From Gallaecimonas kandeliae (GTDB lineage: Bacteria; Pseudomonadota; Gammaproteobacteria; Enterobacterales; Gallaecimonadaceae): DNA of 64,000 bases. Both the position numbers and the translations under genes were made by a program. How positions within the stretch are numbered: position 1 is the first letter of the stretch; each line of letters begins with the position of its first letter. This document shows, in pieces, positions 1 to 64,000 of the stretch. The notes beneath the pieces were generated by a model that saw only the letters and a list, made by a program, of their open reading frames with translations, was not told the DNA's origin and searched no databases. Where the stretch lies: contig NZ_CP118480.1 of NCBI RefSeq assembly GCF_030450055.1, positions 2,755,415 through 2,819,414 of the forward strand, read 5' to 3'.

Positions 1-468
1 GGGCTTGAGCCCACACTTGAGGGTAGCGGAGAAGACGGCGTCCACCTGGGCCAGGGTCATGCCCTTGATGGGGTTGTCCTTGTGCACGTAGACAGCCAGG
101 GCGTCGATGGCGACCCGCACCATGGTGGGCTTGTAGCCGTAGCGCTTCTCGAAGGCCTCAATCTCGCCTGACTTCATCTTGCGGCTCATGGGCCCGAACT
201 GGGCCGTGCCCTCGGTCAGGGCAGGCGGCGCCGTGGAAGAGCCGGCGGCCTGGATCTGGATGTTGACGTTGGGATACTGGCGTTTGAATTCCTCGGCCCA
301 GAAGGTCATCAGGTTGGCCAGGGTATCCGAGCCCACAGACGAGAGGTTGCCGGCGATGCCGGTGGTCTTGTGGTAGTCAGGCAGGCCCTTGTCGATGGTC
401 GCCAGGACCGGCAACGCCAGGCTACAGGCGGCGAGGCCGAACGCACCAAGCCAAACTTTCAACTTCAT
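1..468 (-). CDS. pstS: PstS phosphate-binding periplasmic protein (C-terminus beyond window start)
   Basis: This is the substrate-binding subunit of the high-affinity PstSCAB phosphate ABC transporter; it captures phosphate in the periplasm. The first 156 codons are present and the reading frame is still open at base 1. An N-terminal signal peptide (MKLKVWLG... to about residue 22, ending LPVLA) is followed by the PstS hallmark region [22 protein letters not shown] and FGPMSRKMK, which lines the phosphate site. The ATG at 468 follows a GAGGAG ribosome site at 7 nt. It lies downstream of phoBR on the same strand but has its own Pho box, so it probably heads a separate pst transcript. Only the truncation by the window limits confidence. 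Confidence 0.9.
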
Positions 469-517
469 TGCATCGCTCCTCGTTGGTGCCGGCCCTGGGG
501 GGAATGGCGCGCAGTAT

Positions 518-535
518 CTGACAGGGTGGTGACAG
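518..535 (-). promoter_or_regulatory. Pho box upstream of pstS
   Basis: On the minus strand the sequence reads CTGTCACCACCCTGTCAG: two CTGTCA heptamer repeats with an 11-bp period, the classic PhoB site arrangement. It sits between phoR and pstS, about 50 bp before the pstS start codon, and implies phosphate-starvation activation of pst. Confidence 0.75.
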
Positions 536-540
536 CGACA

Positions 541-1857
541 TTACTCATTGATGACACTTTTATTTCTCACCACCAGATCCTTGGGGATCACGAAGGAGAA
601 AGTGCTGCCCTTGCCCAGGGTGGACTCGATGTCGAGCCGGGAGCGGTGGCGGCTCAGCACATGCTTGACGATGGACAGCCCCAGCCCCGAACCGCCGGTG
701 TTGCGGCTGCGGGCCTTGTCCACCCGGTAGAAGCGCTCTGTGATGCGCAGCACGTGCTCGGGGGCTATGCCGTCGCCGGTGTCGGTGACACTGAAGCGGG
801 CCCGGCCGTCCGGCAAGGCCTGCCAGCGCACGTCTATCTGGCCACCAGCCGGGGTGTAGTGGATGGCGTTGGCCACCAGGTTGCTGAAGGCCGACATCAT
901 CTGCTCGCCGTCGCCGCGCATGGACAGCTCGTCCACGTGGAAGCGGATCTGGTGCTGCTTATGGCTGTTCAGGGCCTGGCTGTCGGCTTCCAGCTTGGTC
1001 ATCAACGCCGGCACCGGCACCACCTTGAGGTTGTCCACTTCGCTCTTGGCTTCCAGGCGCGACAAGGCCAGCAGCTGCTCGACCAGGCTGTACATGCGGC
1101 TGACCTGGTCGGTCATCATCTTGTGGGGCTTGCCCCAGGGGCCCTGCTCCAGGCGGGGATCTTCGCCGATCATCTCCAGGTAGCCGCGCAGCACCGTCAG
1201 CGGCGTGCGCAGCTCGTGGGAGACGTTGGCCACGAAGTCGCGGCGCATCTGCTCCAGCTGCTGCAGCCGGGTGACGTCCCGCGCCACCAGCAATGTCTCG
1301 TTGGCGGTGTAGGGGATCACCCGCAGCTCTATGCTGGCCATGGACTGCACCGGCGAGGGGATGATCAAAGGTTCCTGGTATTGCTCGCGCTTGATGTAGG
1401 AAATGAACTCGGGGCGGCGCAGCAGGTTGTCCACCCTCTGGCCGTTATCTTCAGGCCAACGGATACCGAGGATGTTGGTGGCCAGCTTGTTGCACCAGAC
1501 GATCTCCCGCTCTTCGTTCATCACCACCACGGCGTCGGGCAGGGCTTCGGTGCCCTCGCGGAAGCGCTTGAGCAGGCGGCCCAGCTCCTTGCGGCGCTTG
1601 AGGTTCTTACGCTGCAGGAAGTAGATGCCGTCGAAGGCGTGTTGCCAGGCCCCGGAGCCCCGGGGCGGCGTGAACTGGCGACCGTCCCAGAGCCAACGGC
1701 TCAAAAGGTGCAGCTGCCAATAGTGCCAGAGCACCAGGCCCAGGGCACCCAGCAACAAAACCAGCAAGGGGGCGCCGAGCAAAAGCCCCACGCCCCCCAG
1801 TACCAAGCCATAGGCCAGAAGAGTCCAGCCCAGGCGCCACCAGGAAAAGTTGTGCAT
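541..1857 (-). CDS. phoR: PhoR phosphate-regulon sensor histidine kinase
   Basis: Inner-membrane histidine kinase that phosphorylates PhoB when phosphate is scarce, and is normally restrained by PstSCAB/PhoU. 438 aa, close to E. coli PhoR (431 aa). Two hydrophobic helices fill residues about 10-50. A PAS domain follows (about 95-185), then the HisKA box NVSHELRTPL with the phospho-accepting His near residue 212. The HATPase motifs are NAIHYTP (N box), DTGDGI (G1) and GSGLGLSIV (G2). The start is ATG at 1857; a TTG lies one codon upstream, directly after the phoB stop. The phoB stop and phoR start are only 3 nt apart, so the two are translationally linked in one operon. Confidence 0.96.
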   Translation of the reverse strand: MHNFSWWRLGWTLLAYGLVLGGVGLLLGAPLLVLLLGALGLVLWHYWQLHLLSRWLWDGRQFTPPRGSGAWQHAFDGIYFLQRKNLKRRKELGRLLKRFREGTEALPDAVVVMNEEREIVWCNKLATNILGIRWPEDNGQRVDNLLRRPEFISYIKREQYQEPLIIPSPVQSMASIELRVIPYTANETLLVARDVTRLQQLEQMRRDFVANVSHELRTPLTVLRGYLEMIGEDPRLEQGPWGKPHKMMTDQVSRMYSLVEQLLALSRLEAKSEVDNLKVVPVPALMTKLEADSQALNSHKQHQIRFHVDELSMRGDGEQMMSAFSNLVANAIHYTPAGGQIDVRWQALPDGRARFSVTDTGDGIAPEHVLRITERFYRVDKARSRNTGGSGLGLSIVKHVLSRHRSRLDIESTLGKGSTFSFVIPKDLVVRNKSVINE

Positions 1858-1860
1858 CAA

Positions 1861-2550
1861 TCAGACCCGGCTGGAAAAGCGGTAGCCGGCGCCGCGTACC
1901 GTTTGTACGAGGCGGTCGTGACCATGGCCTTCCAGGGCCTTGCGCAGGCGACGGATATGAACGTCGACGGTGCGGTCTTCCACATAGACGTTGGTGCCCC
2001 AGACGTTGTCCAGCAGCTGTTCACGGCTGTAGACCCGCTCGGGGTGGGTCATGAAGAAGTGCAGCAGCTTGAACTCGGTGGGTCCCATGTCCAGGGAGTC
2101 CTCGAAAGCGGTGACCCTGTGGGAGACCGGATCCAGGCGCAGTCCCTGTACCTCGATGATGTCATCGACGTTGGTGGGGGAAGCGCGGCGCATCACCGCC
2201 TTGATGCGGGCCATCAGCTCCTTGGGAGAGAACGGCTTGGTGATGTAGTCGTCGGCCCCCACTTCCAGGCCGCGGACCTTGTCCTCTTCCTCACCGCGGG
2301 CGGTGATCATGATGATGGGGATCTGGCGGGTGTATTCGCTCTGCTTCATGGTCTTGGCCAATTGCAGACCTGAGCCTCCGGGCAGCATCCAGTCCAGCAG
2401 TACCAGATCGGGGAAAGGTTCCTGCAGCTTGGCCTGGGCAGAGGCAATGTCCTCCGCTTCGACCGGCTGGTAACCGTTCTGGTCCAGGATGAAGGCCAAC
2501 ATCTCCCTGATGGGGGCTTCGTCCTCAACGATCAATACGCGTCTTGCCAT
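1861..2550 (-). CDS. phoB: PhoB phosphate-regulon response regulator
   Basis: OmpR/PhoB-type DNA-binding response regulator that binds Pho boxes. 229 aa from the ATG at 2550, giving [17 protein letters not shown], which matches the E. coli N-terminus. An upstream in-frame ATG at 2568 would add six residues but has no ribosome site. The receiver domain is residues 1-120, with acidic pocket E9/D10 and phospho-acceptor D53 in LLDWMLPG, and the conserved Lys in ITKPFSP. The winged-helix domain (about 130-227) contains [15 protein letters not shown], the recognition helix, and ends [10 protein letters not shown]. It leads the phoBR operon behind a tandem Pho box, implying autoregulation. Confidence 0.97.
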
Positions 2551-2577
2551 GGGCTTTACTCTGTTCATTGCAACCGG

Positions 2578-2616
2578 CTGACATTATTGTGATCCATTGT
2601 GACATTTTTATGACTC
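2578..2616 (-). promoter_or_regulatory. phoB: Tandem Pho boxes upstream of phoB
   Basis: On the minus strand the core TCAT/TCAC/TCAC/TCAG repeats at 11, 10 and 11 bp. The first pair, GAGTCATAAAAATGTCAC (2599-2616), is close to the PhoB consensus CTGTCATAAAACTGTCAC. The second pair (2578-2595) ends about 28 nt before the phoB start. Two adjacent boxes suggest cooperative PhoB binding and positive autoregulation. Confidence 0.8.
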
Positions 2617-2661
2617 AATGGCACAAAAAGCCGCCAATTGTTTATTTAAGTTTTTGATATC

Positions 2662-2690
2662 AAAGAAAAAGGGAGCCGAAGCTCCCTTTC
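2662..2690 (-). terminator. Rho-independent terminator of the porin gene
   Basis: The minus strand shows AAGGGAGC, a TTCG tetraloop, then GCTCCCTT followed by a T-rich run (TTTTCTTTG). It lies 17 nt past the porin stop codon. Confidence 0.9.
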
Positions 2691-2706
2691 TCGTCAAGCT
2701 GGGTTC

Positions 2707-3717
2707 TTAGAACTTGTGCTCAAGACCCAGGCCCAGGTAGTTGGCGTCGTGCTTGCCTTCCATACCGGAGAAGGTGCTGTAGAAGCCGAAGACCTTGGTA
2801 GCGTCGCCCAGTTTGTAGTCAACGCCGGCAGACCAGGTGCTCTTGTAGTTGGAGCCGCCGATCTTGTACAGGTCGGAATCCTGGTACTGGAGCTTCAGGG
2901 TAGTAGCGCCAACCTTGTAGGCACCGCTGACCATGAAGCCGGAGTAGGTGTCTTTACCCATGGTGACGTCTTTCTTCTTGCCGTGCTGGTACATGCCGCC
3001 CAGTACGAAGTCACCCATCTTGCCCTGAACGGTGGCGCGGGTGTTGTCGTAGCCTTTGACGTCGTTGTCATAGGCAACGGAGGCGAAGAAAGGCGCTTTC
3101 TTCAGCTTGGCATCACCGTACATGGCAGCCAGGGACACACCGCTCTTGTATTTAAGAGCCTTGCCGTTGGCATCAACCTTGTCTACGCGCTGGGCGCTGT
3201 TGGACTCGGAGATGTAGGACAGGCCGGCAGAGAAGAGGCCGAAGGAAGGCGTCATATAGGTGATGGAATCACCCAGGCGGTTTTCGCCGGTGAACAGGTG
3301 CTTGATATCGCCGTCCAGGTCGTTGAACTGGTCAACGTTGCCTTGGGACTGCTTCAGCAGGGTGTCGTTACGGCCCAGCAGGGCGGTACCGAAGCTGCCT
3401 TTGAGGCCCACGAACTGGTTACGGGCGCTGAAGTTGTTGGTGGAACCTTTGGAGGCGGACTCGTCGGTGGCGTTCACTTCCCACTCAACCTGGTAAACGG
3501 CTTCCAGGCCGTCGGTCAGCCCAACAGCACCTTTCACGCCCAGGCGGGAAGCGTTGCTGACCAGGTCGTTCCTGGAGCCACCGTCAGCAGGACCTTTGTC
3601 GATGCTTTCAACGGAGACGTTCAGTTTGCCATAGACGGTGGCGGTGTCGGCGGCAGCAGCAGTGCCGGCAAAACCCATCATCAGAGCAGCAGCGAGAGCA
3701 GACTTTGCAAATGTCAT
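2707..3717 (-). CDS. Gram-negative porin, probably phosphate-regulated
   Basis: Outer-membrane general-diffusion porin of 336 aa. The signal peptide is residues 1-22 (MTFAKSALAAALMMGFAGTA, cleavage near AAA-ADT). The mature part is rich in alternating beta-strand patterns and aromatic girdles, opens ATVYGKLNVSVE and ends LGLGLEHKF with the terminal Phe needed for BAM-dependent insertion. Strands such as AYKVGATTLKLQYQDSDLY are typical of OmpC/PhoE-type trimers. It sits upstream of phoB on the same strand with its own terminator, and a Pho-box-like sequence lies about 80 bp before the start. By context I infer a PhoE-like porin for phosphate entry; the sequence alone does not prove anion selectivity. 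Confidence 0.88.
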   Translation of the reverse strand: MTFAKSALAAALMMGFAGTAAAADTATVYGKLNVSVESIDKGPADGGSRNDLVSNASRLGVKGAVGLTDGLEAVYQVEWEVNATDESASKGSTNNFSARNQFVGLKGSFGTALLGRNDTLLKQSQGNVDQFNDLDGDIKHLFTGENRLGDSITYMTPSFGLFSAGLSYISESNSAQRVDKVDANGKALKYKSGVSLAAMYGDAKLKKAPFFASVAYDNDVKGYDNTRATVQGKMGDFVLGGMYQHGKKKDVTMGKDTYSGFMVSGAYKVGATTLKLQYQDSDLYKIGGSNYKSTWSAGVDYKLGDATKVFGFYSTFSGMEGKHDANYLGLGLEHKF

Positions 3718-3794
3718 TTTTATTACCCCGGAAATTAAGTGCTTATGGATTCACACAAAGGCCTTGCGGCGAACGTGGCGCATCTTGGCAAAGC

Positions 3795-3813
3795 TTTATG
3801 ACATTTTTATTGC
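3795..3813 (-). promoter_or_regulatory. Pho-box-like site upstream of the porin
   Basis: The minus strand reads GGCAATAAAAATGTCATAA: a good TGTCATA half-site preceded 11 bp earlier by a weaker GGCAATA half. Its position about 80-95 bp before the porin ATG and its closeness to phoB support PhoB control, but one half-site is degenerate. Confidence 0.45.
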
Positions 3814-3933
3814 CTGCTCCAACATTCCTTCATAAAAAACGCAAACGTTTTCTCATAAGCTTGATGGAGTTCATAAAAAAGTAATGGAGATCAGCATGTT
3901 GCGCTATAGCTGCTAGCGAAGGAAAAGATCCAC

Positions 3934-4458
3934 TCAGATTGCAAGGGCCTGCTGCCAGAGCCGGCACTGCGCCTCGTCGAAGCCCACCAGCCAGACCTGC
4001 TTGGACAAATGGCACTCCTCAAACGCCTGGCGAAGGGCAGCCACAGCCACCTTGGACGCCTGATCTGCCGGATAGCCGTAAACGCCGCAACTGATGGCAG
4101 GAAAGGCCAGGCTCACTATGCCTTCGGCATCCGCCAGCAACAGGCTCTGGCGGTAACAGCTGGCCAGCGCCTCTGCCTCCCCCTGGCCGCCACCGTGCCA
4201 GACAGGCCCCACCGTATGGATGACGTATTGGCTGGGCAGGCCAAATCCCGGGCTCAGCTTGGCCTGGCCCGTCTCGCAACCGCCGAGGCCGGCGCAATAG
4301 AGCTTGAGTTCGGGCCCCGCCGCCCTGTGGATGGCACCGTCCACGCCCCCTCCTCCCAAGAGGCTGGGATTGGCGGCATTGACGATGGCGTCCAAGGGTA
4401 AGGTGGTGATATCCCCCTGCCAGACACGCAGATCCAAGGTGATGTTGCTGCTTTTCAT
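3934..4458 (-). CDS. Macro-domain ADP-ribose hydrolase (YmdB-like)
   Basis: A single macro domain of 174 aa, like E. coli YmdB, which removes acetyl from O-acetyl-ADP-ribose and may act on ADP-ribosylated substrates. The binding motifs are clear: WQGDITTLPLDAIVNAANPSL (residues about 14-34, adenine and ribose contacts), the glycine-rich LGGGGVDGAIHRAAGP loop (distal ribose; catalytic Asp in GVDGAI), VIHTVGPVW, and FPAISCGVYGYP (phosphate loop). The ATG at 4458 is the only good start. It stands alone on the minus strand and is divergent from tal. Family assignment is firm; the physiological substrate is not known. Confidence 0.9.
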   Translation of the reverse strand: MKSSNITLDLRVWQGDITTLPLDAIVNAANPSLLGGGGVDGAIHRAAGPELKLYCAGLGGCETGQAKLSPGFGLPSQYVIHTVGPVWHGGGQGEAEALASCYRQSLLLADAEGIVSLAFPAISCGVYGYPADQASKVAVAALRQAFEECHLSKQVWLVGFDEAQCRLWQQALAI

Positions 4459-4605
4459 TTATTCTGATCCGACCAGTTGGGACTGAAAGCGTTTTCGCCA
4501 TTTTTGTTAGCTGAAATTATTTTCCGCCCTGGCTAAGCTGACTTTTCCAGTTGCATAGACTGGCATTTTGTAAGTAATTTTCATACATCCACACAAGAGG
4601 GAACC

Positions 4606-5556
4606 ATGGCCAACCAACTTTCCCAGCTGGGCGCCTTCACTACCATCGTAGCGGATACCGGTGAGATCGATGCCATCCGCCGCTACCGCCCCCAGGACGC
4701 GACCACCAACCCGTCGCTGATCCTCAAGGCCGCCACGCTGGAGCAATACCAGGGCCTGGTAGATGACGCCCTTGCCTACGCCCGCCAAAATGGCGGCAGC
4801 CAAGAGGCGCAGCTGGACAACGCCATGGACAAGCTGGCCGTCAACTTCGGCCTGGCCATACTGGACCTGATCCCAGGCCGCATCTCCACCGAAGTGGACG
4901 CCCGCCTGTCTTTCGATACCCAAGCCACCATCGCCAAGGCCCACAAACTGATCGGCCTCTACAAGGAAGCGGGTATCGAAAAAGATCGCATCCTGATCAA
5001 AATCGCCGCCACCTGGGAAGGGATCCGCGCCGCCGAGGTGCTGGAGCGCGAAGGCATCAACTGCAACCTGACCCTGCTGTTCTCCTTCGCCCAGGCCCGC
5101 GCCTGTGCCGAAGCCGGCGTCTACCTGATCTCCCCCTTTGTAGGGCGCATCCTCGACTGGTATAAAGCCAGCACCGGCAAGGACTACAGCCCGGCCGAAG
5201 ATCCCGGCGTCCAGTCCGTGACCCGGATCTACGACTATTTCAAGGCCCACGGCTACGGCACTGTGGTGATGGGCGCCTCCTTCCGCAACGTCGGGGAGAT
5301 CCTGGAGCTGGCCGGTTGCGACCGCCTCACCATAGGCCCTTCCCTGCTGGCGGAACTGGAAGCGATGGAAGGTACCGTCAAGGCCAAACTGGGGCCGGCC
5401 CAGGAACTCAAGGCCAGGCCTGAGCCCCTGAACGAGGCCCAGTATCGTTGGCAGCACAACCAGGACCCCATGGCCGTGGAGAAACTGGCCGAGGGGATCC
5501 GCAAGTTCGCCGAGGACCAGGAAAAACTGGCCGCCATGTTGGCGGAAAAACTCTAA
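4606..5556 (+). CDS. tal: Transaldolase
   Basis: Cytosolic enzyme of the non-oxidative pentose phosphate pathway; it moves a dihydroxyacetone unit from sedoheptulose-7-P to glyceraldehyde-3-P. 316 aa, the same length as E. coli TalB. The Schiff-base lysine lies in [13 protein letters not shown]-terminal DATTNPSL binds substrate phosphate, and [10 protein letters not shown] is the conserved barrel segment. The ATG follows AGAGGGAACC. It is followed after 42 nt by pgi on the same strand, with a short GC hairpin between; the pairing tal-pgi links pentose phosphate flux with fructose-6-P. Confidence 0.98.
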
Positions 5557-5561
5557 GCACC

Positions 5562-5583
5562 GGGGGCCTAGGCCCCCTTTTGT
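5562..5583 (+). terminator. Hairpin between tal and pgi
   Basis: GGGGGC-CTAG-GCCCCC followed by TTTTGTT, starting 5 nt after the tal stop. The T run is short, so it may be a partial terminator that lowers pgi expression rather than a full stop. Confidence 0.65.
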
Positions 5584-5598
5584 TATGTCCAGAGGAAG

Positions 5599-7245
5599 AT
5601 GATGACCGGATTGACCCGCTACCCAAGCAACGACGCACTGGCACAACACCTGGCCGCCCTGCCCGACCTCAAGACCCTGTTCGCCCAGGATCCCAAGCGC
5701 GGCGAGCGTTTCAGCCTGGATGCCGCCGGCCTGACTCTGGATTACAGCAAGAACCACCTGACCGAAGAAACCCTGGCCCTGTTGGCCAAACTGGCCAGGG
5801 AAGCCCAATTGGACGAGAAGGTCGCCGCCATGTTTGCCGGCCAGCCCATCAACCACACCGAGGGCAGGGCCGTACTGCACACGGCACTGCGGGGCAGCGT
5901 CGCCGAAAGCGTATCTGTAGATGGCGCCAAGGTCCGGGACGAAGTCCAGGCCACCTTGGCGCGGATGGAAGCCTTCGTAGCCAGCCTCTTCAAGGGCGAG
6001 TGGCAAGGTTTTGGCGGTGAGGCCATCACAGACGTGGTCAGCATCGGTATCGGCGGCTCTTTCCTCGGCCCCAAGATCGTCACCGAAGCCCTGAAGCCCT
6101 ACTGGCAGCACAAGGTCAATGTCCATTTCGTGGCCAACATCGACGGCGCCGCCTTGGGTGAGAAGCTGGCCAAGCTCAACCCCGGCACCACCCTCTTCAT
6201 TACCGCCTCCAAGTCCTTCGGCACCCAGGAAACCCTGACCAACAGCGAAAGCGCCCGGGATTGGCTCAAGGCGGCCGGTGCCAGCTTCGCCGATCTGGCC
6301 AAGCATTTCGTGGCGGTCACCGCCAACGTGGCCAAGGCCGAGGCCTTCGGCATTCACGCCGACAACTGCTTCCCCATGTGGGATTGGGTCGGCGGCCGTT
6401 ACTCGCTCTGGTCCGCCATAGGCCTGCCCATCGCCCTGGCCGTCGGCATGGACAACTTCCGTGCCCTGCTGGCCGGCGCCCATGAGATGGACAAGCACTT
6501 CCAGAGCGCCCCTTTTGCCGCCAACATGCCCAAGCTGCTGGCGCTGATCGGTATCTGCTACATCAACTACAAGGGCGCCACCTCCCATGCCCTGCTGCCC
6601 TATGACCATGGTTTGCGCGCCCTGCCCGGCTATGTACAGCAGCTGGACATGGAGTCCAACGGCAAGGGCTGCCACCAGGACGGCAGCGCCATCGATCACC
6701 TCACAGGCCCTGTTATCTGGGGCGCCGAGGGCACCAACGGCCAGCACGCCTTCCACCAGTTGCTGCACCAGGGCAAGCAGCTGATCCCGGCCGATTTCAT
6801 CCTGCCTCTGGAAAGCCACTACAAGCTTGGTCGCCACCACGCCATGCTGGCCTCCAACTGCTTCGCCCAGAGCCAGGCCCTGATGCAGGGCAAGAGCCTG
6901 GCCGAGGCCAAAATGGAATTGGCCGGCCTGGACCAGGACGTCATCGACGCTCTGGCGCCTCACAAGGTGATGCCGGGCAACAGGCCCTCCAATACCCTGC
7001 TGATGGACAAGGTCAGCCCACAAACCTTGGGCGCCCTTATCGCTCTCTACGAACACAAGGTGCTGGTGCAGGGCATCCTCTGGGATCTCAACTCCTTCGA
7101 TCAGTGGGGTGTGGAGCTGGGCAAGGTGCTGGGTAACGCCGTTTTGGCCAGGCTGGAAGACGCCGATCAGCCCCTGGATCTGGACGCTTCCACCAATGCG
7201 TTGGTGGCGCGCTATCGCCGTCATCAGAAGAACATCAACGCGTAA
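5599..7245 (+). CDS. pgi: Glucose-6-phosphate isomerase
   Basis: Interconverts glucose-6-P and fructose-6-P in the cytosol. 548 aa, matching E. coli Pgi (549 aa). Signature segments include [14 protein letters not shown] (phosphate-binding loop, about 153-166), [14 protein letters not shown], the [15 protein letters not shown] region carrying the conserved Arg, MESNGKG with the catalytic Glu, and the C-terminal [11 protein letters not shown] with the catalytic lysine. Start ATG at 5599 after AGAGGAAG; a second ATG directly follows and could serve instead. Confidence 0.98.
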
Positions 7246-7329
7246 CACCCTTGCAACAAAGATGTTTTATTTTCCAGCCTCGCGTGGTAATTAATTGTTC
7301 GACAACAATTCCTACAGCGGGGAGGTTCC

Positions 7330-7512
7330 ATGGACGATATTCTGGATCTGCAATCTGTACTGGCCGGCGACAAACGCGACGGTAAAGGAAGAGGCGCGAA
7401 GAAGAGAAAGTGGCGTGAAATCGAGAACCTGAAAGACAGGTATCGCTTGAAGCGCGAACTCGAGGACATCGACTGGAACCACGATTACTCGCTGGAGACC
7501 CTGGAAATTTAA
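7330..7512 (+). CDS. Small basic protein, DUF3545 family
   Basis: A 60-residue soluble protein. Residues 12-35 are strongly basic (GDKRDGKGRGAKKRKWREIE) and are followed by a helical charged segment (IENLKDRYRLKRELEDID) and a short acidic end. This pattern matches the DUF3545 family of small proteins found in Shewanella, Vibrio and relatives; the function is unknown. The ATG is preceded by GGGGAGGTTCC, an excellent ribosome site. It is monocistronic, with its own promoter region after pgi and a strong terminator right behind. The basic cluster suggests nucleic-acid binding, but that is only inference. Confidence 0.8.
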   Translation: MDDILDLQSVLAGDKRDGKGRGAKKRKWREIENLKDRYRLKRELEDIDWNHDYSLETLEI

Positions 7513-7516
7513 GAAA

Positions 7517-7543
7517 AGCCCGGCAAATGCCGGGCTTTTTTTC
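7517..7543 (+). terminator. Terminator after the DUF3545 gene
   Basis: AGCCCGGC-AAAT-GCCGGGCT followed by seven Ts. The minus-strand flank is also A/T rich (AAAAG before the stem), so it may also stop transcripts of the converging hemerythrin gene. Confidence 0.92.
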
Positions 7544-8075
7544 ATTCTTCGGCTTCCTCGTTTAGCCGTTCCCACAAGGCCCTGTGATCGGCCCTGACTT
7601 CGGCCCCGAACAGGGGGTCCTTCTCGGCCTTTTCCTCCAGACGTGCCCTGACCTTTTGCCAGTCGGCCTCGGTCAGGCGCTCCTGCAGCACGGGGAATAG
7701 CTTTTCTTCTTCGAAGGCCAGGTGCGCCCTCTGCTCGCAGATGAACTCTTCCAAGGAGCGCAGCATCTCGTCATGGGGCACCACGGCATCCATCAGCACC
7801 ATCTCCACCCGCTGGGCCAGGCACTGGGTGGCATCGTCCAGCTTGTGGTGCTGCTTGCTGATGGCCTCTTTGAGGTTGTCATCGTCCAAGGCCGCCAGCA
7901 ACTCGTTTTCCTCGCTGTGGTGGACCCCGTCGACATAGTGGTGCAGGTAGTCCAGCACGGCTTTGAGCAGATCATACTGGACCTCCTGCTCAGCGCGGAT
8001 CGCCGCCGCCTTGGCGTCCAGAAGTGCCAACAGGCGGCGAATACGGTGGTGGTCTTGACGCAACAGATCCAGCAT
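7542..8075 (-). CDS. Hemerythrin HHE-domain protein
   Basis: A four-helix di-iron protein of 177 aa. The repeated metal-ligand pattern is visible: DHHRIRRLLALLD (residues about 7-19), HHYVDGVHHSEEN (about 45-57), EMLRSLEEFICEQRAHLAFEEE (the second H-x3-E pair) and DHRALWERL near the end. The start is the ATG at 8075, because GGAGGAG lies 5 nt before it; an upstream TTG would place this ribosome site inside the gene. Proteins of this type bind oxygen or nitric oxide, or sense iron and oxidative stress; the sequence does not say which. Monocistronic, converging on the DUF3545 gene. Confidence 0.88.
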   Translation of the reverse strand: MLDLLRQDHHRIRRLLALLDAKAAAIRAEQEVQYDLLKAVLDYLHHYVDGVHHSEENELLAALDDDNLKEAISKQHHKLDDATQCLAQRVEMVLMDAVVPHDEMLRSLEEFICEQRAHLAFEEEKLFPVLQERLTEADWQKVRARLEEKAEKDPLFGAEVRADHRALWERLNEEAEE

Positions 8076-8135
8076 AGGGGCTCCTCCTCGACTCAATTTT
8101 AAGGATAGACCCGGGCAGCTGGCCTTGTGTTCCGC

Positions 8136-8798
8136 TCAGCACTGCCAGTCGATGGGTTCCAGCCCCTGGCGCATCAGTATGGCGTTGGCCTGGGAGAAGT
8201 GCCGGCAGCCAAGAAACCCCCTATGGGCCGACAACGGCGAGGGGTGGGGGGCCGTCAGCACATGGTGGCGCTGGCGGTCGATGATGGCGCCTTTCTTCTG
8301 GGCATGGCTGCCCCAGAGCAGGAACACCAGCCCCTGGCGGTGCTCGTTGAGGCTGGCGATCACCTGGTCGGTAAAGGTCTCCCAGCCCCAGCCGGCATGG
8401 GAGTGAGCCTGGCCCTGGGCCACCGTCAGCACTGTATTGAGCAGCAGGACCCCTTGGCGGGCCCAGGCCTCCAGGTTGCCGTGGCCGGGGTGCTGGAAGC
8501 CGGAGATATCGCTGGCCAGTTCCTTGAACATGTTCTGCAGCGAAGGGGGTGGCGGCACTTCCCCTTTGACCGAAAAACACAGGCCATGGGCCTGGTCCGG
8601 ACCGTGGTAGGGATCCTGGCCCAGGATCACCACCTTGACGTCACCGAATTCGGTGAAGCGGAAGGCATTGAACACCTCGTCCTTGGGGGGATAAATGACT
8701 TGGCCCGCGTCCCTGGCTGCCTGTACCCTGCTGATGACGGCCTGGAAGTAGGTTTTTTGTTTTTCGCCGCCCAAGATGTCGGCCCATTGTGTGGTCAT
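8136..8798 (-). CDS. ung: Uracil-DNA glycosylase
   Basis: Removes uracil from DNA to start base-excision repair. 220 aa from ATG 8798 (MTTQWADIL), preceded by GAGGA at a proper distance. Family-1 motifs are intact: the water-activating loop [18 protein letters not shown] (about residues 61-78), LLLNTVLTV (uracil recognition Asn), [11 protein letters not shown], and [10 protein letters not shown] (DNA intercalation loop). E. coli Ung is 229 aa. It is divergent from aceK, with only 71 bp between starts. Confidence 0.98.
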
Positions 8799-8869
8799 GG
8801 AAACTGTCCTCGATCGCATTGGCGCCCATGCTGCCCAAGGCCAGTCGCAGGTGCAAGAAAAGGATGCCC

Positions 8870-10486
8870 ATGGACCCCATCAGCCAGACCTTTACCGCCT
8901 ACTGGCGCGACTTCCAGCACCTGACAGCCAAGGCCGGGGCCTGCTTCGCCGCCGGCGACTGGCTCGCCATGCAGCAGTTGGCCCTGGCCCGCTTCGAGCG
9001 CCACGATCAGGTAGTGGACGAACTGGCCGCCAGCCTCCATGGCAGCCTGCTGGACTGGCCTGCGCTAGAGGCCCGCTACTTCGCCGACCTGGCCGGCCAC
9101 CCGGCCAGGGAGCTGGCCCTGACCTTCTTCAACTCTGTCCATGCCCGGCTGGCCGGCGATACCGCTCGCCCCTTCAGCGGCCGCGAATACGAGCCCCTGG
9201 GCAGGGCCCCTTACCTGCGCCTGCCCATGAAAGGGGAGCTGGCCGACACCCTGGCCTCGGTGCTGGCCTGCGCCAACCTGCCGCTCCCCTTGCGCTACCC
9301 CGGCAACACCGCCACCCAGTTGGCAGGGGCCCTGGCACCCGTGCTGGAGAGCCACGATTATCCGCTGCACCTGGATCTGCTGACCGAGCCCTTTTACCGC
9401 AACAAGGGCTGCTACCTGGTAGGAAGGCTCAACACCGACAACCTGGCCATTCCCTTTGCCATAGCCCTCTTGAACAGGGACGGCTACCTCAAGGCCGACG
9501 CCCTGCTCTACCGCCAGGAGCACCTGTCGGTGCTGTTCGGCTTCGCCCGTTCCGACTTCCTGGCCCTGAGCCCCATCCCCTCGGCACAGGTAGCCTTCCT
9601 CCATTCGCTGATGCCCAACAAGCCGCGCTCCGAACTCTACAACGCCCTCGGCTACTACAAGCACGGCAAGAGCCTGCTGGTCAGCGAACTGGAGGACGCC
9701 CTGGCCGAAGGCGGGCGCTTCAAACGGGCCCCCGGCATCGCCGGGTTGGTGATGATGGTGTTCACCCTGGAAGGCCAGGATCTGGTGTTCAAGGTGATCC
9801 GCGACCACTTCGGTGACTCCAAGACGGTGGATGCCGCCCAGGTCATAGCGCGCTACCACCTGGTGCAGCGCCACGACAGGGTCGGTCGCATGGCCGATAC
9901 CCAGGAGTTCCTGGACCTGCGCCTGCCCCTGGCAAGGGTCGACGATGAGGTAGTGGCGGAGCTGCTGCAAAGCTGTTCCCAGCGGGCCTTTGTGGAAGGG
10001 GACTGGTTGCACCTCGGCCACTGCTTTACCGAGCGGCGCATGGAGCCCATGAACCTGGCCCTGCGCAGCAGGCCGGGCGAGCGTCGGGCGATACTGCGGG
10101 ACTACGGCCAGGCCCTCAAGGAGATCGCCACCGCAGGCCTCTTCCCCGGCGACATGTTCTACAAGAACTTCGGGGTGACCCGCCACGGCCGGGTGATCTT
10201 CTACGACTATGACGAGCTCTGCCCCCTGGGCGAGCTCCACTTCAGGGCCATTCCCCGCTCGGGCTACGACCAGGACCAGTTGGCCAGCGGCTACAGCGCC
10301 GCGGCCGGCGACGTCTTTCCCGAGGAGTTCCGCCATTTTCTCTGCCTGGGCCAGGACGCCACCGAAGTTCTGGGCGGCGAATTTGCCGAGTTGTTCAGCC
10401 CCGATTTCTGGCTGACGGCCCAGCGCCAGGCCGTTGAGGGCCAACTGGGGGATTTCTTTCCCTACCCCCAATCCCTTCGCTTCTGA
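8870..10486 (+). CDS. aceK: Isocitrate dehydrogenase kinase/phosphatase
   Basis: Bifunctional cytosolic enzyme that phosphorylates and dephosphorylates isocitrate dehydrogenase, switching carbon between the TCA cycle and the glyoxylate bypass. 538 aa from ATG 8870 (MDPISQTF), chosen because AAAAGG lies 6 nt before it; ATG 8864 is two codons upstream. The regulatory N-terminal half is followed by the kinase-like half, with the ATP loop segment [13 protein letters not shown] (lysine) and catalytic/metal residues in [22 protein letters not shown] (interrupted here by the usual N and D positions). Slightly shorter than the 578-aa E. coli form. aceA/aceB are not adjacent, unlike E. coli, so it is a free-standing gene here. 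Confidence 0.95.
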
Positions 10487-10536
10487 ACCGGCCTTGCTGC
10501 TAGACTGGCCCTATAAAAACGCTATGAGACAATAAG

Positions 10537-11865
10537 ATGCGCAAGTATCTGCTGATCGTCCTGGCCTTGGCCTGCGCCGCCGCCCAGGCCGGCGAGCCCA
10601 AGAACATCATACTGATGATCGGGGACGGCATGGGCCCGGCCTATACCACGGGTTACCGCTACTTCGCCGACGATCCCCTGACCCCCAAGGTGGAAAGCAC
10701 CGTCTTCGACCAGATGCTGACCGGCATGTCCAGCACCTACCCCGACGAGCCCGACACCCTGGTCACCGACTCAGCCGCAGCCGCCACGGCCCTGGCCACA
10801 GGCCACAAGACCTACAATGGTGCCATCGCCGTCGACCGCCAGAAGGTGGCCTTGGCTTCCATCATGGAACTGGCCAAGCGCCTCGGCAAAAGCACCGGCA
10901 TCGCCGTCACCTCGCAGATCAACCACGCCACCCCGGCCGCCTTCCTGGCCCACAACGAGAGCCGCTCCAACTACAACGCCATCGCCGACGCCTACTTCGA
11001 CGACCGCGTCGGCGGCCAATTCAGGGCCGATGTGCTCTTCGGCGGCGGCGTCCAGTACTTCAAACGCCAGGACAGGGATCTGGTGGCCGAATTCCAGCAA
11101 AGCGGCTACCAGTACGTCACCGACGCCACCGGCCTCGCCGCCCTCACTAAGGGGCCGGCCTTGGGGCTCTTCGCCGACGTGGCCCTGCCGGCCGCCATCG
11201 ACGACAGCCAGGGTCCGCGGCTGGTGGACATGACGGCCAAGGCCGCCACCCTGCTGGCCCAGAACCCCAAAGGCTTCGTGCTGATGGTGGAAGGCAGCCA
11301 GATCGACTGGGCCGGGCACGACAATGACGTGGTCACGGCCATGCACGAGGTGGACGATTTCGCCAAGGCGGTACGCTGGGCCAAGGACTTTGCCGACGGT
11401 AGGAACGACACCCTGGTGGTGGTGACGGCCGATCACAGCACCGGCGGGCTGACCCTGGGGGCGGGCGGCAAATACCAGTGGCGTGCCGACTTCCTGCGCA
11501 AGATCCCCCACTCACCCGGCGTCATCGCCAGCAAGCTGAACCAGGAAACCGAGCCGGAACAGGCCCTGCCTGCCCTGCTGGGCTTCCAGCCCACCAAGGA
11601 CGAAGTGGAGAGACTGATGAAGGCCAAGGGCGACGGTGACGACGCCCTGGTCAAGGCCATCAAGCGCCTTATCGACAGGCGCAGCCTGACCGGCTGGACC
11701 ACCTCTGGCCATACGGCGGTGGACGTGCCCCTCTATGCCGACGGTGCCGGCAGCGAGGCCTTCCGAGGCCTGCTGGACGACGCCGAGGTGGGCAGGCGCC
11801 TCATAGCCCTGCTGCAACCCGGCAGCCTGGGCTCAGCCAAGCTTGTTGAGGATAAAAAGCAGTAG
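10537..11865 (+). CDS. Alkaline phosphatase (PhoA superfamily), exported
   Basis: Periplasmic phosphomonoesterase of 442 aa. The signal peptide is residues 1-18 (MRKYLLIVLALACAAAQA). The zinc/magnesium site is well marked: NIILMIGDGMG (metal-binding Asp30), VTDSAAAATA with nucleophile Ser79, the SQINHATPAAF histidine, MVEGSQIDWAGHDND, and VTADHSTGG. A late His (WTTSGHTAVDVP) completes the third metal ligand. The start ATG has a weak ribosome site. No Pho box is visible in the 50 bp upstream, so induction by phosphate starvation is not shown by the sequence. The final 33 bp overlap the converging lasT gene. Confidence 0.93.
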   Translation: MRKYLLIVLALACAAAQAGEPKNIILMIGDGMGPAYTTGYRYFADDPLTPKVESTVFDQMLTGMSSTYPDEPDTLVTDSAAAATALATGHKTYNGAIAVDRQKVALASIMELAKRLGKSTGIAVTSQINHATPAAFLAHNESRSNYNAIADAYFDDRVGGQFRADVLFGGGVQYFKRQDRDLVAEFQQSGYQYVTDATGLAALTKGPALGLFADVALPAAIDDSQGPRLVDMTAKAATLLAQNPKGFVLMVEGSQIDWAGHDNDVVTAMHEVDDFAKAVRWAKDFADGRNDTLVVVTADHSTGGLTLGAGGKYQWRADFLRKIPHSPGVIASKLNQETEPEQALPALLGFQPTKDEVERLMKAKGDGDDALVKAIKRLIDRRSLTGWTTSGHTAVDVPLYADGAGSEAFRGLLDDAEVGRRLIALLQPGSLGSAKLVEDKKQ

Positions 11866-12498
11866 TTTCAGATCCCGCTCCCCTGCCCGGCTGAGACTCT
11901 CCAAGGCCCACTGGGCGGGGATCTCTTCTTCCCCTATGGCCGCCTTGGCCAGCACCGCCTTGAGCCGCTCCCTGGCCGTGGTCATCAGGCCTTCAGCAAT
12001 AGTGTCGTCGGCCGGCACCGATTCGAGGCCGCTCAAGGCATAGGCGTAGAGCATCACCGCCTGGCCCAGGTTCAAGGACGGATAAGGCTGGGCCAACGGC
12101 AGGTAAGAGCGCAGTTGGCAAAGGGCCAGCTCCTCGTTGGCGAGACCCGACTCCTCACAGCCAAAAACGATAGCCAGCCTGGCCACGGCCCCCTGCTGGG
12201 CCTTGGCCTGGACTGCCAGTTCGGCCGGGGTCAGGTACTGGTGCTTGCCGCTGCGGCTCCGGGCCGTGGTGCCCACCGCCAGGTCGCAGTCGGCCAGGGC
12301 CGAGGCCAGGTCGTCGAAGGCCGCTATGCCTTCCAGTACATCCTGGGCACCGTGGGCCACCCACTGGGCCTGGGGTTCCAAGTGAGCCTGGGAGCCCACC
12401 ACCCGCAGTGCCGTGAAGCCCATGGTCTTGATGGCGCGGGCAGCAGCGCCGATATTCTCGGCCCTGGCCGGGCGCACCAGCACGAAACAGATCTCCAT
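11833..12498 (-). CDS. lasT: LasT/TrmJ-like SPOUT RNA 2'-O-methyltransferase
   Basis: 221 aa, best matching E. coli LasT (YjtD) rather than the longer TrmJ. SPOUT-fold motifs are RPARAENIGAAARAIKTMGF (residues 9-28, substrate loop), VFGCEESGLANEELALC (motif 2, cofactor knot) and YPSLNLGQAVMLYAYAL (motif 3, cofactor knot). It is expected to methylate a ribose in tRNA or rRNA using S-adenosylmethionine; the exact nucleotide is not known from the sequence. The extreme C-terminus overlaps the alkaline phosphatase gene tail-to-tail. The ATG at 12498 follows a GAGGAGTCGCC leader. Confidence 0.88.
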   Translation of the reverse strand: MEICFVLVRPARAENIGAAARAIKTMGFTALRVVGSQAHLEPQAQWVAHGAQDVLEGIAAFDDLASALADCDLAVGTTARSRSGKHQYLTPAELAVQAKAQQGAVARLAIVFGCEESGLANEELALCQLRSYLPLAQPYPSLNLGQAVMLYAYALSGLESVPADDTIAEGLMTTARERLKAVLAKAAIGEEEIPAQWALESLSRAGERDLKLLLFILNKLG

Positions 12499-12582
12499 GG
12501 CGACTCCTCAAGAAAAAGGCCCACAAGCTTAATGATTTAGAGCGGTCTACACTAGAGTGGAATTTTGGCAGGAGGACGGCTT

Positions 12583-12855
12583 ATGCACCTGAGCGACGAT
12601 ATTCACAACCTGGTCGAAGGCATGCTGCTGGACGAGCTCAACACCCATCCCCCCGAACTGCCCAGCCAGGAATGGGCCGATCTCTGCTGCCTGGTCCTGA
12701 ACAAGGTGCCACCCCGTTATGTCCGCCACGACGTGGATGCCGTCTATTACATGTCAGACGACGAATGGGACCACATCCAGCGCAAGCTAAGGGCTGCCAT
12801 CAAGGAATCCATCGAGTTCCTGCGCGGCCAGGATGCCCGTCACCCTGAGGAATGA
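12583..12855 (+). CDS. ComFB-family protein
   Basis: A 90-residue cytosolic protein of the late-competence ComFB family: IHNLVEGMLLDEL near the start, ADLCCLVLNKVPPRYV in the middle (conserved C and PPRYV), then a charged helical tail. ATG 12583 is preceded by GGAGGACGGCTT, so the six residues of a longer upstream frame are dropped. Family members in cyanobacteria have been described as c-di-GMP receptors; the role in gammaproteobacteria is unclear. Several c-di-GMP enzymes lie in the same window, which makes a receptor role worth testing. It converges on, and overlaps by 16 bp, the solute-binding protein gene. Confidence 0.85.
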   Translation: MHLSDDIHNLVEGMLLDELNTHPPELPSQEWADLCCLVLNKVPPRYVRHDVDAVYYMSDDEWDHIQRKLRAAIKESIEFLRGQDARHPEE

Positions 12856-13544
12856 AGGGCCTTGAGGCCCTTGTTGAGGATGGCCTGCCAACGGCGGCCT
12901 TCCTCTGAACGGCGGAAATTGAGGAAAAGTCCCTTGTCCGCCAGCAACTGGGGCCCCATGGTCAATTCATCCTTATGGGCTTTCAGTTTCTTGTCATGGC
13001 CCAGCCAATAGTCCAGGACGGCGCTGTCCACCACCACCCCATCCACGCGGCCAAAAACCAGCTTCAGGAGGTTCTGGCGGTCCGAGTCCGCAAGATCCAC
13101 CTTCTGCAGGCCGGCCGCCACGGCGTCATCGAAGGCCGGGGTATTGACGTAGTCCCGCACCACCCCGATATGAAAGGCATAGAGATCAGACAATTGGCGC
13201 CAAAACAGGGGGCTGGCCTTGCGGTAGGCGATGCCCAGGGGCCCGTGGCCGACCCGATCAGAGACGTAGAACAGCTTGTCCCGCTTGGGGTCACTGTATT
13301 CTGGCCCGTAGGCGAGATAGCCTGTCCCCTGTTTGACCAGCAGCACTGTGCGCTGCCAGGGCAGGAAGGTCACTTCCAGCTGATGCCCCTGGGTCTTGAG
13401 GGCGGCCCGGACTGTACTGATGAAGGTCCCCTGGCCAGGCAACTCGGCGCCAGCGTAAGGCGGCCATTCCAGGCTGGCCATCTTCAGCACCTCGGCCATC
13501 ACCAGGCTGGGCCAGAGCAGCAATAGGGCGATCAGGGCACGCAT
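12840..13544 (-). CDS. Periplasmic solute-binding protein, family 3 (amino-acid type)
   Basis: 234 aa with a clear signal peptide (MRALIALLLLWPSLVMA, cleavage near residue 17) followed by the SBP_bac_3 opening LKMASLEWPPYAG. Segments GYLAYGPEYSDPKRD, HIGVVRDYVNT and RVDGVVVDSAVLDYWL fit the two-lobe fold of this family. No permease or ATPase gene is near, so it is an orphan binding protein; such orphans in marine gammaproteobacteria are often annotated as ABC-type amino-acid binding proteins without a known ligand. Start ATG 13544. The 3' end overlaps the ComFB gene tail-to-tail. Confidence 0.8.
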   Translation of the reverse strand: MRALIALLLLWPSLVMAEVLKMASLEWPPYAGAELPGQGTFISTVRAALKTQGHQLEVTFLPWQRTVLLVKQGTGYLAYGPEYSDPKRDKLFYVSDRVGHGPLGIAYRKASPLFWRQLSDLYAFHIGVVRDYVNTPAFDDAVAAGLQKVDLADSDRQNLLKLVFGRVDGVVVDSAVLDYWLGHDKKLKAHKDELTMGPQLLADKGLFLNFRRSEEGRRWQAILNKGLKALHSSG

Positions 13545-13624
13545 AGGGACACTCCAGGGATCTTGTCCCTAGCCTACCCCAGGACCAGAAGTAAATTAAG
13601 TGTTAATGACACGAGCGAGAGGCA

Positions 13625-13648
13625 CAAAAAAACCTGCTTCGCAGGTTT
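13625..13648 (-). terminator. Terminator after tRNA-Leu
   Basis: The minus strand reads AAACCTGC-GAA-GCAGGTTT followed by a T run (TTTTTTTG), 6 nt past the tRNA CCA end. Confidence 0.88.
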
Positions 13649-13653
13649 GATTG

Positions 13654-13738
13654 TGGTGCCTAGGGCCGGACTCGAACCGGCACGGTTTTACCCGGCTGAT
13701 TTTGAATCAGCTGCGTCTACCTATTTCGCCACCCAGGC
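13654..13738 (-). tRNA. tRNA-Leu (CAA)
   Basis: 85 nt including encoded CCA. The acceptor stem GCCTGGG pairs with CCTAGGC (one G-U), and the T arm contains GGTTCGAGTCC. The anticodon stem GCTGA/TCAGC closes loop TTCAAAA, giving anticodon CAA, which reads UUG. A long variable arm (CCGGGTAAAACCGTGCC region) is typical of a class II leucine tRNA. A single gene with its own promoter and terminator. Confidence 0.95.
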
Positions 13739-13749
13739 AGGTGCAGCGC

Positions 13750-13777
13750 ATTATACCCATTTGCCCTGGCCATGCAA
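13750..13777 (-). promoter_or_regulatory. Promoter of tRNA-Leu
   Basis: The minus strand has a perfect -10 TATAAT (13750-13755), a 16-bp spacer and a -35-like TTGCAT (13772-13777). A GC-rich discriminator (GCGC) follows the -10, as expected for stringently controlled tRNA promoters. The -10 lies 11 bp before the mature 5' end. Confidence 0.7.
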
Positions 13778-13836
13778 GCCTTTGCCAGATGGCGAAATTT
13801 GCTACACTGGCCAGGACTTAGGCAGCGGAGCACCCC

Positions 13837-14328
13837 ATGGCAGAGGCCTTCCCCCCCGCCCCCTTCTGGCGCCGTCTGACGGCCCTCTTGTACGACTACC
13901 TGGTCGGGGCCTCAGTCTTCGCTCTGGCCCATTTTGCCGGCTTCGCCGCCGTGCTGCTGGCCAGCCACTTCTACCCGCCCCTCACCGACGGTTACCCGGA
14001 CCTGGCCAGCTTCCTCAATGCGAGCCTGCTCTACAAGGGCTACCTGCTGGCCTGCGTGCTGGGCTGCTTCCTCTGGTTCTGGACCCATGGCGGCCAGACC
14101 CTCGGCATGCGCGCCTGGCGCCTCAAACTCCAGAACGCCGACGGCACCCCGGTCCGCCTGGGCCAGGCCCTGGTGCGGGCCCTGACCGGCCTGCTGGGGC
14201 TGGGACTCTTGTGGATGCTGCTGAGGCCCAAGACACGACAGGCGCTACAGGATGGGCTCTCCGGCAGCCAGGTGGTGTTGCTGACAGTGGAGGCCAACCG
14301 CCTCAACCGCCTGCAGGGGATAGGATAA
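13837..14328 (+). CDS. RDD-family membrane protein
   Basis: A 163-aa integral membrane protein. The RDD pattern is present: FWRRLTALLYDYLVG (residues 10-24, Arg and Asp within the first helix), a second helix (YLLACVLGCFLWFW), QTLGMRAWRLKL between helices, and a third helix (LVRALTGLLGLGLLWML) followed by a soluble DGLSGSQVV end. Function is generally unknown; some RDD proteins have been proposed as ion antiporters. Its position next to lptG (converging) is common in related genomes, though no link to LPS export is established. ATG 13837 follows GCAGCGGAGCACCCC. Confidence 0.85.
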   Translation: MAEAFPPAPFWRRLTALLYDYLVGASVFALAHFAGFAAVLLASHFYPPLTDGYPDLASFLNASLLYKGYLLACVLGCFLWFWTHGGQTLGMRAWRLKLQNADGTPVRLGQALVRALTGLLGLGLLWMLLRPKTRQALQDGLSGSQVVLLTVEANRLNRLQGIG

Positions 14329-14352
14329 AGGCGCCGTCAGGCGCCTTTTTTG
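14328..14352 (+). terminator. Terminator after the RDD gene
   Basis: AAGGCGCC-GTCA-GGCGCCTT then TTTTTG; it begins at the last base of the RDD stop codon. It could also act on lptG transcripts arriving from the other side, because the left flank is A-rich. Confidence 0.9.
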
Positions 14353-14361
14353 TCGGCCTGG

Positions 14362-15426
14362 TCAGGCCGGCTTTCTCAGCAGGTGTATCGACAGGCCCAC
14401 GAAGATGAGCCCCGGCAGCAAGGCCCCCAATACCGGCGGTATCTGGTAGACCAGGCTCAGAGGGCCGAAGATCTCGCTGACCAGGAAGAAGCTGAACCCC
14501 GCCACTATCCCCATCAGGATGCGGGCGCCCATGGCCACGGAACGCAGCGGCCCGAAGATGGAAGAACAGGCCAGCAGCAACATCACCGCCAGGTTGAAAG
14601 GCGCCGACAACTTGCGCCAGAAGGCCAGCTGGTAACGGGAGCCGTCCTGCTTGTTGGCCTCGAGGTAGTCGATGTACTGGCTCAGGCCGTGCAAGGACAG
14701 GGACTCGGGGTTGATGGTCACCACCCCCAGCTTGTCCGGCGTCAGTTCGGACGGCATCGTCATCATGGGGCTGTGCTTGGTCTGGGTGTGGTCATCGAAG
14801 ACCCGGGTCTCGCTGACCTGCTCCAACCGCCAGCTGCCCTTCTGCCAGGTGGCGTGGTCGGCATGGACCAGGCGCTTGAGCTCCAGGCCGTCAAATTCGT
14901 AGAGGGTGACGTCACCCAGTTCATTGGCCTCGATCAGCTGCTGGATGTGCACGAACCTGTGCCCGTCCCTGGCCCAGAGGCCGTTGGCGTCCGACATCAG
15001 GGTTCCCCCCGACATGGCCTGGGCCCGCATGTCGCGGGCGTAGCGCTCTGCCCCCGGCGCCACGAATTCGCCCAAGGCGACGATGAACACCATCAACAGC
15101 AGCATGGTCTTCATGGCCGAGAGGATGATGTCGAGCTTGGACATGCCGGAGGCCTGCATCACCGTCAACTCGCTGTTGCTGGCCAGCATGCCAAGGCCGA
15201 TAAGGGCCCCCAACAGCACCCCCATGGGGAAGAAGGTGGTCAGATCCCGGGGCACAGAGAAGAGCACGAAGAGGGCCGCGTCCACAGTGTCATAGCTGCC
15301 GCGGCCCACGAACTTGAGCTGATCCAGGAACTTGATGAGGCCGGACAGCCCCAGCAGCACGGCCAGGCACAGGGAGATGGTGGTCAGGATCACCCGGCCT
15401 ATGTAGAGGTCGATAATACGCATCAT
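14362..15426 (-). CDS. lptG: LptG, LPS export permease subunit
   Basis: 354 aa; with LptF it forms the membrane core of the LptB2FG complex that extracts LPS from the inner membrane and passes it to LptC. Three N-terminal helices (from IDLYIGRVILTTISL, TFFPMGVLLGALIGLGML, TMLLLMVFIVALGEF), a central periplasmic beta-jellyroll, and three C-terminal helices (LAVMLLLACSSIFGPL to LLPGLIFVGLSIHLL). The coupling-helix motif MQASGMSKLDI contacts LptB. The start is the ATG overlapping the lptF stop (ATGA at 15426-15423); the immediately following ATG at 15423 is equally possible. A longer upstream frame overlaps lptF and is rejected. Confidence 0.96.
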   Translation of the reverse strand: MMRIIDLYIGRVILTTISLCLAVLLGLSGLIKFLDQLKFVGRGSYDTVDAALFVLFSVPRDLTTFFPMGVLLGALIGLGMLASNSELTVMQASGMSKLDIILSAMKTMLLLMVFIVALGEFVAPGAERYARDMRAQAMSGGTLMSDANGLWARDGHRFVHIQQLIEANELGDVTLYEFDGLELKRLVHADHATWQKGSWRLEQVSETRVFDDHTQTKHSPMMTMPSELTPDKLGVVTINPESLSLHGLSQYIDYLEANKQDGSRYQLAFWRKLSAPFNLAVMLLLACSSIFGPLRSVAMGARILMGIVAGFSFFLVSEIFGPLSLVYQIPPVLGALLPGLIFVGLSIHLLRKPA

Positions 15427-16514
15427 GCTCCCTTCCTCACCAGGCTGCGGATCTTGGCGCCGAAGGAACGGCCCTTGACGATCAGGGCCACGCCGATGAA
15501 AAGGGCGCTGCCGTGTATCCACCAGAGGCCAAGGGCCATGGGGATCTTGCCGTTTTCCAGGGATCTGTTACCCACCAGCAGCAGCATCAGGTAGCCAAGG
15601 AAGAGCCCCAGGGCCGGCAACAGCTTGGAAAACTTGCCCTGGCGCGGCCCTGTCTGGGCCATGGGTACGGCGATCAGCGCCAGCAGCACCATGGCGATGG
15701 GCATGGCCATACGCCAGTGCAACTCCGCCTTGGCGTCGCGGGAATCGTCCGCCAACAGCTTGGCCAGGGGCAGCGCCGCCAGCCGGCGCCGGCGCTTCTG
15801 CACTTCCTGGTCACCTATCTGCATCTTGTAACGGCCAAAACGCACTTCCTGCAGTGCTGCCTGGCCGGCCTGGCCTTCATAGCGGTAACCCTGGCTCAGC
15901 TCCAGGGTGTCGTTGCCCTTGTCGCTCTTGTTGACCTGGCCTCCCTTGGCCATCAGCACCGAGGTGGCCTGGCCGTCACCGGGCAACTGGGCCACGAACA
16001 CCGAATCGAGTTGGTTGTCCTCGATGTTCTCCACGAACACCACCGCCTTGTTGTTGGCGGTGCGCTGGAAGCGCCCTTCCTGCAAGGCGGCCAGGCCGCT
16101 GCCGGCACTGGCCTTTTCCAGCAGCTGGTATTCCTGTTCCTGAGCCCAGGGACCGAACCAAAGGGTGATGCTGCCGGCGATGACCGAGAACAGCAACGCC
16201 ACCACCAGGGTCACCCTGGCCACATACCATTCGGAGATGCCGCAGGCGTGGAAGACGGTCATTTCATGGTCGCCGTACATGCGGCTGTGGGCGAGGATAA
16301 CGCCCATGAAGAGGCCCAAAGGCAGCACCATCACCAGCAGGGACGGCAGGTGCAGGCCGATGATCTGGGCCACCAGGGTGCCGGGGATATCGCCGTCGGC
16401 GGCGTCGGAGAGGACCGAGACGAATTCCCTGCTGACGAAGATGGCCATCAGCACCAGGGTCACGGCCAAAGTGGACTTGAATGCCTCACCGAAGAGGTAG
16501 CGGAAAACTATCAA
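15423..16514 (-). CDS. lptF: LptF, LPS export permease subunit (TTG start)
   Basis: 363 aa, partner of LptG. Begins MIVFRYLFGEAFKSTLAVTL, aligning with E. coli LptF from residue 1, which supports the TTG codon at 16514 even though the ribosome site is weak. The motif MTVFHACGISEW (LptB-coupling region), the periplasmic domain (about 100-255), and the C-terminal helices including VPMAQTGPRQGKFSKLLPAL are conserved. It is first in the lptFG operon, divergent from pepA with about 230 bp between, as in many gammaproteobacteria. A rare start codon may keep LptF level low. Confidence 0.95.
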   Translation of the reverse strand: MIVFRYLFGEAFKSTLAVTLVLMAIFVSREFVSVLSDAADGDIPGTLVAQIIGLHLPSLLVMVLPLGLFMGVILAHSRMYGDHEMTVFHACGISEWYVARVTLVVALLFSVIAGSITLWFGPWAQEQEYQLLEKASAGSGLAALQEGRFQRTANNKAVVFVENIEDNQLDSVFVAQLPGDGQATSVLMAKGGQVNKSDKGNDTLELSQGYRYEGQAGQAALQEVRFGRYKMQIGDQEVQKRRRRLAALPLAKLLADDSRDAKAELHWRMAMPIAMVLLALIAVPMAQTGPRQGKFSKLLPALGLFLGYLMLLLVGNRSLENGKIPMALGLWWIHGSALFIGVALIVKGRSFGAKIRSLVRKGA

Positions 16515-16745
16515 GAGAATGCCCTGTTTTCACGAAAATTTGCCGTTTCATTAAAATCCGGCCGTTCTCCGGACCTAGCACTTGTTTTTGCAACTTTAAG
16601 TAGCTTTAATCGACCTATCAGGCCTTGTGACAAGTCCAGGCGGAAAAAATTTCAGGCGGTTTTGGGGCCGCTTACCCCATCTAATCAATTGCCTGCATTA
16701 TCCACGAATCCGCCGCCCTTGTCTTTATGACTCAAAGGAGAGTGC

Positions 16746-18254
16746 ATGGAATTCAGCGTAAAAAGTGGCAGCCCGGAAAAGCAGCGTAGCGCCTGCATCG
16801 TCGTCGGCGTCTACGAACCCCGCCGCCTGTCCCCGGTAGCCGAGCAACTGGACAAGATCAGCGACGGTTACATCTCCAACCTGCTGCGCCGCGGCGACCT
16901 TGAAGGAAAGGTAGGCCAGACCCTGCTGCTGCACCATGTTCCCGGCGTGCTGTCCGAGCGGGTCCTGCTGATCGGCTGCGGCAAGGAGCGTGAGCTGGAC
17001 GAGCGCCAGTACCGCCAGATCATCCAAAAAACCATCGCCACCCTCAACGACACCGGCTCCATGGAAGCGGTCTGCTTCCTCACCGAGCTGCACGTCAAGG
17101 GCCGCGACACCTACTGGAAGGTGCGCCAGGCGGTGGAAGCCACAGACGCCGGCCTCTACAGCTTCACCCAGCTCAAATCCAAGAAGGAAGAGCCCCGCCG
17201 CCCGCTGCGCAAGCTGACCTTCAACGTGCCCACCCGCCGTGAGCTGGCCCTGGGCGAAAAGGCCATCCGCCACGGCCTCGGCGTCACCAAGGGCATGAAC
17301 CTGTGCCGCAACGTGGCCAACATGCCGCCCAACATCTGCAACGCCGCCTACCTGGCCCAATCCGCCACCGAGCTGGCCGCAAACTTCAGCAAGCTCAGCA
17401 TCGAAGTGGTGGGCGAAGCCCAGATGCAGGAACTGGGCATGACCTCCTACCTGGCGGTCGGCCGCGGCTCCGAAAACGAGTCCATGATGACCATCATGCG
17501 CTATAACGGCGCTGCTGACGCCAACGCCAAGCCCATAGTGCTGGTGGGCAAGGGCCTGACCTTCGATGCCGGCGGCATCTCCATCAAGCCTTCCGAAGGC
17601 ATGGACGAGATGAAGTACGACATGGGCGGCGCCGCCGGCGTGTTGGGTACCATGGCGGCCCTGGCCGAACTGGACCTGCCCCTCAACGTCATCGGCGTGC
17701 TGGCCGGCTGTGAAAACATGCCCGACGGCAACGCCTACCGCCCCGGCGACATCCTCACCACCATGTCCGGCCAGACCGTCGAAGTGCTGAACACCGACGC
17801 CGAAGGCCGCCTGGTGCTGTGCGACGTGCTGACCTATGTCGAGCGCTTCGAGCCCGACTGCGTCATCGACGTGGCTACCCTCACCGGCGCCTGCGTCATC
17901 GCCCTCGGCAAGGTGGCTTCCGGCCTGCTGTCCACCCACAACCCCCTGGCCCACGAGCTGACCAACGCCGCCGACCAGTCCGGCGACAAGGCCTGGCGCC
18001 TGCCCCTGTACGACGAGTACCAGGAGATGCTGGACAGCCCCTTCGCGGACATGGCCAACATCGGTGGTCGCCCGGCCGGCACCATCACCGCCGCCGCCTT
18101 CCTGAGCCGCTTCACCAAGAAGTACAACTGGGCTCACCTGGACGTGGCCGGCACCGCCTGGAACTCCGGCAAGAACAAGGGTTCCACCGGCCGCCCCGTG
18201 CCGCTGTTGACCCAGTTCCTGCTCAACCGCGCCGGCGAGAAGCCCGAAGATTAA
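16746..18254 (+). CDS. pepA: Leucyl aminopeptidase PepA
   Basis: M17 di-zinc aminopeptidase of 502 aa (E. coli 503 aa). It trims N-terminal residues from peptides; in E. coli the same protein also binds DNA for Xer recombination and carAB control. Metal and catalytic residues are in [20 protein letters not shown] (Lys and Asp), [11 protein letters not shown] (Asp), and [14 protein letters not shown] (Asp, Glu and Arg). The N-terminal domain (1-170) is the DNA-binding half in E. coli. ATG follows AAAGGAGAGTGC. Divergent from lptF and followed by holC and valS, the standard gene order. Confidence 0.98.
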
Positions 18255-18272
18255 GCCGCTAAGGGCAACCAC

Positions 18273-18303
18273 AAGGGCAGTGCAAACTGCCCTTTTTCCT
18301 TTT
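18273..18303 (+). terminator. Terminator between pepA and holC
   Basis: AAGGGCAGT-GCAA-ACTGCCCTT followed by TTTCCTTTT. It separates pepA from holC-valS, so the latter pair probably has its own promoter or relies on readthrough. Confidence 0.8.
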
Positions 18304-18317
18304 AACCGGGAGCCAAC

Positions 18318-18761
18318 ATGAACACTGTCACCTTCTGTTCCCTGACCGACGACGACCGGGTGGCCTTCGCCTGCGCCGTCGCCGCCAAGGCCTATGGCCA
18401 GCAGCAAGCTGTGCTGGTCTATTGCCAGGACAGGGCCCAGGCCGAGGCGGTGGACGAGGCCCTCTGGACCCGCGACCCCGCCTCCTTCATCCCCCACAAC
18501 CTGGCGGACGAAGGCCCCAAGAGCGGCTCGCCCGTGGCCATCTTCTGGCCGGAGGCCGGCCAGCCCAGGGGCAGGGCGGTTTTAATCAATCTCCATGAAG
18601 CCATACCCCATGTTGCGGTACAATGCGGCCACATTTTTGAGGCAGTGCCAGCCAGCGAGCCGCTCAAGATAGCGGCCAGGGCGCGTTTTCGCGCCTACCA
18701 GCAACAGGGCGTCGCACCCAAGCACATGACGCTGGCGGACTTTTTGGCGCAATCCCACTGA
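18318..18761 (+). CDS. holC: DNA polymerase III chi subunit
   Basis: 147 aa (E. coli HolC 147 aa). Chi links the clamp loader (through psi) to single-stranded DNA-binding protein at the replication fork. Features seen: [23 protein letters not shown] at the start, then [22 protein letters not shown], the most conserved stretch of the family, and [13 protein letters not shown] follows GGGAGCCAAC. The valS start is only 8 nt past the stop, so holC and valS are cotranscribed, as in E. coli. Confidence 0.94.
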
Positions 18762-18769
18762 GACAAGAC

Positions 18770-21619
<2,850 letters not shown>

Positions 21620-21625
21620 GCAAAT

Positions 21626-21657
21626 AAAGGCCCGGCCAGATTGACCGGGCCTTTTTC
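21626..21657 (+). terminator. Terminator after valS
   Basis: AAAGGCCCGG, a 9-nt loop, CCGGGCCTTT and further Ts. It begins 6 nt past the valS stop. Confidence 0.9.
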
Positions 21658-21711
21658 TTGGCCGCCAATAGTGGCTACAGTAATGACAGCATAACGATAT
21701 TGAGGACTGCC

Positions 21712-23652
21712 GTGGCAAGCACGGATACCTTGCTTCAACACCTGCCCTGTCCCTTGGCCTGGCTGGCGCCCGACGGCGGCCTGCTGGGCTTCAACCAGGC
21801 TTTCGCCGAATTGCTGGGCGAGCCCCAGGCCTTCTTCGAGAGCGAGATGGGCACGGCCTGGCTGAGCCATTGCCGGGAGCTGCCCGCCGCCTGGCAGGAA
21901 AGCTTGCCGGGCAAGAGCCTGGTGCGGGTTCAGGCCAGCCAGTTGCCGGATGCCGGTCCCGTGCTGATCCATGTCCAGCCGGTGGTGGATCTGCACGGCT
22001 CTGTGCTGGATTTGCTGGCCCACCCTGTCTTCCTGCAATGCCCGGACGGCAGCCTGCTGGCCTGCAACCAGGGCTTTGCCGATTTCATAGGCAAGGCCAG
22101 GCAGGATCTCCTGGGGCAGGCGAAAGGCAAGCTCTTCGCCGCTAACTGGCAGCAGGGCCTGGACAACGGCCGCCAGGAACTGTTGGCCGGCACCGAAGGG
22201 CCATCCAGCAAGGTCACCAGCCCAGATGGCAAGCTGTGGTGGGTGCAGAAGCGGCTGCTCCGGCAAGGGAATATCCCCATCGCCATCATCAGCGAGATGT
22301 GGGACATGACCCGCCAGCTGCAGATGGAAGCCGAACTCAGCGCCGGCCAAGGCGACAAACTGACCGGCCTGCTGTCCCGTGACGAGTTCCTGCACCAGTT
22401 GGAAGAGCAGGTCAGGGTCGCCAACCGCATCAAGATGAAGCTGGGCTTGATCCTCCTGGATCTCAAGAACTTCCAACAGATCAACGACGACTTCGGGCAG
22501 CAAGTGGGGGACGCCCTGCTGCTGGCCGCAGGGCAACGCATCCACCAGACATTGCGGGAGACCGACATACTGGCCCGCCTCGACGGCGACCGCTTCGCCA
22601 TACTGGCCGTGCACCTCAACAACAGCCAGGCCATGGCCCAGGTCCACCACAAGCTGGCCATGGCCTTCGAGCGCCCCTTCGAACTGGACGGCAAGCCGGT
22701 GCCCCTGAGCTTCAGGGCCGGGGTGGCCATCTATCCCGACGACACCGACGAAGCCGGTCCATTGTTCAACAACGCCGAGCTGGCCCTGCACCAGCTGAAG
22801 AAAGACGGTGGCGAGGTGCGCTTCTATGACGAGCGCATCGACGCCATGGTGCGGCTGACCCGGGAGCTGGGCAAGGATCTGCGCGGCGCCGCCGGGCGTG
22901 GCGAATTCATGCTGCGCTTCCAGCCCATCGTCAGCGCTTACGGCAACAAGCTGCTGGGGGTGGAAACCCTGGTGCGCTGGCAACACCCCAAGCATGGCAC
23001 CCTGGTCCCCCAGGAGTTCATCTACATCGCCGAGCACGAGGGCCTGATCAACGAGCTGGGTGCCCATGTGCTGGATCTGCTCACCGAGCAGCTCAGGCGC
23101 TGGCTGGACTACGGCATCTATGACCTCTGCCTGACGGTGAACATCTCGCCCCAGCAGCTAAAGGGCCCGGAACTCTTCGAAAAGACCCGGCTGCTGTTGG
23201 CCGAGCTCGGCGGCACCGATCAATTCAGCCTGGAGCTGGAGTTGAACGAGGCCGCCATCCACAACGACGGCCAGCGCTATGCCCAGCAACTGCATGACCT
23301 CAAGAAGCTGGGGGTGCGGCTGTCCATCGACGAGTTCGGCTCCATCAACGGCGCCCTGAACAACCTCACCAAGCTGCCCATCGACACCATCAAGATAGAC
23401 AGGCACTACGTCACCAAGCTGGGCCGGGACTTGGAGGCCCAGACCATGGTCAGGGCCATACTGCGCCTGGGCAAGGATCTTGGGATCCGCACCAGCGCCG
23501 TGGGGGTGGAGGAACTGGAGCAGCTCAACTTCCTGCGCGCCGAAAAGTGTGACCAGGTCCAGGGCTTTGCCGTTTCCGAACCCATGAGCGGCGAGGACTT
23601 CATCACCTGGTACCACAACTTCAATCTGGTCAGGGGCGGTATCCAACCTTGA
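21712..23652 (+). CDS. PAS-GGDEF-EAL protein with degenerate catalytic motifs
   Basis: 646-aa cytosolic protein without membrane helices, starting at GTG 21712 (TTGAGG ribosome site 6 nt upstream). Two PAS-like segments (about 5-120 and 95-210) precede a GGDEF domain (about 225-380) and an EAL domain (about 390-640). The GGDEF signature reads LDGDRF, so cyclase activity is unlikely. In the EAL part, EAL is ETL, the metal-binding DDFG is DEFG and the TES segment is NEA, so phosphodiesterase activity is also doubtful, though KIDR and VQGF are kept. It may work as a c-di-GMP receptor or a protein-interaction platform. It stands between two terminators as a single gene. Confidence 0.88.
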   Translation: MASTDTLLQHLPCPLAWLAPDGGLLGFNQAFAELLGEPQAFFESEMGTAWLSHCRELPAAWQESLPGKSLVRVQASQLPDAGPVLIHVQPVVDLHGSVLDLLAHPVFLQCPDGSLLACNQGFADFIGKARQDLLGQAKGKLFAANWQQGLDNGRQELLAGTEGPSSKVTSPDGKLWWVQKRLLRQGNIPIAIISEMWDMTRQLQMEAELSAGQGDKLTGLLSRDEFLHQLEEQVRVANRIKMKLGLILLDLKNFQQINDDFGQQVGDALLLAAGQRIHQTLRETDILARLDGDRFAILAVHLNNSQAMAQVHHKLAMAFERPFELDGKPVPLSFRAGVAIYPDDTDEAGPLFNNAELALHQLKKDGGEVRFYDERIDAMVRLTRELGKDLRGAAGRGEFMLRFQPIVSAYGNKLLGVETLVRWQHPKHGTLVPQEFIYIAEHEGLINELGAHVLDLLTEQLRRWLDYGIYDLCLTVNISPQQLKGPELFEKTRLLLAELGGTDQFSLELELNEAAIHNDGQRYAQQLHDLKKLGVRLSIDEFGSINGALNNLTKLPIDTIKIDRHYVTKLGRDLEAQTMVRAILRLGKDLGIRTSAVGVEELEQLNFLRAEKCDQVQGFAVSEPMSGEDFITWYHNFNLVRGGIQP

Positions 23653-23677
23653 AAAGGCGCCGGCAGGCGCCTTTTTA
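23652..23677 (+). terminator. Terminator after the degenerate GGDEF/EAL gene
   Basis: AAAAGGCGCC-GGCA-GGCGCCTTTTTATT, overlapping the end of the stop codon. Confidence 0.92.
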
Positions 23678-23748
23678 TTGACCTAAGGCATCCAAGCCCC
23701 CTCTTCTAATTTGAGGCCTGATGCCTAAGATCCTGAACCGTAACTAAA

Positions 23749-23767
23749 ATGTCACATAATCGTCATA
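23749..23767 (+). promoter_or_regulatory. Pho-box-like direct repeat upstream of the chemoreceptor
   Basis: ATGTCAC-ATAA-TCGTCAT: two GTCA cores spaced 11 bp in the 7-4-7 layout of PhoB sites, about 107 bp before the chemoreceptor start. One heptamer is imperfect, and the surrounding region is AT-rich, so chance is possible. Confidence 0.35.
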
Positions 23768-23873
23768 TTAGAACGCACTAAAGCCTTCACAATGTGCCCG
23801 CGTCGCACAGGCCAAGGACAGCCGCTCCCGGCCTGATGCCCCAGCGGTAACCTTATGAGGAGTATCAAGGCCC

Positions 23874-25799
23874 ATGGCGTTCAAGCTGTCCGTCCTCACC
23901 TTGCCGTTCAGGCGCCTCTTTCGCCTGCAGCTCTCCATCACCCAGAAGGTGATGCTGGGTTTCCTGCTGCTGGTGCTCTGCCTGCTTGGCGGCAGCCTTA
24001 CCACCCTCTTCTCCGGCTACCAGATCCGCAGCCAAATAGACAACATGACGGGCCGCACCACCCCCCTGGTGCTCCAGACCAGCAAGATCTCGGTGGTGCT
24101 GCTCAACGCCGACCGCCAATTGCGCAGCGTCCCCGGCAGCCAGGACAGCCACCCTGCCATCACCACCATGAACAACTTCACCGATCTGCAGGGTGACTTC
24201 GACCAGGCCCTGACCGAGCTCAAACGGCTGGCCCAGGGCTCCGAGGACCTGTTGTCCCTGATCGATCCCCTCAATACCCTGGATACGGACTACTTCGACC
24301 AGGGCAAGGAGCTGGGCAAGCAGCAGCTGGCACTGCTGGACACCCGCGACAAGATCAAGGCAATCCGCAGCCAGTGGCGTGCCCAACTCAGCCAGTTGCA
24401 GGCCAAGGAAGGCGCCGACAGCGCCGCCCTGGACAGCCTCGACAAGGCCACCCTGGCGCTGCTGGACGCCAGCGACAGCTTCGAACTGAGCAAGCTGGCC
24501 GGCGATCAGCAACAGGCCCTGGCCTCAGTCAACGATGACCCGCTCAAGGCCAGCAGCCAGCAGTTGGCCCAGCTCAAGGGCCGGCAGCTGGAGCTGGCCG
24601 ATGCCGTGCAGCAGTTGGCGGAGCAGACCGTCAGCACCATCGACTACGCCACCGCCGTGCTGGGCACCGTCGACCAGACGGCCCACGACCGTATGGGCCA
24701 GGGCGCCGAGCACATAGGCCAGGCCCTGACCCTCAGCCGTTGGCTGTCCCTGGGCAGCCTCGGGATCTCCCTGCTGCTGGCGGCGGTGGTGGCCGTCAGC
24801 ATCTACCGCAGCATCAAGAAGCCCTTGGCCGAACTGCTGGCGGTGCAACACGCCGCCGTCCAAGGCGACATGACCCGGGAAGTGGGCTACCGCAGCCACA
24901 ACGAGTTCGGTCTGCTGTCCTCCAGCACCAACCAGCTGTTGGGTCATATCCGCCAGTTGCTGGAAGAGATCAGCCAAGGGGCCGGCCGACTGACCTCAGT
25001 AGTGGAGACCAACCGCGAACAGTCCACCGCCACCCACCAGGCATTGAACCAGCAGCGCCAGCAGACCCAGCAGGTCAATGTCGCCATGGGCGAAATGGAA
25101 AAGGCGGTACAGGAGGTGGCCCAGAGCGCCGCCCAGACCCTGACCCGCATCCAGGACATGGCAAAGGCGGTGGCCTCGGGCCAACAGCGCATGAGCGCCA
25201 ATATCGACGCCACCCAGGCCCTGGCCGACAAGCTGGAGAGCTCAGGCAAGGCCATAGACGAGGTGGAGGACTACTCCATGCGCATCGGCGGTGTGCTGGA
25301 CGTCATCCAGGGCGTGGCGGAGCAGACCAACCTGCTGGCCCTCAACGCCGCCATAGAGGCGGCCAGGGCCGGTGAACATGGCCGCGGCTTCGCGGTGGTG
25401 GCCAGCGAGGTACGCAACCTGGCCCAGCAGACGGCGGAATCGGCCAAGACCATCCACCAGATGATCGACAACCTGCAGCGCAGCACCCAGGGCGCCGTCA
25501 AGCTGGTGGCCGAGTGCCGCCAGGAGATGGACAGGGGCCTGGAGCAGAGCGCCAAGGCGGCGGACGCCATGGGCGAGGTGCAGGGCATGTTGCGGGAAGT
25601 GAGCGGTAACTCGGAGCAGATCGCCACCGCCGCCGCCCAGCAGCAGGCCACCACAGAAGACATCGCCAGGAGCCTGGTGCAGATCGCCGAGATCACCGAG
25701 CACAATCACCAGGGGGTCTCGGCCTTCACCGAGTCGAGCCGCCAGATGGAATCCCTGGTGCAGGCCCAGGATCAGCTGCTGCGCCGCTTCCAGCGCTGA
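23874..25799 (+). CDS. Methyl-accepting chemotaxis protein
   Basis: 641-aa membrane chemoreceptor. TM1 is about residues 26-48 ([16 protein letters not shown]), a mostly helical periplasmic ligand domain runs to about 287, and TM2 is about 289-311 ([19 protein letters not shown]). A HAMP domain follows, then the cytoplasmic signalling coiled coil with the invariant tip [34 protein letters not shown] just after. No C-terminal CheR pentapeptide is seen; the end is LRRFQR. The ligand is not predictable from sequence. The ATG follows GAGGAG and AAGG elements. The last 74 bp overlap the converging lipase gene. Confidence 0.95.
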
Positions 25800-27291
25800 G
25801 GATATTAAGCACCAAGGCGATGGCCTGGGGGTTGCGGTAAGAGTCGTGGTGCCCCTCGACGATCAGCTCCGGGGCATAGTCCTGGTGGGCACTTTGGTAT
25901 TTCACAACGCCATCGTCACTGCAATGGGCCGCAACGCTATAGCAGCCCGGCACCTGGTTACCCAACACCGACCAGGCCCTGATCCCCTGCGCCGGGTGCA
26001 TCTCGGCCAAGGCCTTGATCAGCGGATGATCGGCCCTTAGCACCTCGATACTCGACGGCCGCCTGCCCTGCAAATAGGGCCGCATCTGCGGTTTCACCAG
26101 GCCTTGGTACTGGTCGACGAAGGAAAAGGCCGACGACAGCCGCTTGGGCAGGGACACGAAAAAGGCGGCGATACGGGCCAGCAGGGAGCGCGATAACGGT
26201 GCCCCCCTGTGAGGCGTATCCATGAACACCACCTTGTCCACCTCGGGTACATGCTGGAAATGGAAGATCCGCCTGGCCCCCTCCACCTTCTCCCCCAGTT
26301 GCTGGCGCATCTGGGGGTAGCTCTTGATGAAAGTGGCGTTCCACAGCACCTCCCCCGAGTCGGTGGCCAAGGCCTTGGCGATAATGCCGCCCAGGCTGTG
26401 CCCGACCAGGGTGATGTGGGGATGCAGCCCCTGGGCATGGAAAGGCGCCAGCCTTTCCTCCAGCAGTCGGCGGACTCGGTCGCTGTTGTAAAGAGGCGGT
26501 CCTCCCGTCTCGTAGAAGAGATGCCAGATCTGGTAGCGGGCCACCAGTCCCGGGTCACGCAGTATGGCCAGGCTCAGCTCCCGCCAGATCAGGGGGCTGG
26601 AATCCAGGCCATGGAGCATCAGCACTATGTCCTTGTGCAGATCCAAGGGTTGCAGCTGGTAGATGCCGAAGCTCTTGGTGTCATCGGCGTTGAACAACCC
26701 CGGGTTCTCATAACGCCCTATGTAGGCCACCGACAGCAGGGCCTGGTAGGGCATGGCGTAGTCCAGGCGCAGCGGCTGCCCATCCAGGCGGTAGCCGGCC
26801 GGCAGGCCATAGAGGAAGAGGGGTTTGACCACCAGGGACTGACTGTGGATCTCGGTCACGAAGGTAAGGGGTTCGAAAAGCCCTTCGAAGGGATAGAAAG
26901 GTTCCGTCTTGGGGTTACGCGGCCGGTAGTGGTAGCCGGAGACGCCGAGGGCCTTGCCGTCTACCATGGTGTCCTTGGGCACCACCAGGGCGCTGCAGGG
27001 CCCGCCGCAGGCGAAACTGGCCCCTTGGCAGGCCTTGTTGCCATGCTCATAGAGGCACTGGCCCAACAGCTCCCGTAGCAGTTGGTTGTAGAGGCGGAGA
27101 TCCTGGCCGGGCTCTGCTCCCAGTAGAGCCAAGGCCATCCAGTTGGCCCTGCCCTTGTCCTGCTCTGCCAGCCACCCCAGGCCCTGGGCCTGCTCCTGCC
27201 AGAGCGCCAGCTCCCGGTTCTGGCGCTCTTTTGTGATGGAACAGGCCGCCAGCAGCAGCGTCAGCAACAACAGCAGTGAACGCATCCTCAT
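25726..27291 (-). CDS. Lipoprotein alpha/beta-hydrolase (lipase/esterase family)
   Basis: 521 aa with a lipoprotein signal: [17 protein letters not shown], a lipobox (LAAC) with the acylated Cys at residue 17. The serine-hydrolase elbow GHSLGG lies in [17 protein letters not shown] (about 294-310), preceded by [18 protein letters not shown], which is the oxyanion region. A candidate Asp/His pair is in [19 protein letters not shown] and the late EGHHDSYRN. It resembles lipases with a PGAP1-type core; substrate is unknown. The serine after the lipobox Cys (CSITK) would favour sorting to the outer membrane. Start ATG 27291, or ATG 27285 two codons in. The final 25 codons lie antisense to the chemoreceptor gene. 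Confidence 0.82.
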
Positions 27292-27472
27292 TTCCCCGGC
27301 ATGTCTCTACTCAACTGTAGTTCGCCGGTCCCGGTTGGCGCTTTGGCCCCCCTTGTACTAAAGATCCTCAGCAGGGTATCGCTGGCTTGGGATGCCCTTT
27401 TAGATCCGATGCTTAGGGGCCGCCCCGACTGCCACTGCATGGACCCTCCCCTGCCGCAAAGGAGTTGCAACC

Positions 27473-29701
27473 ATGGTCAATGCCAGCCTCGCCAACCAGG
27501 TCGAACAGCTCACCGCCATCATCAACGCCGTGCCCACCGCCGTCATAGTAGTGGCGCCGGGCGGCACCATGACCCTGGTCAACCACCAGGCGCAGCAGCT
27601 GTTCGGCTACGGCAGCGAAGAGCTGCTGGGCCAATCGGTGGACATGCTGCTGCCACAGCGCTATCGCCAGGCTCATCCGGCCCTGCGGGACAGCTTCCAA
27701 ACCCAGCCCAGTGCCAGGCCCATGGGGGCGGGCCGGGATCTCTTCGGCCTGCGCAAGGACGGCACCGAGTTTCCCGTGGAGATAGGCCTGACCCCGCTGG
27801 AAACGGAAGAAGGTACCCTGGTGGTCAGTTCCATCAATGACATCTCGGAACGCAAGCGCTTGGAAAGGCGTTTTCGCGCCACCATAGAGTCGGCCCCCAC
27901 CGCCATGGTGATGATCGACGCCCAGGGCACCATGGTGCTGATCAACAAGGAGCTGGAACGCTTGTTCGGATACCAAAGGGACGAGCTGTTGCATCACAAG
28001 GTGGAGATGTTGCTGCCGCCCCGCTACCAGGCCGAGCACCCCTCGTTGCGGAGCGGTTTCTTTGCCGCTCCCCAGGCCAGGCGCATGGGGGTCGGACGGG
28101 ATCTCTTCGCCCAGCACAAGGACGGAGAAGAGTTCCCGGTGGAGATAGGCCTCAGCCCGGTGCAGACGGACGAAGGCACCTTCGTGCTGGCGGCCATAGT
28201 CGACATCACAGAGCGCAAACAGATCCAGGACGCGGTCAAGGAAAGCGAAGAAAACTTCCGGCTGATGGTGGAAGGCATCCAGGACTACGCCCTCTTCATG
28301 TTGGACCCAAAAGGGCGGGTGGCCAGCTGGAACTCGGGCGCCCACCGCCTCAAAGGCTACGATGAGGCCGAGATACTGGGCCGGCATTTCTCCTGTTTTT
28401 ATACCCCCGAGGACATCCAGGCCGGCAAGCCGCAAAAGGAACTGGAAATAGCCAAGACCCAGGGCCGCTGTGAGGAAGAGAGCTGGCGGATCCGCAAGGA
28501 CGGCAGCCGCTTCTGGGCCAACGTCATCATCAGTGCCCTGCGCGACAAGCAGGGCAAACTGCGCGGCTTTGCCAAGGTCACCCGCGACTTCACCGAACGC
28601 AAGCGCCTGGAAAGCCTTTTCCGCGCCACAGTCGAATCGGCGCCCATCGCCATGGTGATGATAGGCGGCGATGGGGCCATCCAACTGGTCAACGCCGAGA
28701 CGGAAAGGTTGTTCGGCTACCAGCGGGCGGAGCTGCTGGACAAGCCCATAGAGCAGTTGCTCCCGGAGCGTTATCGCCCTGGCCATCCGGCCATGCGCAC
28801 CGGCTTCTTCGCCACCCCCCAGGCCAGGCGCATGGGGGGTGGTCGGGATCTCTTCGCCCTGCGTAAGGACGGCAGCGAATTCCCGGTGGAGATCGGCCTC
28901 AACCCGGTAAGTACCGAAGCGGGCACCCTGGTGTTGGCAGCCATAGTGGATCTCACCGAACGCAAGCGCACCGCCGACGCCACCTTGCAACAACTCAACG
29001 ACGAGCTGGGTCGCAGCAATGTGGAGCTGCAGCGCTTCGCCTACGTGGCCTCCCATGACCTGCAGACCCCGCTGCGCAACGTCGCCAGTTTCGTGGAGCT
29101 GCTGAACGCCACCTATGGCCAACTACTGGACGACCAGGGCAAGGACTGGATACGGCGCATCACCCAGTCGGTCAAACAGCAACAGTTGCTGGTCAAGGAT
29201 CTGCTGGAGTTTTCCAGGGTCAATGCCCAGTCCCATCCCTTCGAGCGATTGCCGGCACGGCAGCTGGTGGATATCGCCGTCACCCTGCTGGAATCCTCGT
29301 TGCGCGAATCCCACGCCGAGATCCAATGTGGGGAATTGCCCGATGTCACAGGGGACAGGTCCCAACTGGTGCAGCTCCTGGCCAACCTCATCGGCAATGC
29401 CATCAAGTATCGGAGCGACGCTCCGCCCCTGGTGCAGATCAGCGCCAGCCACCAGGACGGGGAATGGTGCTTCGCCATCAAGGACAACGGCATCGGCATG
29501 GAGCAGCGCTACCTGGAACGGATCTTCGAGATCTTCGAACGCCTGCATGACCAACGCGCCTACCCGGGCAGCGGTATTGGCCTGGCCATCTGTCGCCGGG
29601 TCATACAACGCCACGGTGGCCGCATCTGGGTGGAGTCCAGCCCAGGCCAGGGCAGTACCTTCTACTTCACCCTTCCAGAACAACCAGAGGACAAGGCATG
29701 A
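27473..29701 (+). CDS. Soluble histidine kinase with four PAS domains
   Basis: 742 aa and no membrane helices, so a cytosolic sensor. Four PAS domains are at about residues 15-125, 135-250, 258-375 and 385-497. PAS1, 2 and 4 are near-copies that share LFGY...ELL, LLP.RY, a GRDLF block and KDG.EFPVEIGL; PAS3 is of a different type (WNSGAHRLKGYDEAEILG). A phytochrome-like HisKA follows with His528 in ASHDLQTPLRNV, then HATPase motifs NLIGNAIKY, DNGIGM and GSGIGLAICRRV. The ATG follows AAAGGAGTTGCAACC. It overlaps the receiver gene by 4 nt (ATGA), so the two form a cognate pair. The ligand or cofactor is not predictable. Confidence 0.9.
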   Translation: MVNASLANQVEQLTAIINAVPTAVIVVAPGGTMTLVNHQAQQLFGYGSEELLGQSVDMLLPQRYRQAHPALRDSFQTQPSARPMGAGRDLFGLRKDGTEFPVEIGLTPLETEEGTLVVSSINDISERKRLERRFRATIESAPTAMVMIDAQGTMVLINKELERLFGYQRDELLHHKVEMLLPPRYQAEHPSLRSGFFAAPQARRMGVGRDLFAQHKDGEEFPVEIGLSPVQTDEGTFVLAAIVDITERKQIQDAVKESEENFRLMVEGIQDYALFMLDPKGRVASWNSGAHRLKGYDEAEILGRHFSCFYTPEDIQAGKPQKELEIAKTQGRCEEESWRIRKDGSRFWANVIISALRDKQGKLRGFAKVTRDFTERKRLESLFRATVESAPIAMVMIGGDGAIQLVNAETERLFGYQRAELLDKPIEQLLPERYRPGHPAMRTGFFATPQARRMGGGRDLFALRKDGSEFPVEIGLNPVSTEAGTLVLAAIVDLTERKRTADATLQQLNDELGRSNVELQRFAYVASHDLQTPLRNVASFVELLNATYGQLLDDQGKDWIRRITQSVKQQQLLVKDLLEFSRVNAQSHPFERLPARQLVDIAVTLLESSLRESHAEIQCGELPDVTGDRSQLVQLLANLIGNAIKYRSDAPPLVQISASHQDGEWCFAIKDNGIGMEQRYLERIFEIFERLHDQRAYPGSGIGLAICRRVIQRHGGRIWVESSPGQGSTFYFTLPEQPEDKA

Positions 29702-30156
29702 ACGACATGTTAAACCGCGGACGGCCAGCAGAGATCCTGCTGGTGGAAGACAACGACAACGACGTAGAGCTGACCAAGATAGGCTTCCAGCGCACCCGCC
29801 TGGCGGTCAACCTGCACCATGTGCCGGACGGCGAAGAATGCATGGCTTTCCTGCGCCGCCAGGGCCAGTATGCCGAAGTCCCGACCCCGGACCTGATACT
29901 GCTGGATCTCAACATGCCACGCATGAACGGCCGGGAGGTGCTGCAAGCCATCAGCGAAGATCCCGAACTGCGCCACCTGCCGGTGGTGGTGCTCACCACC
30001 TCCGATGCCGAAAAGGACGTCTTGACCTCCTACCGGTTGCGCTGCAGTTCCTACATCGTCAAGCCGGTGGATTTCGAAAACTTCGCCAAGGTGGTGCAGT
30101 CCCTCACCGACTACTGGTTCACCCTGGTGGTGCTGCCGCCGGGCAAAGGGCAATGA
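29698..30156 (+). CDS. Single-domain response regulator (Rcp1-like)
   Basis: 152-aa stand-alone receiver domain. Acidic pocket in LLVEDNDNDVEL, phospho-acceptor Asp70 in LILLDLNMP, the Thr/Ser of VVVLTTSDAEKD, and the Lys of YIVKPVDFENF. The pattern of DND after ED and the long alpha4 region are typical of the Rcp1 group that partners phytochrome-like kinases. It has no output domain, so it probably relays phosphate or regulates through protein contact. The start ATG overlaps the stop of the upstream kinase (ATGA), and a terminator follows 10 nt after. Confidence 0.92.
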   Translation: MNDMLNRGRPAEILLVEDNDNDVELTKIGFQRTRLAVNLHHVPDGEECMAFLRRQGQYAEVPTPDLILLDLNMPRMNGREVLQAISEDPELRHLPVVVLTTSDAEKDVLTSYRLRCSSYIVKPVDFENFAKVVQSLTDYWFTLVVLPPGKGQ

Positions 30157-30165
30157 TGAGCGAGG

Positions 30166-30190
30166 AAAAGCCGGCAGACGCCGGCTTTCT
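30166..30190 (+). terminator. Terminator after the PAS-kinase/receiver operon
   Basis: AAAGCCGGC-AGAC-GCCGGCTTT followed by CTTC. The T run is short, so termination may be incomplete. Confidence 0.75.
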
Positions 30191-30305
30191 TCATCAAAGG
30201 CCCAAAGAACCCGGCGGGTGCCAAGGCCCAAGGCCACTGCGGCTCTAGACATTCCCCCACAGACATGATGTTGTGATTTTTTGACATGCTGTCGGATAAC
30301 CGAGA

Positions 30306-32915
30306 ATGGATGCATTACTGGCGCTGTTGCTGCTCATCGCGGTGGTGGCCCTCATTTCAACACACCAGAGCCTGCGCCAGCTGCGGACGGCGCTGCTTGC
30401 CCTGCAGGCCAGGGTCGAGCAGCAGGGAAGGCAGCTGCAACAGCTGCTGGGCCAACAGGACGCGCCCGCCAAGCCGGCGGCACAACCCAGCCCCGGGCCC
30501 ACCAACCAACAGGCCAGGCCCCAACCAGACGCCCAGCCCCTACCCCAGGCTTCACTTCCCTCAGCAGGCGCCCCTGCAGGTGCCCCGGCGGGCGCCCCCG
30601 GCTTCAGCCAGGCCCTGGGCCGGCACATCAAGGCCAACGGGCTGCTCTGGCTGGGCGGCATAGTACTGTCCATCGGCGGGCTCTTCCTGGCGCGCTACGC
30701 CATAGACGCCGGACTGCTGCCTCCGGCGGTGCGGATCATCGGCGGCGCCCTGTTCGGTGTGGCATTGACCCTGGGGGCCGATCACCTGGCCCGCCACGCC
30801 GCCCGTTTCGACATCCATAGCCCCCATGTGCCGGCTGCCCTGGCCAGCGGCGGCCTTATCACCTGCTTTGCCATGGTACTGGTGGCCTTCGAAGGCTACG
30901 GCTACCTGTCGCCGCAGCTGACCTTCCTGCTGCTGGCCCTGGTCTCCCTTGCCGCCAGCTCCCTGACCCTCAGGTTCGGCCCCCTGCTGGCGTGCCTCGG
31001 CACCGTCGGCGCCTACCTGGTGCCGGCCATCGTCAATACCGGCGAGCCACACCTGGCGATGCTGCTGGGTTATGTCACGTTGATCTCGGCGTACAACCTC
31101 CAGGTGGCGATGCGCGTCCAGCAATATTGGCTGTGGTGGCTGGCCTTCGCCGGCCAGAGCCTGTGGTTTGGCCTGGCCATCAGCCTTGCCGGCAGCGGCG
31201 ATCTGCCCCTTCTGGTGCTCTTTACGTTGGCGACGCTCTACCTCTTTGCCCTGGTGCCAAAGCTCGGCTGGCTGCTGCGGCAAAGCTCGTCAGCGGTGCT
31301 GCCGCTGCGGGCCCTGTTGTGGCCGGACAAGACCCAGCTGGCCCTGGTGCTGCCGTTGGTGATGCTGCTGGTGGCCCTGGGACTGCATGCCACCGACAAC
31401 CAGTGGATGGTCACCGCCGTCCTGGTCACGGCCCTCTTCTATGGCTTGCCCCTTCGCCACAGTGCCTTTGACGCCCTACCCTTCCTGGCCCTGGCTTTTG
31501 CCTTTGTCAGCTTCACCGCCGTGGCCCCTGTCAGCTCCCCAGAAGGCAGCTTGCCCGCCTTCAGCCTCCCCTTCCTCTTTGTCCAGGGGAACGCGTTGCT
31601 GAGCCTGCTCTTTGGCGCCTGGATGCTGCACCGCCAGCCGCAGCGCCGGGCTTTTCATACCCTGTTGGTGGTGGCTCCCGTCCTCTGGTATGGCTTGAGT
31701 TATGCCCTGGCCCCAACCGCCATCGCCGACCAACTCTACCTGCCCTGGTCCATAGAGCTTACCCTGATCGCCCTGGCCGCCACCTTCGCTATCACCCGGG
31801 TGAAGTTTGCCCTCTTGCAACTGCCCCTGGCGCTGCTGGCCAACTTCGCTTTGACCCTGGTGCTGACCATGCTGCTGGAGGCCGGCCCCCTGACATTGGC
31901 CCTGGCCGCGCAGCTCGGCAGCATGGCCTATCTGAGCCACAGCTATAAGGTGCGGTTGCCCGACTGGCTCTACAAGCTGGCGCTGGTGGCGGTCATGGCC
32001 CGCCTCAGCGTCGCGCCCTGGCTCGATTCCTACGCGAGCGAAACCCTGCTGGGGCTGCACTGGTCGGTGGTTCTGTACCCCCTGGTGATCGCCCTGGTGC
32101 GCTTCGCCTCCGGCTACGTCGGCTCAGCGCCATTGCAGAGCTGGTTCAGGGGCGCCCAGCTGCACCTGCTGGCCCTGCTGGTCACCACCGAAACCAGCTA
32201 CCTGCTCAATGGCCGTTATCCCGACCTGCTGGACCCCAGCTACCAGGAAGCCTGCCTGCTGGCCATGAACTGGACTGTGCTGGGCGGCGTCTACCTGTGG
32301 CGCGCCCCCCGCAGCGCCACCACCGCCCTGGTGCTGCGCTGCTGGGGTTGGGGGCTGCTGGCGGCGGCAACGGTCATGCAGTTGCGCATCAGCCTGGTGG
32401 AGAACCCCTTCTGGCACGCCCAGCCCCTGGGGCCGCTCCCCATGCTGAACTGGCTGGCTGTGCAGTGGGCCATACCGGCCCTGGCCCTTTTCGGCCTGGC
32501 CTGGCTGCGCCTGGCTCCAGCCCTTTGGCAGCGGATCTTCAGCCTGCTTGGCGGCCTCTTCGCCGCCCTTTACATCAACGGCGGCATTCGCAGCTTCTTC
32601 CATGCCCACAGCGTGCTGCTGAGGCTGCCGACCACCCAGGCAGAGCTCTACAGCTACTCCCTGGTCTGGCTGCTGGTGGCCCTTGGCCTCGTCGTCTTCG
32701 GCCTGAGGCGCCAGTACCTGAAGTTGACCCAGTTGGGGCTGGGGATACTGCTGGTGGTGATCTTGAAGGCCTTCCTGGTCGACATGGCCCACCTGGCCGG
32801 CCTCTACCGCGCCATCTCCTTCATCGGCCTCGGCCTGGCGCTGGTGGGCATAGGCTGGCTGTTCCAAAGGGTTCGAAGCCCCAAGGGCGGCAGCCCAGAA
32901 GCCCCCACATCCTAA
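30306..32915 (+). CDS. DUF2339 polytopic membrane protein
   Basis: 869 aa. An N-terminal helix (residues 3-19) is followed by a coiled coil (about 22-50, LRQLRTALLALQARVEQQ) and a Pro/Ala/Gln-rich linker (about 52-105). A very hydrophobic remainder follows, with roughly two dozen predicted membrane spans starting at GLLWLGGIVLSIGGLFL. The conserved family pieces IGGLFLARYAIDAGLLPPAVR and the terminal ILLVVILKAFLVDMAHLAGLYRAISFIGLG are clear. Function is unknown. ATG 30306 follows GATAACCGAGA. Monocistronic with a terminator; an apparent start at 30286 is in another frame. Confidence 0.9.
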   Translation: MDALLALLLLIAVVALISTHQSLRQLRTALLALQARVEQQGRQLQQLLGQQDAPAKPAAQPSPGPTNQQARPQPDAQPLPQASLPSAGAPAGAPAGAPGFSQALGRHIKANGLLWLGGIVLSIGGLFLARYAIDAGLLPPAVRIIGGALFGVALTLGADHLARHAARFDIHSPHVPAALASGGLITCFAMVLVAFEGYGYLSPQLTFLLLALVSLAASSLTLRFGPLLACLGTVGAYLVPAIVNTGEPHLAMLLGYVTLISAYNLQVAMRVQQYWLWWLAFAGQSLWFGLAISLAGSGDLPLLVLFTLATLYLFALVPKLGWLLRQSSSAVLPLRALLWPDKTQLALVLPLVMLLVALGLHATDNQWMVTAVLVTALFYGLPLRHSAFDALPFLALAFAFVSFTAVAPVSSPEGSLPAFSLPFLFVQGNALLSLLFGAWMLHRQPQRRAFHTLLVVAPVLWYGLSYALAPTAIADQLYLPWSIELTLIALAATFAITRVKFALLQLPLALLANFALTLVLTMLLEAGPLTLALAAQLGSMAYLSHSYKVRLPDWLYKLALVAVMARLSVAPWLDSYASETLLGLHWSVVLYPLVIALVRFASGYVGSAPLQSWFRGAQLHLLALLVTTETSYLLNGRYPDLLDPSYQEACLLAMNWTVLGGVYLWRAPRSATTALVLRCWGWGLLAAATVMQLRISLVENPFWHAQPLGPLPMLNWLAVQWAIPALALFGLAWLRLAPALWQRIFSLLGGLFAALYINGGIRSFFHAHSVLLRLPTTQAELYSYSLVWLLVALGLVVFGLRRQYLKLTQLGLGILLVVILKAFLVDMAHLAGLYRAISFIGLGLALVGIGWLFQRVRSPKGGSPEAPTS

Positions 32916-32930
32916 ATCCTGCCCTATAAA

Positions 32931-32957
32931 AAAACCGGCTTGCGCCGGTTTTCTTAT
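32931..32957 (+). terminator. Terminator after the DUF2339 gene (first copy of a duplicated hairpin)
   Basis: AAAACCGGC-TTGC-GCCGGTTTT-CTTATT. An identical hairpin recurs 130 bp further on at the end of rraB; this one can serve DUF2339 on the plus strand and the rraB-tail copy on the minus strand. Confidence 0.88.
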
Positions 32958-33028
32958 TCGTCTTCGTCTTCGAGCTCTTCGTCAAAGTCCTCGTCTTCTT
33001 CCTCACCGAAGAAGAGGCCCCAGCCGTC
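32954..33028 (-). pseudogene. Duplicated C-terminal fragment of rraB
   Basis: In the minus-strand frame ending at TAA 32954-32956 the codons give DGWGLFFGEEEDEDFDEELEDEDE. This is the same as the RraB tail except for one Leu/Thr change. Upstream of the copy the similarity to RraB fades (ASAPAIT against DRFGVDY), and no start codon or ribosome site lies in a sensible place. It appears to be a non-coding relic of a partial duplication. Confidence 0.75.
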
Positions 33029-33056
33029 CGTGATGGCAGGCGCCGACGCGGCGACA

Positions 33057-33081
33057 GAAAAAAACCGGCTTGCGCCGGTTT
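33057..33081 (-). terminator. Terminator after rraB (second copy of the duplicated hairpin)
   Basis: On the minus strand AAAACCGGC-GCAA-GCCGGTTTT with further Ts (TTTTTTTCTG), directly after the rraB stop. Confidence 0.88.
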
Positions 33082-33083
33082 TC

Positions 33084-33479
33084 TTATTCGTCCTCGTCTT
33101 CAAGCTCTTCGTCGAAGTCCTCGTCTTCTTCCTCACCGAAGAAGGTACCCCAACCGTCGTAGTCGACGCCGAAGCGGTCGGCCAGCTTCATCAGGGTGTC
33201 GGTGTCTTCGTTGATCTCGTCCAGCACCAGGGGGCCTTCACGGACGGCGTCGAAGCAGAAGAGGATGACCCGGCCTTCGCGGAATTCCTCGGCGTCGGAA
33301 ACGTCGAAGCCCAGTTTGAAGACTTCGATGGCCAGCTTTTCCAACTTGTCGAAGCTGGTGCTGGCGAAATGGTGCTCCACCACGAACTCGTCGCCGAGGT
33401 CGGCGCCGTCTTCCACTAGGGTGTCGAGGATATCCTGATTGTCCTGGCGTTGGGCTTCCAGGCGGGCGGCAAGGGACAT
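33084..33479 (-). CDS. rraB: Ribonuclease E activity regulator RraB
   Basis: 131 aa. RraB binds RNase E and changes the set of RNAs the degradosome cuts. It aligns along its length with E. coli RraB: IEHHL-type segment here VEHHFASTSFDKLEKLAIEVFKLGF, then LADRFGVDYDGWGTFF near the end, followed by a highly acidic tail EEEDEDFDEELEDEDE. The ATG at 33479 is chosen because GGAG lies 6 nt upstream; six extra residues of the longer frame lack a ribosome site. It is the last gene before a hairpin whose unit is duplicated downstream. Confidence 0.93.
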   Translation of the reverse strand: MSLAARLEAQRQDNQDILDTLVEDGADLGDEFVVEHHFASTSFDKLEKLAIEVFKLGFDVSDAEEFREGRVILFCFDAVREGPLVLDEINEDTDTLMKLADRFGVDYDGWGTFFGEEEDEDFDEELEDEDE

Positions 33480-33539
33480 GGCAATCTCCAATTCCAATTT
33501 GGCGATAGCCTAGCACGGAATCGCCAGGCCGCAGCGCCC

Positions 33540-34244
33540 TTATTGCTGGCCGCTGAGCTCGGTGATGGCCTTTTCCATCAGGCCGTGGCAGTGCAGCGAC
33601 AGCTCGCGGGCAGCGCCCCTTTCCATCTTGCTGGTATCGATAGGCGGCAGGAAACGGATGCGAACCGTGCCGTTGTTCCAGCGGTTGAGGCTCATCTTCT
33701 CCAGGCTGGAAACGGCGATGGGCACCAGGGGTACACCGGCGGTGATGGCGGTATGGAAGGCGCCTGTCTTGAAGGGCAGCAGGCCGCGGCCATAGCTGCG
33801 GGTCCCTTCGGGGAAGATCCACACCGACAGCTTCTCCTCGCGGATGCGCCGGGCGGCCTCGTCGATGGTGCCCTTGGCGCGGGCCGAGTTCTTGCGATCG
33901 ATGAGGATGTTGCCGGTCAGCCAGTAGAGCTGGCCGAAGAAGGGGATCCACTTGAGGCTCTTCTTGCCGATGGTGACGGTGCGGTGGCGCACGGCGTTGG
34001 AGGCCGTGACCAGATCCCAGCTGCTCTGGTGGTTGCTGATGTAGACGGCGGGGCCCTTGGGCACGTTTTCCAGGCCGTCCATTTCCACCTTGACGCCAAG
34101 CCAGGGGGCCAGGGCGCCAAACAGGTGGGCGAAACGGTAGACGTGGTCAGGATGGAAGGGCCTCAACAGGCAATAGAGACAGCCCAGCACCGAGACCAGG
34201 ACCAGAAACACACCCAATAACAGCAGACGAAACAGGGCAATCAT
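33540..34244 (-). CDS. plsC: 1-acyl-glycerol-3-phosphate acyltransferase
   Basis: Inner-membrane enzyme that makes phosphatidic acid from lysophosphatidic acid, for phospholipid synthesis. 234 aa from ATG 34244 (MIALFRLLLLGVF), which aligns with E. coli PlsC; the upstream ATG at 34274 overlaps a TATAAT box and is unlikely. An N-terminal hydrophobic helix (residues 2-24) anchors it. Motif I NHQSSWD holds the catalytic HX4D, motif II is near GKKSLKWIPFFGQLYWL, motif III is FPEGTRSYGRG, and motif IV is VPLVPIAV. It is the first gene of its own unit before rraB. Confidence 0.95.
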   Translation of the reverse strand: MIALFRLLLLGVFLVLVSVLGCLYCLLRPFHPDHVYRFAHLFGALAPWLGVKVEMDGLENVPKGPAVYISNHQSSWDLVTASNAVRHRTVTIGKKSLKWIPFFGQLYWLTGNILIDRKNSARAKGTIDEAARRIREEKLSVWIFPEGTRSYGRGLLPFKTGAFHTAITAGVPLVPIAVSSLEKMSLNRWNNGTVRIRFLPPIDTSKMERGAARELSLHCHGLMEKAITELSGQQ

Positions 34245-34272
34245 GAGCACACCGGTAAACCAAACGGCAGGC

Positions 34273-34301
34273 ATTATAGCGGTTTAGGGCCAGGGTGAAA
34301 C
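34273..34301 (-). promoter_or_regulatory. Candidate promoter of plsC
   Basis: A perfect TATAAT on the minus strand (34273-34278) with a weak -35-like GTTTCA 17 bp upstream. Transcription would begin about 20 nt before ATG 34244, which supports that start codon over the one at 34274. Confidence 0.5.
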
Positions 34302-34321
34302 TCCGATCAGCGAACAATTGT

Positions 34322-35344
34322 TCACTCAGCCAGGATGCACTTGAGCTTGGCGATGACCTCGTCGACACCGATGCCGGCCATCAGCCCTTCGCCCTTGGCC
34401 CGCGCCCCCCAGGGCAGCTGCTGCCAGGGCTTGCCGGTCTGGGCCAGGATGTTGGCGTCATAGCGGTTGGCCACCCACTTCTGGTGGTTGTAGGGGCCTG
34501 TGCGGCGGGGGTTGGAATGGGCATAGAGGCCCACTGTAGGGGTGCCCTGGCTGGAGGCCATATGGGCAGGCCCCGTATCGGGCGCCAGCACCACGGTGGC
34601 ACGTCGCAGCAGCGCCCAGAGGCTCTTGAGATCGGTCTGGCCGGTGAGGTCCCGCACCGGCGCCGAGGCGGCGTCGCCGATAGCCTGGGCCAGGGCCTTC
34701 TCGGCCGGGGCAGGCCCGCCACAAAGCAGCACCTTGAGGCCCTGGTCATGGGCCCAATCGGCCACGGCGGCGTAACGCTCGGCGGGCCAGCAGCGCTCAG
34801 CCTTGGAGGCACTGTGGCAAATCACCAGGGTCCTTTTGCCTTGGGGCAATAATTGTTCGGCCTTTTGCACCGCCTCGGCCGGCACCGGTAGCGTCCAGTC
34901 CGGTTTGGGATCCTCGATGCCGAGATAGCGGGCGAACTCCAGGAAGTTGTCCAGCACGTGCTGACCCTTTGGCAGGCCGATACGCTCGTTGGTGAAGAGC
35001 CATTGGCCCTCCCCGGCGCGGCTTTTGTCAAAACCGATGCGCCGCCTGGCCTTGATGCCAAGGCTGAGGAGGGAGGCCCGCAACGCAATCTGCATATGCA
35101 GCAAGGCGTCGAAGCGCCGATCCTTGAGCTGACGCCACACGGTCCTCATGCCCTTGAGGCCGGCCTTCTTGTCGAACACTACCAGCTCCACCCCTTCGAT
35201 GCCGGCCATCAGCTGGGCCTCGGCCTTGCCCAGCACCCAGGTGATGGTGCAATCCGGCCAGCGCGCTTTGAGCACGTTGACCAGGGCCAGGGCGTGACAG
35301 ACGTCGCCGATGGCGGAAAGGCGCAGCAGGCAGATGGACTTCAT
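34322..35344 (-). CDS. Lipopolysaccharide heptosyltransferase (family 9, OpsX-like)
   Basis: 340-aa glycosyltransferase family 9 enzyme that adds heptose to the LPS inner core using ADP-heptose. The N-terminal fingerprint KSICLLRLSAIGDVCHALALV (residues 2-22) and C-terminal VVLAPDTGPAHMASSQGTPTVGLY (ADP-binding lobe) are typical. ATG 35344 is preceded by GGAGCCCCT; 44 extra residues of the open frame overlap the divergent kdkA and are rejected. The divergent neighbour is the Kdo kinase gene. In Haemophilus, which has a single phosphorylated Kdo, the OpsX heptosyltransferase I and KdkA act in sequence, so OpsX-like function is the best guess. ADP-heptose itself comes from HldE, also in this window. 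Confidence 0.85.
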   Translation of the reverse strand: MKSICLLRLSAIGDVCHALALVNVLKARWPDCTITWVLGKAEAQLMAGIEGVELVVFDKKAGLKGMRTVWRQLKDRRFDALLHMQIALRASLLSLGIKARRRIGFDKSRAGEGQWLFTNERIGLPKGQHVLDNFLEFARYLGIEDPKPDWTLPVPAEAVQKAEQLLPQGKRTLVICHSASKAERCWPAERYAAVADWAHDQGLKVLLCGGPAPAEKALAQAIGDAASAPVRDLTGQTDLKSLWALLRRATVVLAPDTGPAHMASSQGTPTVGLYAHSNPRRTGPYNHQKWVANRYDANILAQTGKPWQQLPWGARAKGEGLMAGIGVDEVIAKLKCILAE

Positions 35345-35428
35345 AGGGGCTCCGAGGCAGGGGGCGGGCTCATTATGCAGGGCTAAATTGCTGATGTACA
35401 ATGGCCCCGACCCCGCCTGGACCACACC

Positions 35429-36151
35429 ATGAACAGCCAACACCAACTCTGGAGCCAGAACCATTTCCTGCTGCACGACAAGGCGCTGCTACCCCAGGTA
35501 GGGCCGGACGAATTCCGCCCCCGCGTCTGGCGCGAGCGCGGCGCCGTCACCGGCACCAGCACAGGCCGTGGCACCACCTACTTCCTGCGCCAGGGCGAGG
35601 CCCACTGGGTGCTGCGCCACTACCGCCGCGGCGGCCTGGTGGGCAAATTGGTCAAGGACAGCTACCTCTTCCTGGGCATAAACAACAGCCGCCCCGTGGC
35701 CGAATACAAGCTCTTGGCCCGGCTCCATGATTTGGGGCTGCCGGTACCCAAACCGGTGGCGGCCCACGTCGAACGGCGCGGCCTCTTCTACAAGGGCGAC
35801 ATCCTTATCGAGCGCATCCAAGGGGCACGGGACCTGGTGGCCTGGCTGCAAAAAGCCGAGCTCGCCGAGGGCCAGTGGCAGGCCATAGGGGCCCTGGTGC
35901 GCCGCTTCCACGACGCTGGTGTTTTTCATGCCGACCTCAACGCCCACAACATCTTGCTGGGTGAGGCAGGCGGCCTCTGGCTTATCGACTTCGACCGCGG
36001 CCGCCTCCGTAAAAGCGGGGTCTGGAAGGAGGACAACCTGGCCAGGCTGCTGCGCTCCTTCAACAAGGAGAAGGGCCGGCTGCCCTCCTTCCACTGGGAC
36101 CAGGAGCGGGATTGGCCGGCGCTGATGGCCGGCTACGAAAAAGGCGCCTGA
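35429..36151 (+). CDS. kdkA: 3-deoxy-D-manno-octulosonic acid kinase
   Basis: 240-aa kinase that phosphorylates the single Kdo residue of the LPS inner core. The protein-kinase-like fold shows Lys-containing VLRHYRRGGLVGKL, catalytic loop FHADLNAHNILL and metal-binding LIDFDRGRLR. The segment FLGINNSRPVAEYKLLARLHDLGLPVPKPVAA is typical of KdkA. ATG 35429 lies 84 bp from the start of the divergent heptosyltransferase. Its presence predicts a mono-Kdo, phosphorylated core, as in Haemophilus, Vibrio and Shewanella. Confidence 0.95.
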   Translation: MNSQHQLWSQNHFLLHDKALLPQVGPDEFRPRVWRERGAVTGTSTGRGTTYFLRQGEAHWVLRHYRRGGLVGKLVKDSYLFLGINNSRPVAEYKLLARLHDLGLPVPKPVAAHVERRGLFYKGDILIERIQGARDLVAWLQKAELAEGQWQAIGALVRRFHDAGVFHADLNAHNILLGEAGGLWLIDFDRGRLRKSGVWKEDNLARLLRSFNKEKGRLPSFHWDQERDWPALMAGYEKGA

Positions 36152-36162
36152 GAAGAGGCGCC
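36137..36162 (-). terminator. Terminator for the parC-end transcript
   Basis: On the minus strand GGCGCC-TCTTCTCA-GGCGCC is followed by TTTTTCG. It overlaps the kdkA 3' end and is correctly oriented to stop the transcript from parC, whose stop codon is about 140 bp upstream of it. Confidence 0.7.
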
Positions 36163-36192
36163 GAAAAGGGTACGCTTGCCAACACGGCGTTA

Positions 36193-36247
36193 AAGCCCTC
36201 TCAAAATGCTCATTTACTCTCTGTAAACTGCGCTTTTTCAAGGGCTT
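36193..36247. repeat. Long imperfect inverted repeat between kdkA and parC
   Basis: A 55-bp symmetrical element: outer arms AAGCCCT/AGGGCTT, then AAAA/TTTT, GC/GC and inner arms TTTAC/GTAAA around the loop TCTCT. Pairs alternate with mismatches at regular distances. It codes for nothing obvious, and may be a dispersed intergenic (REP-like) element; other copies cannot be seen within this window. Confidence 0.65.
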
Positions 36248-36304
36248 CGGCCTTGCCTTGCCGTCGCTCCCAATCTTTTCTGCTGGCCACTTCTGGCGCC
36301 TTTG

Positions 36305-38608
36305 TTATTCCTCCTCCCCGGCTGGGCTGTCGCCCGCGCCGGCAGCGGCACCGGCGGCCGTGGATTCCACGGCCACCTCGTCCACCCGTTGCAGGCCCCG
36401 TGGCAGCTTGGCGCCGCGGCGGCCCCGCTCACCGAGATAATGCTCCAAGTCGCTGGGCTTGAGGGTCAGCTTGCGCTTGCCGGCATAGGCCACCAGGCTG
36501 TCTCCCTGATGCAGCAGCACCAACTGGCGCACCACTTCCTCGCGGCTGGCGGCACGGGCGCTGGGAATGGAGATGATCTTGTTGCCCTTGCCCTTGGCCA
36601 GGGCCGGCAGGTCAGCCAGCGGGAAGACCAGCATCCGCCCTTCGTTGGTGATGGCCAGCACCTGCACCTGGTCACCGGCCGGTACCCGCACCGGCGGCAG
36701 CAGCTTGGCGCCGGTTGGCAGGGTCACCAGGGCCTTACCGGCCTTCTGGCGGCTGACCATGTCGCTGAACTTGCAGATGAAGCCATAGCCGGCATCCGAG
36801 GCCAGCAGGTAGAGATCCTCGTCGTCCCCCAGCAGCACCTGCTCGAAGGTCTCACCGGCCACCGGGTTGAAACGGGTGGTGAGCGGCTCCCCTTGGGAGC
36901 GGGCCGAAGGCAACGCCAGGGCGTCGCAGGCAAAACTGCGGCCGCTGGAATCCAAGAACACCACCGGCTGGTTGCTCTTGCCCCTGGCCGCAGCCAGGAA
37001 GCCGTCGCCGGCCTTGTAGCTCAATTTGTCCGGCTCTATGTCGTGGCCCTTGGCGGTGCGGGCCCAGCCGTTGGTGGACAGCACCACCGTCACCGGCTCA
37101 GTGGGCATCAGCTCCTTCTCGGACAGGGCCTTGGCCTCGGCCCTAACCACCAGCGGCGAGCGGCGCTCGTCGCCATAGGTCTTGGCGTCCGCCTGCAATT
37201 CCTTCTTGATCAGGGCCTTGAGGGCCTTTTCCGAGCCCAGCAGGTGCTGGAGTTCATCCCGCTCCTTGGCCAGCTCATCCTGCTCGCCACGGATCTTCAT
37301 CTCTTCAAGCTTGGCCAGGTGGCGCAGTTTCAGCTCGAGGATGGCCTCGGCCTGGGTGGCGGAGAGGCCGAAGCGGGCCATCAGCGCCGGCTTGGGCTCG
37401 TCCTCGGTGCGGATGATGTGGATCACCTCGTCGATGTTGAGGAAGGCGATCAAGAGGCCGGCCAGCACGTGCAGCCTGGCCTCCACCTTGTCCAGGCGGT
37501 GCTGGAGGCGGCGGGTGACTATGCCGGTGCGGAATTGCAGCCACTCGCTGAGCATCAGGTTGAGCGGCTTGACCTGGGGCCGGCCGTCCAGGCCCAGGAC
37601 GTTGAGGTTGACCCGGAAGTTCTTCTCGAGGTCCGTGGTGGCGAAGAGGTGCGCCATCAGCGCCTCTATGTCCACCCTGTTGGACTTGGGCACTATCACC
37701 AGCCGCACCGGGTTCTCGTGGTCGGACTCGTCGCGAAGGTCCGCCACCATGGGCAGCTTCTTGGCCTGCATCTGGGCGGCGATCTGCTCGAGGATCTTGC
37801 CGGAGCCGGCCTGGTGCGGCAGGGCCGTGACCACCACCTCGCCGTCGGACAGCTCGTACTTGGCGCGCATCTTCACGCTGCCGCGGCCGCTCTCATAGAG
37901 CTTCTGGAGGTCGGCGGCGGGGGTGATGATCTCGGCTTCGGTCGGGTAGTCGGGGCCCGGCACGAACTGCATCAGGTCGAGGACGCTGGCCTTGGGGTGG
38001 GCCAGCAGATGGATACAGGCGGCCGTCAGCTCCCGCACGTTGTGAGGCGGTATGTCGGTGGCCATACCCACGGCGATGCCGGTGGTGCCGTTGATCAGCA
38101 CATGGGGCAGGCGCGCCGGCAGCACCGCCGGCTCTTCCAAGGTGCCGTCGAAGTTGGGTACCCAGTCCACTGTGCCCTGCCCGGCCTCACTCAGCAGCAC
38201 CTCGGCGAACTTGGCCAGCCGCGATTCGGTGTAACGCATGGCGGCGAAGGACTTGGGATCGTCCGGCGCCCCCCAGTTGCCCTGGCCGTCGATGAGCGGG
38301 TAGCGGTAGGAAAAGGGCTGGGCCATCAGCACCATGGCTTCATAGCAGGCGCTGTCGCCGTGGGGGTGGTATTTACCCAGGACGTCACCGACGGTACGGG
38401 CCGACTTCTTGTACTTGGCGGCGGCGCTCAGGCCCAGCTCGCTCATGGCGTAGACGATGCGGCGCTGCACCGGCTTGAGGCCGTCCCCCAGGTGCGGCAG
38501 GGCGCGGTCCTGGATGACATACATGGAATAGTTCAGGTACGCCGATTCGGTGAAGCGGCGCAGCGGCATCTGTTCGATGCCGTCAAGACTTGCTGCGATT
38601 TCGTCCAC
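36305..38608 (-). CDS. parC: DNA topoisomerase IV subunit A
   Basis: 767-aa DNA-cleaving subunit of the topoisomerase that decatenates daughter chromosomes. The catalytic Tyr lies in AAMRYTES, and the quinolone-resistance region reads [13 protein letters not shown], with Ser and Glu at the two key positions, so no known resistance change is present. C-terminal beta-pinwheel repeats run from about 490. A Gly/Ala-rich end ([18 protein letters not shown]) replaces the usual tail. The start is GTG 38608; the next in-frame Met is residue 14. It is the last gene of a long minus-strand run, separated from parE by a GGDEF/EAL gene. Confidence 0.98.
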
Positions 38609-38640
38609 GGGCCTTTTCCAGGTTCATGAAAAACAAAACA

Positions 38641-40677
38641 TTATGCCACCGCCAGCTCGGGCCAGAGGCTCTCTGCCGCCTGGGGTTTGCCAAAGAGGTA
38701 ACCCTGCATGTAGCTGACCTGCAGTATGTCCAAGAGCTCGGCCACTTCTTCCTCTTCCACGAATTCGGCGATGGTGCGGTAACCGAACTGGCCGGCGATA
38801 TCCACCAGGGCCCGCACGAAGATGGAGTCGGCGTGCTGGCTGGCCAGGCCCCGGATGAAGGAGCCGTCGATCTTGATGAAGTCCACCGGCAGCGTCTTCA
38901 GGGTGTGGAAGGAGGAATAGCCGACCCCGAAGTCGTCCAGGGCAAAGTGGCAGCCCAGGGCCTTGAGGCGCTGTATGGACTGGCGGGCCTGATCCAGGTT
39001 GGTCAGGGCCGCCGTTTCGGTGATCTCGATGATGAGTTTGCGGGCCAGCTCGGGTCTATTCTCCAGCTCCTCGGCGATGGCGAGGATGGCCGCCGGTTCG
39101 CCGAAGGTCTTGGGCGAAAGGTTGACCGAGAAGCGTACCCGCCGGTCGCTAGGCAGCCTTTCCAGCAGGGCCAGCAGTTGGCGGAAGACCCAGAGATCCA
39201 GCTCGCTGGTGCGCCCCGTCTGCTCGGCGGCGCGAATGAATTCCACCGGCGAGACCCAGGCCCCGTCGCGGTCGCGGATGCGCAGCAAGGTCTCGTAATG
39301 GGCCACTTCCCGGGTTTCGGTGTCCACTATCGGCTGGAAGTAGAGGCAGAGGTTGCCGTTGTTGATGCCGTGTTTGGACTTTTCAAGCCAATACAGGTGC
39401 TTGCCAAGCTCCTGGTCGGTGTCCTGGCGGGTTGCCCGCACATGGCGGTTCTTGCCCTGCTCCTTGGCGCTGTACATGGCCATGTCGACCCGCGCCATGA
39501 TGTCGTCGATGTCGTCGCCGTCCTCCGGCAGCCTGGCCAGGCCTATGGAAACGGAGGGGGAATGGAGCTGGCCGCCGCCGCTGACCCGCACTTCCCGCAG
39601 GGCATGGTAGAGCCGTTCCAGCAGGGCTTCCTCCCCGGCCTGGGTCAGCCCCGGGATCAGCACCGCGAATTCGTCGCCGCCGAAGCGGGCCACGCAGGCA
39701 TTGTCCGGCATCAGCTGTTCCAGCACCTTGGCCACCCTTTTCAGCAGGCGGTCCCCCACCTTGTGGCCGGCCACATCGTTGACGAACTTGAAGTTGTCGA
39801 GATCCATGAACATCAGGCTCACCAACTGCTGGCGCTTGAGGCGTTCCTGCAGTTCCACCTCGAACTGGCGGCGGTTGACCAGGGAAGTGAGGGGATCGTG
39901 GCTGGCCAGCCATTCCAGCTCGCCGGCGCGGCGCTGCAGCTGGCTTTCCATGCCTTCGAGCTGCAATGACATCTCTTCCAGGCGCTGGGCCAGCAACGTG
40001 GGCTCGTCCAGCAGCTTCTGGTGGCGACCAATGGCCCTCAGGCGGATGCGAAAGCCCTCGTAGGCGCCCCTTGCCAGCAGCGGCAGGGCATCACTGATGG
40101 CGCCGAGCCGCGCCAGGGGCCGGCGCAGCAGGAGGTAGAACAGCAGCATGCAGAGGCAGAGGCCGCCGAGCCCCAAGGCCAGGCTGCGCACCAGGGTGTG
40201 GTCCGTGTCCTGTTTGATGGCGCGGCCGTCCAGCAGCGCCCCCAGCACCAGGCCCTGGTCTTCATGGAGGCGGACGAACCAGTAACCGTCCAGCTCACAC
40301 ACAGGCCTGTCCAGGCACTGAGCGCCAACGGCGGGTAGGCCGTCACTGCTGGCCGCCACCAGCTGGCCGCCCTGGCGCACCACCAGCACTGGGCTGGCCA
40401 GCGCCTTGCTGAGGGCCTCGAGATCCAGCGCAGTACTGGGGCTATTGAGGGAACAACCCTGGTCGCAGCGCAGCGTCCAGGGCCCCTTGTCCCTGGCCAG
40501 TTCGGCGTCGAAGAGTTGCAGCATGAATTGGCTGGCCGTGGTCCTGACCCCACCGTAGACCCGCTCCAGGCTGGCCTGGTTCATGGCCGCGTAGCCGGAA
40601 AACAGCAACAGCAGCAGGCAGAAGAAAGGCACCAGCAGTTGCCAGCGCAGGCTCAGCAAGGTGCGGCTTTGCTTCAC
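38641..40677 (-). CDS. Membrane-bound GGDEF/EAL c-di-GMP protein between parE and parC
   Basis: 678 aa, start GTG 40677 overlapping the parE stop by 4 nt (GTGA) with GGAG before it. TM1 is about residues 12-30 (LLVPFFCLLLLLFSGY), a periplasmic sensor domain of about 125 aa carries four cysteines (CDQGC, CLDRPVC), and TM2 is about 162-180. A coiled linker leads to GGDEF (intact FGGDEF, about residues 325-330, with MDLDNFKFVNDV) and EAL (ETL variant, but VNLSP, ITETAAL, LDDFGVGYSS and IKIDG are kept). Both synthesis and breakdown of c-di-GMP are possible. It is translationally coupled to parE and 32 bp from parC. Confidence 0.92.
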   Translation of the reverse strand: MKQSRTLLSLRWQLLVPFFCLLLLLFSGYAAMNQASLERVYGGVRTTASQFMLQLFDAELARDKGPWTLRCDQGCSLNSPSTALDLEALSKALASPVLVVRQGGQLVAASSDGLPAVGAQCLDRPVCELDGYWFVRLHEDQGLVLGALLDGRAIKQDTDHTLVRSLALGLGGLCLCMLLFYLLLRRPLARLGAISDALPLLARGAYEGFRIRLRAIGRHQKLLDEPTLLAQRLEEMSLQLEGMESQLQRRAGELEWLASHDPLTSLVNRRQFEVELQERLKRQQLVSLMFMDLDNFKFVNDVAGHKVGDRLLKRVAKVLEQLMPDNACVARFGGDEFAVLIPGLTQAGEEALLERLYHALREVRVSGGGQLHSPSVSIGLARLPEDGDDIDDIMARVDMAMYSAKEQGKNRHVRATRQDTDQELGKHLYWLEKSKHGINNGNLCLYFQPIVDTETREVAHYETLLRIRDRDGAWVSPVEFIRAAEQTGRTSELDLWVFRQLLALLERLPSDRRVRFSVNLSPKTFGEPAAILAIAEELENRPELARKLIIEITETAALTNLDQARQSIQRLKALGCHFALDDFGVGYSSFHTLKTLPVDFIKIDGSFIRGLASQHADSIFVRALVDIAGQFGYRTIAEFVEEEEVAELLDILQVSYMQGYLFGKPQAAESLWPELAVA

Positions 40678-42563
40678 GCCAGCTCCGCCTGGTGGCCGTT
40701 CAGTTCCAGCCATTCCTTACGGTCACCGGAGCGTTTCTTGGCCAGCAGCATGTCCATCAGCGCCTGGGTCTGCTCGGCGTCGTCATTGGTCAGCTGCACC
40801 AGGCGGCGGGTGGCGGGATCCATGGTGGTTTCCCGCAGTTGCAAGGGGTTCATCTCGCCCAGGCCCTTGAAACGGGTGACCTGGGGCTTGCCGCGGCGGT
40901 GCTCGGCGGCCAGGCGGTCGAGTATGCCCTGCTTCTCCTGCTCGTCGAGGGCGTAGTAGACCTCCTTGCCGAGGTCGATACGGAACAGCGGCGGCATGGC
41001 CACGTAGATATTGCCGTTGTCGACCAGGGGCCGAAAGTGGCGCAGGAAAAGGGCGCACAGCAGGGTGGCGATGTGCAGGCCGTCGGAGTCGGCGTCGGCA
41101 AGGATACAGACCTTGCCATAGCGCAGGCCGTCCACCTGCTCCGAGTCCGGGTCCATGCCGATGGCCACCGAGATGTCATGCACCTCCTGGCTGGCGAGGA
41201 TATCGGCCGAATCCACTTCCCAGGTGTTGAGGATCTTGCCGCGCAGCGGCATCACCGCCTGGAAGTCGCGGTCACGGGCCTGCTTGGCGGAGCCGCCGGC
41301 CGAGTCCCCTTCCACCAGGAAGAGTTCGGTGCGGGCCGGATCGTCGCTGGTGCAGTCGGTGAGCTTGCCGGGCAGGGCCGGCCCTGAGGTGACCTTCTTA
41401 CGGGCCACCTTCTTGGCGCTGCGGGTACGGCGCTGGGCGTTGGAGATAAAGTGTTCGGCCAGCAGCTCGGCCACTTCGGTGTGGTTGTTGAGCCAGAGGC
41501 TGAAGCTGTCTTTCACTACGCCTGAGACGAAGCTGGCGCTCTGGCGGGAAGAGAGGCGTTCCTTGGTCTGGCCGGCGAACTGGGGGTCCTGCATCTTGAC
41601 GCTGAGCACGAAGGCGCAGCGCTCCCAGATGTCTTCAGGGGTCAGCTTGAGGCCGCGGGGCAAGAGGTTGCGGAACTCGCAGAACTCGCGCATGGCCTCC
41701 AGCAGGCCCTGGCGCAGGCCGTTGACGTGGGTGCCGCCCTGGGCCGTGGGAATGAGGTTGACGTAGGACTCCTGGGTAAGCTCACCGCCTTCGTGGAGCC
41801 AGAGCACGGCCCAGTCCACCGCCTCTGTTTGGGCGGCGAAGGCGCCCACGAAGGGGGCTTCGGGCAGTTTGGGCCAATCGACCACGGCATCGGCCAGGTA
41901 GTCTTCCAGGCCCCGCTCATAGTGCCACTCGAAGCTTTCCTTGTTGACCCGGTCGTCGAACTTGATGGTCAGGCCGGGGCAGAGCACGGCCTTGGCTTTG
42001 AGGATGTGCTTGAGGCGATTGACCGAGAAACGGGGGGAATCGAAATAGCTGGCATCGGGCCAGAAGCGCACCCGGGTGCCGGTGTTGCGCTTGCCGACGG
42101 TGCCGACGACGGTGAGGTCCTCGACCTTGGCGCCATGCTCGAAGGCTATTTTGTATTCCTGGCCGTCGCGCTTGATGCCCACTTCCACCCTTGTGGACAG
42201 GGCGTTGACCACGGAGATCCCCACCCCATGCAGGCCGCCTGAGAACTGGTAGTTCTTGTTGGAGAACTTGCCGCCGGCGTGCAGCTTGCAGAGGATGAGC
42301 TCCACACCGGGCACCCCTTTCTCGGGGTGGATGTCCACCGGCATGCCGCGGCCGTCGTCTACGACCTCCAGGGACTGGTCCTCGTGGAGTATCACTTCCA
42401 CCTTGCTGGCATGTCCGGCCAGGGCTTCGTCCACCGAGTTGTCTATGACTTCCTGGCCCAGGTGATTGGGCCTGGTGGTGTCGGTGTACATGCCGGGGCG
42501 GCGCTTGACCGGCTCCAGGCCTTCCAGGACTTCCAGATCTTGTGAGGTGTACTGGTTGCTCAT
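40674..42563 (-). CDS. parE: DNA topoisomerase IV subunit B
   Basis: 629-aa ATPase subunit of topoisomerase IV, from ATG 42563 (MSNQYTSQDLEVLEGLEP). The GHKL ATP site is shown by EVIDNSVDEAL, DDGRGMPVDIHP and GGLHGVGISVVNAL; the transducer Lys is in TAQGGTHVNGLRQ. The TOPRIM motifs are LVEGDSAGGSAKQARDR (Glu) and LADADSDGLHIATL (DxD). Order upstream on the strand is nudF, yqiB, cpdA, yqiA as in E. coli. A 28-bp palindrome lies just before its start. Confidence 0.98.
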   Translation of the reverse strand: MSNQYTSQDLEVLEGLEPVKRRPGMYTDTTRPNHLGQEVIDNSVDEALAGHASKVEVILHEDQSLEVVDDGRGMPVDIHPEKGVPGVELILCKLHAGGKFSNKNYQFSGGLHGVGISVVNALSTRVEVGIKRDGQEYKIAFEHGAKVEDLTVVGTVGKRNTGTRVRFWPDASYFDSPRFSVNRLKHILKAKAVLCPGLTIKFDDRVNKESFEWHYERGLEDYLADAVVDWPKLPEAPFVGAFAAQTEAVDWAVLWLHEGGELTQESYVNLIPTAQGGTHVNGLRQGLLEAMREFCEFRNLLPRGLKLTPEDIWERCAFVLSVKMQDPQFAGQTKERLSSRQSASFVSGVVKDSFSLWLNNHTEVAELLAEHFISNAQRRTRSAKKVARKKVTSGPALPGKLTDCTSDDPARTELFLVEGDSAGGSAKQARDRDFQAVMPLRGKILNTWEVDSADILASQEVHDISVAIGMDPDSEQVDGLRYGKVCILADADSDGLHIATLLCALFLRHFRPLVDNGNIYVAMPPLFRIDLGKEVYYALDEQEKQGILDRLAAEHRRGKPQVTRFKGLGEMNPLQLRETTMDPATRRLVQLTNDDAEQTQALMDMLLAKKRSGDRKEWLELNGHQAELA

Positions 42564-42584
42564 GTGCGGGCTTATCAAAATGGC

Positions 42585-42612
42585 TTCCGGCAATGGTCGA
42601 CCATAGCCGGAA
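42585..42612. repeat. 28-bp near-perfect palindrome between yqiA and parE
   Basis: TTCCGGC-A-ATGGTC meets GACCAT-A-GCCGGAA: 13 of 14 base pairs match around a zero-length centre. There is no run of Ts after it in either direction, so it does not look like a terminator. It may be a regulator operator for parE or an RNA structure in the operon mRNA. Confidence 0.7.
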
Positions 42613-42618
42613 ATATTG

Positions 42619-43188
42619 TCAATAAAAGTCTAAAAAAGCCGCCACTTGCGGCAAATGCTTGTCCAGATCGGTGAAGGCGTGGTCGCCGCCGGCCTCTATG
42701 GTCAGGCGCGCGCCCTGGTAATGGTCGCGGGCCTGGCGCCAGTCCAGCACCTCATCCCCTTCCTTCTGCAGCACCCAGAAGCGCTCCGGCTTCTGAAGAC
42801 TTGGCCTGTGCAGGGCCTTGAGCTGCTGCATGTGTTCGGGCAGCACCTCGAAATGCTCCCCCGTATAGGGGTTGACCTGGGGCCCCAGGTAGTCGGCCAG
42901 CAGCTCAAAAGGGCGGACGGCCGGGTTTACCAGCACCGCCTTGAGATCGAAGGCCTCGGCCAGATAAGTGGCATAGAAGCCGCCGAGGGAACTGCCCATC
43001 AGCGCCTTGGGGCCGGGTATGGCCTCCAACGCCGCCCCCAGGCTGGCCGCCACCTCGGCCGGTGCGAAATGCAATGAGGGGACATGGACCTGCACATCGG
43101 GGAAATGCTTGGCCAGGTAATCTTTGACCAGCACGGCCTTGGCCGAACCCGGCGAGGAGTTGAAGCCGTGCAGGTAGAAGAGGTGCAT
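42619..43188 (-). CDS. yqiA: Esterase YqiA
   Basis: 189-aa alpha/beta hydrolase. It starts MHLFYLHGFNSSPGSAKA at ATG 43188, which shares one base with the cpdA stop codon (TGATG), so translation is coupled. The nucleophile Ser is in LMGSSLGGFYATYLAEA; the acid/base residues lie near EGDEVLDW and GGDHAFTDLD. The family hydrolyses short acyl esters in vitro; the natural substrate is unknown. The open frame upstream of 43188 is cpdA in another frame. Confidence 0.94.
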   Translation of the reverse strand: MHLFYLHGFNSSPGSAKAVLVKDYLAKHFPDVQVHVPSLHFAPAEVAASLGAALEAIPGPKALMGSSLGGFYATYLAEAFDLKAVLVNPAVRPFELLADYLGPQVNPYTGEHFEVLPEHMQQLKALHRPSLQKPERFWVLQKEGDEVLDWRQARDHYQGARLTIEAGGDHAFTDLDKHLPQVAAFLDFY

Positions 43189-43973
43189 CAATAGCCACCG
43201 GCCTCGATGTCGGCGGGGAAATGCTCGGGCGCCAGGCGCAGCACCCGGGTCTCGATGTTGCCATCCGGCAACAGCGCCAGGTAGCGCCCGCCTGGGCCCT
43301 GGCCGTCGAGGGCAAAATCCTGGCTCTGGGGCGCGAACTGCACACAGGTGGAAGGACTCGCCAGCAGGCGGATATCGCCTTCCATCCTGTCCAGCTCCTG
43401 GTGGATATGGCCGAACAGCACCGCCTTGGATTTCTTGTGGCGGCCGAGGCGGCTCAGCAGTTCGTCGCCGTTCTTGAGCTGGTGGTGATCCAGCCAGTAG
43501 GAGCCACAAGGCACTGGGTGGTGGTGTACCGCCACCAGGGTGTGCAGATCGGCATCGGCATAGCTGTCGATCAGGGCCAACTCTTCTGCGCCGAGCCAAC
43601 CGCTGACCTTACCCGGATCGTGTGAACTCAGCAGCAGGACCTGCCAATGCTTGCCAAGCAAACGTTTGACCGGTGCGCCCAGGGCGGCTTCCATGGCGGC
43701 CGGGTCGTCGTGGTTGCCGGGCAGCCAGAACCAGGGCTTGCCGGTGAGGTGCTCGGCGAGCTGGCGGTAGGTTTCCACCTTGTGATCCTGGGCCAGATCC
43801 CCGGTCAGCAGCCAGGCGTCGGTATCGACATCCAGGGCCGATTCCACGGCCTGCATGCTCTGCCAGGTGGGCACGCCAAGCAGGGCATGGCGGTGATCCT
43901 GGAAGAGGTGGGGGTCTGTCAGCACCCAAAAACTGAGAATATCCTTTTCAAACAACTGGGTCCGTACTTTCAA
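43188..43973 (-). CDS. cpdA: 3',5'-cyclic-AMP phosphodiesterase (TTG start)
   Basis: 261-aa class III phosphodiesterase that hydrolyses cAMP and so tunes CRP signalling. Metallophosphoesterase motifs: LTDPHLF (D-x-H), LTGDLAQD (GD), LPGNHDD (GNHD/E), VAVHHHPVP (H) and FGHIHQEL (GHxH). The end, SPSTCVQF to EAGGY, is characteristic. The TTG start at 43973 is supported by GAGG 6 nt before and by alignment; the next in-frame Met would cut the first metal motif. It follows yqiB by 9 nt in the nudF operon. Confidence 0.95.
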   Translation of the reverse strand: MKVRTQLFEKDILSFWVLTDPHLFQDHRHALLGVPTWQSMQAVESALDVDTDAWLLTGDLAQDHKVETYRQLAEHLTGKPWFWLPGNHDDPAAMEAALGAPVKRLLGKHWQVLLLSSHDPGKVSGWLGAEELALIDSYADADLHTLVAVHHHPVPCGSYWLDHHQLKNGDELLSRLGRHKKSKAVLFGHIHQELDRMEGDIRLLASPSTCVQFAPQSQDFALDGQGPGGRYLALLPDGNIETRVLRLAPEHFPADIEAGGY

Positions 43974-43982
43974 GAGGGGCCT

Positions 43983-44426
43983 CTACAACAAGCTGCCTAG
44001 CATATCCGAACTGCACCTTCCTTCGGTGAGACAAAGCTTGAGCCAGTCCGTCAGGAAGAGGTTCACCTGCATCTTTTCGTCAGGCAGCAGCATCTTATCA
44101 TTGGGGTAGGCATAGCGAGGTGCCAGGCGTGAAAAGTGCTGGCTTGCGCACACTTCAGCCATCCGTACATCGTGGTAAAGCCGCACCTGCATCATCGCCT
44201 TGAGGTAGGGCGGCAGGGCCCCCTGCTGCTCTATGGTGATGGTGGAGGTGTAGGGGAAGTCTTCGGTCAGGCGCAGACAATAGCGCTGCCCCCTGCCCAC
44301 CAGGTAGGAGATGTGGTCCCCCACGGACCCGAGGCGGCGCGACAGCTTCATCAGCGCCGCGTAGTTCTGCTCGCAGGTCGTGTGCAGGGCCTTGAGACTG
44401 GGTCTGTACCGCTTTTTCAACCCCAT
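43983..44426 (-). CDS. yqiB: DUF1249 protein YqiB
   Basis: 147 aa. ATG 44426 (MGLKKRYRPSLKALHTTCEQNY) lies inside the end of nudF, overlapping it by 10 bp. Conserved pieces of the family are seen: the N-terminal CEQNYAALMKL, TSTITIEQQG, MQVRLYHDVRMAEVCASQ, RYAYPNDKMLLPDEK and VNLFLTDWLKLCL. Function is unknown. It is always found between nudF and cpdA in gammaproteobacteria, so a tie to nucleotide metabolism has been suspected, without proof here. Confidence 0.92.
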   Translation of the reverse strand: MGLKKRYRPSLKALHTTCEQNYAALMKLSRRLGSVGDHISYLVGRGQRYCLRLTEDFPYTSTITIEQQGALPPYLKAMMQVRLYHDVRMAEVCASQHFSRLAPRYAYPNDKMLLPDEKMQVNLFLTDWLKLCLTEGRCSSDMLGSLL

Positions 44427-45028
44427 TGCTTGCGCAGTTCCTCCGCTTTGAGTGCCAGCCACTGCAAGCCGATGACAGTAGCTGCGTTGTCGATTTGGCC
44501 CCGCTCCAGCATGGCCAGGGCCTCGTTCCGGCTCACCACCAGCACGGCGATGTCCTCCCCTTCCTCGTCAAGGCCATGGACGCCGTCGGCCTTGGTGGCG
44601 TCCACCTCCACGGCGAAGATGTGCAGCCGCTCCGTGGTGCCCCCGGGAGAAGCCAGGTAGCTCAGCACAGGCGCTATGCGCCCCACCTCCAGGCCCGATT
44701 CCTCCTTGGTCTCGCGCACCGCCACCTCCTCGGCGCCCTCTCCTTCTTCGATGATGCCGGCCACCAGCTCATAGAGCCAGGGATCCTCGCTGGTGGCCAT
44801 GGCCCCTACCCGGAACTGGCGCAGCAACACCACCTGGTCCGTCTTTGGATCATAGGGCAAGGCGACGGCGGCGTGGCCCCGCTCGAAGACTTCCCGGGTC
44901 AACCAGGGGCTCCAGCCGCCGTCGAACTTACGGTGACGCAGCACATAACGCATCATGGTGAAAAACCCTTGGTAAAGCGGCTTTTTTTCCTTGATTTCAA
45001 CGTCGGATGGGGTGAAATGGTGGTCCAT
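44417..45028 (-). CDS. nudF: ADP-ribose pyrophosphatase
   Basis: 203-aa Nudix hydrolase that splits ADP-ribose to AMP and ribose-5-P. From ATG 45028 (MDHHFTPSDVEI), preceded by GGGAG; the longer open frame upstream runs into the tolC leader. The Nudix box is GEGAEEVAVRETKEESGLEV (G-x5-E-x7-REUxEExGU pattern). Upstream WLTREVFERGHAAVALPYD and LASPGGTTERLHIF further down are family-specific. It opens the minus-strand run nudF-yqiB-cpdA-yqiA-parE and is divergent from tolC, as in E. coli. Confidence 0.96.
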   Translation of the reverse strand: MDHHFTPSDVEIKEKKPLYQGFFTMMRYVLRHRKFDGGWSPWLTREVFERGHAAVALPYDPKTDQVVLLRQFRVGAMATSEDPWLYELVAGIIEEGEGAEEVAVRETKEESGLEVGRIAPVLSYLASPGGTTERLHIFAVEVDATKADGVHGLDEEGEDIAVLVVSRNEALAMLERGQIDNAATVIGLQWLALKAEELRKQWG

Positions 45029-45204
45029 GGAAGCTCCCGCTCTTAAACGCCTAAAATGCCGGCAAAACGCGGCTTGAAGTAACAGTGCGTTACCCGCAAC
45101 CGTGCCGAATTTATAATCTGTTACACTTGCGACTTGATGTGAAATCAGCCTGTTATTTACTGTTCCAGCCAATGTCGCAGCATGCGGACACAAGGAATCA
45201 ACGA

Positions 45205-46551
45205 ATGAAGCGAACCCTTTTGAGTCTACTGGTCAGTGCCGGTTTCGTGGCCCAGGCCCAAGCCGTCGATCTGGTGGAAGTCTACCAGCAGGCCCTGCAG
45301 CATGATCCGCTGTTGCAACAGGCAGACGCCCAGCGCCAGGTGGCCATGTCCGGCGTCGATATCAGCAAGGCCGATCTGCTGCCGCAATTGAACGGCCAGT
45401 TGGGCTACAAGTTCAACAAATACGAGCAGTACAGCGGTGGCAAGTTCTCTGGTGACACCCACGGCTGGAGCGCCGGCATCACCCTGGAGCAGCTGATCTA
45501 CAGCCAGGGCACCTGGGTCAAACTGGGCCAGGCAGAAAAGACCGCCGCCCAGGCCGAAGTCAAGTACGGCGCCGCCCGCCAGGATCTTATCAGCCGCGTG
45601 GCCCAGGCCTACTTCGGCGTGCTGCAGGCCCAGGACACCCTGGCCTTCCGCCAGGCAGAGAAGCGCGCCATCGAACGCCAACTGGAACAGACCAAGCAGC
45701 GCTTCGCCGTGGGCCTGACCGCCATCACCGACGTCCATGAGGCCCAGGCCCAGTACGACGCCGCCGTGGCCAACGAGATCAGCGCCCAGAACGATCTGGA
45801 CAACAGCTACGAAGGCCTGACCGAGATCACCGGCGTCAACTACCATGACTTGTCCGTGCTCAACACCGACAAGTTCGCCCCCTCCCTGCCCCAGGGCAAG
45901 ACGACCGAGTGGGTCAAACGCGCCGAAGAGAACAACCTGAGCCTCCAGGCCCAACGCATGAGCGTGGACATCGCCCGCGACAACATCAAGTACGCCCAGT
46001 CTGGCCACTACCCCACAGTGGGCCTGAGCGGCAGTTACGACGTGAGCGATACCACCAACAATCCTGACGGGGCTTCCAGCATCAACGAGCCGCGCCTGGA
46101 CAACGCCAGCATAGGCCTCTCCGTCAAGGTGCCGATCTTCTCCGGTTACCGCACCTCCAGCCAGGTCGAGCAGGCCCAGAGCCAGTTCCTGATCAGCAGC
46201 CAGGAGCTGGAACGCATCCATCGCCAGGTGGTGCGCACCATCCGCAACACCTACAACAACGTGGGCGCCAGCCTGTCCTCGGTCAAGGCCTACGAGCAGT
46301 CGGTGGTGTCCAGCCAGTCCGCCCTGGAAGCCACCGAAGCCGGCTTCGAAGTGGGTACCCGCACCATAGTGGACGTGCTCAACGCCAACCGTCAGCTCTA
46401 CCAGGCCAAGCAGCAGCTGGCCCAGGCCCGCTACAACTACATCCTCAACAACCTGGCCCTGAAACAGGCGGACGGCACCCTGGCCGACGCCGACGTGGAA
46501 GCGGTCAACAAGGCCTTGATGCCCGCCGCCATGGCGCCCAAGGAAAAGTAA
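45205..46551 (+). CDS. tolC: Outer-membrane efflux channel TolC
   Basis: 448-aa trimeric outer-membrane channel for multidrug pumps and type I secretion. Signal peptide residues 1-20 (MKRTLLSLLVSAGFVAQAQA), then two repeated OEP halves: VDLVEVYQQALQHDPLLQQ and a second at about 215. SQVEQAQSQFLISSQELERIHRQVVRTIRN and EVGTRTIVDVLNANRQLYQAKQQLAQARYNYI are the canonical helical barrel parts. Start ATG 45205 with AAGGA at 8 nt; 40 extra upstream codons have no ribosome site. No pump genes are adjacent. Confidence 0.97.
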   Translation: MKRTLLSLLVSAGFVAQAQAVDLVEVYQQALQHDPLLQQADAQRQVAMSGVDISKADLLPQLNGQLGYKFNKYEQYSGGKFSGDTHGWSAGITLEQLIYSQGTWVKLGQAEKTAAQAEVKYGAARQDLISRVAQAYFGVLQAQDTLAFRQAEKRAIERQLEQTKQRFAVGLTAITDVHEAQAQYDAAVANEISAQNDLDNSYEGLTEITGVNYHDLSVLNTDKFAPSLPQGKTTEWVKRAEENNLSLQAQRMSVDIARDNIKYAQSGHYPTVGLSGSYDVSDTTNNPDGASSINEPRLDNASIGLSVKVPIFSGYRTSSQVEQAQSQFLISSQELERIHRQVVRTIRNTYNNVGASLSSVKAYEQSVVSSQSALEATEAGFEVGTRTIVDVLNANRQLYQAKQQLAQARYNYILNNLALKQADGTLADADVEAVNKALMPAAMAPKEK

Positions 46552-46564
46552 GGATTGCTCCAGC

Positions 46565-46593
46565 AAAAAGGCCCTCGATGAGGGCCTTTTTTA
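46565..46593 (+). terminator. Terminator after tolC
   Basis: AAAAGGCCCTC-GAT-GAGGGCCTTTT then more Ts. The A-rich left side means it could also stop waaA transcripts from the opposite strand. Confidence 0.92.
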
Positions 46594-46639
46594 TTGGCTG
46601 GAAACCGCTGTTAAGCCGCCTTTGCCGTCAGCCTTAGCA

Positions 46640-47899
46640 TCAGGCCTTCGGCACAGGACTGCTGTCGAGCGCCGCCAGGCTGCGCCGGATGGCGCCCCTG
46701 TTGGCCGCCACCACCTTGAGGCCGGCCTCGCCGGCCTTCGCACATTGCTCGGGGTTGCTAAAAAGCGCGGCCAGGGTGCCGGCCAGGGCCGGCGCTTCCA
46801 CCACCTGGCAGTTGCCGGCCGCCACCAGGGCGTCGGTGATGTCCTGGAAGTTGAAATACTGGGGGCCGGTCAGGGTCGGCAAAGCCAGGGCCGCCGGCTC
46901 CAGTAGGTTGTGGCCGCCGACGGGGACAAAGGAGCCCCCCACCACCGCCAGTTGGCAAGCCCCCAGCAAGGTCATCATCTCGCCCATGGTGTCGGCAAGG
47001 TAAACGGCCGTATCGCCCAACACCGGCTGCTGCTCTGAACGGCGGGCAAAGGTCCAGCCCTGGCGCTCCATCAGCTTGGCCACCTCAATGAAACGCTGGG
47101 GGTGGCGGGGTACCAAGACCAGCAGGGCGTCAGGGAACTGTTCCCGCAGCTGCTTGTGGGCCGCCAGCATCAGGGTATCTTCTCCCTGGTGGGTGGAGGC
47201 GGCTATCCAGACAGGCCGCTGGCCCAATTCGGCCTTGAGCGCCCTGCCCGCCTCTGCCTGCTGGTCGTCAAGCTCCAGGTCGAACTTCACCGAGCCCGTC
47301 ACCTCGAGTATCCCAGGCGCCAGGCCCAGGGCCAGGAAGCGCTCGGCCTCGGCCTGGGTCTGGACCAGCACCCGCGACAGCCCTGCCATCAGCTGCCGGG
47401 ACAAGCCGGAAAACCTGCGGTAACGGCGAAAGGAAGACTCGGAGAGCCGGGCATTGACCAGGCTGACCGGCATCTTGCGCTTGGCGGCAAAGGCCAGCCA
47501 GTTGGGCCAAAGCTCGGTCTCCATGATCCAGAGCTCGCGGGCCTCGACCCTGTGGAAGAAGAGCCACACGCAGGGCCAGAGATCGTAAGGGGCGTAGCAA
47601 TGGTTGAGCTGGTCACCAAAGGCGGCTTTGAGCCGTTCAAAACCGGTGCGGGAGCTGGTGGTCAGCAGCAGCTTGGCCTTGGGATGCCGCTCCCGCCACT
47701 TCTTCAGCAATGAGATGGCGGCCATGGCCTCGCCGACGCTGACGGCATGCACCCAGAGATCCACCTCCTGGGGTGGCACCAGCCCGAAAGGCTCCCGGGC
47801 CCTGCCGCCGAAGTCCTGGCGCCGCCCTGGCCAGTTCAGCCAGAGCAGCACCAGGGGGAAGGCCAGGCACAGCATCAGGTTGTAGAAAAAGCGGCTCAT
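46640..47899 (-). CDS. waaA: Kdo transferase WaaA
   Basis: 419-aa inner-membrane glycosyltransferase that moves Kdo from CMP-Kdo to the lipid A precursor. An N-terminal membrane segment (residues 3-22) is followed by [14 protein letters not shown] (the catalytic Glu region), [28 protein letters not shown], and the C-terminal [22 protein letters not shown]. Given the kdkA gene nearby, the enzyme is expected to add one Kdo. The stop-start overlap with hldE (ATGA at 47899-47896) shows one operon. Confidence 0.96.
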
Positions 47900-49320
47900 C
47901 TGGTCTTGATGCGCTCAATGATGGCGGTGGTGGAGACCCCGTCTTCGAAGCCCAGCACCTTGACCTCGCCGCCATTGGCCATGACTTCGGCGCCGCCGGC
48001 GATGTCTTCGACCTTGTAGTCGCCGCCCTTGACCAGCAGGTCCGGCAGCACATGAGCGATGAGGCGCTGGGGGGTGTCTTCACCGAAGCTCACGACCCAG
48101 TCCACGGCTCCCAGGGCCGCCAGCACCGTCATGCGCCGCTCCAAGTTGTTGACGGGCCTGCCGTCGCCCTTGAGGCGGCGCACCGAATCGTCGTCGTTGA
48201 CGGCCACGATCAGGCGGTCCCCCAGGGCCCGGGCCTGCTGCAGGTAGCCCACATGGCCGGCGTGGAGTATGTCGAAACAGCCGTTGGTCATGACCACCTT
48301 CTCGCCGCGGCGCTGGGCGTCGCGCACCGCCAGCAGCAGCTGCTCTTCCCCCAGCACCCCCAGGCCCTGCTCCTTGTCGTGGCTTATGGCACCGGCCAGC
48401 TCCACTGTGCTGACGGTGCTGGTGCCCAGCTTGCCGACGACGATGCCGGCGGCGATGTTGGCCAGGGCGCAGGCCTGGTCCAGGGGAGCACCGGCCGCCA
48501 GGGCCGCGGCCAGGGTGGAGATGACGGTGTCGCCGGCGCCGGTGACGTCGAACACTTCCTTGGCGGTGGCCGGCAGGTGCACAGGTTCGGCGCCTTTTTG
48601 CAGCAGCGTCATGCCGTGCTCGGAACGGGTAACCAAGAGGGCTTCCAGTTCGAAGTTCTCGATAAGGGCCAGGCCGCGCTCCACCAGGCTCTGCTCGTCG
48701 GGGCAAAGGCCCACCACCGCCTCGAATTCACTCAAGTTGGGAGTCAAGAGGGTGGCGCCGCGGTAACGCTCGAAATCGGTGCCCTTGGGATCCACCAGCA
48801 CCGCCTTGCCGGCGGCGCGGGCCTGGGCCAGCAGGTGCTGGACGTCGGCCAGGGCGCCCTTGGCATAGTCGGACAGCACCACCACCTTGCTTGCTTCCAG
48901 GGCCACGGCGAAGGGGGCGCGCAGCAGCTGGGCATCGCTGTCGGCAAAGGGCTCTTCGAAATCCAGGCGCAGCAGCTGCTGGTGGCGGGACAGGACCCTC
49001 AGCTTGGTGATGGTGGGATGGGTGGCCACAGCCTGCAGGCGGCTCTTGACGCCGACACTGCCCAGGCTGTCCTGCAGAGTCTGGGCCGGCTCGTCCTGGC
49101 CCACCAGGCCCAGCAGCTCAACGCCGCAGCCCAGGGCCGCCAGGTTAAGGGCCACGTTGGCGGCGCCGCCCGGCCTATCTTCCTTCTGCTCCACCTTGAC
49201 CACAGGCACAGGGGCCTCGGGGGAGATGCGCTTGGTGGCGCCATGCCAGTAGCGATCCAGCATGACGTCGCCCACCACCAGGACGTGGGCATTTTCGAAG
49301 GCCGGCAGATTCAGCTTCAT
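47896..49320 (-). CDS. hldE: Bifunctional heptose kinase/adenylyltransferase HldE
   Basis: 474 aa making ADP-heptose for the LPS core. The N-terminal half (1-320) is a ribokinase-like heptose-7-phosphate kinase: [27 protein letters not shown], and the catalytic Asp in [17 protein letters not shown]. The C-terminal half (about 345-474) is a cytidylyltransferase-like adenylyltransferase with [19 protein letters not shown] (HxGH) and LVKGGDY. Co-operonic with waaA, and supplies the donor for the heptosyltransferase at 34.3-35.3 kb. In E. coli hldE sits beside glnE; here lpxL and a cupin/TetR pair lie between. Confidence 0.97.
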
Positions 49321-49435
49321 TGGGATCCGTATTCCTTACATGCAGTTGGCCGAGAGTTTACCACGGCAAATGCCACGGCGCCGCGCCGGGCTTTGGGGTA
49401 AACTGGCGCCCATCGCTGCCCTATGGAGACAAGCC

Positions 49436-50371
49436 TTGGCTATACAGAAAGTCGAAGCGCCGCGCTTTCGCCTTGCATTGCTGCATCCCCGTTATTGGCC
49501 CACCTGGCTGGGGGTGGCCGTCCTCTACCTGATCTCCTGGCTGCCCTACAAGGCGCAACTGGCCCTGGGCCGGGGCCTGGGGCGCTTCCTCGGCAAGATA
49601 GCCAAGAGCCGGGTCCGGGTTGCCAGGCGCAACTTGGAGCTGTGCTTCCCGGAGCAATCCGCCGCCGAACGCGAGGCCCTCCTTAAGGCCAATCTGGAAG
49701 CCACTGGGGTCGCCATGCTGGAGACCGGCATGGCCTGGTGGTGGCCCCAGTGGCGCATCAAAAAGCACATGCAGGTGGAGAACTTCGAGTATGTCCGGGA
49801 GGTGCTGGACAGCGGCCAAGGCGTGATCCTGATGGCCATGCACTTCGTGACCCTGGAGATAGGGGCCCGGATGTTTGGCGAGATGCAGCCGGGGGTGGGC
49901 TTCTACCGACCCCACAACAACGCCCTGATGGAGTACCTGCAGTACCACGGCCGGGTCCGCTCCAACAAATACCTGGTGGACAAGCGGGACGTGCGCGGCA
50001 TGGTCCAGGCCCTGCGTGAAGGGGAAGTGGTCTGGTACGCCCCCGACCAGGACTACGGCCGCCGCCGCGCCGTCTTCGTGCCCTTCTTCAAGGTACCGGA
50101 CGCCGCCACCGTCACCGCCACCTCCATGTTCGCCAAGCAGGGCCGCGCCAAGGTCGTGCCCTTCGTGCAGACCCGCCTGGCCGACGGCTCCGGCTACAAG
50201 CTGAGCTTCTCCCCCGCCCTCAACACCTTGCCGAGCGGCGACGAGGTGCAGGACACCAAGCTGGTCAACGCCATAGTGGAGCGGGAGATCCGCAAGCAGC
50301 CTGAGCAATACATGTGGGTGCATCGCCGCTTCAAGACGCGGCCCAACGAAGCCGACCCTTCCTACTACTAA
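49436..50371 (+). CDS. lpxL: Lipid A lauroyl-type acyltransferase LpxL (TTG start)
   Basis: 311-aa inner-membrane late acyltransferase of lipid A synthesis; it adds a secondary fatty acid to Kdo-lipid IVA. The sequence FRLALLHPRYWPTWLGVAVLY at the start aligns with E. coli LpxL. The catalytic HX4E is HFVTLE, with ETGMAWWWP, YRPHNN, RSNKYLVDKRD and EVVWYAPDQDYG as other hallmarks, ending EQYMWVHRRFKTRP. The start is TTG 49436, with GGAG 7 nt upstream; 58 extra codons of open frame run back into hldE antisense. Chain-length preference cannot be read directly. Confidence 0.94.
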   Translation: MAIQKVEAPRFRLALLHPRYWPTWLGVAVLYLISWLPYKAQLALGRGLGRFLGKIAKSRVRVARRNLELCFPEQSAAEREALLKANLEATGVAMLETGMAWWWPQWRIKKHMQVENFEYVREVLDSGQGVILMAMHFVTLEIGARMFGEMQPGVGFYRPHNNALMEYLQYHGRVRSNKYLVDKRDVRGMVQALREGEVVWYAPDQDYGRRRAVFVPFFKVPDAATVTATSMFAKQGRAKVVPFVQTRLADGSGYKLSFSPALNTLPSGDEVQDTKLVNAIVEREIRKQPEQYMWVHRRFKTRPNEADPSYY

Positions 50372-50387
50372 AAGCCCCTCCCCAAAG

Positions 50388-50427
50388 AGGACAGTCTGGC
50401 TCCCCGGATAAGGAGCCAGACTGTCCT
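50388..50427. repeat. Perfect 16-bp inverted repeat after lpxL
   Basis: AGGACAGTCTGGCTCC and GGAGCCAGACTGTCCT with an 8-nt loop CCGGATAA. No T run follows on either strand, so a standard terminator is not indicated. It lies at the border between the conserved lpxL and the AT-richer cupin/TetR pair. Confidence 0.85.
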
Positions 50428-50521
50428 GGATAGGCATCGAAGTCAGCCTTCTTCCTACAGCGGCTCCCCTGTTTGCATTTGCCTTGGCCGACCCAGGCTC
50501 ATTCCTCGGAGCGACAAGGCA

Positions 50522-50893
50522 TCAAGGGCACTCCGACCATTCGATACTGCCTTCGCCCGGCGAGACGAACAACACGTCGATGTGCTCGCTGTCGAGCTCG
50601 GCAGAATGCGCGACCCCTTGGGGGATCAGCAGCGCATTGCCGGGGTTCAGGGTATAGATCTCCTCCACATGGCCATAGCGCAACGTCATCCTGAAGGACC
50701 CCGATAGCAGCACCAGCAATTCGTCCCCCTTGTCATGTCGTTCCCATTGGTGGGGCTCCCTGGTGTTCGTCACCCGGATCACCCCCACCAGGGAGGCACA
50801 GTCGCTCGAATACAGATCGGTGGCCAGGATGGCTTGATCTTTAGGCGCTCGCTCAAGTAGCTTGGCGGGATCAAAAGCCTGTATCTGCTGCAT
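50522..50893 (-). CDS. Small cupin-domain protein
   Basis: 123-aa single cupin. The two cupin motifs are visible: motif 1 as HQWERHDKGDELLVLLSGSF (His, His and Glu-type metal ligands partly kept) and motif 2 as LNPGNALLIPQGVAHSAE (His). Start ATG 50893 has AAGGAGG 8 nt upstream; ATG 50914 has no ribosome site. Such proteins can be enzymes or small-molecule sensors; the substrate is unknown. It is divergent from a TetR gene with a shared 94-bp region, suggesting it is the regulator's target. Codon use is less GC-biased than in neighbours. Confidence 0.82.
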   Translation of the reverse strand: MQQIQAFDPAKLLERAPKDQAILATDLYSSDCASLVGVIRVTNTREPHQWERHDKGDELLVLLSGSFRMTLRYGHVEEIYTLNPGNALLIPQGVAHSAELDSEHIDVLFVSPGEGSIEWSECP

Positions 50894-50933
50894 CCTCAAT
50901 TCCTCCTTGTCCATTTGCGATGCGATATCCAGT

Positions 50934-50966
50934 ATGCGAATGTTTCGTCATATTTGATATTCGCAT
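50934..50966. promoter_or_regulatory. Candidate TetR operator between the cupin and tetR genes
   Basis: A perfect 8-bp inverted repeat, ATGCGAAT at 50934-50941 and ATTCGCAT at 50959-50966, with a 17-bp AT-rich spacer. It is centred in the divergent intergenic region, where a TetR-type dimer pair would control both promoters. Confidence 0.55.
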
Positions 50967-50987
50967 TCCACAGAGCAGGTCCAAGTG

Positions 50988-51617
50988 ATGTCAGACGGCT
51001 CCACAATCCCCAGGAAAAGGCCATCTCAAGACAGATCCCGAGCCACGGTTGCCGCGCTGATCGAAGCCACCGCTCAGGTTTTGATCGCTCATGGGTATCA
51101 CGGCACTACGACGGCGAAAGTGGCGCAACGTGCCGGTGTCAGCGTTGGCTCTCTGTATCAGTACTTTCCCAACAAAGACGCCCTGGTCGTGGCACTGATC
51201 GAACACCACGCCACGCGCCTCGCCCAGATGATGGATGAAGCCCTAGGACTCACCGCGGCGTTATCCCTTGAACAGTCCCTGAGGCAATTGATCACAACGG
51301 CATTGGACAGGCAGCGGCTTTCTCCTGAACTGCACAAGATCCTTGTCGAGCAGGTTCCGCGAGTCGGGGGCCTCCAGCAGGCCATGGACACCAGCCAGCA
51401 TCTGACAAAGCAAATAGGTGCCCTGTTGAAACGCCATAGTCACCGCTTGCCGAAGCGGCTAGATCCCGATATTGCAGCACACACAATGGAAACGGTGCTC
51501 GAAGCCTTGACCCACAAGGCGGTTACGGCCGAGCCGGCGTCCCTTGAAAACGGCTGTATGGCTGACGAGATCTACCAGGTGTTGGCAGGGTATTTGGGCT
51601 TGTCCCACAAGGCCTGA
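50988..51617 (+). CDS. TetR-family transcriptional regulator
   Basis: 209 aa from ATG 50988 (a GTG lies one codon upstream). The N-terminal TetR DNA-binding domain is typical: ATVAALIEATAQVLIAHGYHGTTTAKVAQRAGVSVGSLYQYFPNKDALV at about residues 19-67, written here in parts as the helix-turn-helix TTTAKVAQRAGVSVGSLYQ. The C-terminal half (70-209) is the variable ligand-binding helical domain, with a TetR_C-like LSLEQSLRQLITTALD segment. Ligand is unknown. Divergent from the cupin gene, and ends in a strong shared terminator. Base composition is more even than in flanking genes, which suggests later acquisition. Confidence 0.92.
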   Translation: MSDGSTIPRKRPSQDRSRATVAALIEATAQVLIAHGYHGTTTAKVAQRAGVSVGSLYQYFPNKDALVVALIEHHATRLAQMMDEALGLTAALSLEQSLRQLITTALDRQRLSPELHKILVEQVPRVGGLQQAMDTSQHLTKQIGALLKRHSHRLPKRLDPDIAAHTMETVLEALTHKAVTAEPASLENGCMADEIYQVLAGYLGLSHKA

Positions 51618-51636
51618 AGGTGGGCTGTCCATGATG

Positions 51637-51667
51637 AAAAAAGCGCGCCTCTGGCGCGCTTTTTTTA
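51637..51667. terminator. Bidirectional terminator between tetR and glnE
   Basis: AAAAAAGCGCGCC-TCT-GGCGCGCTTTTTTT, with A and T runs on both flanks. It lies between the converging ends of tetR and glnE. Confidence 0.93.
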
Positions 51668-54484
51668 TCCCAGCACGGCGTCCCAGAGGGTGCTGACCGC
51701 CGCCCTTTCGGCCTTGAAGGCGTCGTCCGCCACCAGGTTGCCGCCGTCATCCAGGCTCTGGCGGTGCAGCTGCTGGCGCAGCCCTATGTAAGCCTGCTTG
51801 AGGGTCTCGGCCTGGTCGGGGGTTATGACCTCGGCCTCGGCCAGGGCGTCCAGTTGGCGGATGTTGTCGCTGAAGGTCAGCAGCCCCGGCTGGTGGCTGG
51901 CCAGCAGCCAGTACTGGACCAGGAACTCGATGTCGGTGATGCCGCCCCTGCCCTGCTTGAGGTCGAACCGGCCGTTGCCGGACTTGTCCAGATGTAAGCG
52001 CATCTTGTCACGCATGGCCCGCACTTCCTCCTTGAGCTGCTGCCCCTCGCGGGCCTGGCACAGGGCCCCCAAGCGAATAGAGGCAAAGCGCTGGCGCAAG
52101 GCCTCATCCCCCAGCACGGCTCTTGCCCGCACCAGGGCCTGGTGTTCCCAGAGCCAGGCCTCCTGCTGCTGGTACTGCTCGAAGCTCGCCAGGGTGGTGA
52201 CCAGCAGACCTGAGGCGCCGGAGGGGCGCAGCCGCATGTCGATCTCATAGAGCACGCCGCCCAAGGTGCGGGTGGCCAGCCAGTGGGTCAGCCGCTGCAC
52301 CAGTTTGAGGTAGAACTCCCGTACCGTGATGGCCCTCTGGCCGTCGGTGAGGGCGTTGGCCTGCTCCTCGTCGAGATCGGTGAGGAACACCAGGTCCAGA
52401 TCCGAGCTGTAGCCGAGCTCCAGGCCCCCCAACTTGCCGTAGGCCACCACCAGCAGGCCTGTGTGGTAAGGGTCCAGCCCCGGCGGCTGGCCGTGGCGGC
52501 GGGCCACATCCTGCCAGGCCAGAGGCAGGCAGGTGGCCAGCAGCGTCTCGGCGAGGCAGGTCAGGTGATCGCTGACCTTCATCAGCGGCAGCACCCCAGT
52601 GACGTCGGCGGCGGCGATGCGCAGCGTCTGGGCCGCCTTGAACTGGCGCAGCGCCTCCATCTGCCCTTCCACATCGTCGGGCTCGATGCGCAGCAGGAAG
52701 CGGCGCAGCTCCCCCTCGTAGGCGTCCAGGGGCGGCGGCGAGTAGAGGTGGCGAGGGTCGATAAGTTCGTCCAGCAGTATCGGCATCTGGGTCAGGCGCT
52801 CGGCGATGAAGGCAGAGGCCCCCATCAGCCGCACCAGCTGGCGCCTGGCGCCGGGGTTTTCCAAAAGCAGCTCCAGGTAAACGGTGCGGCTGGCCACCTG
52901 TTCCAACAGCCGGCCCAGGCGCGCCAGGGTGCGCTGGGGCTCGGGCTCGTCCTGCAGGGCCAGCAGCAGCTGCGGTAGCAGCTTGTCCAGCTGCTTGCGG
53001 CCCCGCTCCCCCATGGGCTTGCGCCCCAGTTGCTGGCGCAGGGCAAAGAGGCCGGGGGCCAGAGCCGGCGCCAGGCCAACTTCCGCCAGCAGGCCGGCCA
53101 GCTCTTCTTCGGACCAGTCCGCCAGCGCCAGGCTGCGCAGGGCCTGGGGCAGCTCGTCCTCGTTTTCCTCTTCGCTGATCAGCTCCCGGAACAGCCTGTG
53201 GACGAAGGCCTGGTGGCCGGCCAGGGCGGCCAGGAAATCGCTGTAGCCGGGGAAGCCCTGCATGGCGGCGAGGCGGGCCCTGTCCAGGGGGCTTTCGGGC
53301 AATGTCTGGGTCTGTTCGTCGGCGATGGCCTGGAGGTTGTTCTCGGCGCTACGCAGGAAGAGGTAGCTGTCGCGCAGCTGCACCGTCTCCTCTTCGGTCA
53401 TGACCCCCAGTTTGGGCAGCAGGGCCAGCACCGCCAGCAGGGACGGGGTGCGCAGCGCCGGCTCACGGCCGCCGCGGATGAGCTGGAACACCTGCACCAG
53501 GAACTCCACCTCGCGGATGCCGCCCGGGCCCAGCTTGATGTTGTCCTTGAGGCCACGGCGGCGCACCTCGGCCTCGATGAGCCGCTTCATGTCCCGCAGG
53601 GAGTTGATGGCCGAATAATCGAGGTAGCGGCGGTAGACGAAGGGCCGCAGCAGCTGCTCCAGCTCCTCGCCGTAACCGGCGCCACCGCCCATGAGCCGGC
53701 CCTTGACCATGGCGTAGCGCTCCCACTCCCGGCCCTGGGACTGGTAGTAATCCTCCAGCGCCGAGAAGGACAACACCAGGGGGCCCGAATCGCCGAAGGG
53801 CCTCAGCCGCATGTCCACCCGGTAGACGAAGCCGTCCTCGGTGACGGCGTCCAGCAGGGCGATGAGTTTCTGGCCGAGGCGCACGAAGAACTCATGGTTG
53901 TCCATCTCGCGGCGCCCGCCCCGGGTCTCACCGCTGCGGGGGTAGACGAAGATGAGGTCGATGTCGGAGGAAAAGTTGAGCTCGCCGCCCCCCAGCTTGC
54001 CCATGCCCAGCACCAGCAGCGGCACGGCATTGCCGTCTTCGTCGCAGGGGGTGCCGCGCAGGGCGCATTGCTGGATATAGAGCCAGTCTCGGGCGGCGAC
54101 GATCAGGCCTTCGGCCAGGGCGGACAGGCAGCGCAGCCTGGCCTCTTCCGCAATTTCCCCCAGGGCGCCGAGCAGGGCCAGGGCTGCGAGCTTGCGGTTG
54201 CGCCATTGGCGCAGCGCCGCCATGGCCTCGGCCTCGCTGCGCAGCTCCCCCAGTTCCGGCTGCCAGGGGCCGGCCATCAGGGTCTCGGCGCTGTCCGCCA
54301 ACAAAGGCGCAAGCCACTGCGGGTGGCGCAGCAGCTGGGCCAGCAGGAAGTCGGAACAGGCCAGGCCCCGGCGCAGCCGGGCCTGGGCCTTTTCGTCGAG
54401 GCCGTCGAGGCAATGGGGGTGGCGTTCGCTGAGGGTCGCCAGGGCCTTGTCGGCCTGGTGCGACAGCAGGGTCTGGGTGGACAT
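51665..54484 (-). CDS. glnE: Glutamine synthetase adenylyltransferase/removase
   Basis: 939-aa bifunctional enzyme that adenylylates glutamine synthetase when nitrogen is plentiful and removes the AMP when scarce, under PII control. The N-terminal (deadenylylating) nucleotidyltransferase has GMGKLGGGELNFSSDIDLIF at about 158-177, and the C-terminal (adenylylating) one has YGKLGGLELGYSSDLDLVFL at about 685-704. RVDMRLRPFGDSGPLV and EIDMRLRPSGASGLLV follow each. E. coli GlnE is 946 aa. No strong ribosome site precedes ATG 54484. It shares its 5' region with the divergent YjfI cassette. Confidence 0.97.
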   Translation of the reverse strand: MSTQTLLSHQADKALATLSERHPHCLDGLDEKAQARLRRGLACSDFLLAQLLRHPQWLAPLLADSAETLMAGPWQPELGELRSEAEAMAALRQWRNRKLAALALLGALGEIAEEARLRCLSALAEGLIVAARDWLYIQQCALRGTPCDEDGNAVPLLVLGMGKLGGGELNFSSDIDLIFVYPRSGETRGGRREMDNHEFFVRLGQKLIALLDAVTEDGFVYRVDMRLRPFGDSGPLVLSFSALEDYYQSQGREWERYAMVKGRLMGGGAGYGEELEQLLRPFVYRRYLDYSAINSLRDMKRLIEAEVRRRGLKDNIKLGPGGIREVEFLVQVFQLIRGGREPALRTPSLLAVLALLPKLGVMTEEETVQLRDSYLFLRSAENNLQAIADEQTQTLPESPLDRARLAAMQGFPGYSDFLAALAGHQAFVHRLFRELISEEENEDELPQALRSLALADWSEEELAGLLAEVGLAPALAPGLFALRQQLGRKPMGERGRKQLDKLLPQLLLALQDEPEPQRTLARLGRLLEQVASRTVYLELLLENPGARRQLVRLMGASAFIAERLTQMPILLDELIDPRHLYSPPPLDAYEGELRRFLLRIEPDDVEGQMEALRQFKAAQTLRIAAADVTGVLPLMKVSDHLTCLAETLLATCLPLAWQDVARRHGQPPGLDPYHTGLLVVAYGKLGGLELGYSSDLDLVFLTDLDEEQANALTDGQRAITVREFYLKLVQRLTHWLATRTLGGVLYEIDMRLRPSGASGLLVTTLASFEQYQQQEAWLWEHQALVRARAVLGDEALRQRFASIRLGALCQAREGQQLKEEVRAMRDKMRLHLDKSGNGRFDLKQGRGGITDIEFLVQYWLLASHQPGLLTFSDNIRQLDALAEAEVITPDQAETLKQAYIGLRQQLHRQSLDDGGNLVADDAFKAERAAVSTLWDAVLG

Positions 54485-54542
54485 ATTATGTCAAATCTGC
54501 TAGACAAGGGACATCCCGAGCATAAAGCCCAAAGGCCCCGCA

Positions 54543-54980
54543 GTGCCAGCCCAGACCGCCAATTCCATCGACACCATAGCCCGGCATCTCAATGCCTTGG
54601 GCGCCGCCAGCAGCACCGGCTGCCGTTTCGACTGCACCCCCATCAGCGGCGAGGTCGAAGTGCTGCAGATAGTGGTGCAGGACAGGGAAGAGATCCCCAT
54701 CTTCCTGACGGTGGCCGAAGAGCAGATCCTGGTGATGAGCTTCCTCTGGGACGAGGCCGAGGTGAAGCCACAGATGCGGCTGTCGATGCTGGAGACCATG
54801 CTCGAGCTCAACATCCCCATGCCCCTCTCCGCCTTCGCCAAGATGGGGGACCGCTACGTGATCTTCGGGGCCCTGTCGGTCCACTCCAGCCTCTTCGACA
54901 TAGAGCACGAACTGGTGGTGCTGTCCGACAACACCCTCGACATCCTCGACGACATGAACCACTTCCTGGAGGCGCTATGA
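54543..54980 (+). CDS. YjfI-like DUF2170 protein
   Basis: 145 aa, GTG start at 54543 with AAAGG 7 nt upstream. The DUF2170 pattern is clear: a hydrophobic EVEVLQIVVQDREEIPIFLTVAEEQILV segment (in parts), SMLETMLELNIPMPLSAFAKMGDRYVIFGALS, and LFDIEHELVVLSDNTLDILDDM. In E. coli the relative YjfI precedes a PspA-like gene (yjfJ) in a membrane-stress type locus; its function is unknown. It is the first of four plus-strand genes that overlap by 4 nt or touch, and it diverges from glnE by 58 bp. Confidence 0.85.
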   Translation: MPAQTANSIDTIARHLNALGAASSTGCRFDCTPISGEVEVLQIVVQDREEIPIFLTVAEEQILVMSFLWDEAEVKPQMRLSMLETMLELNIPMPLSAFAKMGDRYVIFGALSVHSSLFDIEHELVVLSDNTLDILDDMNHFLEAL

Positions 54981-55525
54981 CCTTGCTCAGCCGGCGTCAC
55001 TCCCCGACACAGCGCCAGGCCACCAAGGAGGCCCTGACCCAGGTGGAAGCGGAGTTGGCGCAACAGCAGCCCCACCAGGCCAGCTGGCAAGGGGCCCTGG
55101 CCCACCTGGTCCAGCAGCAGCAAGGGTTGGCCCTTGAAGCCGGGCAGCAGGAAGCCCACCTCAAGGCTTTGCTGGCCGATGACGCCCCCGGCACCCTGGC
55201 CCAGGCGGAGCTGCTGGCGGCCCTGGAAAACCAGCTGCAGGACAACCACCGGCAACAGCAGGTGCTGAAGGACAAGCTGGAGGCCTGCCTGCAGCTGGAG
55301 CGCCGCCAGGTGGATCTGCGCCGCCAGCTGAGCCTCTTGGACGCCACCGAAGGGCTGGAGAAGATGGTGGCCACCTTGGAGCCCGCCTGGCCGGGCCGCA
55401 AGGACTCGGTGCAGGCCACCTTGCAGGCCATCAGGGCCCGCGAGGCCAGCCGTCCCTTGGCCCAGCCACAGCCCCCAGCCAGCGCCGCCTCTGTGCTGGC
55501 CCGCCTCAAGGGGGAGCGGCCTTGA
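54977..55525 (+). CDS. Coiled-coil protein, possibly a divergent PspA/IM30 relative
   Basis: 182 aa, Gln- and Leu-rich and almost entirely helical (residues about 10-150), with heptad patterns such as LAALENQLQDNHRQQQVLKDKLEA. The end SAASVLARLKGERP resembles the C-terminus of YjfJ-type PspA proteins, and in many genomes a PspA homologue occupies exactly this place after a YjfI gene. Overall similarity to PspA is too weak to be sure. ATG 54977 overlaps the YjfI stop (ATGA). Inferred role: membrane-associated scaffold; low certainty. Confidence 0.7.
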   Translation: MTLLSRRHSPTQRQATKEALTQVEAELAQQQPHQASWQGALAHLVQQQQGLALEAGQQEAHLKALLADDAPGTLAQAELLAALENQLQDNHRQQQVLKDKLEACLQLERRQVDLRRQLSLLDATEGLEKMVATLEPAWPGRKDSVQATLQAIRAREASRPLAQPQPPASAASVLARLKGERP

Positions 55526-55854
55526 CCAAGAAACTGCAGGAAAAATGGGCCTCCTCCATCGCCGCCATGAAGGCGGTGCAGGTGGCCTTCGATCTGGACA
55601 GCCGCTTCCAGTACGCCATCCGCCTGGCGGCCCTCAAGGAAGGGCTGAGCCCCTCGGATCAGATCCGCACCATGCTGGATCTGCCCGTCACCACCAGGCC
55701 CAAGCGCCCCAGGCTGACCGTCACCCTGAGCGGCGAAGATTACGAACGCCTGGCCAGGCGTTACGGCCTAGCCGCCGACGCCCAATTGGAAATCAAGAAG
55801 AAGGTGATGCAAGAATTGATGGAGCAGGCCGACCTGCTGCTGAAGGACAGCTAG
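55522..55854 (+). CDS. Small unknown protein of the YjfI/channel cassette
   Basis: 110 aa, TTG start overlapping the previous stop (TTGA) with GGGGGAG 5 nt before it, so it is translationally coupled. I do not recognise the family. The protein is soluble, basic in the middle (TRPKRPRLTVTLSG), and predicted mostly helical. The segment RPRLTVTLSGEDYERLARRYGL followed by KKKVMQELMEQ (in parts) looks somewhat like a ribbon-helix-helix DNA-binding fold. The cassette position suggests a partner of the coiled-coil protein or channel, or a local regulator. Confidence 0.75.
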   Translation: MTKKLQEKWASSIAAMKAVQVAFDLDSRFQYAIRLAALKEGLSPSDQIRTMLDLPVTTRPKRPRLTVTLSGEDYERLARRYGLAADAQLEIKKKVMQELMEQADLLLKDS

Positions 55855-55855
55855 C

Positions 55856-56650
55856 GTGAAGACAAACTTGCGGGTTCTGGCGCCGACGCCCATAGAGCTG
55901 GCGATGATGGTGCTGTCGCTGCTGGCGGTGGCGGTGGTGCTGGTATTGCAGTTTGCCCCCCTGGCCGACGATGAGCGCCAGCTGCTGATCATCATCGACA
56001 CCGCCATCTGCGTCATCTTCCTCAGCCGCTTCTTCATCGGCCTGCTCAGGGCCAGGGAGAAATGGCCCTATCTGCGCACCCATTGGATCGATCTGGTGTC
56101 CAGTGTGCCCATGGTGGACATACTGCGCTACGGCCGCCTCTTCCAGGTGATCCGGGTGCTGCGCATCCTGCGCATGGCCAACCAGGTGCTGCGCCAGCTG
56201 CTGCGCGAGAGCGCCAATACGGTGCTGGCCACCATGCTGGTGATACTGGTGGTGGTGGTGGGTGGCAGCTCCATCGCCATCTTGCTGGCCGAAGGAAGCC
56301 AGCCAGGGTCCAACATCAAGACGGCACAAGACGCCCTCTGGTGGGCCCTGGTGACCATCTCCACCGTCGGCTACGGCGATTATTACCCCGTGACCACGGC
56401 CGGGCGCATCATCAGCGCCGTGGTCATCGTCTCAGGGGTGTCGCTGTTCGGTGGCGTGAGCGGCCTGATGGCCTCCAGGTTGCTCAAGGACAGGGAAGAA
56501 GAGGAACTCCAGGCCCGCTCCCTGCAACATCAGGTACTGAGCCTGGAAGAACAGATCAAGGGGCTGAGCGACCAGATAGCCGAGCTCAGCGCCGAACTCA
56601 AGGCCAGTAGGCAACCTGGTTCAGCCCCAACTGACGGGACTGATCCATAG
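55856..56650 (+). CDS. Voltage-gated-type potassium channel with C-terminal coiled coil
   Basis: 264 aa, GTG start with AAGGA 8 nt upstream, one base after the preceding stop codon. Membrane helices begin at about residue 13; an arginine-rich S4-like helix (RYGRLFQVIRVLRILRM, about 93-109) is followed by S5, a pore loop with the selectivity filter TVGYGDYYP (about 170-178), and S6 (IISAVVIVSGVSLFGGVSGLM). The cytosolic tail (about 205-250) is a coiled coil (LSLEEQIKGLSDQIAELSAEL), likely for tetramerisation. No RCK domain is present. The last 53 bp overlap the converging ygiF. Confidence 0.92.
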   Translation: MKTNLRVLAPTPIELAMMVLSLLAVAVVLVLQFAPLADDERQLLIIIDTAICVIFLSRFFIGLLRAREKWPYLRTHWIDLVSSVPMVDILRYGRLFQVIRVLRILRMANQVLRQLLRESANTVLATMLVILVVVVGGSSIAILLAEGSQPGSNIKTAQDALWWALVTISTVGYGDYYPVTTAGRIISAVVIVSGVSLFGGVSGLMASRLLKDREEEELQARSLQHQVLSLEEQIKGLSDQIAELSAELKASRQPGSAPTDGTDP

Positions 56651-58088
56651 CCAGCACCAGGGACTGGCGCTTGCGGGCCAGCCAACCTTCGAGCTGCTCG
56701 CTGTCTTCCTCGCTGAGATCCAGGCGCGCCGCCAGTTGGGACAGGCCTTCCAGGCGCTTGGCCTCCTCCACACCGAACAGGAAGTCCTGCCACTGTTCCT
56801 GGGCGTTGCCCGCCGCCTCATCCAGGTAGAGGCCGGCGAAGGTGCGGCAGCAGCAGAGATAGCGCTGCACCCGGCTTTCCTGATCCACATAGTCGGCCAG
56901 GGACATGCCCTTGGTGAGGTGGCGCTTGAGCTCGGCAAAGGCCTTGGCCAGCTGGGTGTCGGCAAACCACTTGATGGGCTTGTCCAGTTCCGCCAGGGCC
57001 GGCTTGTCGAGCCGCTCCCGCCAGCGGCCCAGGGCCACGAACTTGATGGCGCTCAGCTTGAGGCGGTTGGCCCGCTCCGAGGCAAAGAGGCGGGTGAAGG
57101 CGGCGATGTCCATCAAACCCTGCTGGCGCAGTTTCGCCTGCTCCAGCAATTCTTCGGCGATGTTGAGCTTCTTGAAGCTGCCGCCCTTGCTCCCCAGCAG
57201 CTTGGCCAGGCGTACCTGGGCTTCGGCCTGGGACAGCTGGTCGGCCAGCCACTGGCACTCCTGGCGCAGCTCGCTGGAGGCCTTGCGGGGCACCAGGCCG
57301 CCGAAGAGGCTCAGCACCTGGCGGAAATACTGGAGCGCCTGGCCGAGAGCCAGCAGCGGTTGCCAGCCCGGCTGGAGCAGGAAGGCGTCTTCGGCTTCCT
57401 GCCACTGGCCAAGGGCCGTGGCCAAGGCCTGTTGCAACACGGCTTCGTTGCTCATCTGGCGGTCGATGACAGGGGACAGGCTCGACAGGCTGAGGGGGCC
57501 CTGGCCCTTGGCCAGCCAGTTGCCGCGGGCGGCCTTGGACAGGCCGAAACACTGGACGCCGTCGATAAGCAGGGGCTCGGCGATGTCGAACAGGCGCTTG
57601 AGATCCTCACCCTGCATCTCCAACTCCAGCTCGCGAATAGGCAGCACCTGGCCGCCGGCCACCACTTCCCCCTGATCCCAGCACAGCTCCACCTGGCCGT
57701 CGGCCAGCAGCACCTTATGGCGTACGAAATCGGTGCTGAAGACCGGCGCCAGCTCGGCCTGGAGGGCGGCAAGGTCCGTGCCCTGGGGCCAGACCTCGGC
57801 GGGGAAGGCGCTGAGATCGGGCCTGTCTCCCAGTACCGGCAGGTTGTATTCGGGCCTGGCCGAGAGGGCGGAGCCGCTCAGGTCGGCCAGCTTCAAGGTC
57901 TGTTCGCGCTCGCCGTCCACTTCTCGGATGCGCAGCCCCATGCGCCAGCCGGCCAAGCGGCCGTCCGGGGTGTCGAAATAGCTATTCTTGAGGTGGCGGG
58001 GCTTGGCGCCCTTCAGCAGCGGCTGGAGCCACTGATCGGTATCGACGGAATCGGCGACGCGGAGCTTGAGTTCGGTTTCGATGGCCAT
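56598..58088 (-). CDS. ygiF: CYTH-CHAD inorganic triphosphatase YgiF
   Basis: 496 aa. The N-terminal CYTH domain (1-200) shows ExExK (IETELKLRV) and strand motifs such as LGDRPDLSAF..., ELELEMQGEDLKRLF and LSKAARG, forming the triphosphate tunnel; it hydrolyses inorganic tripolyphosphate in E. coli. The C-terminal CHAD domain (about 215-490) is helical with conserved His/Arg/Lys positions (for example LFGGLVPRKASSELRQECQWL) that bind polyphosphate. In E. coli ygiF directly precedes glnE; here four plus-strand genes lie between. ATG 58088. Confidence 0.93.
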   Translation of the reverse strand: MAIETELKLRVADSVDTDQWLQPLLKGAKPRHLKNSYFDTPDGRLAGWRMGLRIREVDGEREQTLKLADLSGSALSARPEYNLPVLGDRPDLSAFPAEVWPQGTDLAALQAELAPVFSTDFVRHKVLLADGQVELCWDQGEVVAGGQVLPIRELELEMQGEDLKRLFDIAEPLLIDGVQCFGLSKAARGNWLAKGQGPLSLSSLSPVIDRQMSNEAVLQQALATALGQWQEAEDAFLLQPGWQPLLALGQALQYFRQVLSLFGGLVPRKASSELRQECQWLADQLSQAEAQVRLAKLLGSKGGSFKKLNIAEELLEQAKLRQQGLMDIAAFTRLFASERANRLKLSAIKFVALGRWRERLDKPALAELDKPIKWFADTQLAKAFAELKRHLTKGMSLADYVDQESRVQRYLCCCRTFAGLYLDEAAGNAQEQWQDFLFGVEEAKRLEGLSQLAARLDLSEEDSEQLEGWLARKRQSLVLAMDQSRQLGLNQVAYWP

Positions 58089-58237
58089 GGGATTTTACTT
58101 GGGCGGGTGTCGGCCTGATTATAACGGCCTGCTCGTCAAAAAAAACGCGTGAACCTTTTATTACAATCCGCTGATGCGCTATTCTTCGCGCCGCATTGGC
58201 CTGATGCCGACAATTTCGTCAAACATGAGGGGCAACC

Positions 58238-58918
58238 ATGCCTGCCAACAGTATCCTGGGTCTCTTCGCCAAATCACCGATTAGGCCCCTGCAGCAACAC
58301 ATGGACAAGGTCCACGAATGCTGCCAGAACCTGCTGCCGTTCTTCGACGCCGTGCTGGCTGACGACTGGGAAAAAGCCGGTCAGCTGCGCAACGTCATCA
58401 GCGGCCTGGAAAAAGAAGCCGACAGCCTGAAACGGGAGATCCGCCTCACCCTGCCGTCCGGTCTCTTCATGCCGGTGGAACGCACCGACCTGCTGGAACT
58501 GGTCAAGGAACAGGACCGCATCGCCAACAAGGCCAAGGACATCGCCGGCCGGGTCCTGGGTCGCCAACTGAAGATCCCTGCCCTCTTCGCTACCGAGTTC
58601 CGTGCCTACCTGGCCCGTTGCCTGGACGCCACCGCCCTGGCCGCCAAGGCCATCAACGAGCTGGACGAGTTGCTGGAAACCGGCTTCCGCGGCCGTGAGG
58701 TGGAGCTGGTCAACCGTATGATCAGCGAACTCGACGAGATAGAGCACGATACCGACGAACTGCAGATCCGCCTGCGCCGCCAACTGCTGGCCATCGAAAA
58801 GGATCTCAACCCGGTAGACGTCATGTTCCTTTACTCCATCCTCGAGTGGGTCGGCGATCTGGCTGACCGTGCCGAAGGCGTGGGGTCCCGCTTGGAGCTG
58901 TTGCTGGCGCGCAGCTAA
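58238..58918 (+). CDS. PhoU-like DUF47 protein, partner of the PiT transporter
   Basis: 226-aa all-helical cytosolic protein of the TIGR00153/DUF47 family, related to PhoU. The features are a start with MPANSILGLFAKSPIRPLQQHM, the segment EADSLKREIRLTLPSGLFMPVERTDLLELV (in parts; acidic metal ligands), a central DRIANKAKDIAG, and a matching ELDEIEHDTDELQIRLRRQL plus ADRAEGVGSRLE. It is thought to modulate PiT transport. GAGGGGCAACC precedes ATG 58238. The pit gene begins 12 nt after the stop, so they are cotranscribed. Confidence 0.94.
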   Translation: MPANSILGLFAKSPIRPLQQHMDKVHECCQNLLPFFDAVLADDWEKAGQLRNVISGLEKEADSLKREIRLTLPSGLFMPVERTDLLELVKEQDRIANKAKDIAGRVLGRQLKIPALFATEFRAYLARCLDATALAAKAINELDELLETGFRGREVELVNRMISELDEIEHDTDELQIRLRRQLLAIEKDLNPVDVMFLYSILEWVGDLADRAEGVGSRLELLLARS

Positions 58919-58930
58919 CAGGAAAAATTC

Positions 58931-60196
58931 ATGGATATCATTACTCACTACGGCACCGCTTTGGTGCTGCTTGCGGGCCTGGTCGGCTTTTTCATGGCCT
59001 GGGGCATCGGTGCCAACGACGTGGCCAACGCCATGGGCACCTCTGTGGGCACCCGCTCCCTGACCATCAAACAGGCGGTGCTGATCGCCATGGTGTTCGA
59101 GTTCGCCGGTTCCTACCTGGCGGGCGGCGAGGTCACCTCCACCATCCGCACCGGCATCATCGACGCCAATGCCTTCGTCGGCCACGCCGACCTGCTGGTG
59201 ATCGGCATGATCGCCTCGCTGCTGGCCGCCGGCATCTGGCTGATCGTCGCCTCCCACTACGGCTGGCCCGTGTCCACCACCCACTCCATCGTCGGCGCCA
59301 TCATCGGCTTCGCCATGGTGGCCCTGGGTAACGACGCCGTGCAGTGGAACAAGACCCTCGGCATCGTCGGTTCCTGGATAGTGACTCCGGCCATCTCCGG
59401 TCTTATCGCCTACTTCATCTTCCTGAGCGTGCAGCGCCTGATCTTCGACACCGAAGATCCCCTCAAGAACGCCAAGCGCTTCGTGCCCTTCTACATGTTC
59501 CTGACCGCCTTCGTGATCAGCCTGGTGACCCTGAAGAAGGGCCTCTCCCACGTCGGCCTGCAGCTGAGCAACATGGAAGACTGGGGCTACTCCACCCTGG
59601 CCTCCCTGGTGGTGATGGTGGCCGGCTACATCTACATCGGCCGCAAGCAGTACAACCCCTCTGACGACAAGGACATGCACTTCTCCAACGTGGAGAAGGT
59701 CTTCGCCGTACTGATGGTGCTGACTGCCTGTGCCATGGCCTTCGCCCACGGCTCCAACGACGTGGCCAACGCCATAGGGCCCTTGTCTGCCGTGGTGAGC
59801 GTGGTGGAAGCCGGCGGCGCCGTCGCCGCCAAGTCCAGCATCGCCTGGTGGATACTGCCCCTGGGCGGCTTCGGCATAGTGCTGGGCCTGGCCGTCATGG
59901 GTAAGAAGGTGATGGAAACCGTCGGTACCGGCATTACCCACCTGACCCCCAGCCGTGGTTTTGCCGCCCAGTTCGCCACCGCCTCCACTGTGGTGCTGGC
60001 CTCCGGTACCGGCCTGCCCATCTCCACCACCCAGACCCTGGTGGGCGCCGTCATGGGCGTGGGCCTGGCCCGCGGCATCGCCGCCCTCAACATGGGCGTG
60101 ATCCGCAACATCGTCGTCTCCTGGGTGATCACCCTGCCGGCCGGTGCCTTCCTGTCCATCCTCATCTTCTGGATCCTCGAGGCCCTGGTCCTCTGA
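58931..60196 (+). CDS. pit: PiT-family inorganic phosphate transporter
   Basis: 421-aa inner-membrane transporter, probably a metal-phosphate/proton symporter. The two family signatures are GIGANDVANAMGTSVG (N-terminal repeat) and AHGSNDVANAIGPL (C-terminal repeat), with PVSTTHSIVGAIIG and LPISTTQTLVGAVMG following each. About ten membrane spans, with a cytosolic loop around residue 240. Together with PstS/PhoBR at the other end of the window it provides the low-affinity, constitutive phosphate route. ATG 58931 has AGGAAAAATTC upstream. Confidence 0.96.
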   Translation: MDIITHYGTALVLLAGLVGFFMAWGIGANDVANAMGTSVGTRSLTIKQAVLIAMVFEFAGSYLAGGEVTSTIRTGIIDANAFVGHADLLVIGMIASLLAAGIWLIVASHYGWPVSTTHSIVGAIIGFAMVALGNDAVQWNKTLGIVGSWIVTPAISGLIAYFIFLSVQRLIFDTEDPLKNAKRFVPFYMFLTAFVISLVTLKKGLSHVGLQLSNMEDWGYSTLASLVVMVAGYIYIGRKQYNPSDDKDMHFSNVEKVFAVLMVLTACAMAFAHGSNDVANAIGPLSAVVSVVEAGGAVAAKSSIAWWILPLGGFGIVLGLAVMGKKVMETVGTGITHLTPSRGFAAQFATASTVVLASGTGLPISTTQTLVGAVMGVGLARGIAALNMGVIRNIVVSWVITLPAGAFLSILIFWILEALVL

Positions 60197-60297
60197 TCCG
60201 CCTGAGCCGCCGCTGAACCCGGCGGCCAAGGTTCTTGCCTTGGCCGCCGAGCCTATCTAGGATGTGGCGGCAACTTTCTTACGGAACAATCACAACG

Positions 60298-60864
60298 ATG
60301 CTGAAGCGCATGCTGCTGTTGCTGGTGGCCATGGCCCCCGGCTTGTCCTTTGCCGATCCTGCCTATGTCAGCGAAGACATCTTCATCTACCTGCACTCAG
60401 GCCCCTCCCGGGACTACCGCATCATCGGCTCCGTCAATGCCGGTACCCCCCTCGAAGCGCTGGAGAGCAGCAACGACTTCACCAAGGTCCGCGAGGCCGA
60501 CGGCCGTGAAGGCTGGGTGGAGAACCAGTACCTGACCAAGACCCCCAGCTTCAGGGTCACCATCCCCAAGCTGGAGACCCAGCTCAAGGACGCCCAGGCC
60601 AAGATCGAGACCCTGTCCAGCGGCAGCGAGTCCCTGGCCAGCAGCCTGGACAACCTCAAGCAGGACAAGGCCCAGCTGACTCAGCAGGTCAGCGAGCAAC
60701 AGGCCCAGATTGACAAGCTGCAGGCCGAGGTCAAAGGCATGGACCAGAGCAACCTGATGCGCTGGTTCCTCTACGGCGGCGGTGTCGCCGGGGGCGGTTT
60801 GCTGCTGGGATTGCTGCTGCCGCGCCTCATCCCCAGCAAGAAACGTAAGAACATGTGGGTCTGA
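60298..60864 (+). CDS. ygiM: SH3-domain membrane protein YgiM
   Basis: 188 aa. Signal peptide-like segment MLKRMLLLLVAMAPGLSFA (1-19), then a bacterial SH3 domain (ADPAYVSEDIFIYLHSGPS to GREGWVENQYLT, residues about 20-83), a coiled coil (about 90-150, PKLETQLKDAQAKIETL), one C-terminal membrane helix (GGGVAGGGLLLGLLLP) and a basic tail. This order is that of TIGR04211/YgiM, whose function is unknown; in E. coli ygiM is next to ygiF and cca. Start ATG 60298; upstream in-frame codons have no ribosome site. A strong terminator follows. Confidence 0.9.
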   Translation: MLKRMLLLLVAMAPGLSFADPAYVSEDIFIYLHSGPSRDYRIIGSVNAGTPLEALESSNDFTKVREADGREGWVENQYLTKTPSFRVTIPKLETQLKDAQAKIETLSSGSESLASSLDNLKQDKAQLTQQVSEQQAQIDKLQAEVKGMDQSNLMRWFLYGGGVAGGGLLLGLLLPRLIPSKKRKNMWV

Positions 60865-60880
60865 CTGTTTGGCCCCAAAC

Positions 60881-60908
60881 AAAAAAGCCGCCTTGGGCGG
60901 CTTTTTTA
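60881..60908 (+). terminator. Terminator after ygiM
   Basis: AAAAAAGCCGCC-TTG-GGCGGCTTTTTTA, 17 nt past the stop codon. Confidence 0.92.
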
Positions 60909-60948
60909 TTGTCTACCGCCAGGCAAATCAAAGTAAAAACCCACAATG

Positions 60949-60966
60949 CATGAATTTAAATTCATG
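60949..60966. promoter_or_regulatory. 18-bp perfect palindrome upstream of putA
   Basis: CATGAATTTAAATTCATG, symmetrical over all nine base pairs, 367 bp before the putA start. It looks like a dimeric regulator site; the matching protein is unknown. Confidence 0.5.
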
Positions 60967-61214
60967 GAGAAATAGCATCCCTGACAGCCAGAAAGGCAGG
61001 TTCCCTCCTCAAAGCCCCAGCGCTGCGGCGGACATGGCCCGCTGCACAGACCAGTTCACTGCCAGCCCGCTGTTTTCCTCGCCAAAACGCCCTTGCGGAT
61101 AGCATCGAAAACATACGGCTACTAATGAAAAAACGGCGTCATCGACACCCCGTTTTCTGTGCTATCTAAAGGTGCTTTGAGCCGCCAAAAAAATGGGGTG
61201 AAAAGGGGATTTTC

Positions 61215-61328
61215 ATGCAGAGTGTATATTGTATACTCTGCGCACCTTGCCCCCCTGCGGCGGCAAAATCGTCAGCCTTAGGCCCCGGACAATCCATAAG
61301 AAAGGGGCCTCGTTGCCAAGGTGTCTAG
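61215..61328 (+). CDS. Possible 37-codon leader peptide before putA
   Basis: ATG 61215 has AAGGGG with a 6-nt gap, a better ribosome site than that of putA. The frame ends in TAG at 61326-61328, only 4 nt before the putA ATG, so stop-restart coupling is possible. The peptide starts MQSVYCILCAPCPP and has five Pro and five Cys in 37 residues. A proline-rich leader before a proline-breakdown gene would be a sensible sensor, but there is no homology evidence and the ATG partly overlaps a palindrome. Confidence 0.3.
   Translation: MQSVYCILCAPCPPAAAKSSALGPGQSIRKGPRCQGV
61219..61239. promoter_or_regulatory. 21-bp near-perfect palindrome upstream of putA
   Basis: Left arm AGAGTGTATA and right arm TGTATACTCT around a central T: 8 of 10 pairs match. 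The core TTGTATAC resembles operators of GntR-family regulators (FCD group). It lies 94 bp before putA. Confidence 0.5.
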
Positions 61329-61332
61329 CCCT

Positions 61333-64000
61333 ATGTTCAATGCAAGCCAAGTGGTTGCACCCGACTTCCAGGTGCCCAGCCTCGATGATCTTCGCCAGGT
61401 CATCACCGACAACTACGCCGTCGACGAGGAAAGCTACCTGACGGAGCTTTTGAAACTGGTGCCCAAGGATGAAGAGCAGACCGCCGCCATCACGGCCGAG
61501 ACCGAGCGCCTGGTCACCAAGATCCGCAGCCGCCACGACGCCGGCGAAGGCATCCAGGCCTTCTTGCAGCAGTACAGCCTGGACACCCAGGAAGGCATCA
61601 TACTGATGTGCCTGGCCGAGGCCCTGCTCCGTATTCCCGATCCCGACACCGCCGACGCCCTGATCAAGGACAAGCTGTCCGGCGCCGACTGGGCGCGCCA
61701 CTTCAACCAGTCCGAGTCCCTGCTGGTCAACGCCTCCACCTGGGGCCTGATGCTGACCGGCAAGGTCATCACCATGGACAAGCGCCTCGACGGCAGCCCG
61801 GCGAACCTGCTGAACCGCATGATCACCCGCCTGGGCGAGCCCGTGGTGCGCAAGGCCATGTACGCGGCCATGAAGATCATGGGCAAACAGTTCGTACTGG
61901 GCCGCACCATTGGCGAAGCCCTCAAGAACAGCCGCAAGTCACGCAAGATGGGTTACACCCACTCTTATGACATGTTGGGCGAAGCGGCCCTGACCGGCGC
62001 CGACGCCAAGAAGTATTTCGACGACTACAGCAACGCCATCGCTGCCCTGGGTGCCGCCCAGTACGACGAGTCAGAGGCGCCGCGCCCCACCATCTCCATC
62101 AAGCTCTCGGCCCTGCATCCCCGCTACGACGTGCAGAACCTCGACCGGGTCCGCACCGAGATGGTGGACATAGTCCGCAAGCTGGTGGAAAAGGCCCGCG
62201 CCGCCAACGTCGGCCTGCAGATCGACGCCGAGGAAGCGGACCGCCTGGAGATCTCCCTGGACATCTTCGAGGCCGTCTACCGCTCAGAGGCCGCCAAGGG
62301 CTGGGGCAACTTCGGCCTGGTGGTACAGGCGTTCTCCAAGCGCGCCCTGCCGGTGCTGCTGTGGCTGACCCGCCTGGGCCGCGAACAGGGGGACCTCATT
62401 CCGGTTCGCCTGGTCAAAGGCGCCTACTGGGACACCGAGATCAAGCTGTGCCAGGCCGCCGGCCTGGAAGGCTACCCCGTCTACACCCGTAAGGCCTCCA
62501 CCGACGCCTCTTACCTGGCCTGCGCCCGTTTTCTGCTGAGCGAGCACACCCAGGGCGTCATCTATCCCCAGTTCGCCTCCCACAACGCCCAGACCGTCAT
62601 CGCCATCAAGACCATGGCCGCCGGCCGGCCCTTCGAGTACCAGCGCCTCTGGGGCATGGGCGACGAGCTCTATGACACAGTGCTGGAAGAGAACAAGGGC
62701 CAGAACGTGCGCATCTACGCGCCCGTCGGCAGCCACAAGGATCTGCTGCCCTACCTGGTGCGCCGCCTCCTCGAGAACGGCGCCAACAGCTCTTTCGTAC
62801 ACAAGCTGGTGGACCCCAAGACCCCGGTATCAAGCCTGGCCACCCACCCGCTGAAGACCCTGGCCGCGGCCCCGAGCCTCGCCAACCACAAGATCCCGAT
62901 GCCTGCCGCCATCTACGGCACCCGCAAGAACTCCGGAGGAATCAACTTGCACATCCAGTCTGAAGCCAAGCCTTTCTTCGACGCCCTGGAGCCCTTCAAG
63001 GCCAAGCAGTGGCAGGCAGCCGCCATCGTGGGCGGCAAAGATGTAGCCGGCGAAGCCCAACAGGTCCTCAGCCCCCAGAACCATGAAGACACAGTGGGTA
63101 CCGTCGCCTTCGCAAGCGAAGCCACCGTCAAGGCCGCCCTCGACAGCGCCCACGCCGCCTTCCCGGCCTGGTGCCGCACCAACGTCGAAGACCGCGCCAA
63201 GGCCCTGGAGAAGTTCGCCGACCTGATGGAAGAACATCGCGCCGAACTCATCGCCCTGGTCACCCGCGAAGCGGGCCGTATCCTCCAGGACGGCATCGAC
63301 GAAGTCCGTGAAGCCGTGGATTTCTGCCGCTACTACGCCCAGCAGGCCCGCAAGATGTTCAACGGCGCCGAAGTACTGCCCGGCCCCACCGGCGAGCTGA
63401 ACGAGCTCTACTCCCAGGGCAAGGGCGTCTTCGTCTGTATCAGCCCCTGGAACTTCCCCCTGGCCATCTTCGTCGGCCAGGTGGCCGCGGCCCTGGCCAC
63501 CGGCAACACTGTGCTGGCCAAGCCCGCCGAACAGACCTGCCTGGTGGCCTACCGCGCCATCCAGTTGGCCCTGGAAGCCGGCATTCCCGCCAATGTGCTG
63601 CACTTCCTGCCCGGCACCGGCGCCACCGTCGGCGCGGCCCTGACCAGTGATGACCGCATCGCCGGCGTCGTCTTCACCGGCTCCACCGCCACCGCCAAGG
63701 CCATCAACAAGTCCCTGGCCGACCACGACGGCGCCATCAAGACCCTGATCGCCGAGACCGGCGGCCAGAACGCCATGATCGTCGACTCCACCGCCCTGCC
63801 CGAGCAGGTGGTCAAGGACGTCATCGGTTCCGCCTTCACCTCCGCCGGCCAGCGCTGCTCCGCCCTGCGCGTGCTCTACGTCCAGGCCGACGTCGCCGAC
63901 CGCATCCTGGAGCTGCTCAAAGGCGCCATGCAGGAACTGGTAGTGGCCGATCCCTGGCACTACAAGACCGACATAGGCCCCGTCATAGACCACAAGGCCA
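61333..64000 (+). CDS. putA: PutA bifunctional proline dehydrogenase / P5C dehydrogenase (C-terminus beyond window)
   Basis: Oxidises proline to glutamate in two steps: FAD-dependent proline dehydrogenase, then NAD-dependent pyrroline-5-carboxylate dehydrogenase. 889 codons are present and the frame is open at the window end. It begins MFNASQVVAPDFQVPSLDDL, and so lacks the N-terminal ribbon-helix-helix DNA-binding domain of E. coli PutA. The PRODH barrel (about 180-560) has SIKLSALHPRYD, QIDAEEADRLEISL and VRLVKGAYWD. The aldehyde dehydrogenase part (from about 580) has CISPWNFPLAIF, FTGSTATAK, AETGGQNAMI and catalytic Cys in SAGQRCSALRVL. ATG 61333; a GTG at 61321 is possible. Confidence 0.96.
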   Translation, partial: MFNASQVVAPDFQVPSLDDLRQVITDNYAVDEESYLTELLKLVPKDEEQTAAITAETERLVTKIRSRHDAGEGIQAFLQQYSLDTQEGIILMCLAEALLRIPDPDTADALIKDKLSGADWARHFNQSESLLVNASTWGLMLTGKVITMDKRLDGSPANLLNRMITRLGEPVVRKAMYAAMKIMGKQFVLGRTIGEALKNSRKSRKMGYTHSYDMLGEAALTGADAKKYFDDYSNAIAALGAAQYDESEAPRPTISIKLSALHPRYDVQNLDRVRTEMVDIVRKLVEKARAANVGLQIDAEEADRLEISLDIFEAVYRSEAAKGWGNFGLVVQAFSKRALPVLLWLTRLGREQGDLIPVRLVKGAYWDTEIKLCQAAGLEGYPVYTRKASTDASYLACARFLLSEHTQGVIYPQFASHNAQTVIAIKTMAAGRPFEYQRLWGMGDELYDTVLEENKGQNVRIYAPVGSHKDLLPYLVRRLLENGANSSFVHKLVDPKTPVSSLATHPLKTLAAAPSLANHKIPMPAAIYGTRKNSGGINLHIQSEAKPFFDALEPFKAKQWQAAAIVGGKDVAGEAQQVLSPQNHEDTVGTVAFASEATVKAALDSAHAAFPAWCRTNVEDRAKALEKFADLMEEHRAELIALVTREAGRILQDGIDEVREAVDFCRYYAQQARKMFNGAEVLPGPTGELNELYSQGKGVFVCISPWNFPLAIFVGQVAAALATGNTVLAKPAEQTCLVAYRAIQLALEAGIPANVLHFLPGTGATVGAALTSDDRIAGVVFTGSTATAKAINKSLADHDGAIKTLIAETGGQNAMIVDSTALPEQVVKDVIGSAFTSAGQRCSALRVLYVQADVADRILELLKGAMQELVVADPWHYKTDIGPVIDHKA

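Follow-up and report, generated by a model that had tools for sequence, protein, structure and literature searches.

Four genes between glnE and ygiF in Gallaecimonas kandeliae: an apparently reduced DUF2170/PspA operon with a candidate operator

Four genes of Gallaecimonas kandeliae lie between glnE and ygiF, two genes that presumably adjoin each other in E. coli. Do they form a new cassette, or do they belong to a system that is already known, and how might they be controlled? Within the window, by which we mean the whole 64-kb stretch of DNA that was analysed, open reading frame calls and Pfam searches give the following features.

51665-54484, minus strand: glnE, the left neighbour (PF03710, E 1.5e-164)
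54460-54489, plus strand: weak sigma-70-like promoter match, GCGACA-18-TATTAT (9 of 12 consensus positions; 0.2 expected)
54480-54492, no strand assigned: candidate operator GACATATTATGTC, a perfect palindrome that overlaps the glnE start codon
54543-54980, plus strand: DUF2170 protein (YjfI/BacA-type, CesT/Tir-like), 145 aa, GTG start (PF09938, E 9.1e-36)
54977-55525, plus strand: putative derived PspA ("mini-PspA"), a 182-aa coiled coil, ATG start (hhalign, AF2 model)
55522-55854, plus strand: P110, 110 aa, TTG start, a conserved partner of DUF2170-PspA
55856-56650, plus strand: predicted K+ channel, GTG start (PF00520, E 2.6e-20; PF07885, E 1.6e-16)
56598-58088, minus strand: ygiF (CYTH and CHAD, by Pfam), the right neighbour, convergent

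The preliminary description had reported four plus-strand genes with these start codons and tight junctions, flanked by neighbours on the opposite strand, and all of this is confirmed by the calls. The DUF2170 and coiled-coil genes overlap by ATGA, the coiled-coil and P110 genes overlap by TTGA, a single nucleotide separates P110 from the channel, and the 3' end of the channel gene overlaps ygiF by 53 bp. The first gene had been called YjfI-type, and it does match DUF2170 with 123 bits against a cut-off of 27. The last gene had been described as an S4-containing K+ channel without RCK domains. It encodes a six-helix-type protein with an Arg-rich S4 and a TVGYGD filter (RYGRLFQVIRVLRILR and TISTVGYGDYYP); its regularly spaced arginines, its filter and its Ion_trans and Ion_trans_2 matches predict a voltage-gated K+ channel, and Pfam found no RCK family in it. 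Neither the 182-aa nor the 110-aa protein matched a Pfam family at cut-off in Pfam and NCBIfam searches.

Of the other genus members searched, four in all, three (G004, G001 and G002) have these four genes at this site. The fourth, G003, carries a fuller operon there, in the order lipoprotein, DUF350 (PF03994), membrane spermidine synthase (PF01564), DUF2170, a 232-aa PspA (PF04012, E 1.3e-40), a 215-aa protein, P110 and K+ channel; the 215-aa family matched DUF4178 below cut-off in one of three members scanned. Because the four-gene arrangement recurs in three of four congeners and has a fuller counterpart in the fourth, we regard it as beyond chance. Set against the full DUF2170-PspA-spermidine synthase operon, the window has the DUF2170-PspA dyad, P110 and the channel and is without the other four genes. 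Judged by homology, then, the cassette is a reduced descendant of a known DUF2170/PspA operon, neither a new cassette nor a full member of that type.

A tree built on the N-terminus of glnE unites G003 with the four reduced species in one clade (100/100), and in a tree of DUF2170 plus P110 the reduced species join G003 (92/90). The candidate operator has the same position beside glnE in the reduced species as in G003, which is what a deletion of the genes between operator and DUF2170 would leave behind. Since a single clade of the reduced species and the Oceanimonas group is not rejected by DUF2170 plus P110 (p-AU 0.176), gene deletion inside the genus is the best reading, though other groupings stand. 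The same p-AU value weakens the idea that two independent reductions took place. Among the best 80 of 307 relatives, 68 loci have the 215-aa gene together with a PspA of 227-237 aa; the remaining 12, in Oceanimonas, Zobellella and Oceanisphaera, lack that gene and read glnE, DUF2170, short derived PspA, P110, ygiF, with no channel. We also considered a rule that loss of the 215-aa protein accompanies a shortened PspA. It fails, because six loci in other contexts (L053, L056, L057, L059, L068 and L261) lack the 215-aa gene and have a PspA of normal length, and the 12 loci and the four genus members amount to two clades.

What, then, is the 182-aa protein? The preliminary description held that the place of PspA had been taken by a coiled coil with only a PspA-like tail, a view that gives way to full-length homology. 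When the four genus sequences were aligned as a profile against 29 PspA proteins, hhalign matched the two from end to end (probability 98.1, E 6.6e-14, 185 columns), whereas eight other profiles from the same loci scored 14.6 or less. A direct search with PF04012 gave no match at E up to 10, and a search of the whole genome gave none at the locus at E up to 1. On profile evidence, the protein is a highly derived PspA, homologous over its whole length. Compared with the G003 PspA it lacks 50 residues, about 15 of them near the N-terminus and about 23 in the linker before the tail. In the four genus members, the first 18 residues have a hydrophobic moment of 0.13-0.36; four full-length PspA reach 0.44-0.63, and two Oceanimonas-group forms reach 0.48-0.52. 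In the AF2 model (mean pLDDT 82), whose alignment included PspA rows, residues 1-6 are disordered and helices lie at 10-67 and 73-134; the best Foldseek matches of this model are to Vipp1, none of them significant (best E 0.085). By the gap, the low moment and the model, no N-terminal amphipathic membrane helix is present, and the modelled protein may keep a long coiled-coil hairpin of the ESCRT-III type. A C-terminal SAxxVLxRLK tail and a block of invariant residues are kept as well. The derived protein evolves fast, whereas the full-length G003 PspA is 70-77% identical to ten full-length PspA from other families and 31-32% identical to two short Oceanimonas-group forms. Elsewhere in its own genome, G. 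kandeliae carries a canonical pspF-pspA-pspC locus, with all three genes above the cut-offs of their NCBIfam equivalogs. That a PspA stripped of its membrane helix persists beside DUF2170 and P110 suggests that a signalling role outlives a remodelling role.

Within the order, 91 of 295 genomes have P110, spread over 20 of 99 genera; the count includes one probably false match (G271, E 0.006). Of 369 genomes sampled across the class, 13 have it, and 11 of these 13 belong to other orders. In the loci of the best 80 of 307 relatives, P110 always has DUF2170 and PspA beside it (80 of 80); 68 of these loci also have the 215-aa gene, and 65 have spermidine synthase, DUF350 and lipoprotein. All 91 P110 genomes carry DUF2170 somewhere; in G026, P110 adjoins neither DUF2170 nor PspA. 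Since 35 of 126 DUF2170 genomes have no P110 match, P110 appears to be the partner of one branch of the DUF2170-PspA systems. We take P110 to be a putative DNA-binding protein, likely of the ribbon-helix-helix (RHH) type. The family matches are weak: a NikA-like family in nine of 55 members (best E 0.0069), RHH_1 and a FitA-like family in one each, and, most commonly, Phage_RB18_ORF43, a phage family of unknown role, in 15 of 55. Ten divergent members gave the NikA-like match in two, below cut-off, and no RHH family reached cut-off in either set. The AF2 model (mean pLDDT 78) renders the expected strand as a helix with pLDDT under 50. Foldseek of this model returned no significant match, a search of PDB sequences found nothing, and no clear repeat was seen between the two halves of the protein (probability 29).

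The preliminary description overlooked the operator, as well as the regulatory role that the 110-aa gene probably has. The operator is a 13-bp palindrome, GACATANTATGTC, which is perfect at 54480-54492 and has no other match at up to two mismatches within the window; the operon here has one site, not two. The five genus members share all 13 bp, while the flanks are partly alike in the four reduced species and diverged in G003. A listing of dyads between glnE and the first operon gene returned GACATANTATGTC in 55 of 77 regions, and the palindrome is also found upstream where no glnE was seen beside the operon (L047, L056, L057, L059 and L068). In many families it precedes P110 operons, usually as two copies about 35 bp apart. 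Upstream of DUF2170, 101 of 109 regions have a site at up to one mismatch; 86 have a perfect one, and in 87 two copies lie 30-39 bp from each other. At least three times, two of the regions come from one genome, and among the eight regions without a site, one is cut off by the end of its contig. Ten rounds of shuffling these regions gave no site.

Across genomes, the counts of the palindrome track P110, not DUF2170. At least two perfect sites are found in 63 of 91 genomes with P110 and in 3 of 204 without it; for one site or more, the figures are 68 of 91 with P110 and 18 of 204 without. A control pattern occurs 0-1 times per genome. With families f12 and f25 set aside, 62 of 63 P110 genomes have at least two perfect sites. 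Among DUF2170 genomes, at least two were found in 63 of 91 with P110 and in 2 of 35 without it, and one of these two exceptions (G110) has paired sites upstream of an operon whose contig ends just after PspA. Fisher tests on such counts ignore phylogeny, and comparisons within families and outside the order are the safer evidence. Family f7 has 2-7 sites in each of seven P110 genomes and 0-1 in 16 in which P110 is absent or doubtful, and family f8 has two sites in each of five P110 genomes and none in 18 without P110. Outside the order, 11 P110 loci were read; nine have DUF2170, seven of these nine have an upstream site at up to one mismatch, and the other two have a pair of CCCATANTATGTC. Family f12, which is Psychromonadaceae-type by the glnE tree, lacks perfect sites in 21 of 22 P110 genomes. 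It has the variants GACATATAATGAC and GACATTNAATGTC, and six f12 genomes that were tested carry one copy of GACATTNAATGTC each, at the operon where comparable.

The sites coincide with promoter-like elements. Among the 87 loci that have a perfect site, TT stands directly before the upstream copy in 80 (79 of 85 when the window and one identical region are left out), which creates TTGACA, a consensus -35 hexamer. A -10-like hexamer (4 of 6 positions) follows 16-18 bp downstream of TTGACA in 75 of 87, a score of at least 4 that 24% of shuffles also reach, and the second palindrome lies about 35 bp downstream of the first. In the window, the weak promoter match has its -10 inside the operator. 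CTTGAA is a heat-shock -35 element. Upstream of htpX the site lies exactly 14 bp after CTTGA, where a -10 hexamer would fall, in 11 of 11 genomes. This overlap between sites and promoter elements argues for repression.

Which genes share the site? We tallied 52 site loci away from the P110 operon in 14 genomes, namely the five genus members and nine chosen among P110 genomes with several sites; one further site (L260) was left out. The neighbouring families were assigned by Pfam on examples. HtpX lies beside a site in 11 of the 14 genomes, NfeD in six (with a QmcA-like SPFH gene in a seventh), NhaA in four, YqiJ in three, a prohibitin-like SPFH protein and AIM24 in two each, and classic pspA and a second YjfJ-type pspA in one each. 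Many of these are membrane-stress genes. Modelled families adjoin 37 of the 52 sites and none adjoins the other 15, and because the gene models were built from the same loci, this fraction is a description and not a test. G001, G002 and G004 have exactly two perfect sites, at the four-gene operon and at htpX. The window genome has a third perfect site, in an integron-like repeat, and 11 sites at up to one mismatch against none for the control pattern; since nine of the 11 (one of them perfect) lie in dispersed repeats, we count only the operon and htpX as its candidate regulon. The earlier proposal of a membrane-stress module is supported by the descent from a DUF2170-PspA operon and by an operator shared with htpX and, in relatives, with SPFH/NfeD and nhaA.

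In the canonical Psp response, PspA inhibits PspF. The PspF-PspA-PspC system and the operon described here are alike in that PspA is paired with a transcriptional switch of its own, but the canonical switch is a sigma-54 activator, whereas the switch proposed here is a small repressor. RHH autorepressors such as CopG, NikA and TraY are small proteins encoded in the operon that they control, and they bind short palindromic operators over the promoter. P110 resembles them as a small protein encoded within its proposed target operon, and differs from them in that it has no significant family match and that the sites linked to it form a genome-wide candidate regulon.

Operons of this type are already known. 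As far as the accessible text of Ravi et al. (2024) goes, their second major CesT/Tir-PspA group has the gene set of G003 (spermidine-synthase/TM protein, DUF350, lipoprotein, DUF2170, PspA and DUF4178-type protein), in some cases with an RHH transcription factor as the last gene; P110 fits that factor, an identification that is ours (PMC11237479). That text gives no operator, regulon or K+ channel for the second group and a channel with ligand sensing for the third, and, relative to the second group, the cassette in the window is without four genes and has a stripped-down PspA (PMC11237479). E. coli yjfIJKL and P. aeruginosa bacABCDEF also have DUF2170 beside a PspA homologue and show membrane or stress phenotypes, and the available portions of the two reports mention neither P110 nor such a palindrome (PMC12492005, PMC10948618). 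According to the same portions, a sigma-54 site has been proposed upstream of bacA (PMC12492005, PMC10948618); a P. aeruginosa bacA mutant accumulates Bac proteins, from which its authors conclude that the DUF2170 protein acts as a negative regulator of the operon, and the DUF2170 crystal structure resembles type III secretion (T3SS) chaperones (PMC10948618); and yjfIJKL is upregulated in heat-adapted E. coli strains, which is attributed to a promoter mutation (PMC12492005). In the open-access literature we found no account of the operator, of its association with P110 or of a matching regulon, and these three are new here.

We consider it likely that the locus is a pared-down DUF2170/PspA stress operon with its own switch, in which P110 acts as a repressor at GACATANTATGTC and DUF2170-PspA does the sensing. 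P110, as a small and probably RHH-type DNA-binding protein, would repress its own operon and membrane-protection genes through GACATANTATGTC sites across their core promoters. DUF2170 and PspA would form the stress-sensing side, with DUF2170 as a chaperone of PspA. When PspA, with DUF2170, engages a damaged or depolarised membrane, P110 would let go of the promoters; the K+ channel and HtpX would then be made, as would SPFH/NfeD, NhaA and polyamine genes in relatives, and K+ flux through the channel could help restore the membrane potential. Within the genus, the lipoprotein, DUF350, spermidine synthase and 215-aa genes would have been lost and the regulon would have shrunk to the operon and htpX. 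The loss of the membrane-inserting N-terminal helix looks as if only the signalling parts of PspA, the hairpin and the C-terminal tail, were needed, and the canonical pspF-pspA-pspC locus could do the membrane repair.

Autorepression by P110 is the best-fitting reading because of the site geometry, the co-occurrence of site and protein, and the place of P110 inside its own operon. Several observations count against it: no RHH match reaches cut-off, f12 is almost without perfect sites, 15 of the 52 loci are unmatched, P110 is set apart in G026, the window has a single site, and 18 of 204 genomes without P110 bear sites. The absence of a significant match to a DNA-binding family and the P110-bearing f12 genomes with almost no perfect site would also suit a scheme in which the palindrome serves another, unlinked regulator of the operon and htpX, with P110 playing a structural or adaptor role in the PspA complex. 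We think this unlikely, given that the sites follow P110 over DUF2170, also within f7 and f8 and at P110 operons outside the order, that the contig end in G110 bears on one of the two exceptions, and that the weak P110 matches include RHH-type families.

The preliminary description had linked the channel to a PspA-like scaffold in fixed stoichiometry, and a physical complex with the coiled coil as anchor or gate of the channel would suit the tight gene junctions and the coiled-coil-like C-terminus of the channel, itself seen as weak family matches. That the channel is a recurring member is borne out: it lies directly 3' of P110 in 39 of 80 loci (best 80 of 307 relatives), and outside the order it is beside P110 in 4 of 11 loci, with weak scores. 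However, no channel was found in the other 41 of the 80, channels in that slot come in two quite different sizes (151-183 or 264-313 aa, in the same best 80 of 307 relatives), and the coiled coil corresponds to the predicted hairpin of PspA, which occurs whether or not a channel follows. Fixed stoichiometry and a channel-scaffold link find no support in these counts, and we rate such a complex as quite improbable. We hold it very unlikely that the cassette is simply decaying, with stepwise gene loss having left the 182-aa gene as a functionless relic of PspA. There are four genes fewer than in G003, and mini-PspA is only 42-54% identical between congeners, compared with 78-89% for DUF2170 and 81-88% for P110. 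Yet its open frame is kept in four species, together with the invariant block and the tail, the operator is identical in five genus members, and Oceanimonas, Zobellella and Oceanisphaera also keep a short derived PspA in the same place.

An operator, a candidate repressor and candidate co-regulated genes make the control of DUF2170/PspA (YjfI/YjfJ-type) operons testable, and a natural mini-PspA offers a handle for separating the signalling activity of PspA from its membrane-remodelling activity. The candidate regulon brings together PspA, SPFH/NfeD, HtpX, Na+/H+ exchange and K+ flux, topics that are mostly treated separately. A bolder proposal, which we put forward tentatively and which may well prove wrong, is that P110 is the master repressor of a gammaproteobacterial membrane-stress regulon signalled by DUF2170-PspA, and that the genus has stripped PspA down to its signalling part. 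If so, that regulon would comprise PspA, SPFH/NfeD, HtpX, NhaA, AIM24, the K+ channel and polyamine enzymes; it would amount to a second phage-shock switch, one based on a repressor, and in this genus the sensing function of PspA would have become separated from membrane remodelling.

In the Colwellia/Thalassotalea loci (L074, L086 and similar loci), the slot after P110, the proposed repressor, is occupied not by the channel form of 264-313 aa but by a channel-like protein that is only 151-183 aa long. A DUF3686 ATPase and uncharacterised partners were seen near DUF2170-P110 in six loci (L053, L056, L057, L059, L068 and L263), some of which also have a rhomboid protease. PspA accompanies DUF2170-P110 in five of the six, and none was detected at the L263 DUF2170-P110 locus. 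The operator lies upstream of DUF2170-P110 in L056, L057, L059, L068 and L263; L053 was available without upstream sequence.

The G. kandeliae genome itself has an intact canonical psp locus:
L070 6228-8796 (2.12-2.13 Mb of the genome), pspF-pspA-pspC

Outside the window, the same genome also contains dispersed repeats of approximately 300 bp, in two related sets (L156, L236-L243). The repeats of L236-L243 carry a copy of the operator palindrome with one mismatch, while a perfect palindrome is found in the L156 copy, which adjoins an ORF identified by eye as an integron-type integrase. The small genes 3' of the repeats differ from copy to copy, and these palindrome-bearing repeats look like integron recombination-site regions.

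In Shewanella and in genomes of the family labelled f13, small proteins are encoded behind the operator:
L166 1072-1431, no family match in NCBIfam or Pfam
L229 1419-2006, no family match in NCBIfam
L195 1569-1862, no family match in NCBIfam
We suggest that all three are candidate new envelope-stress genes.
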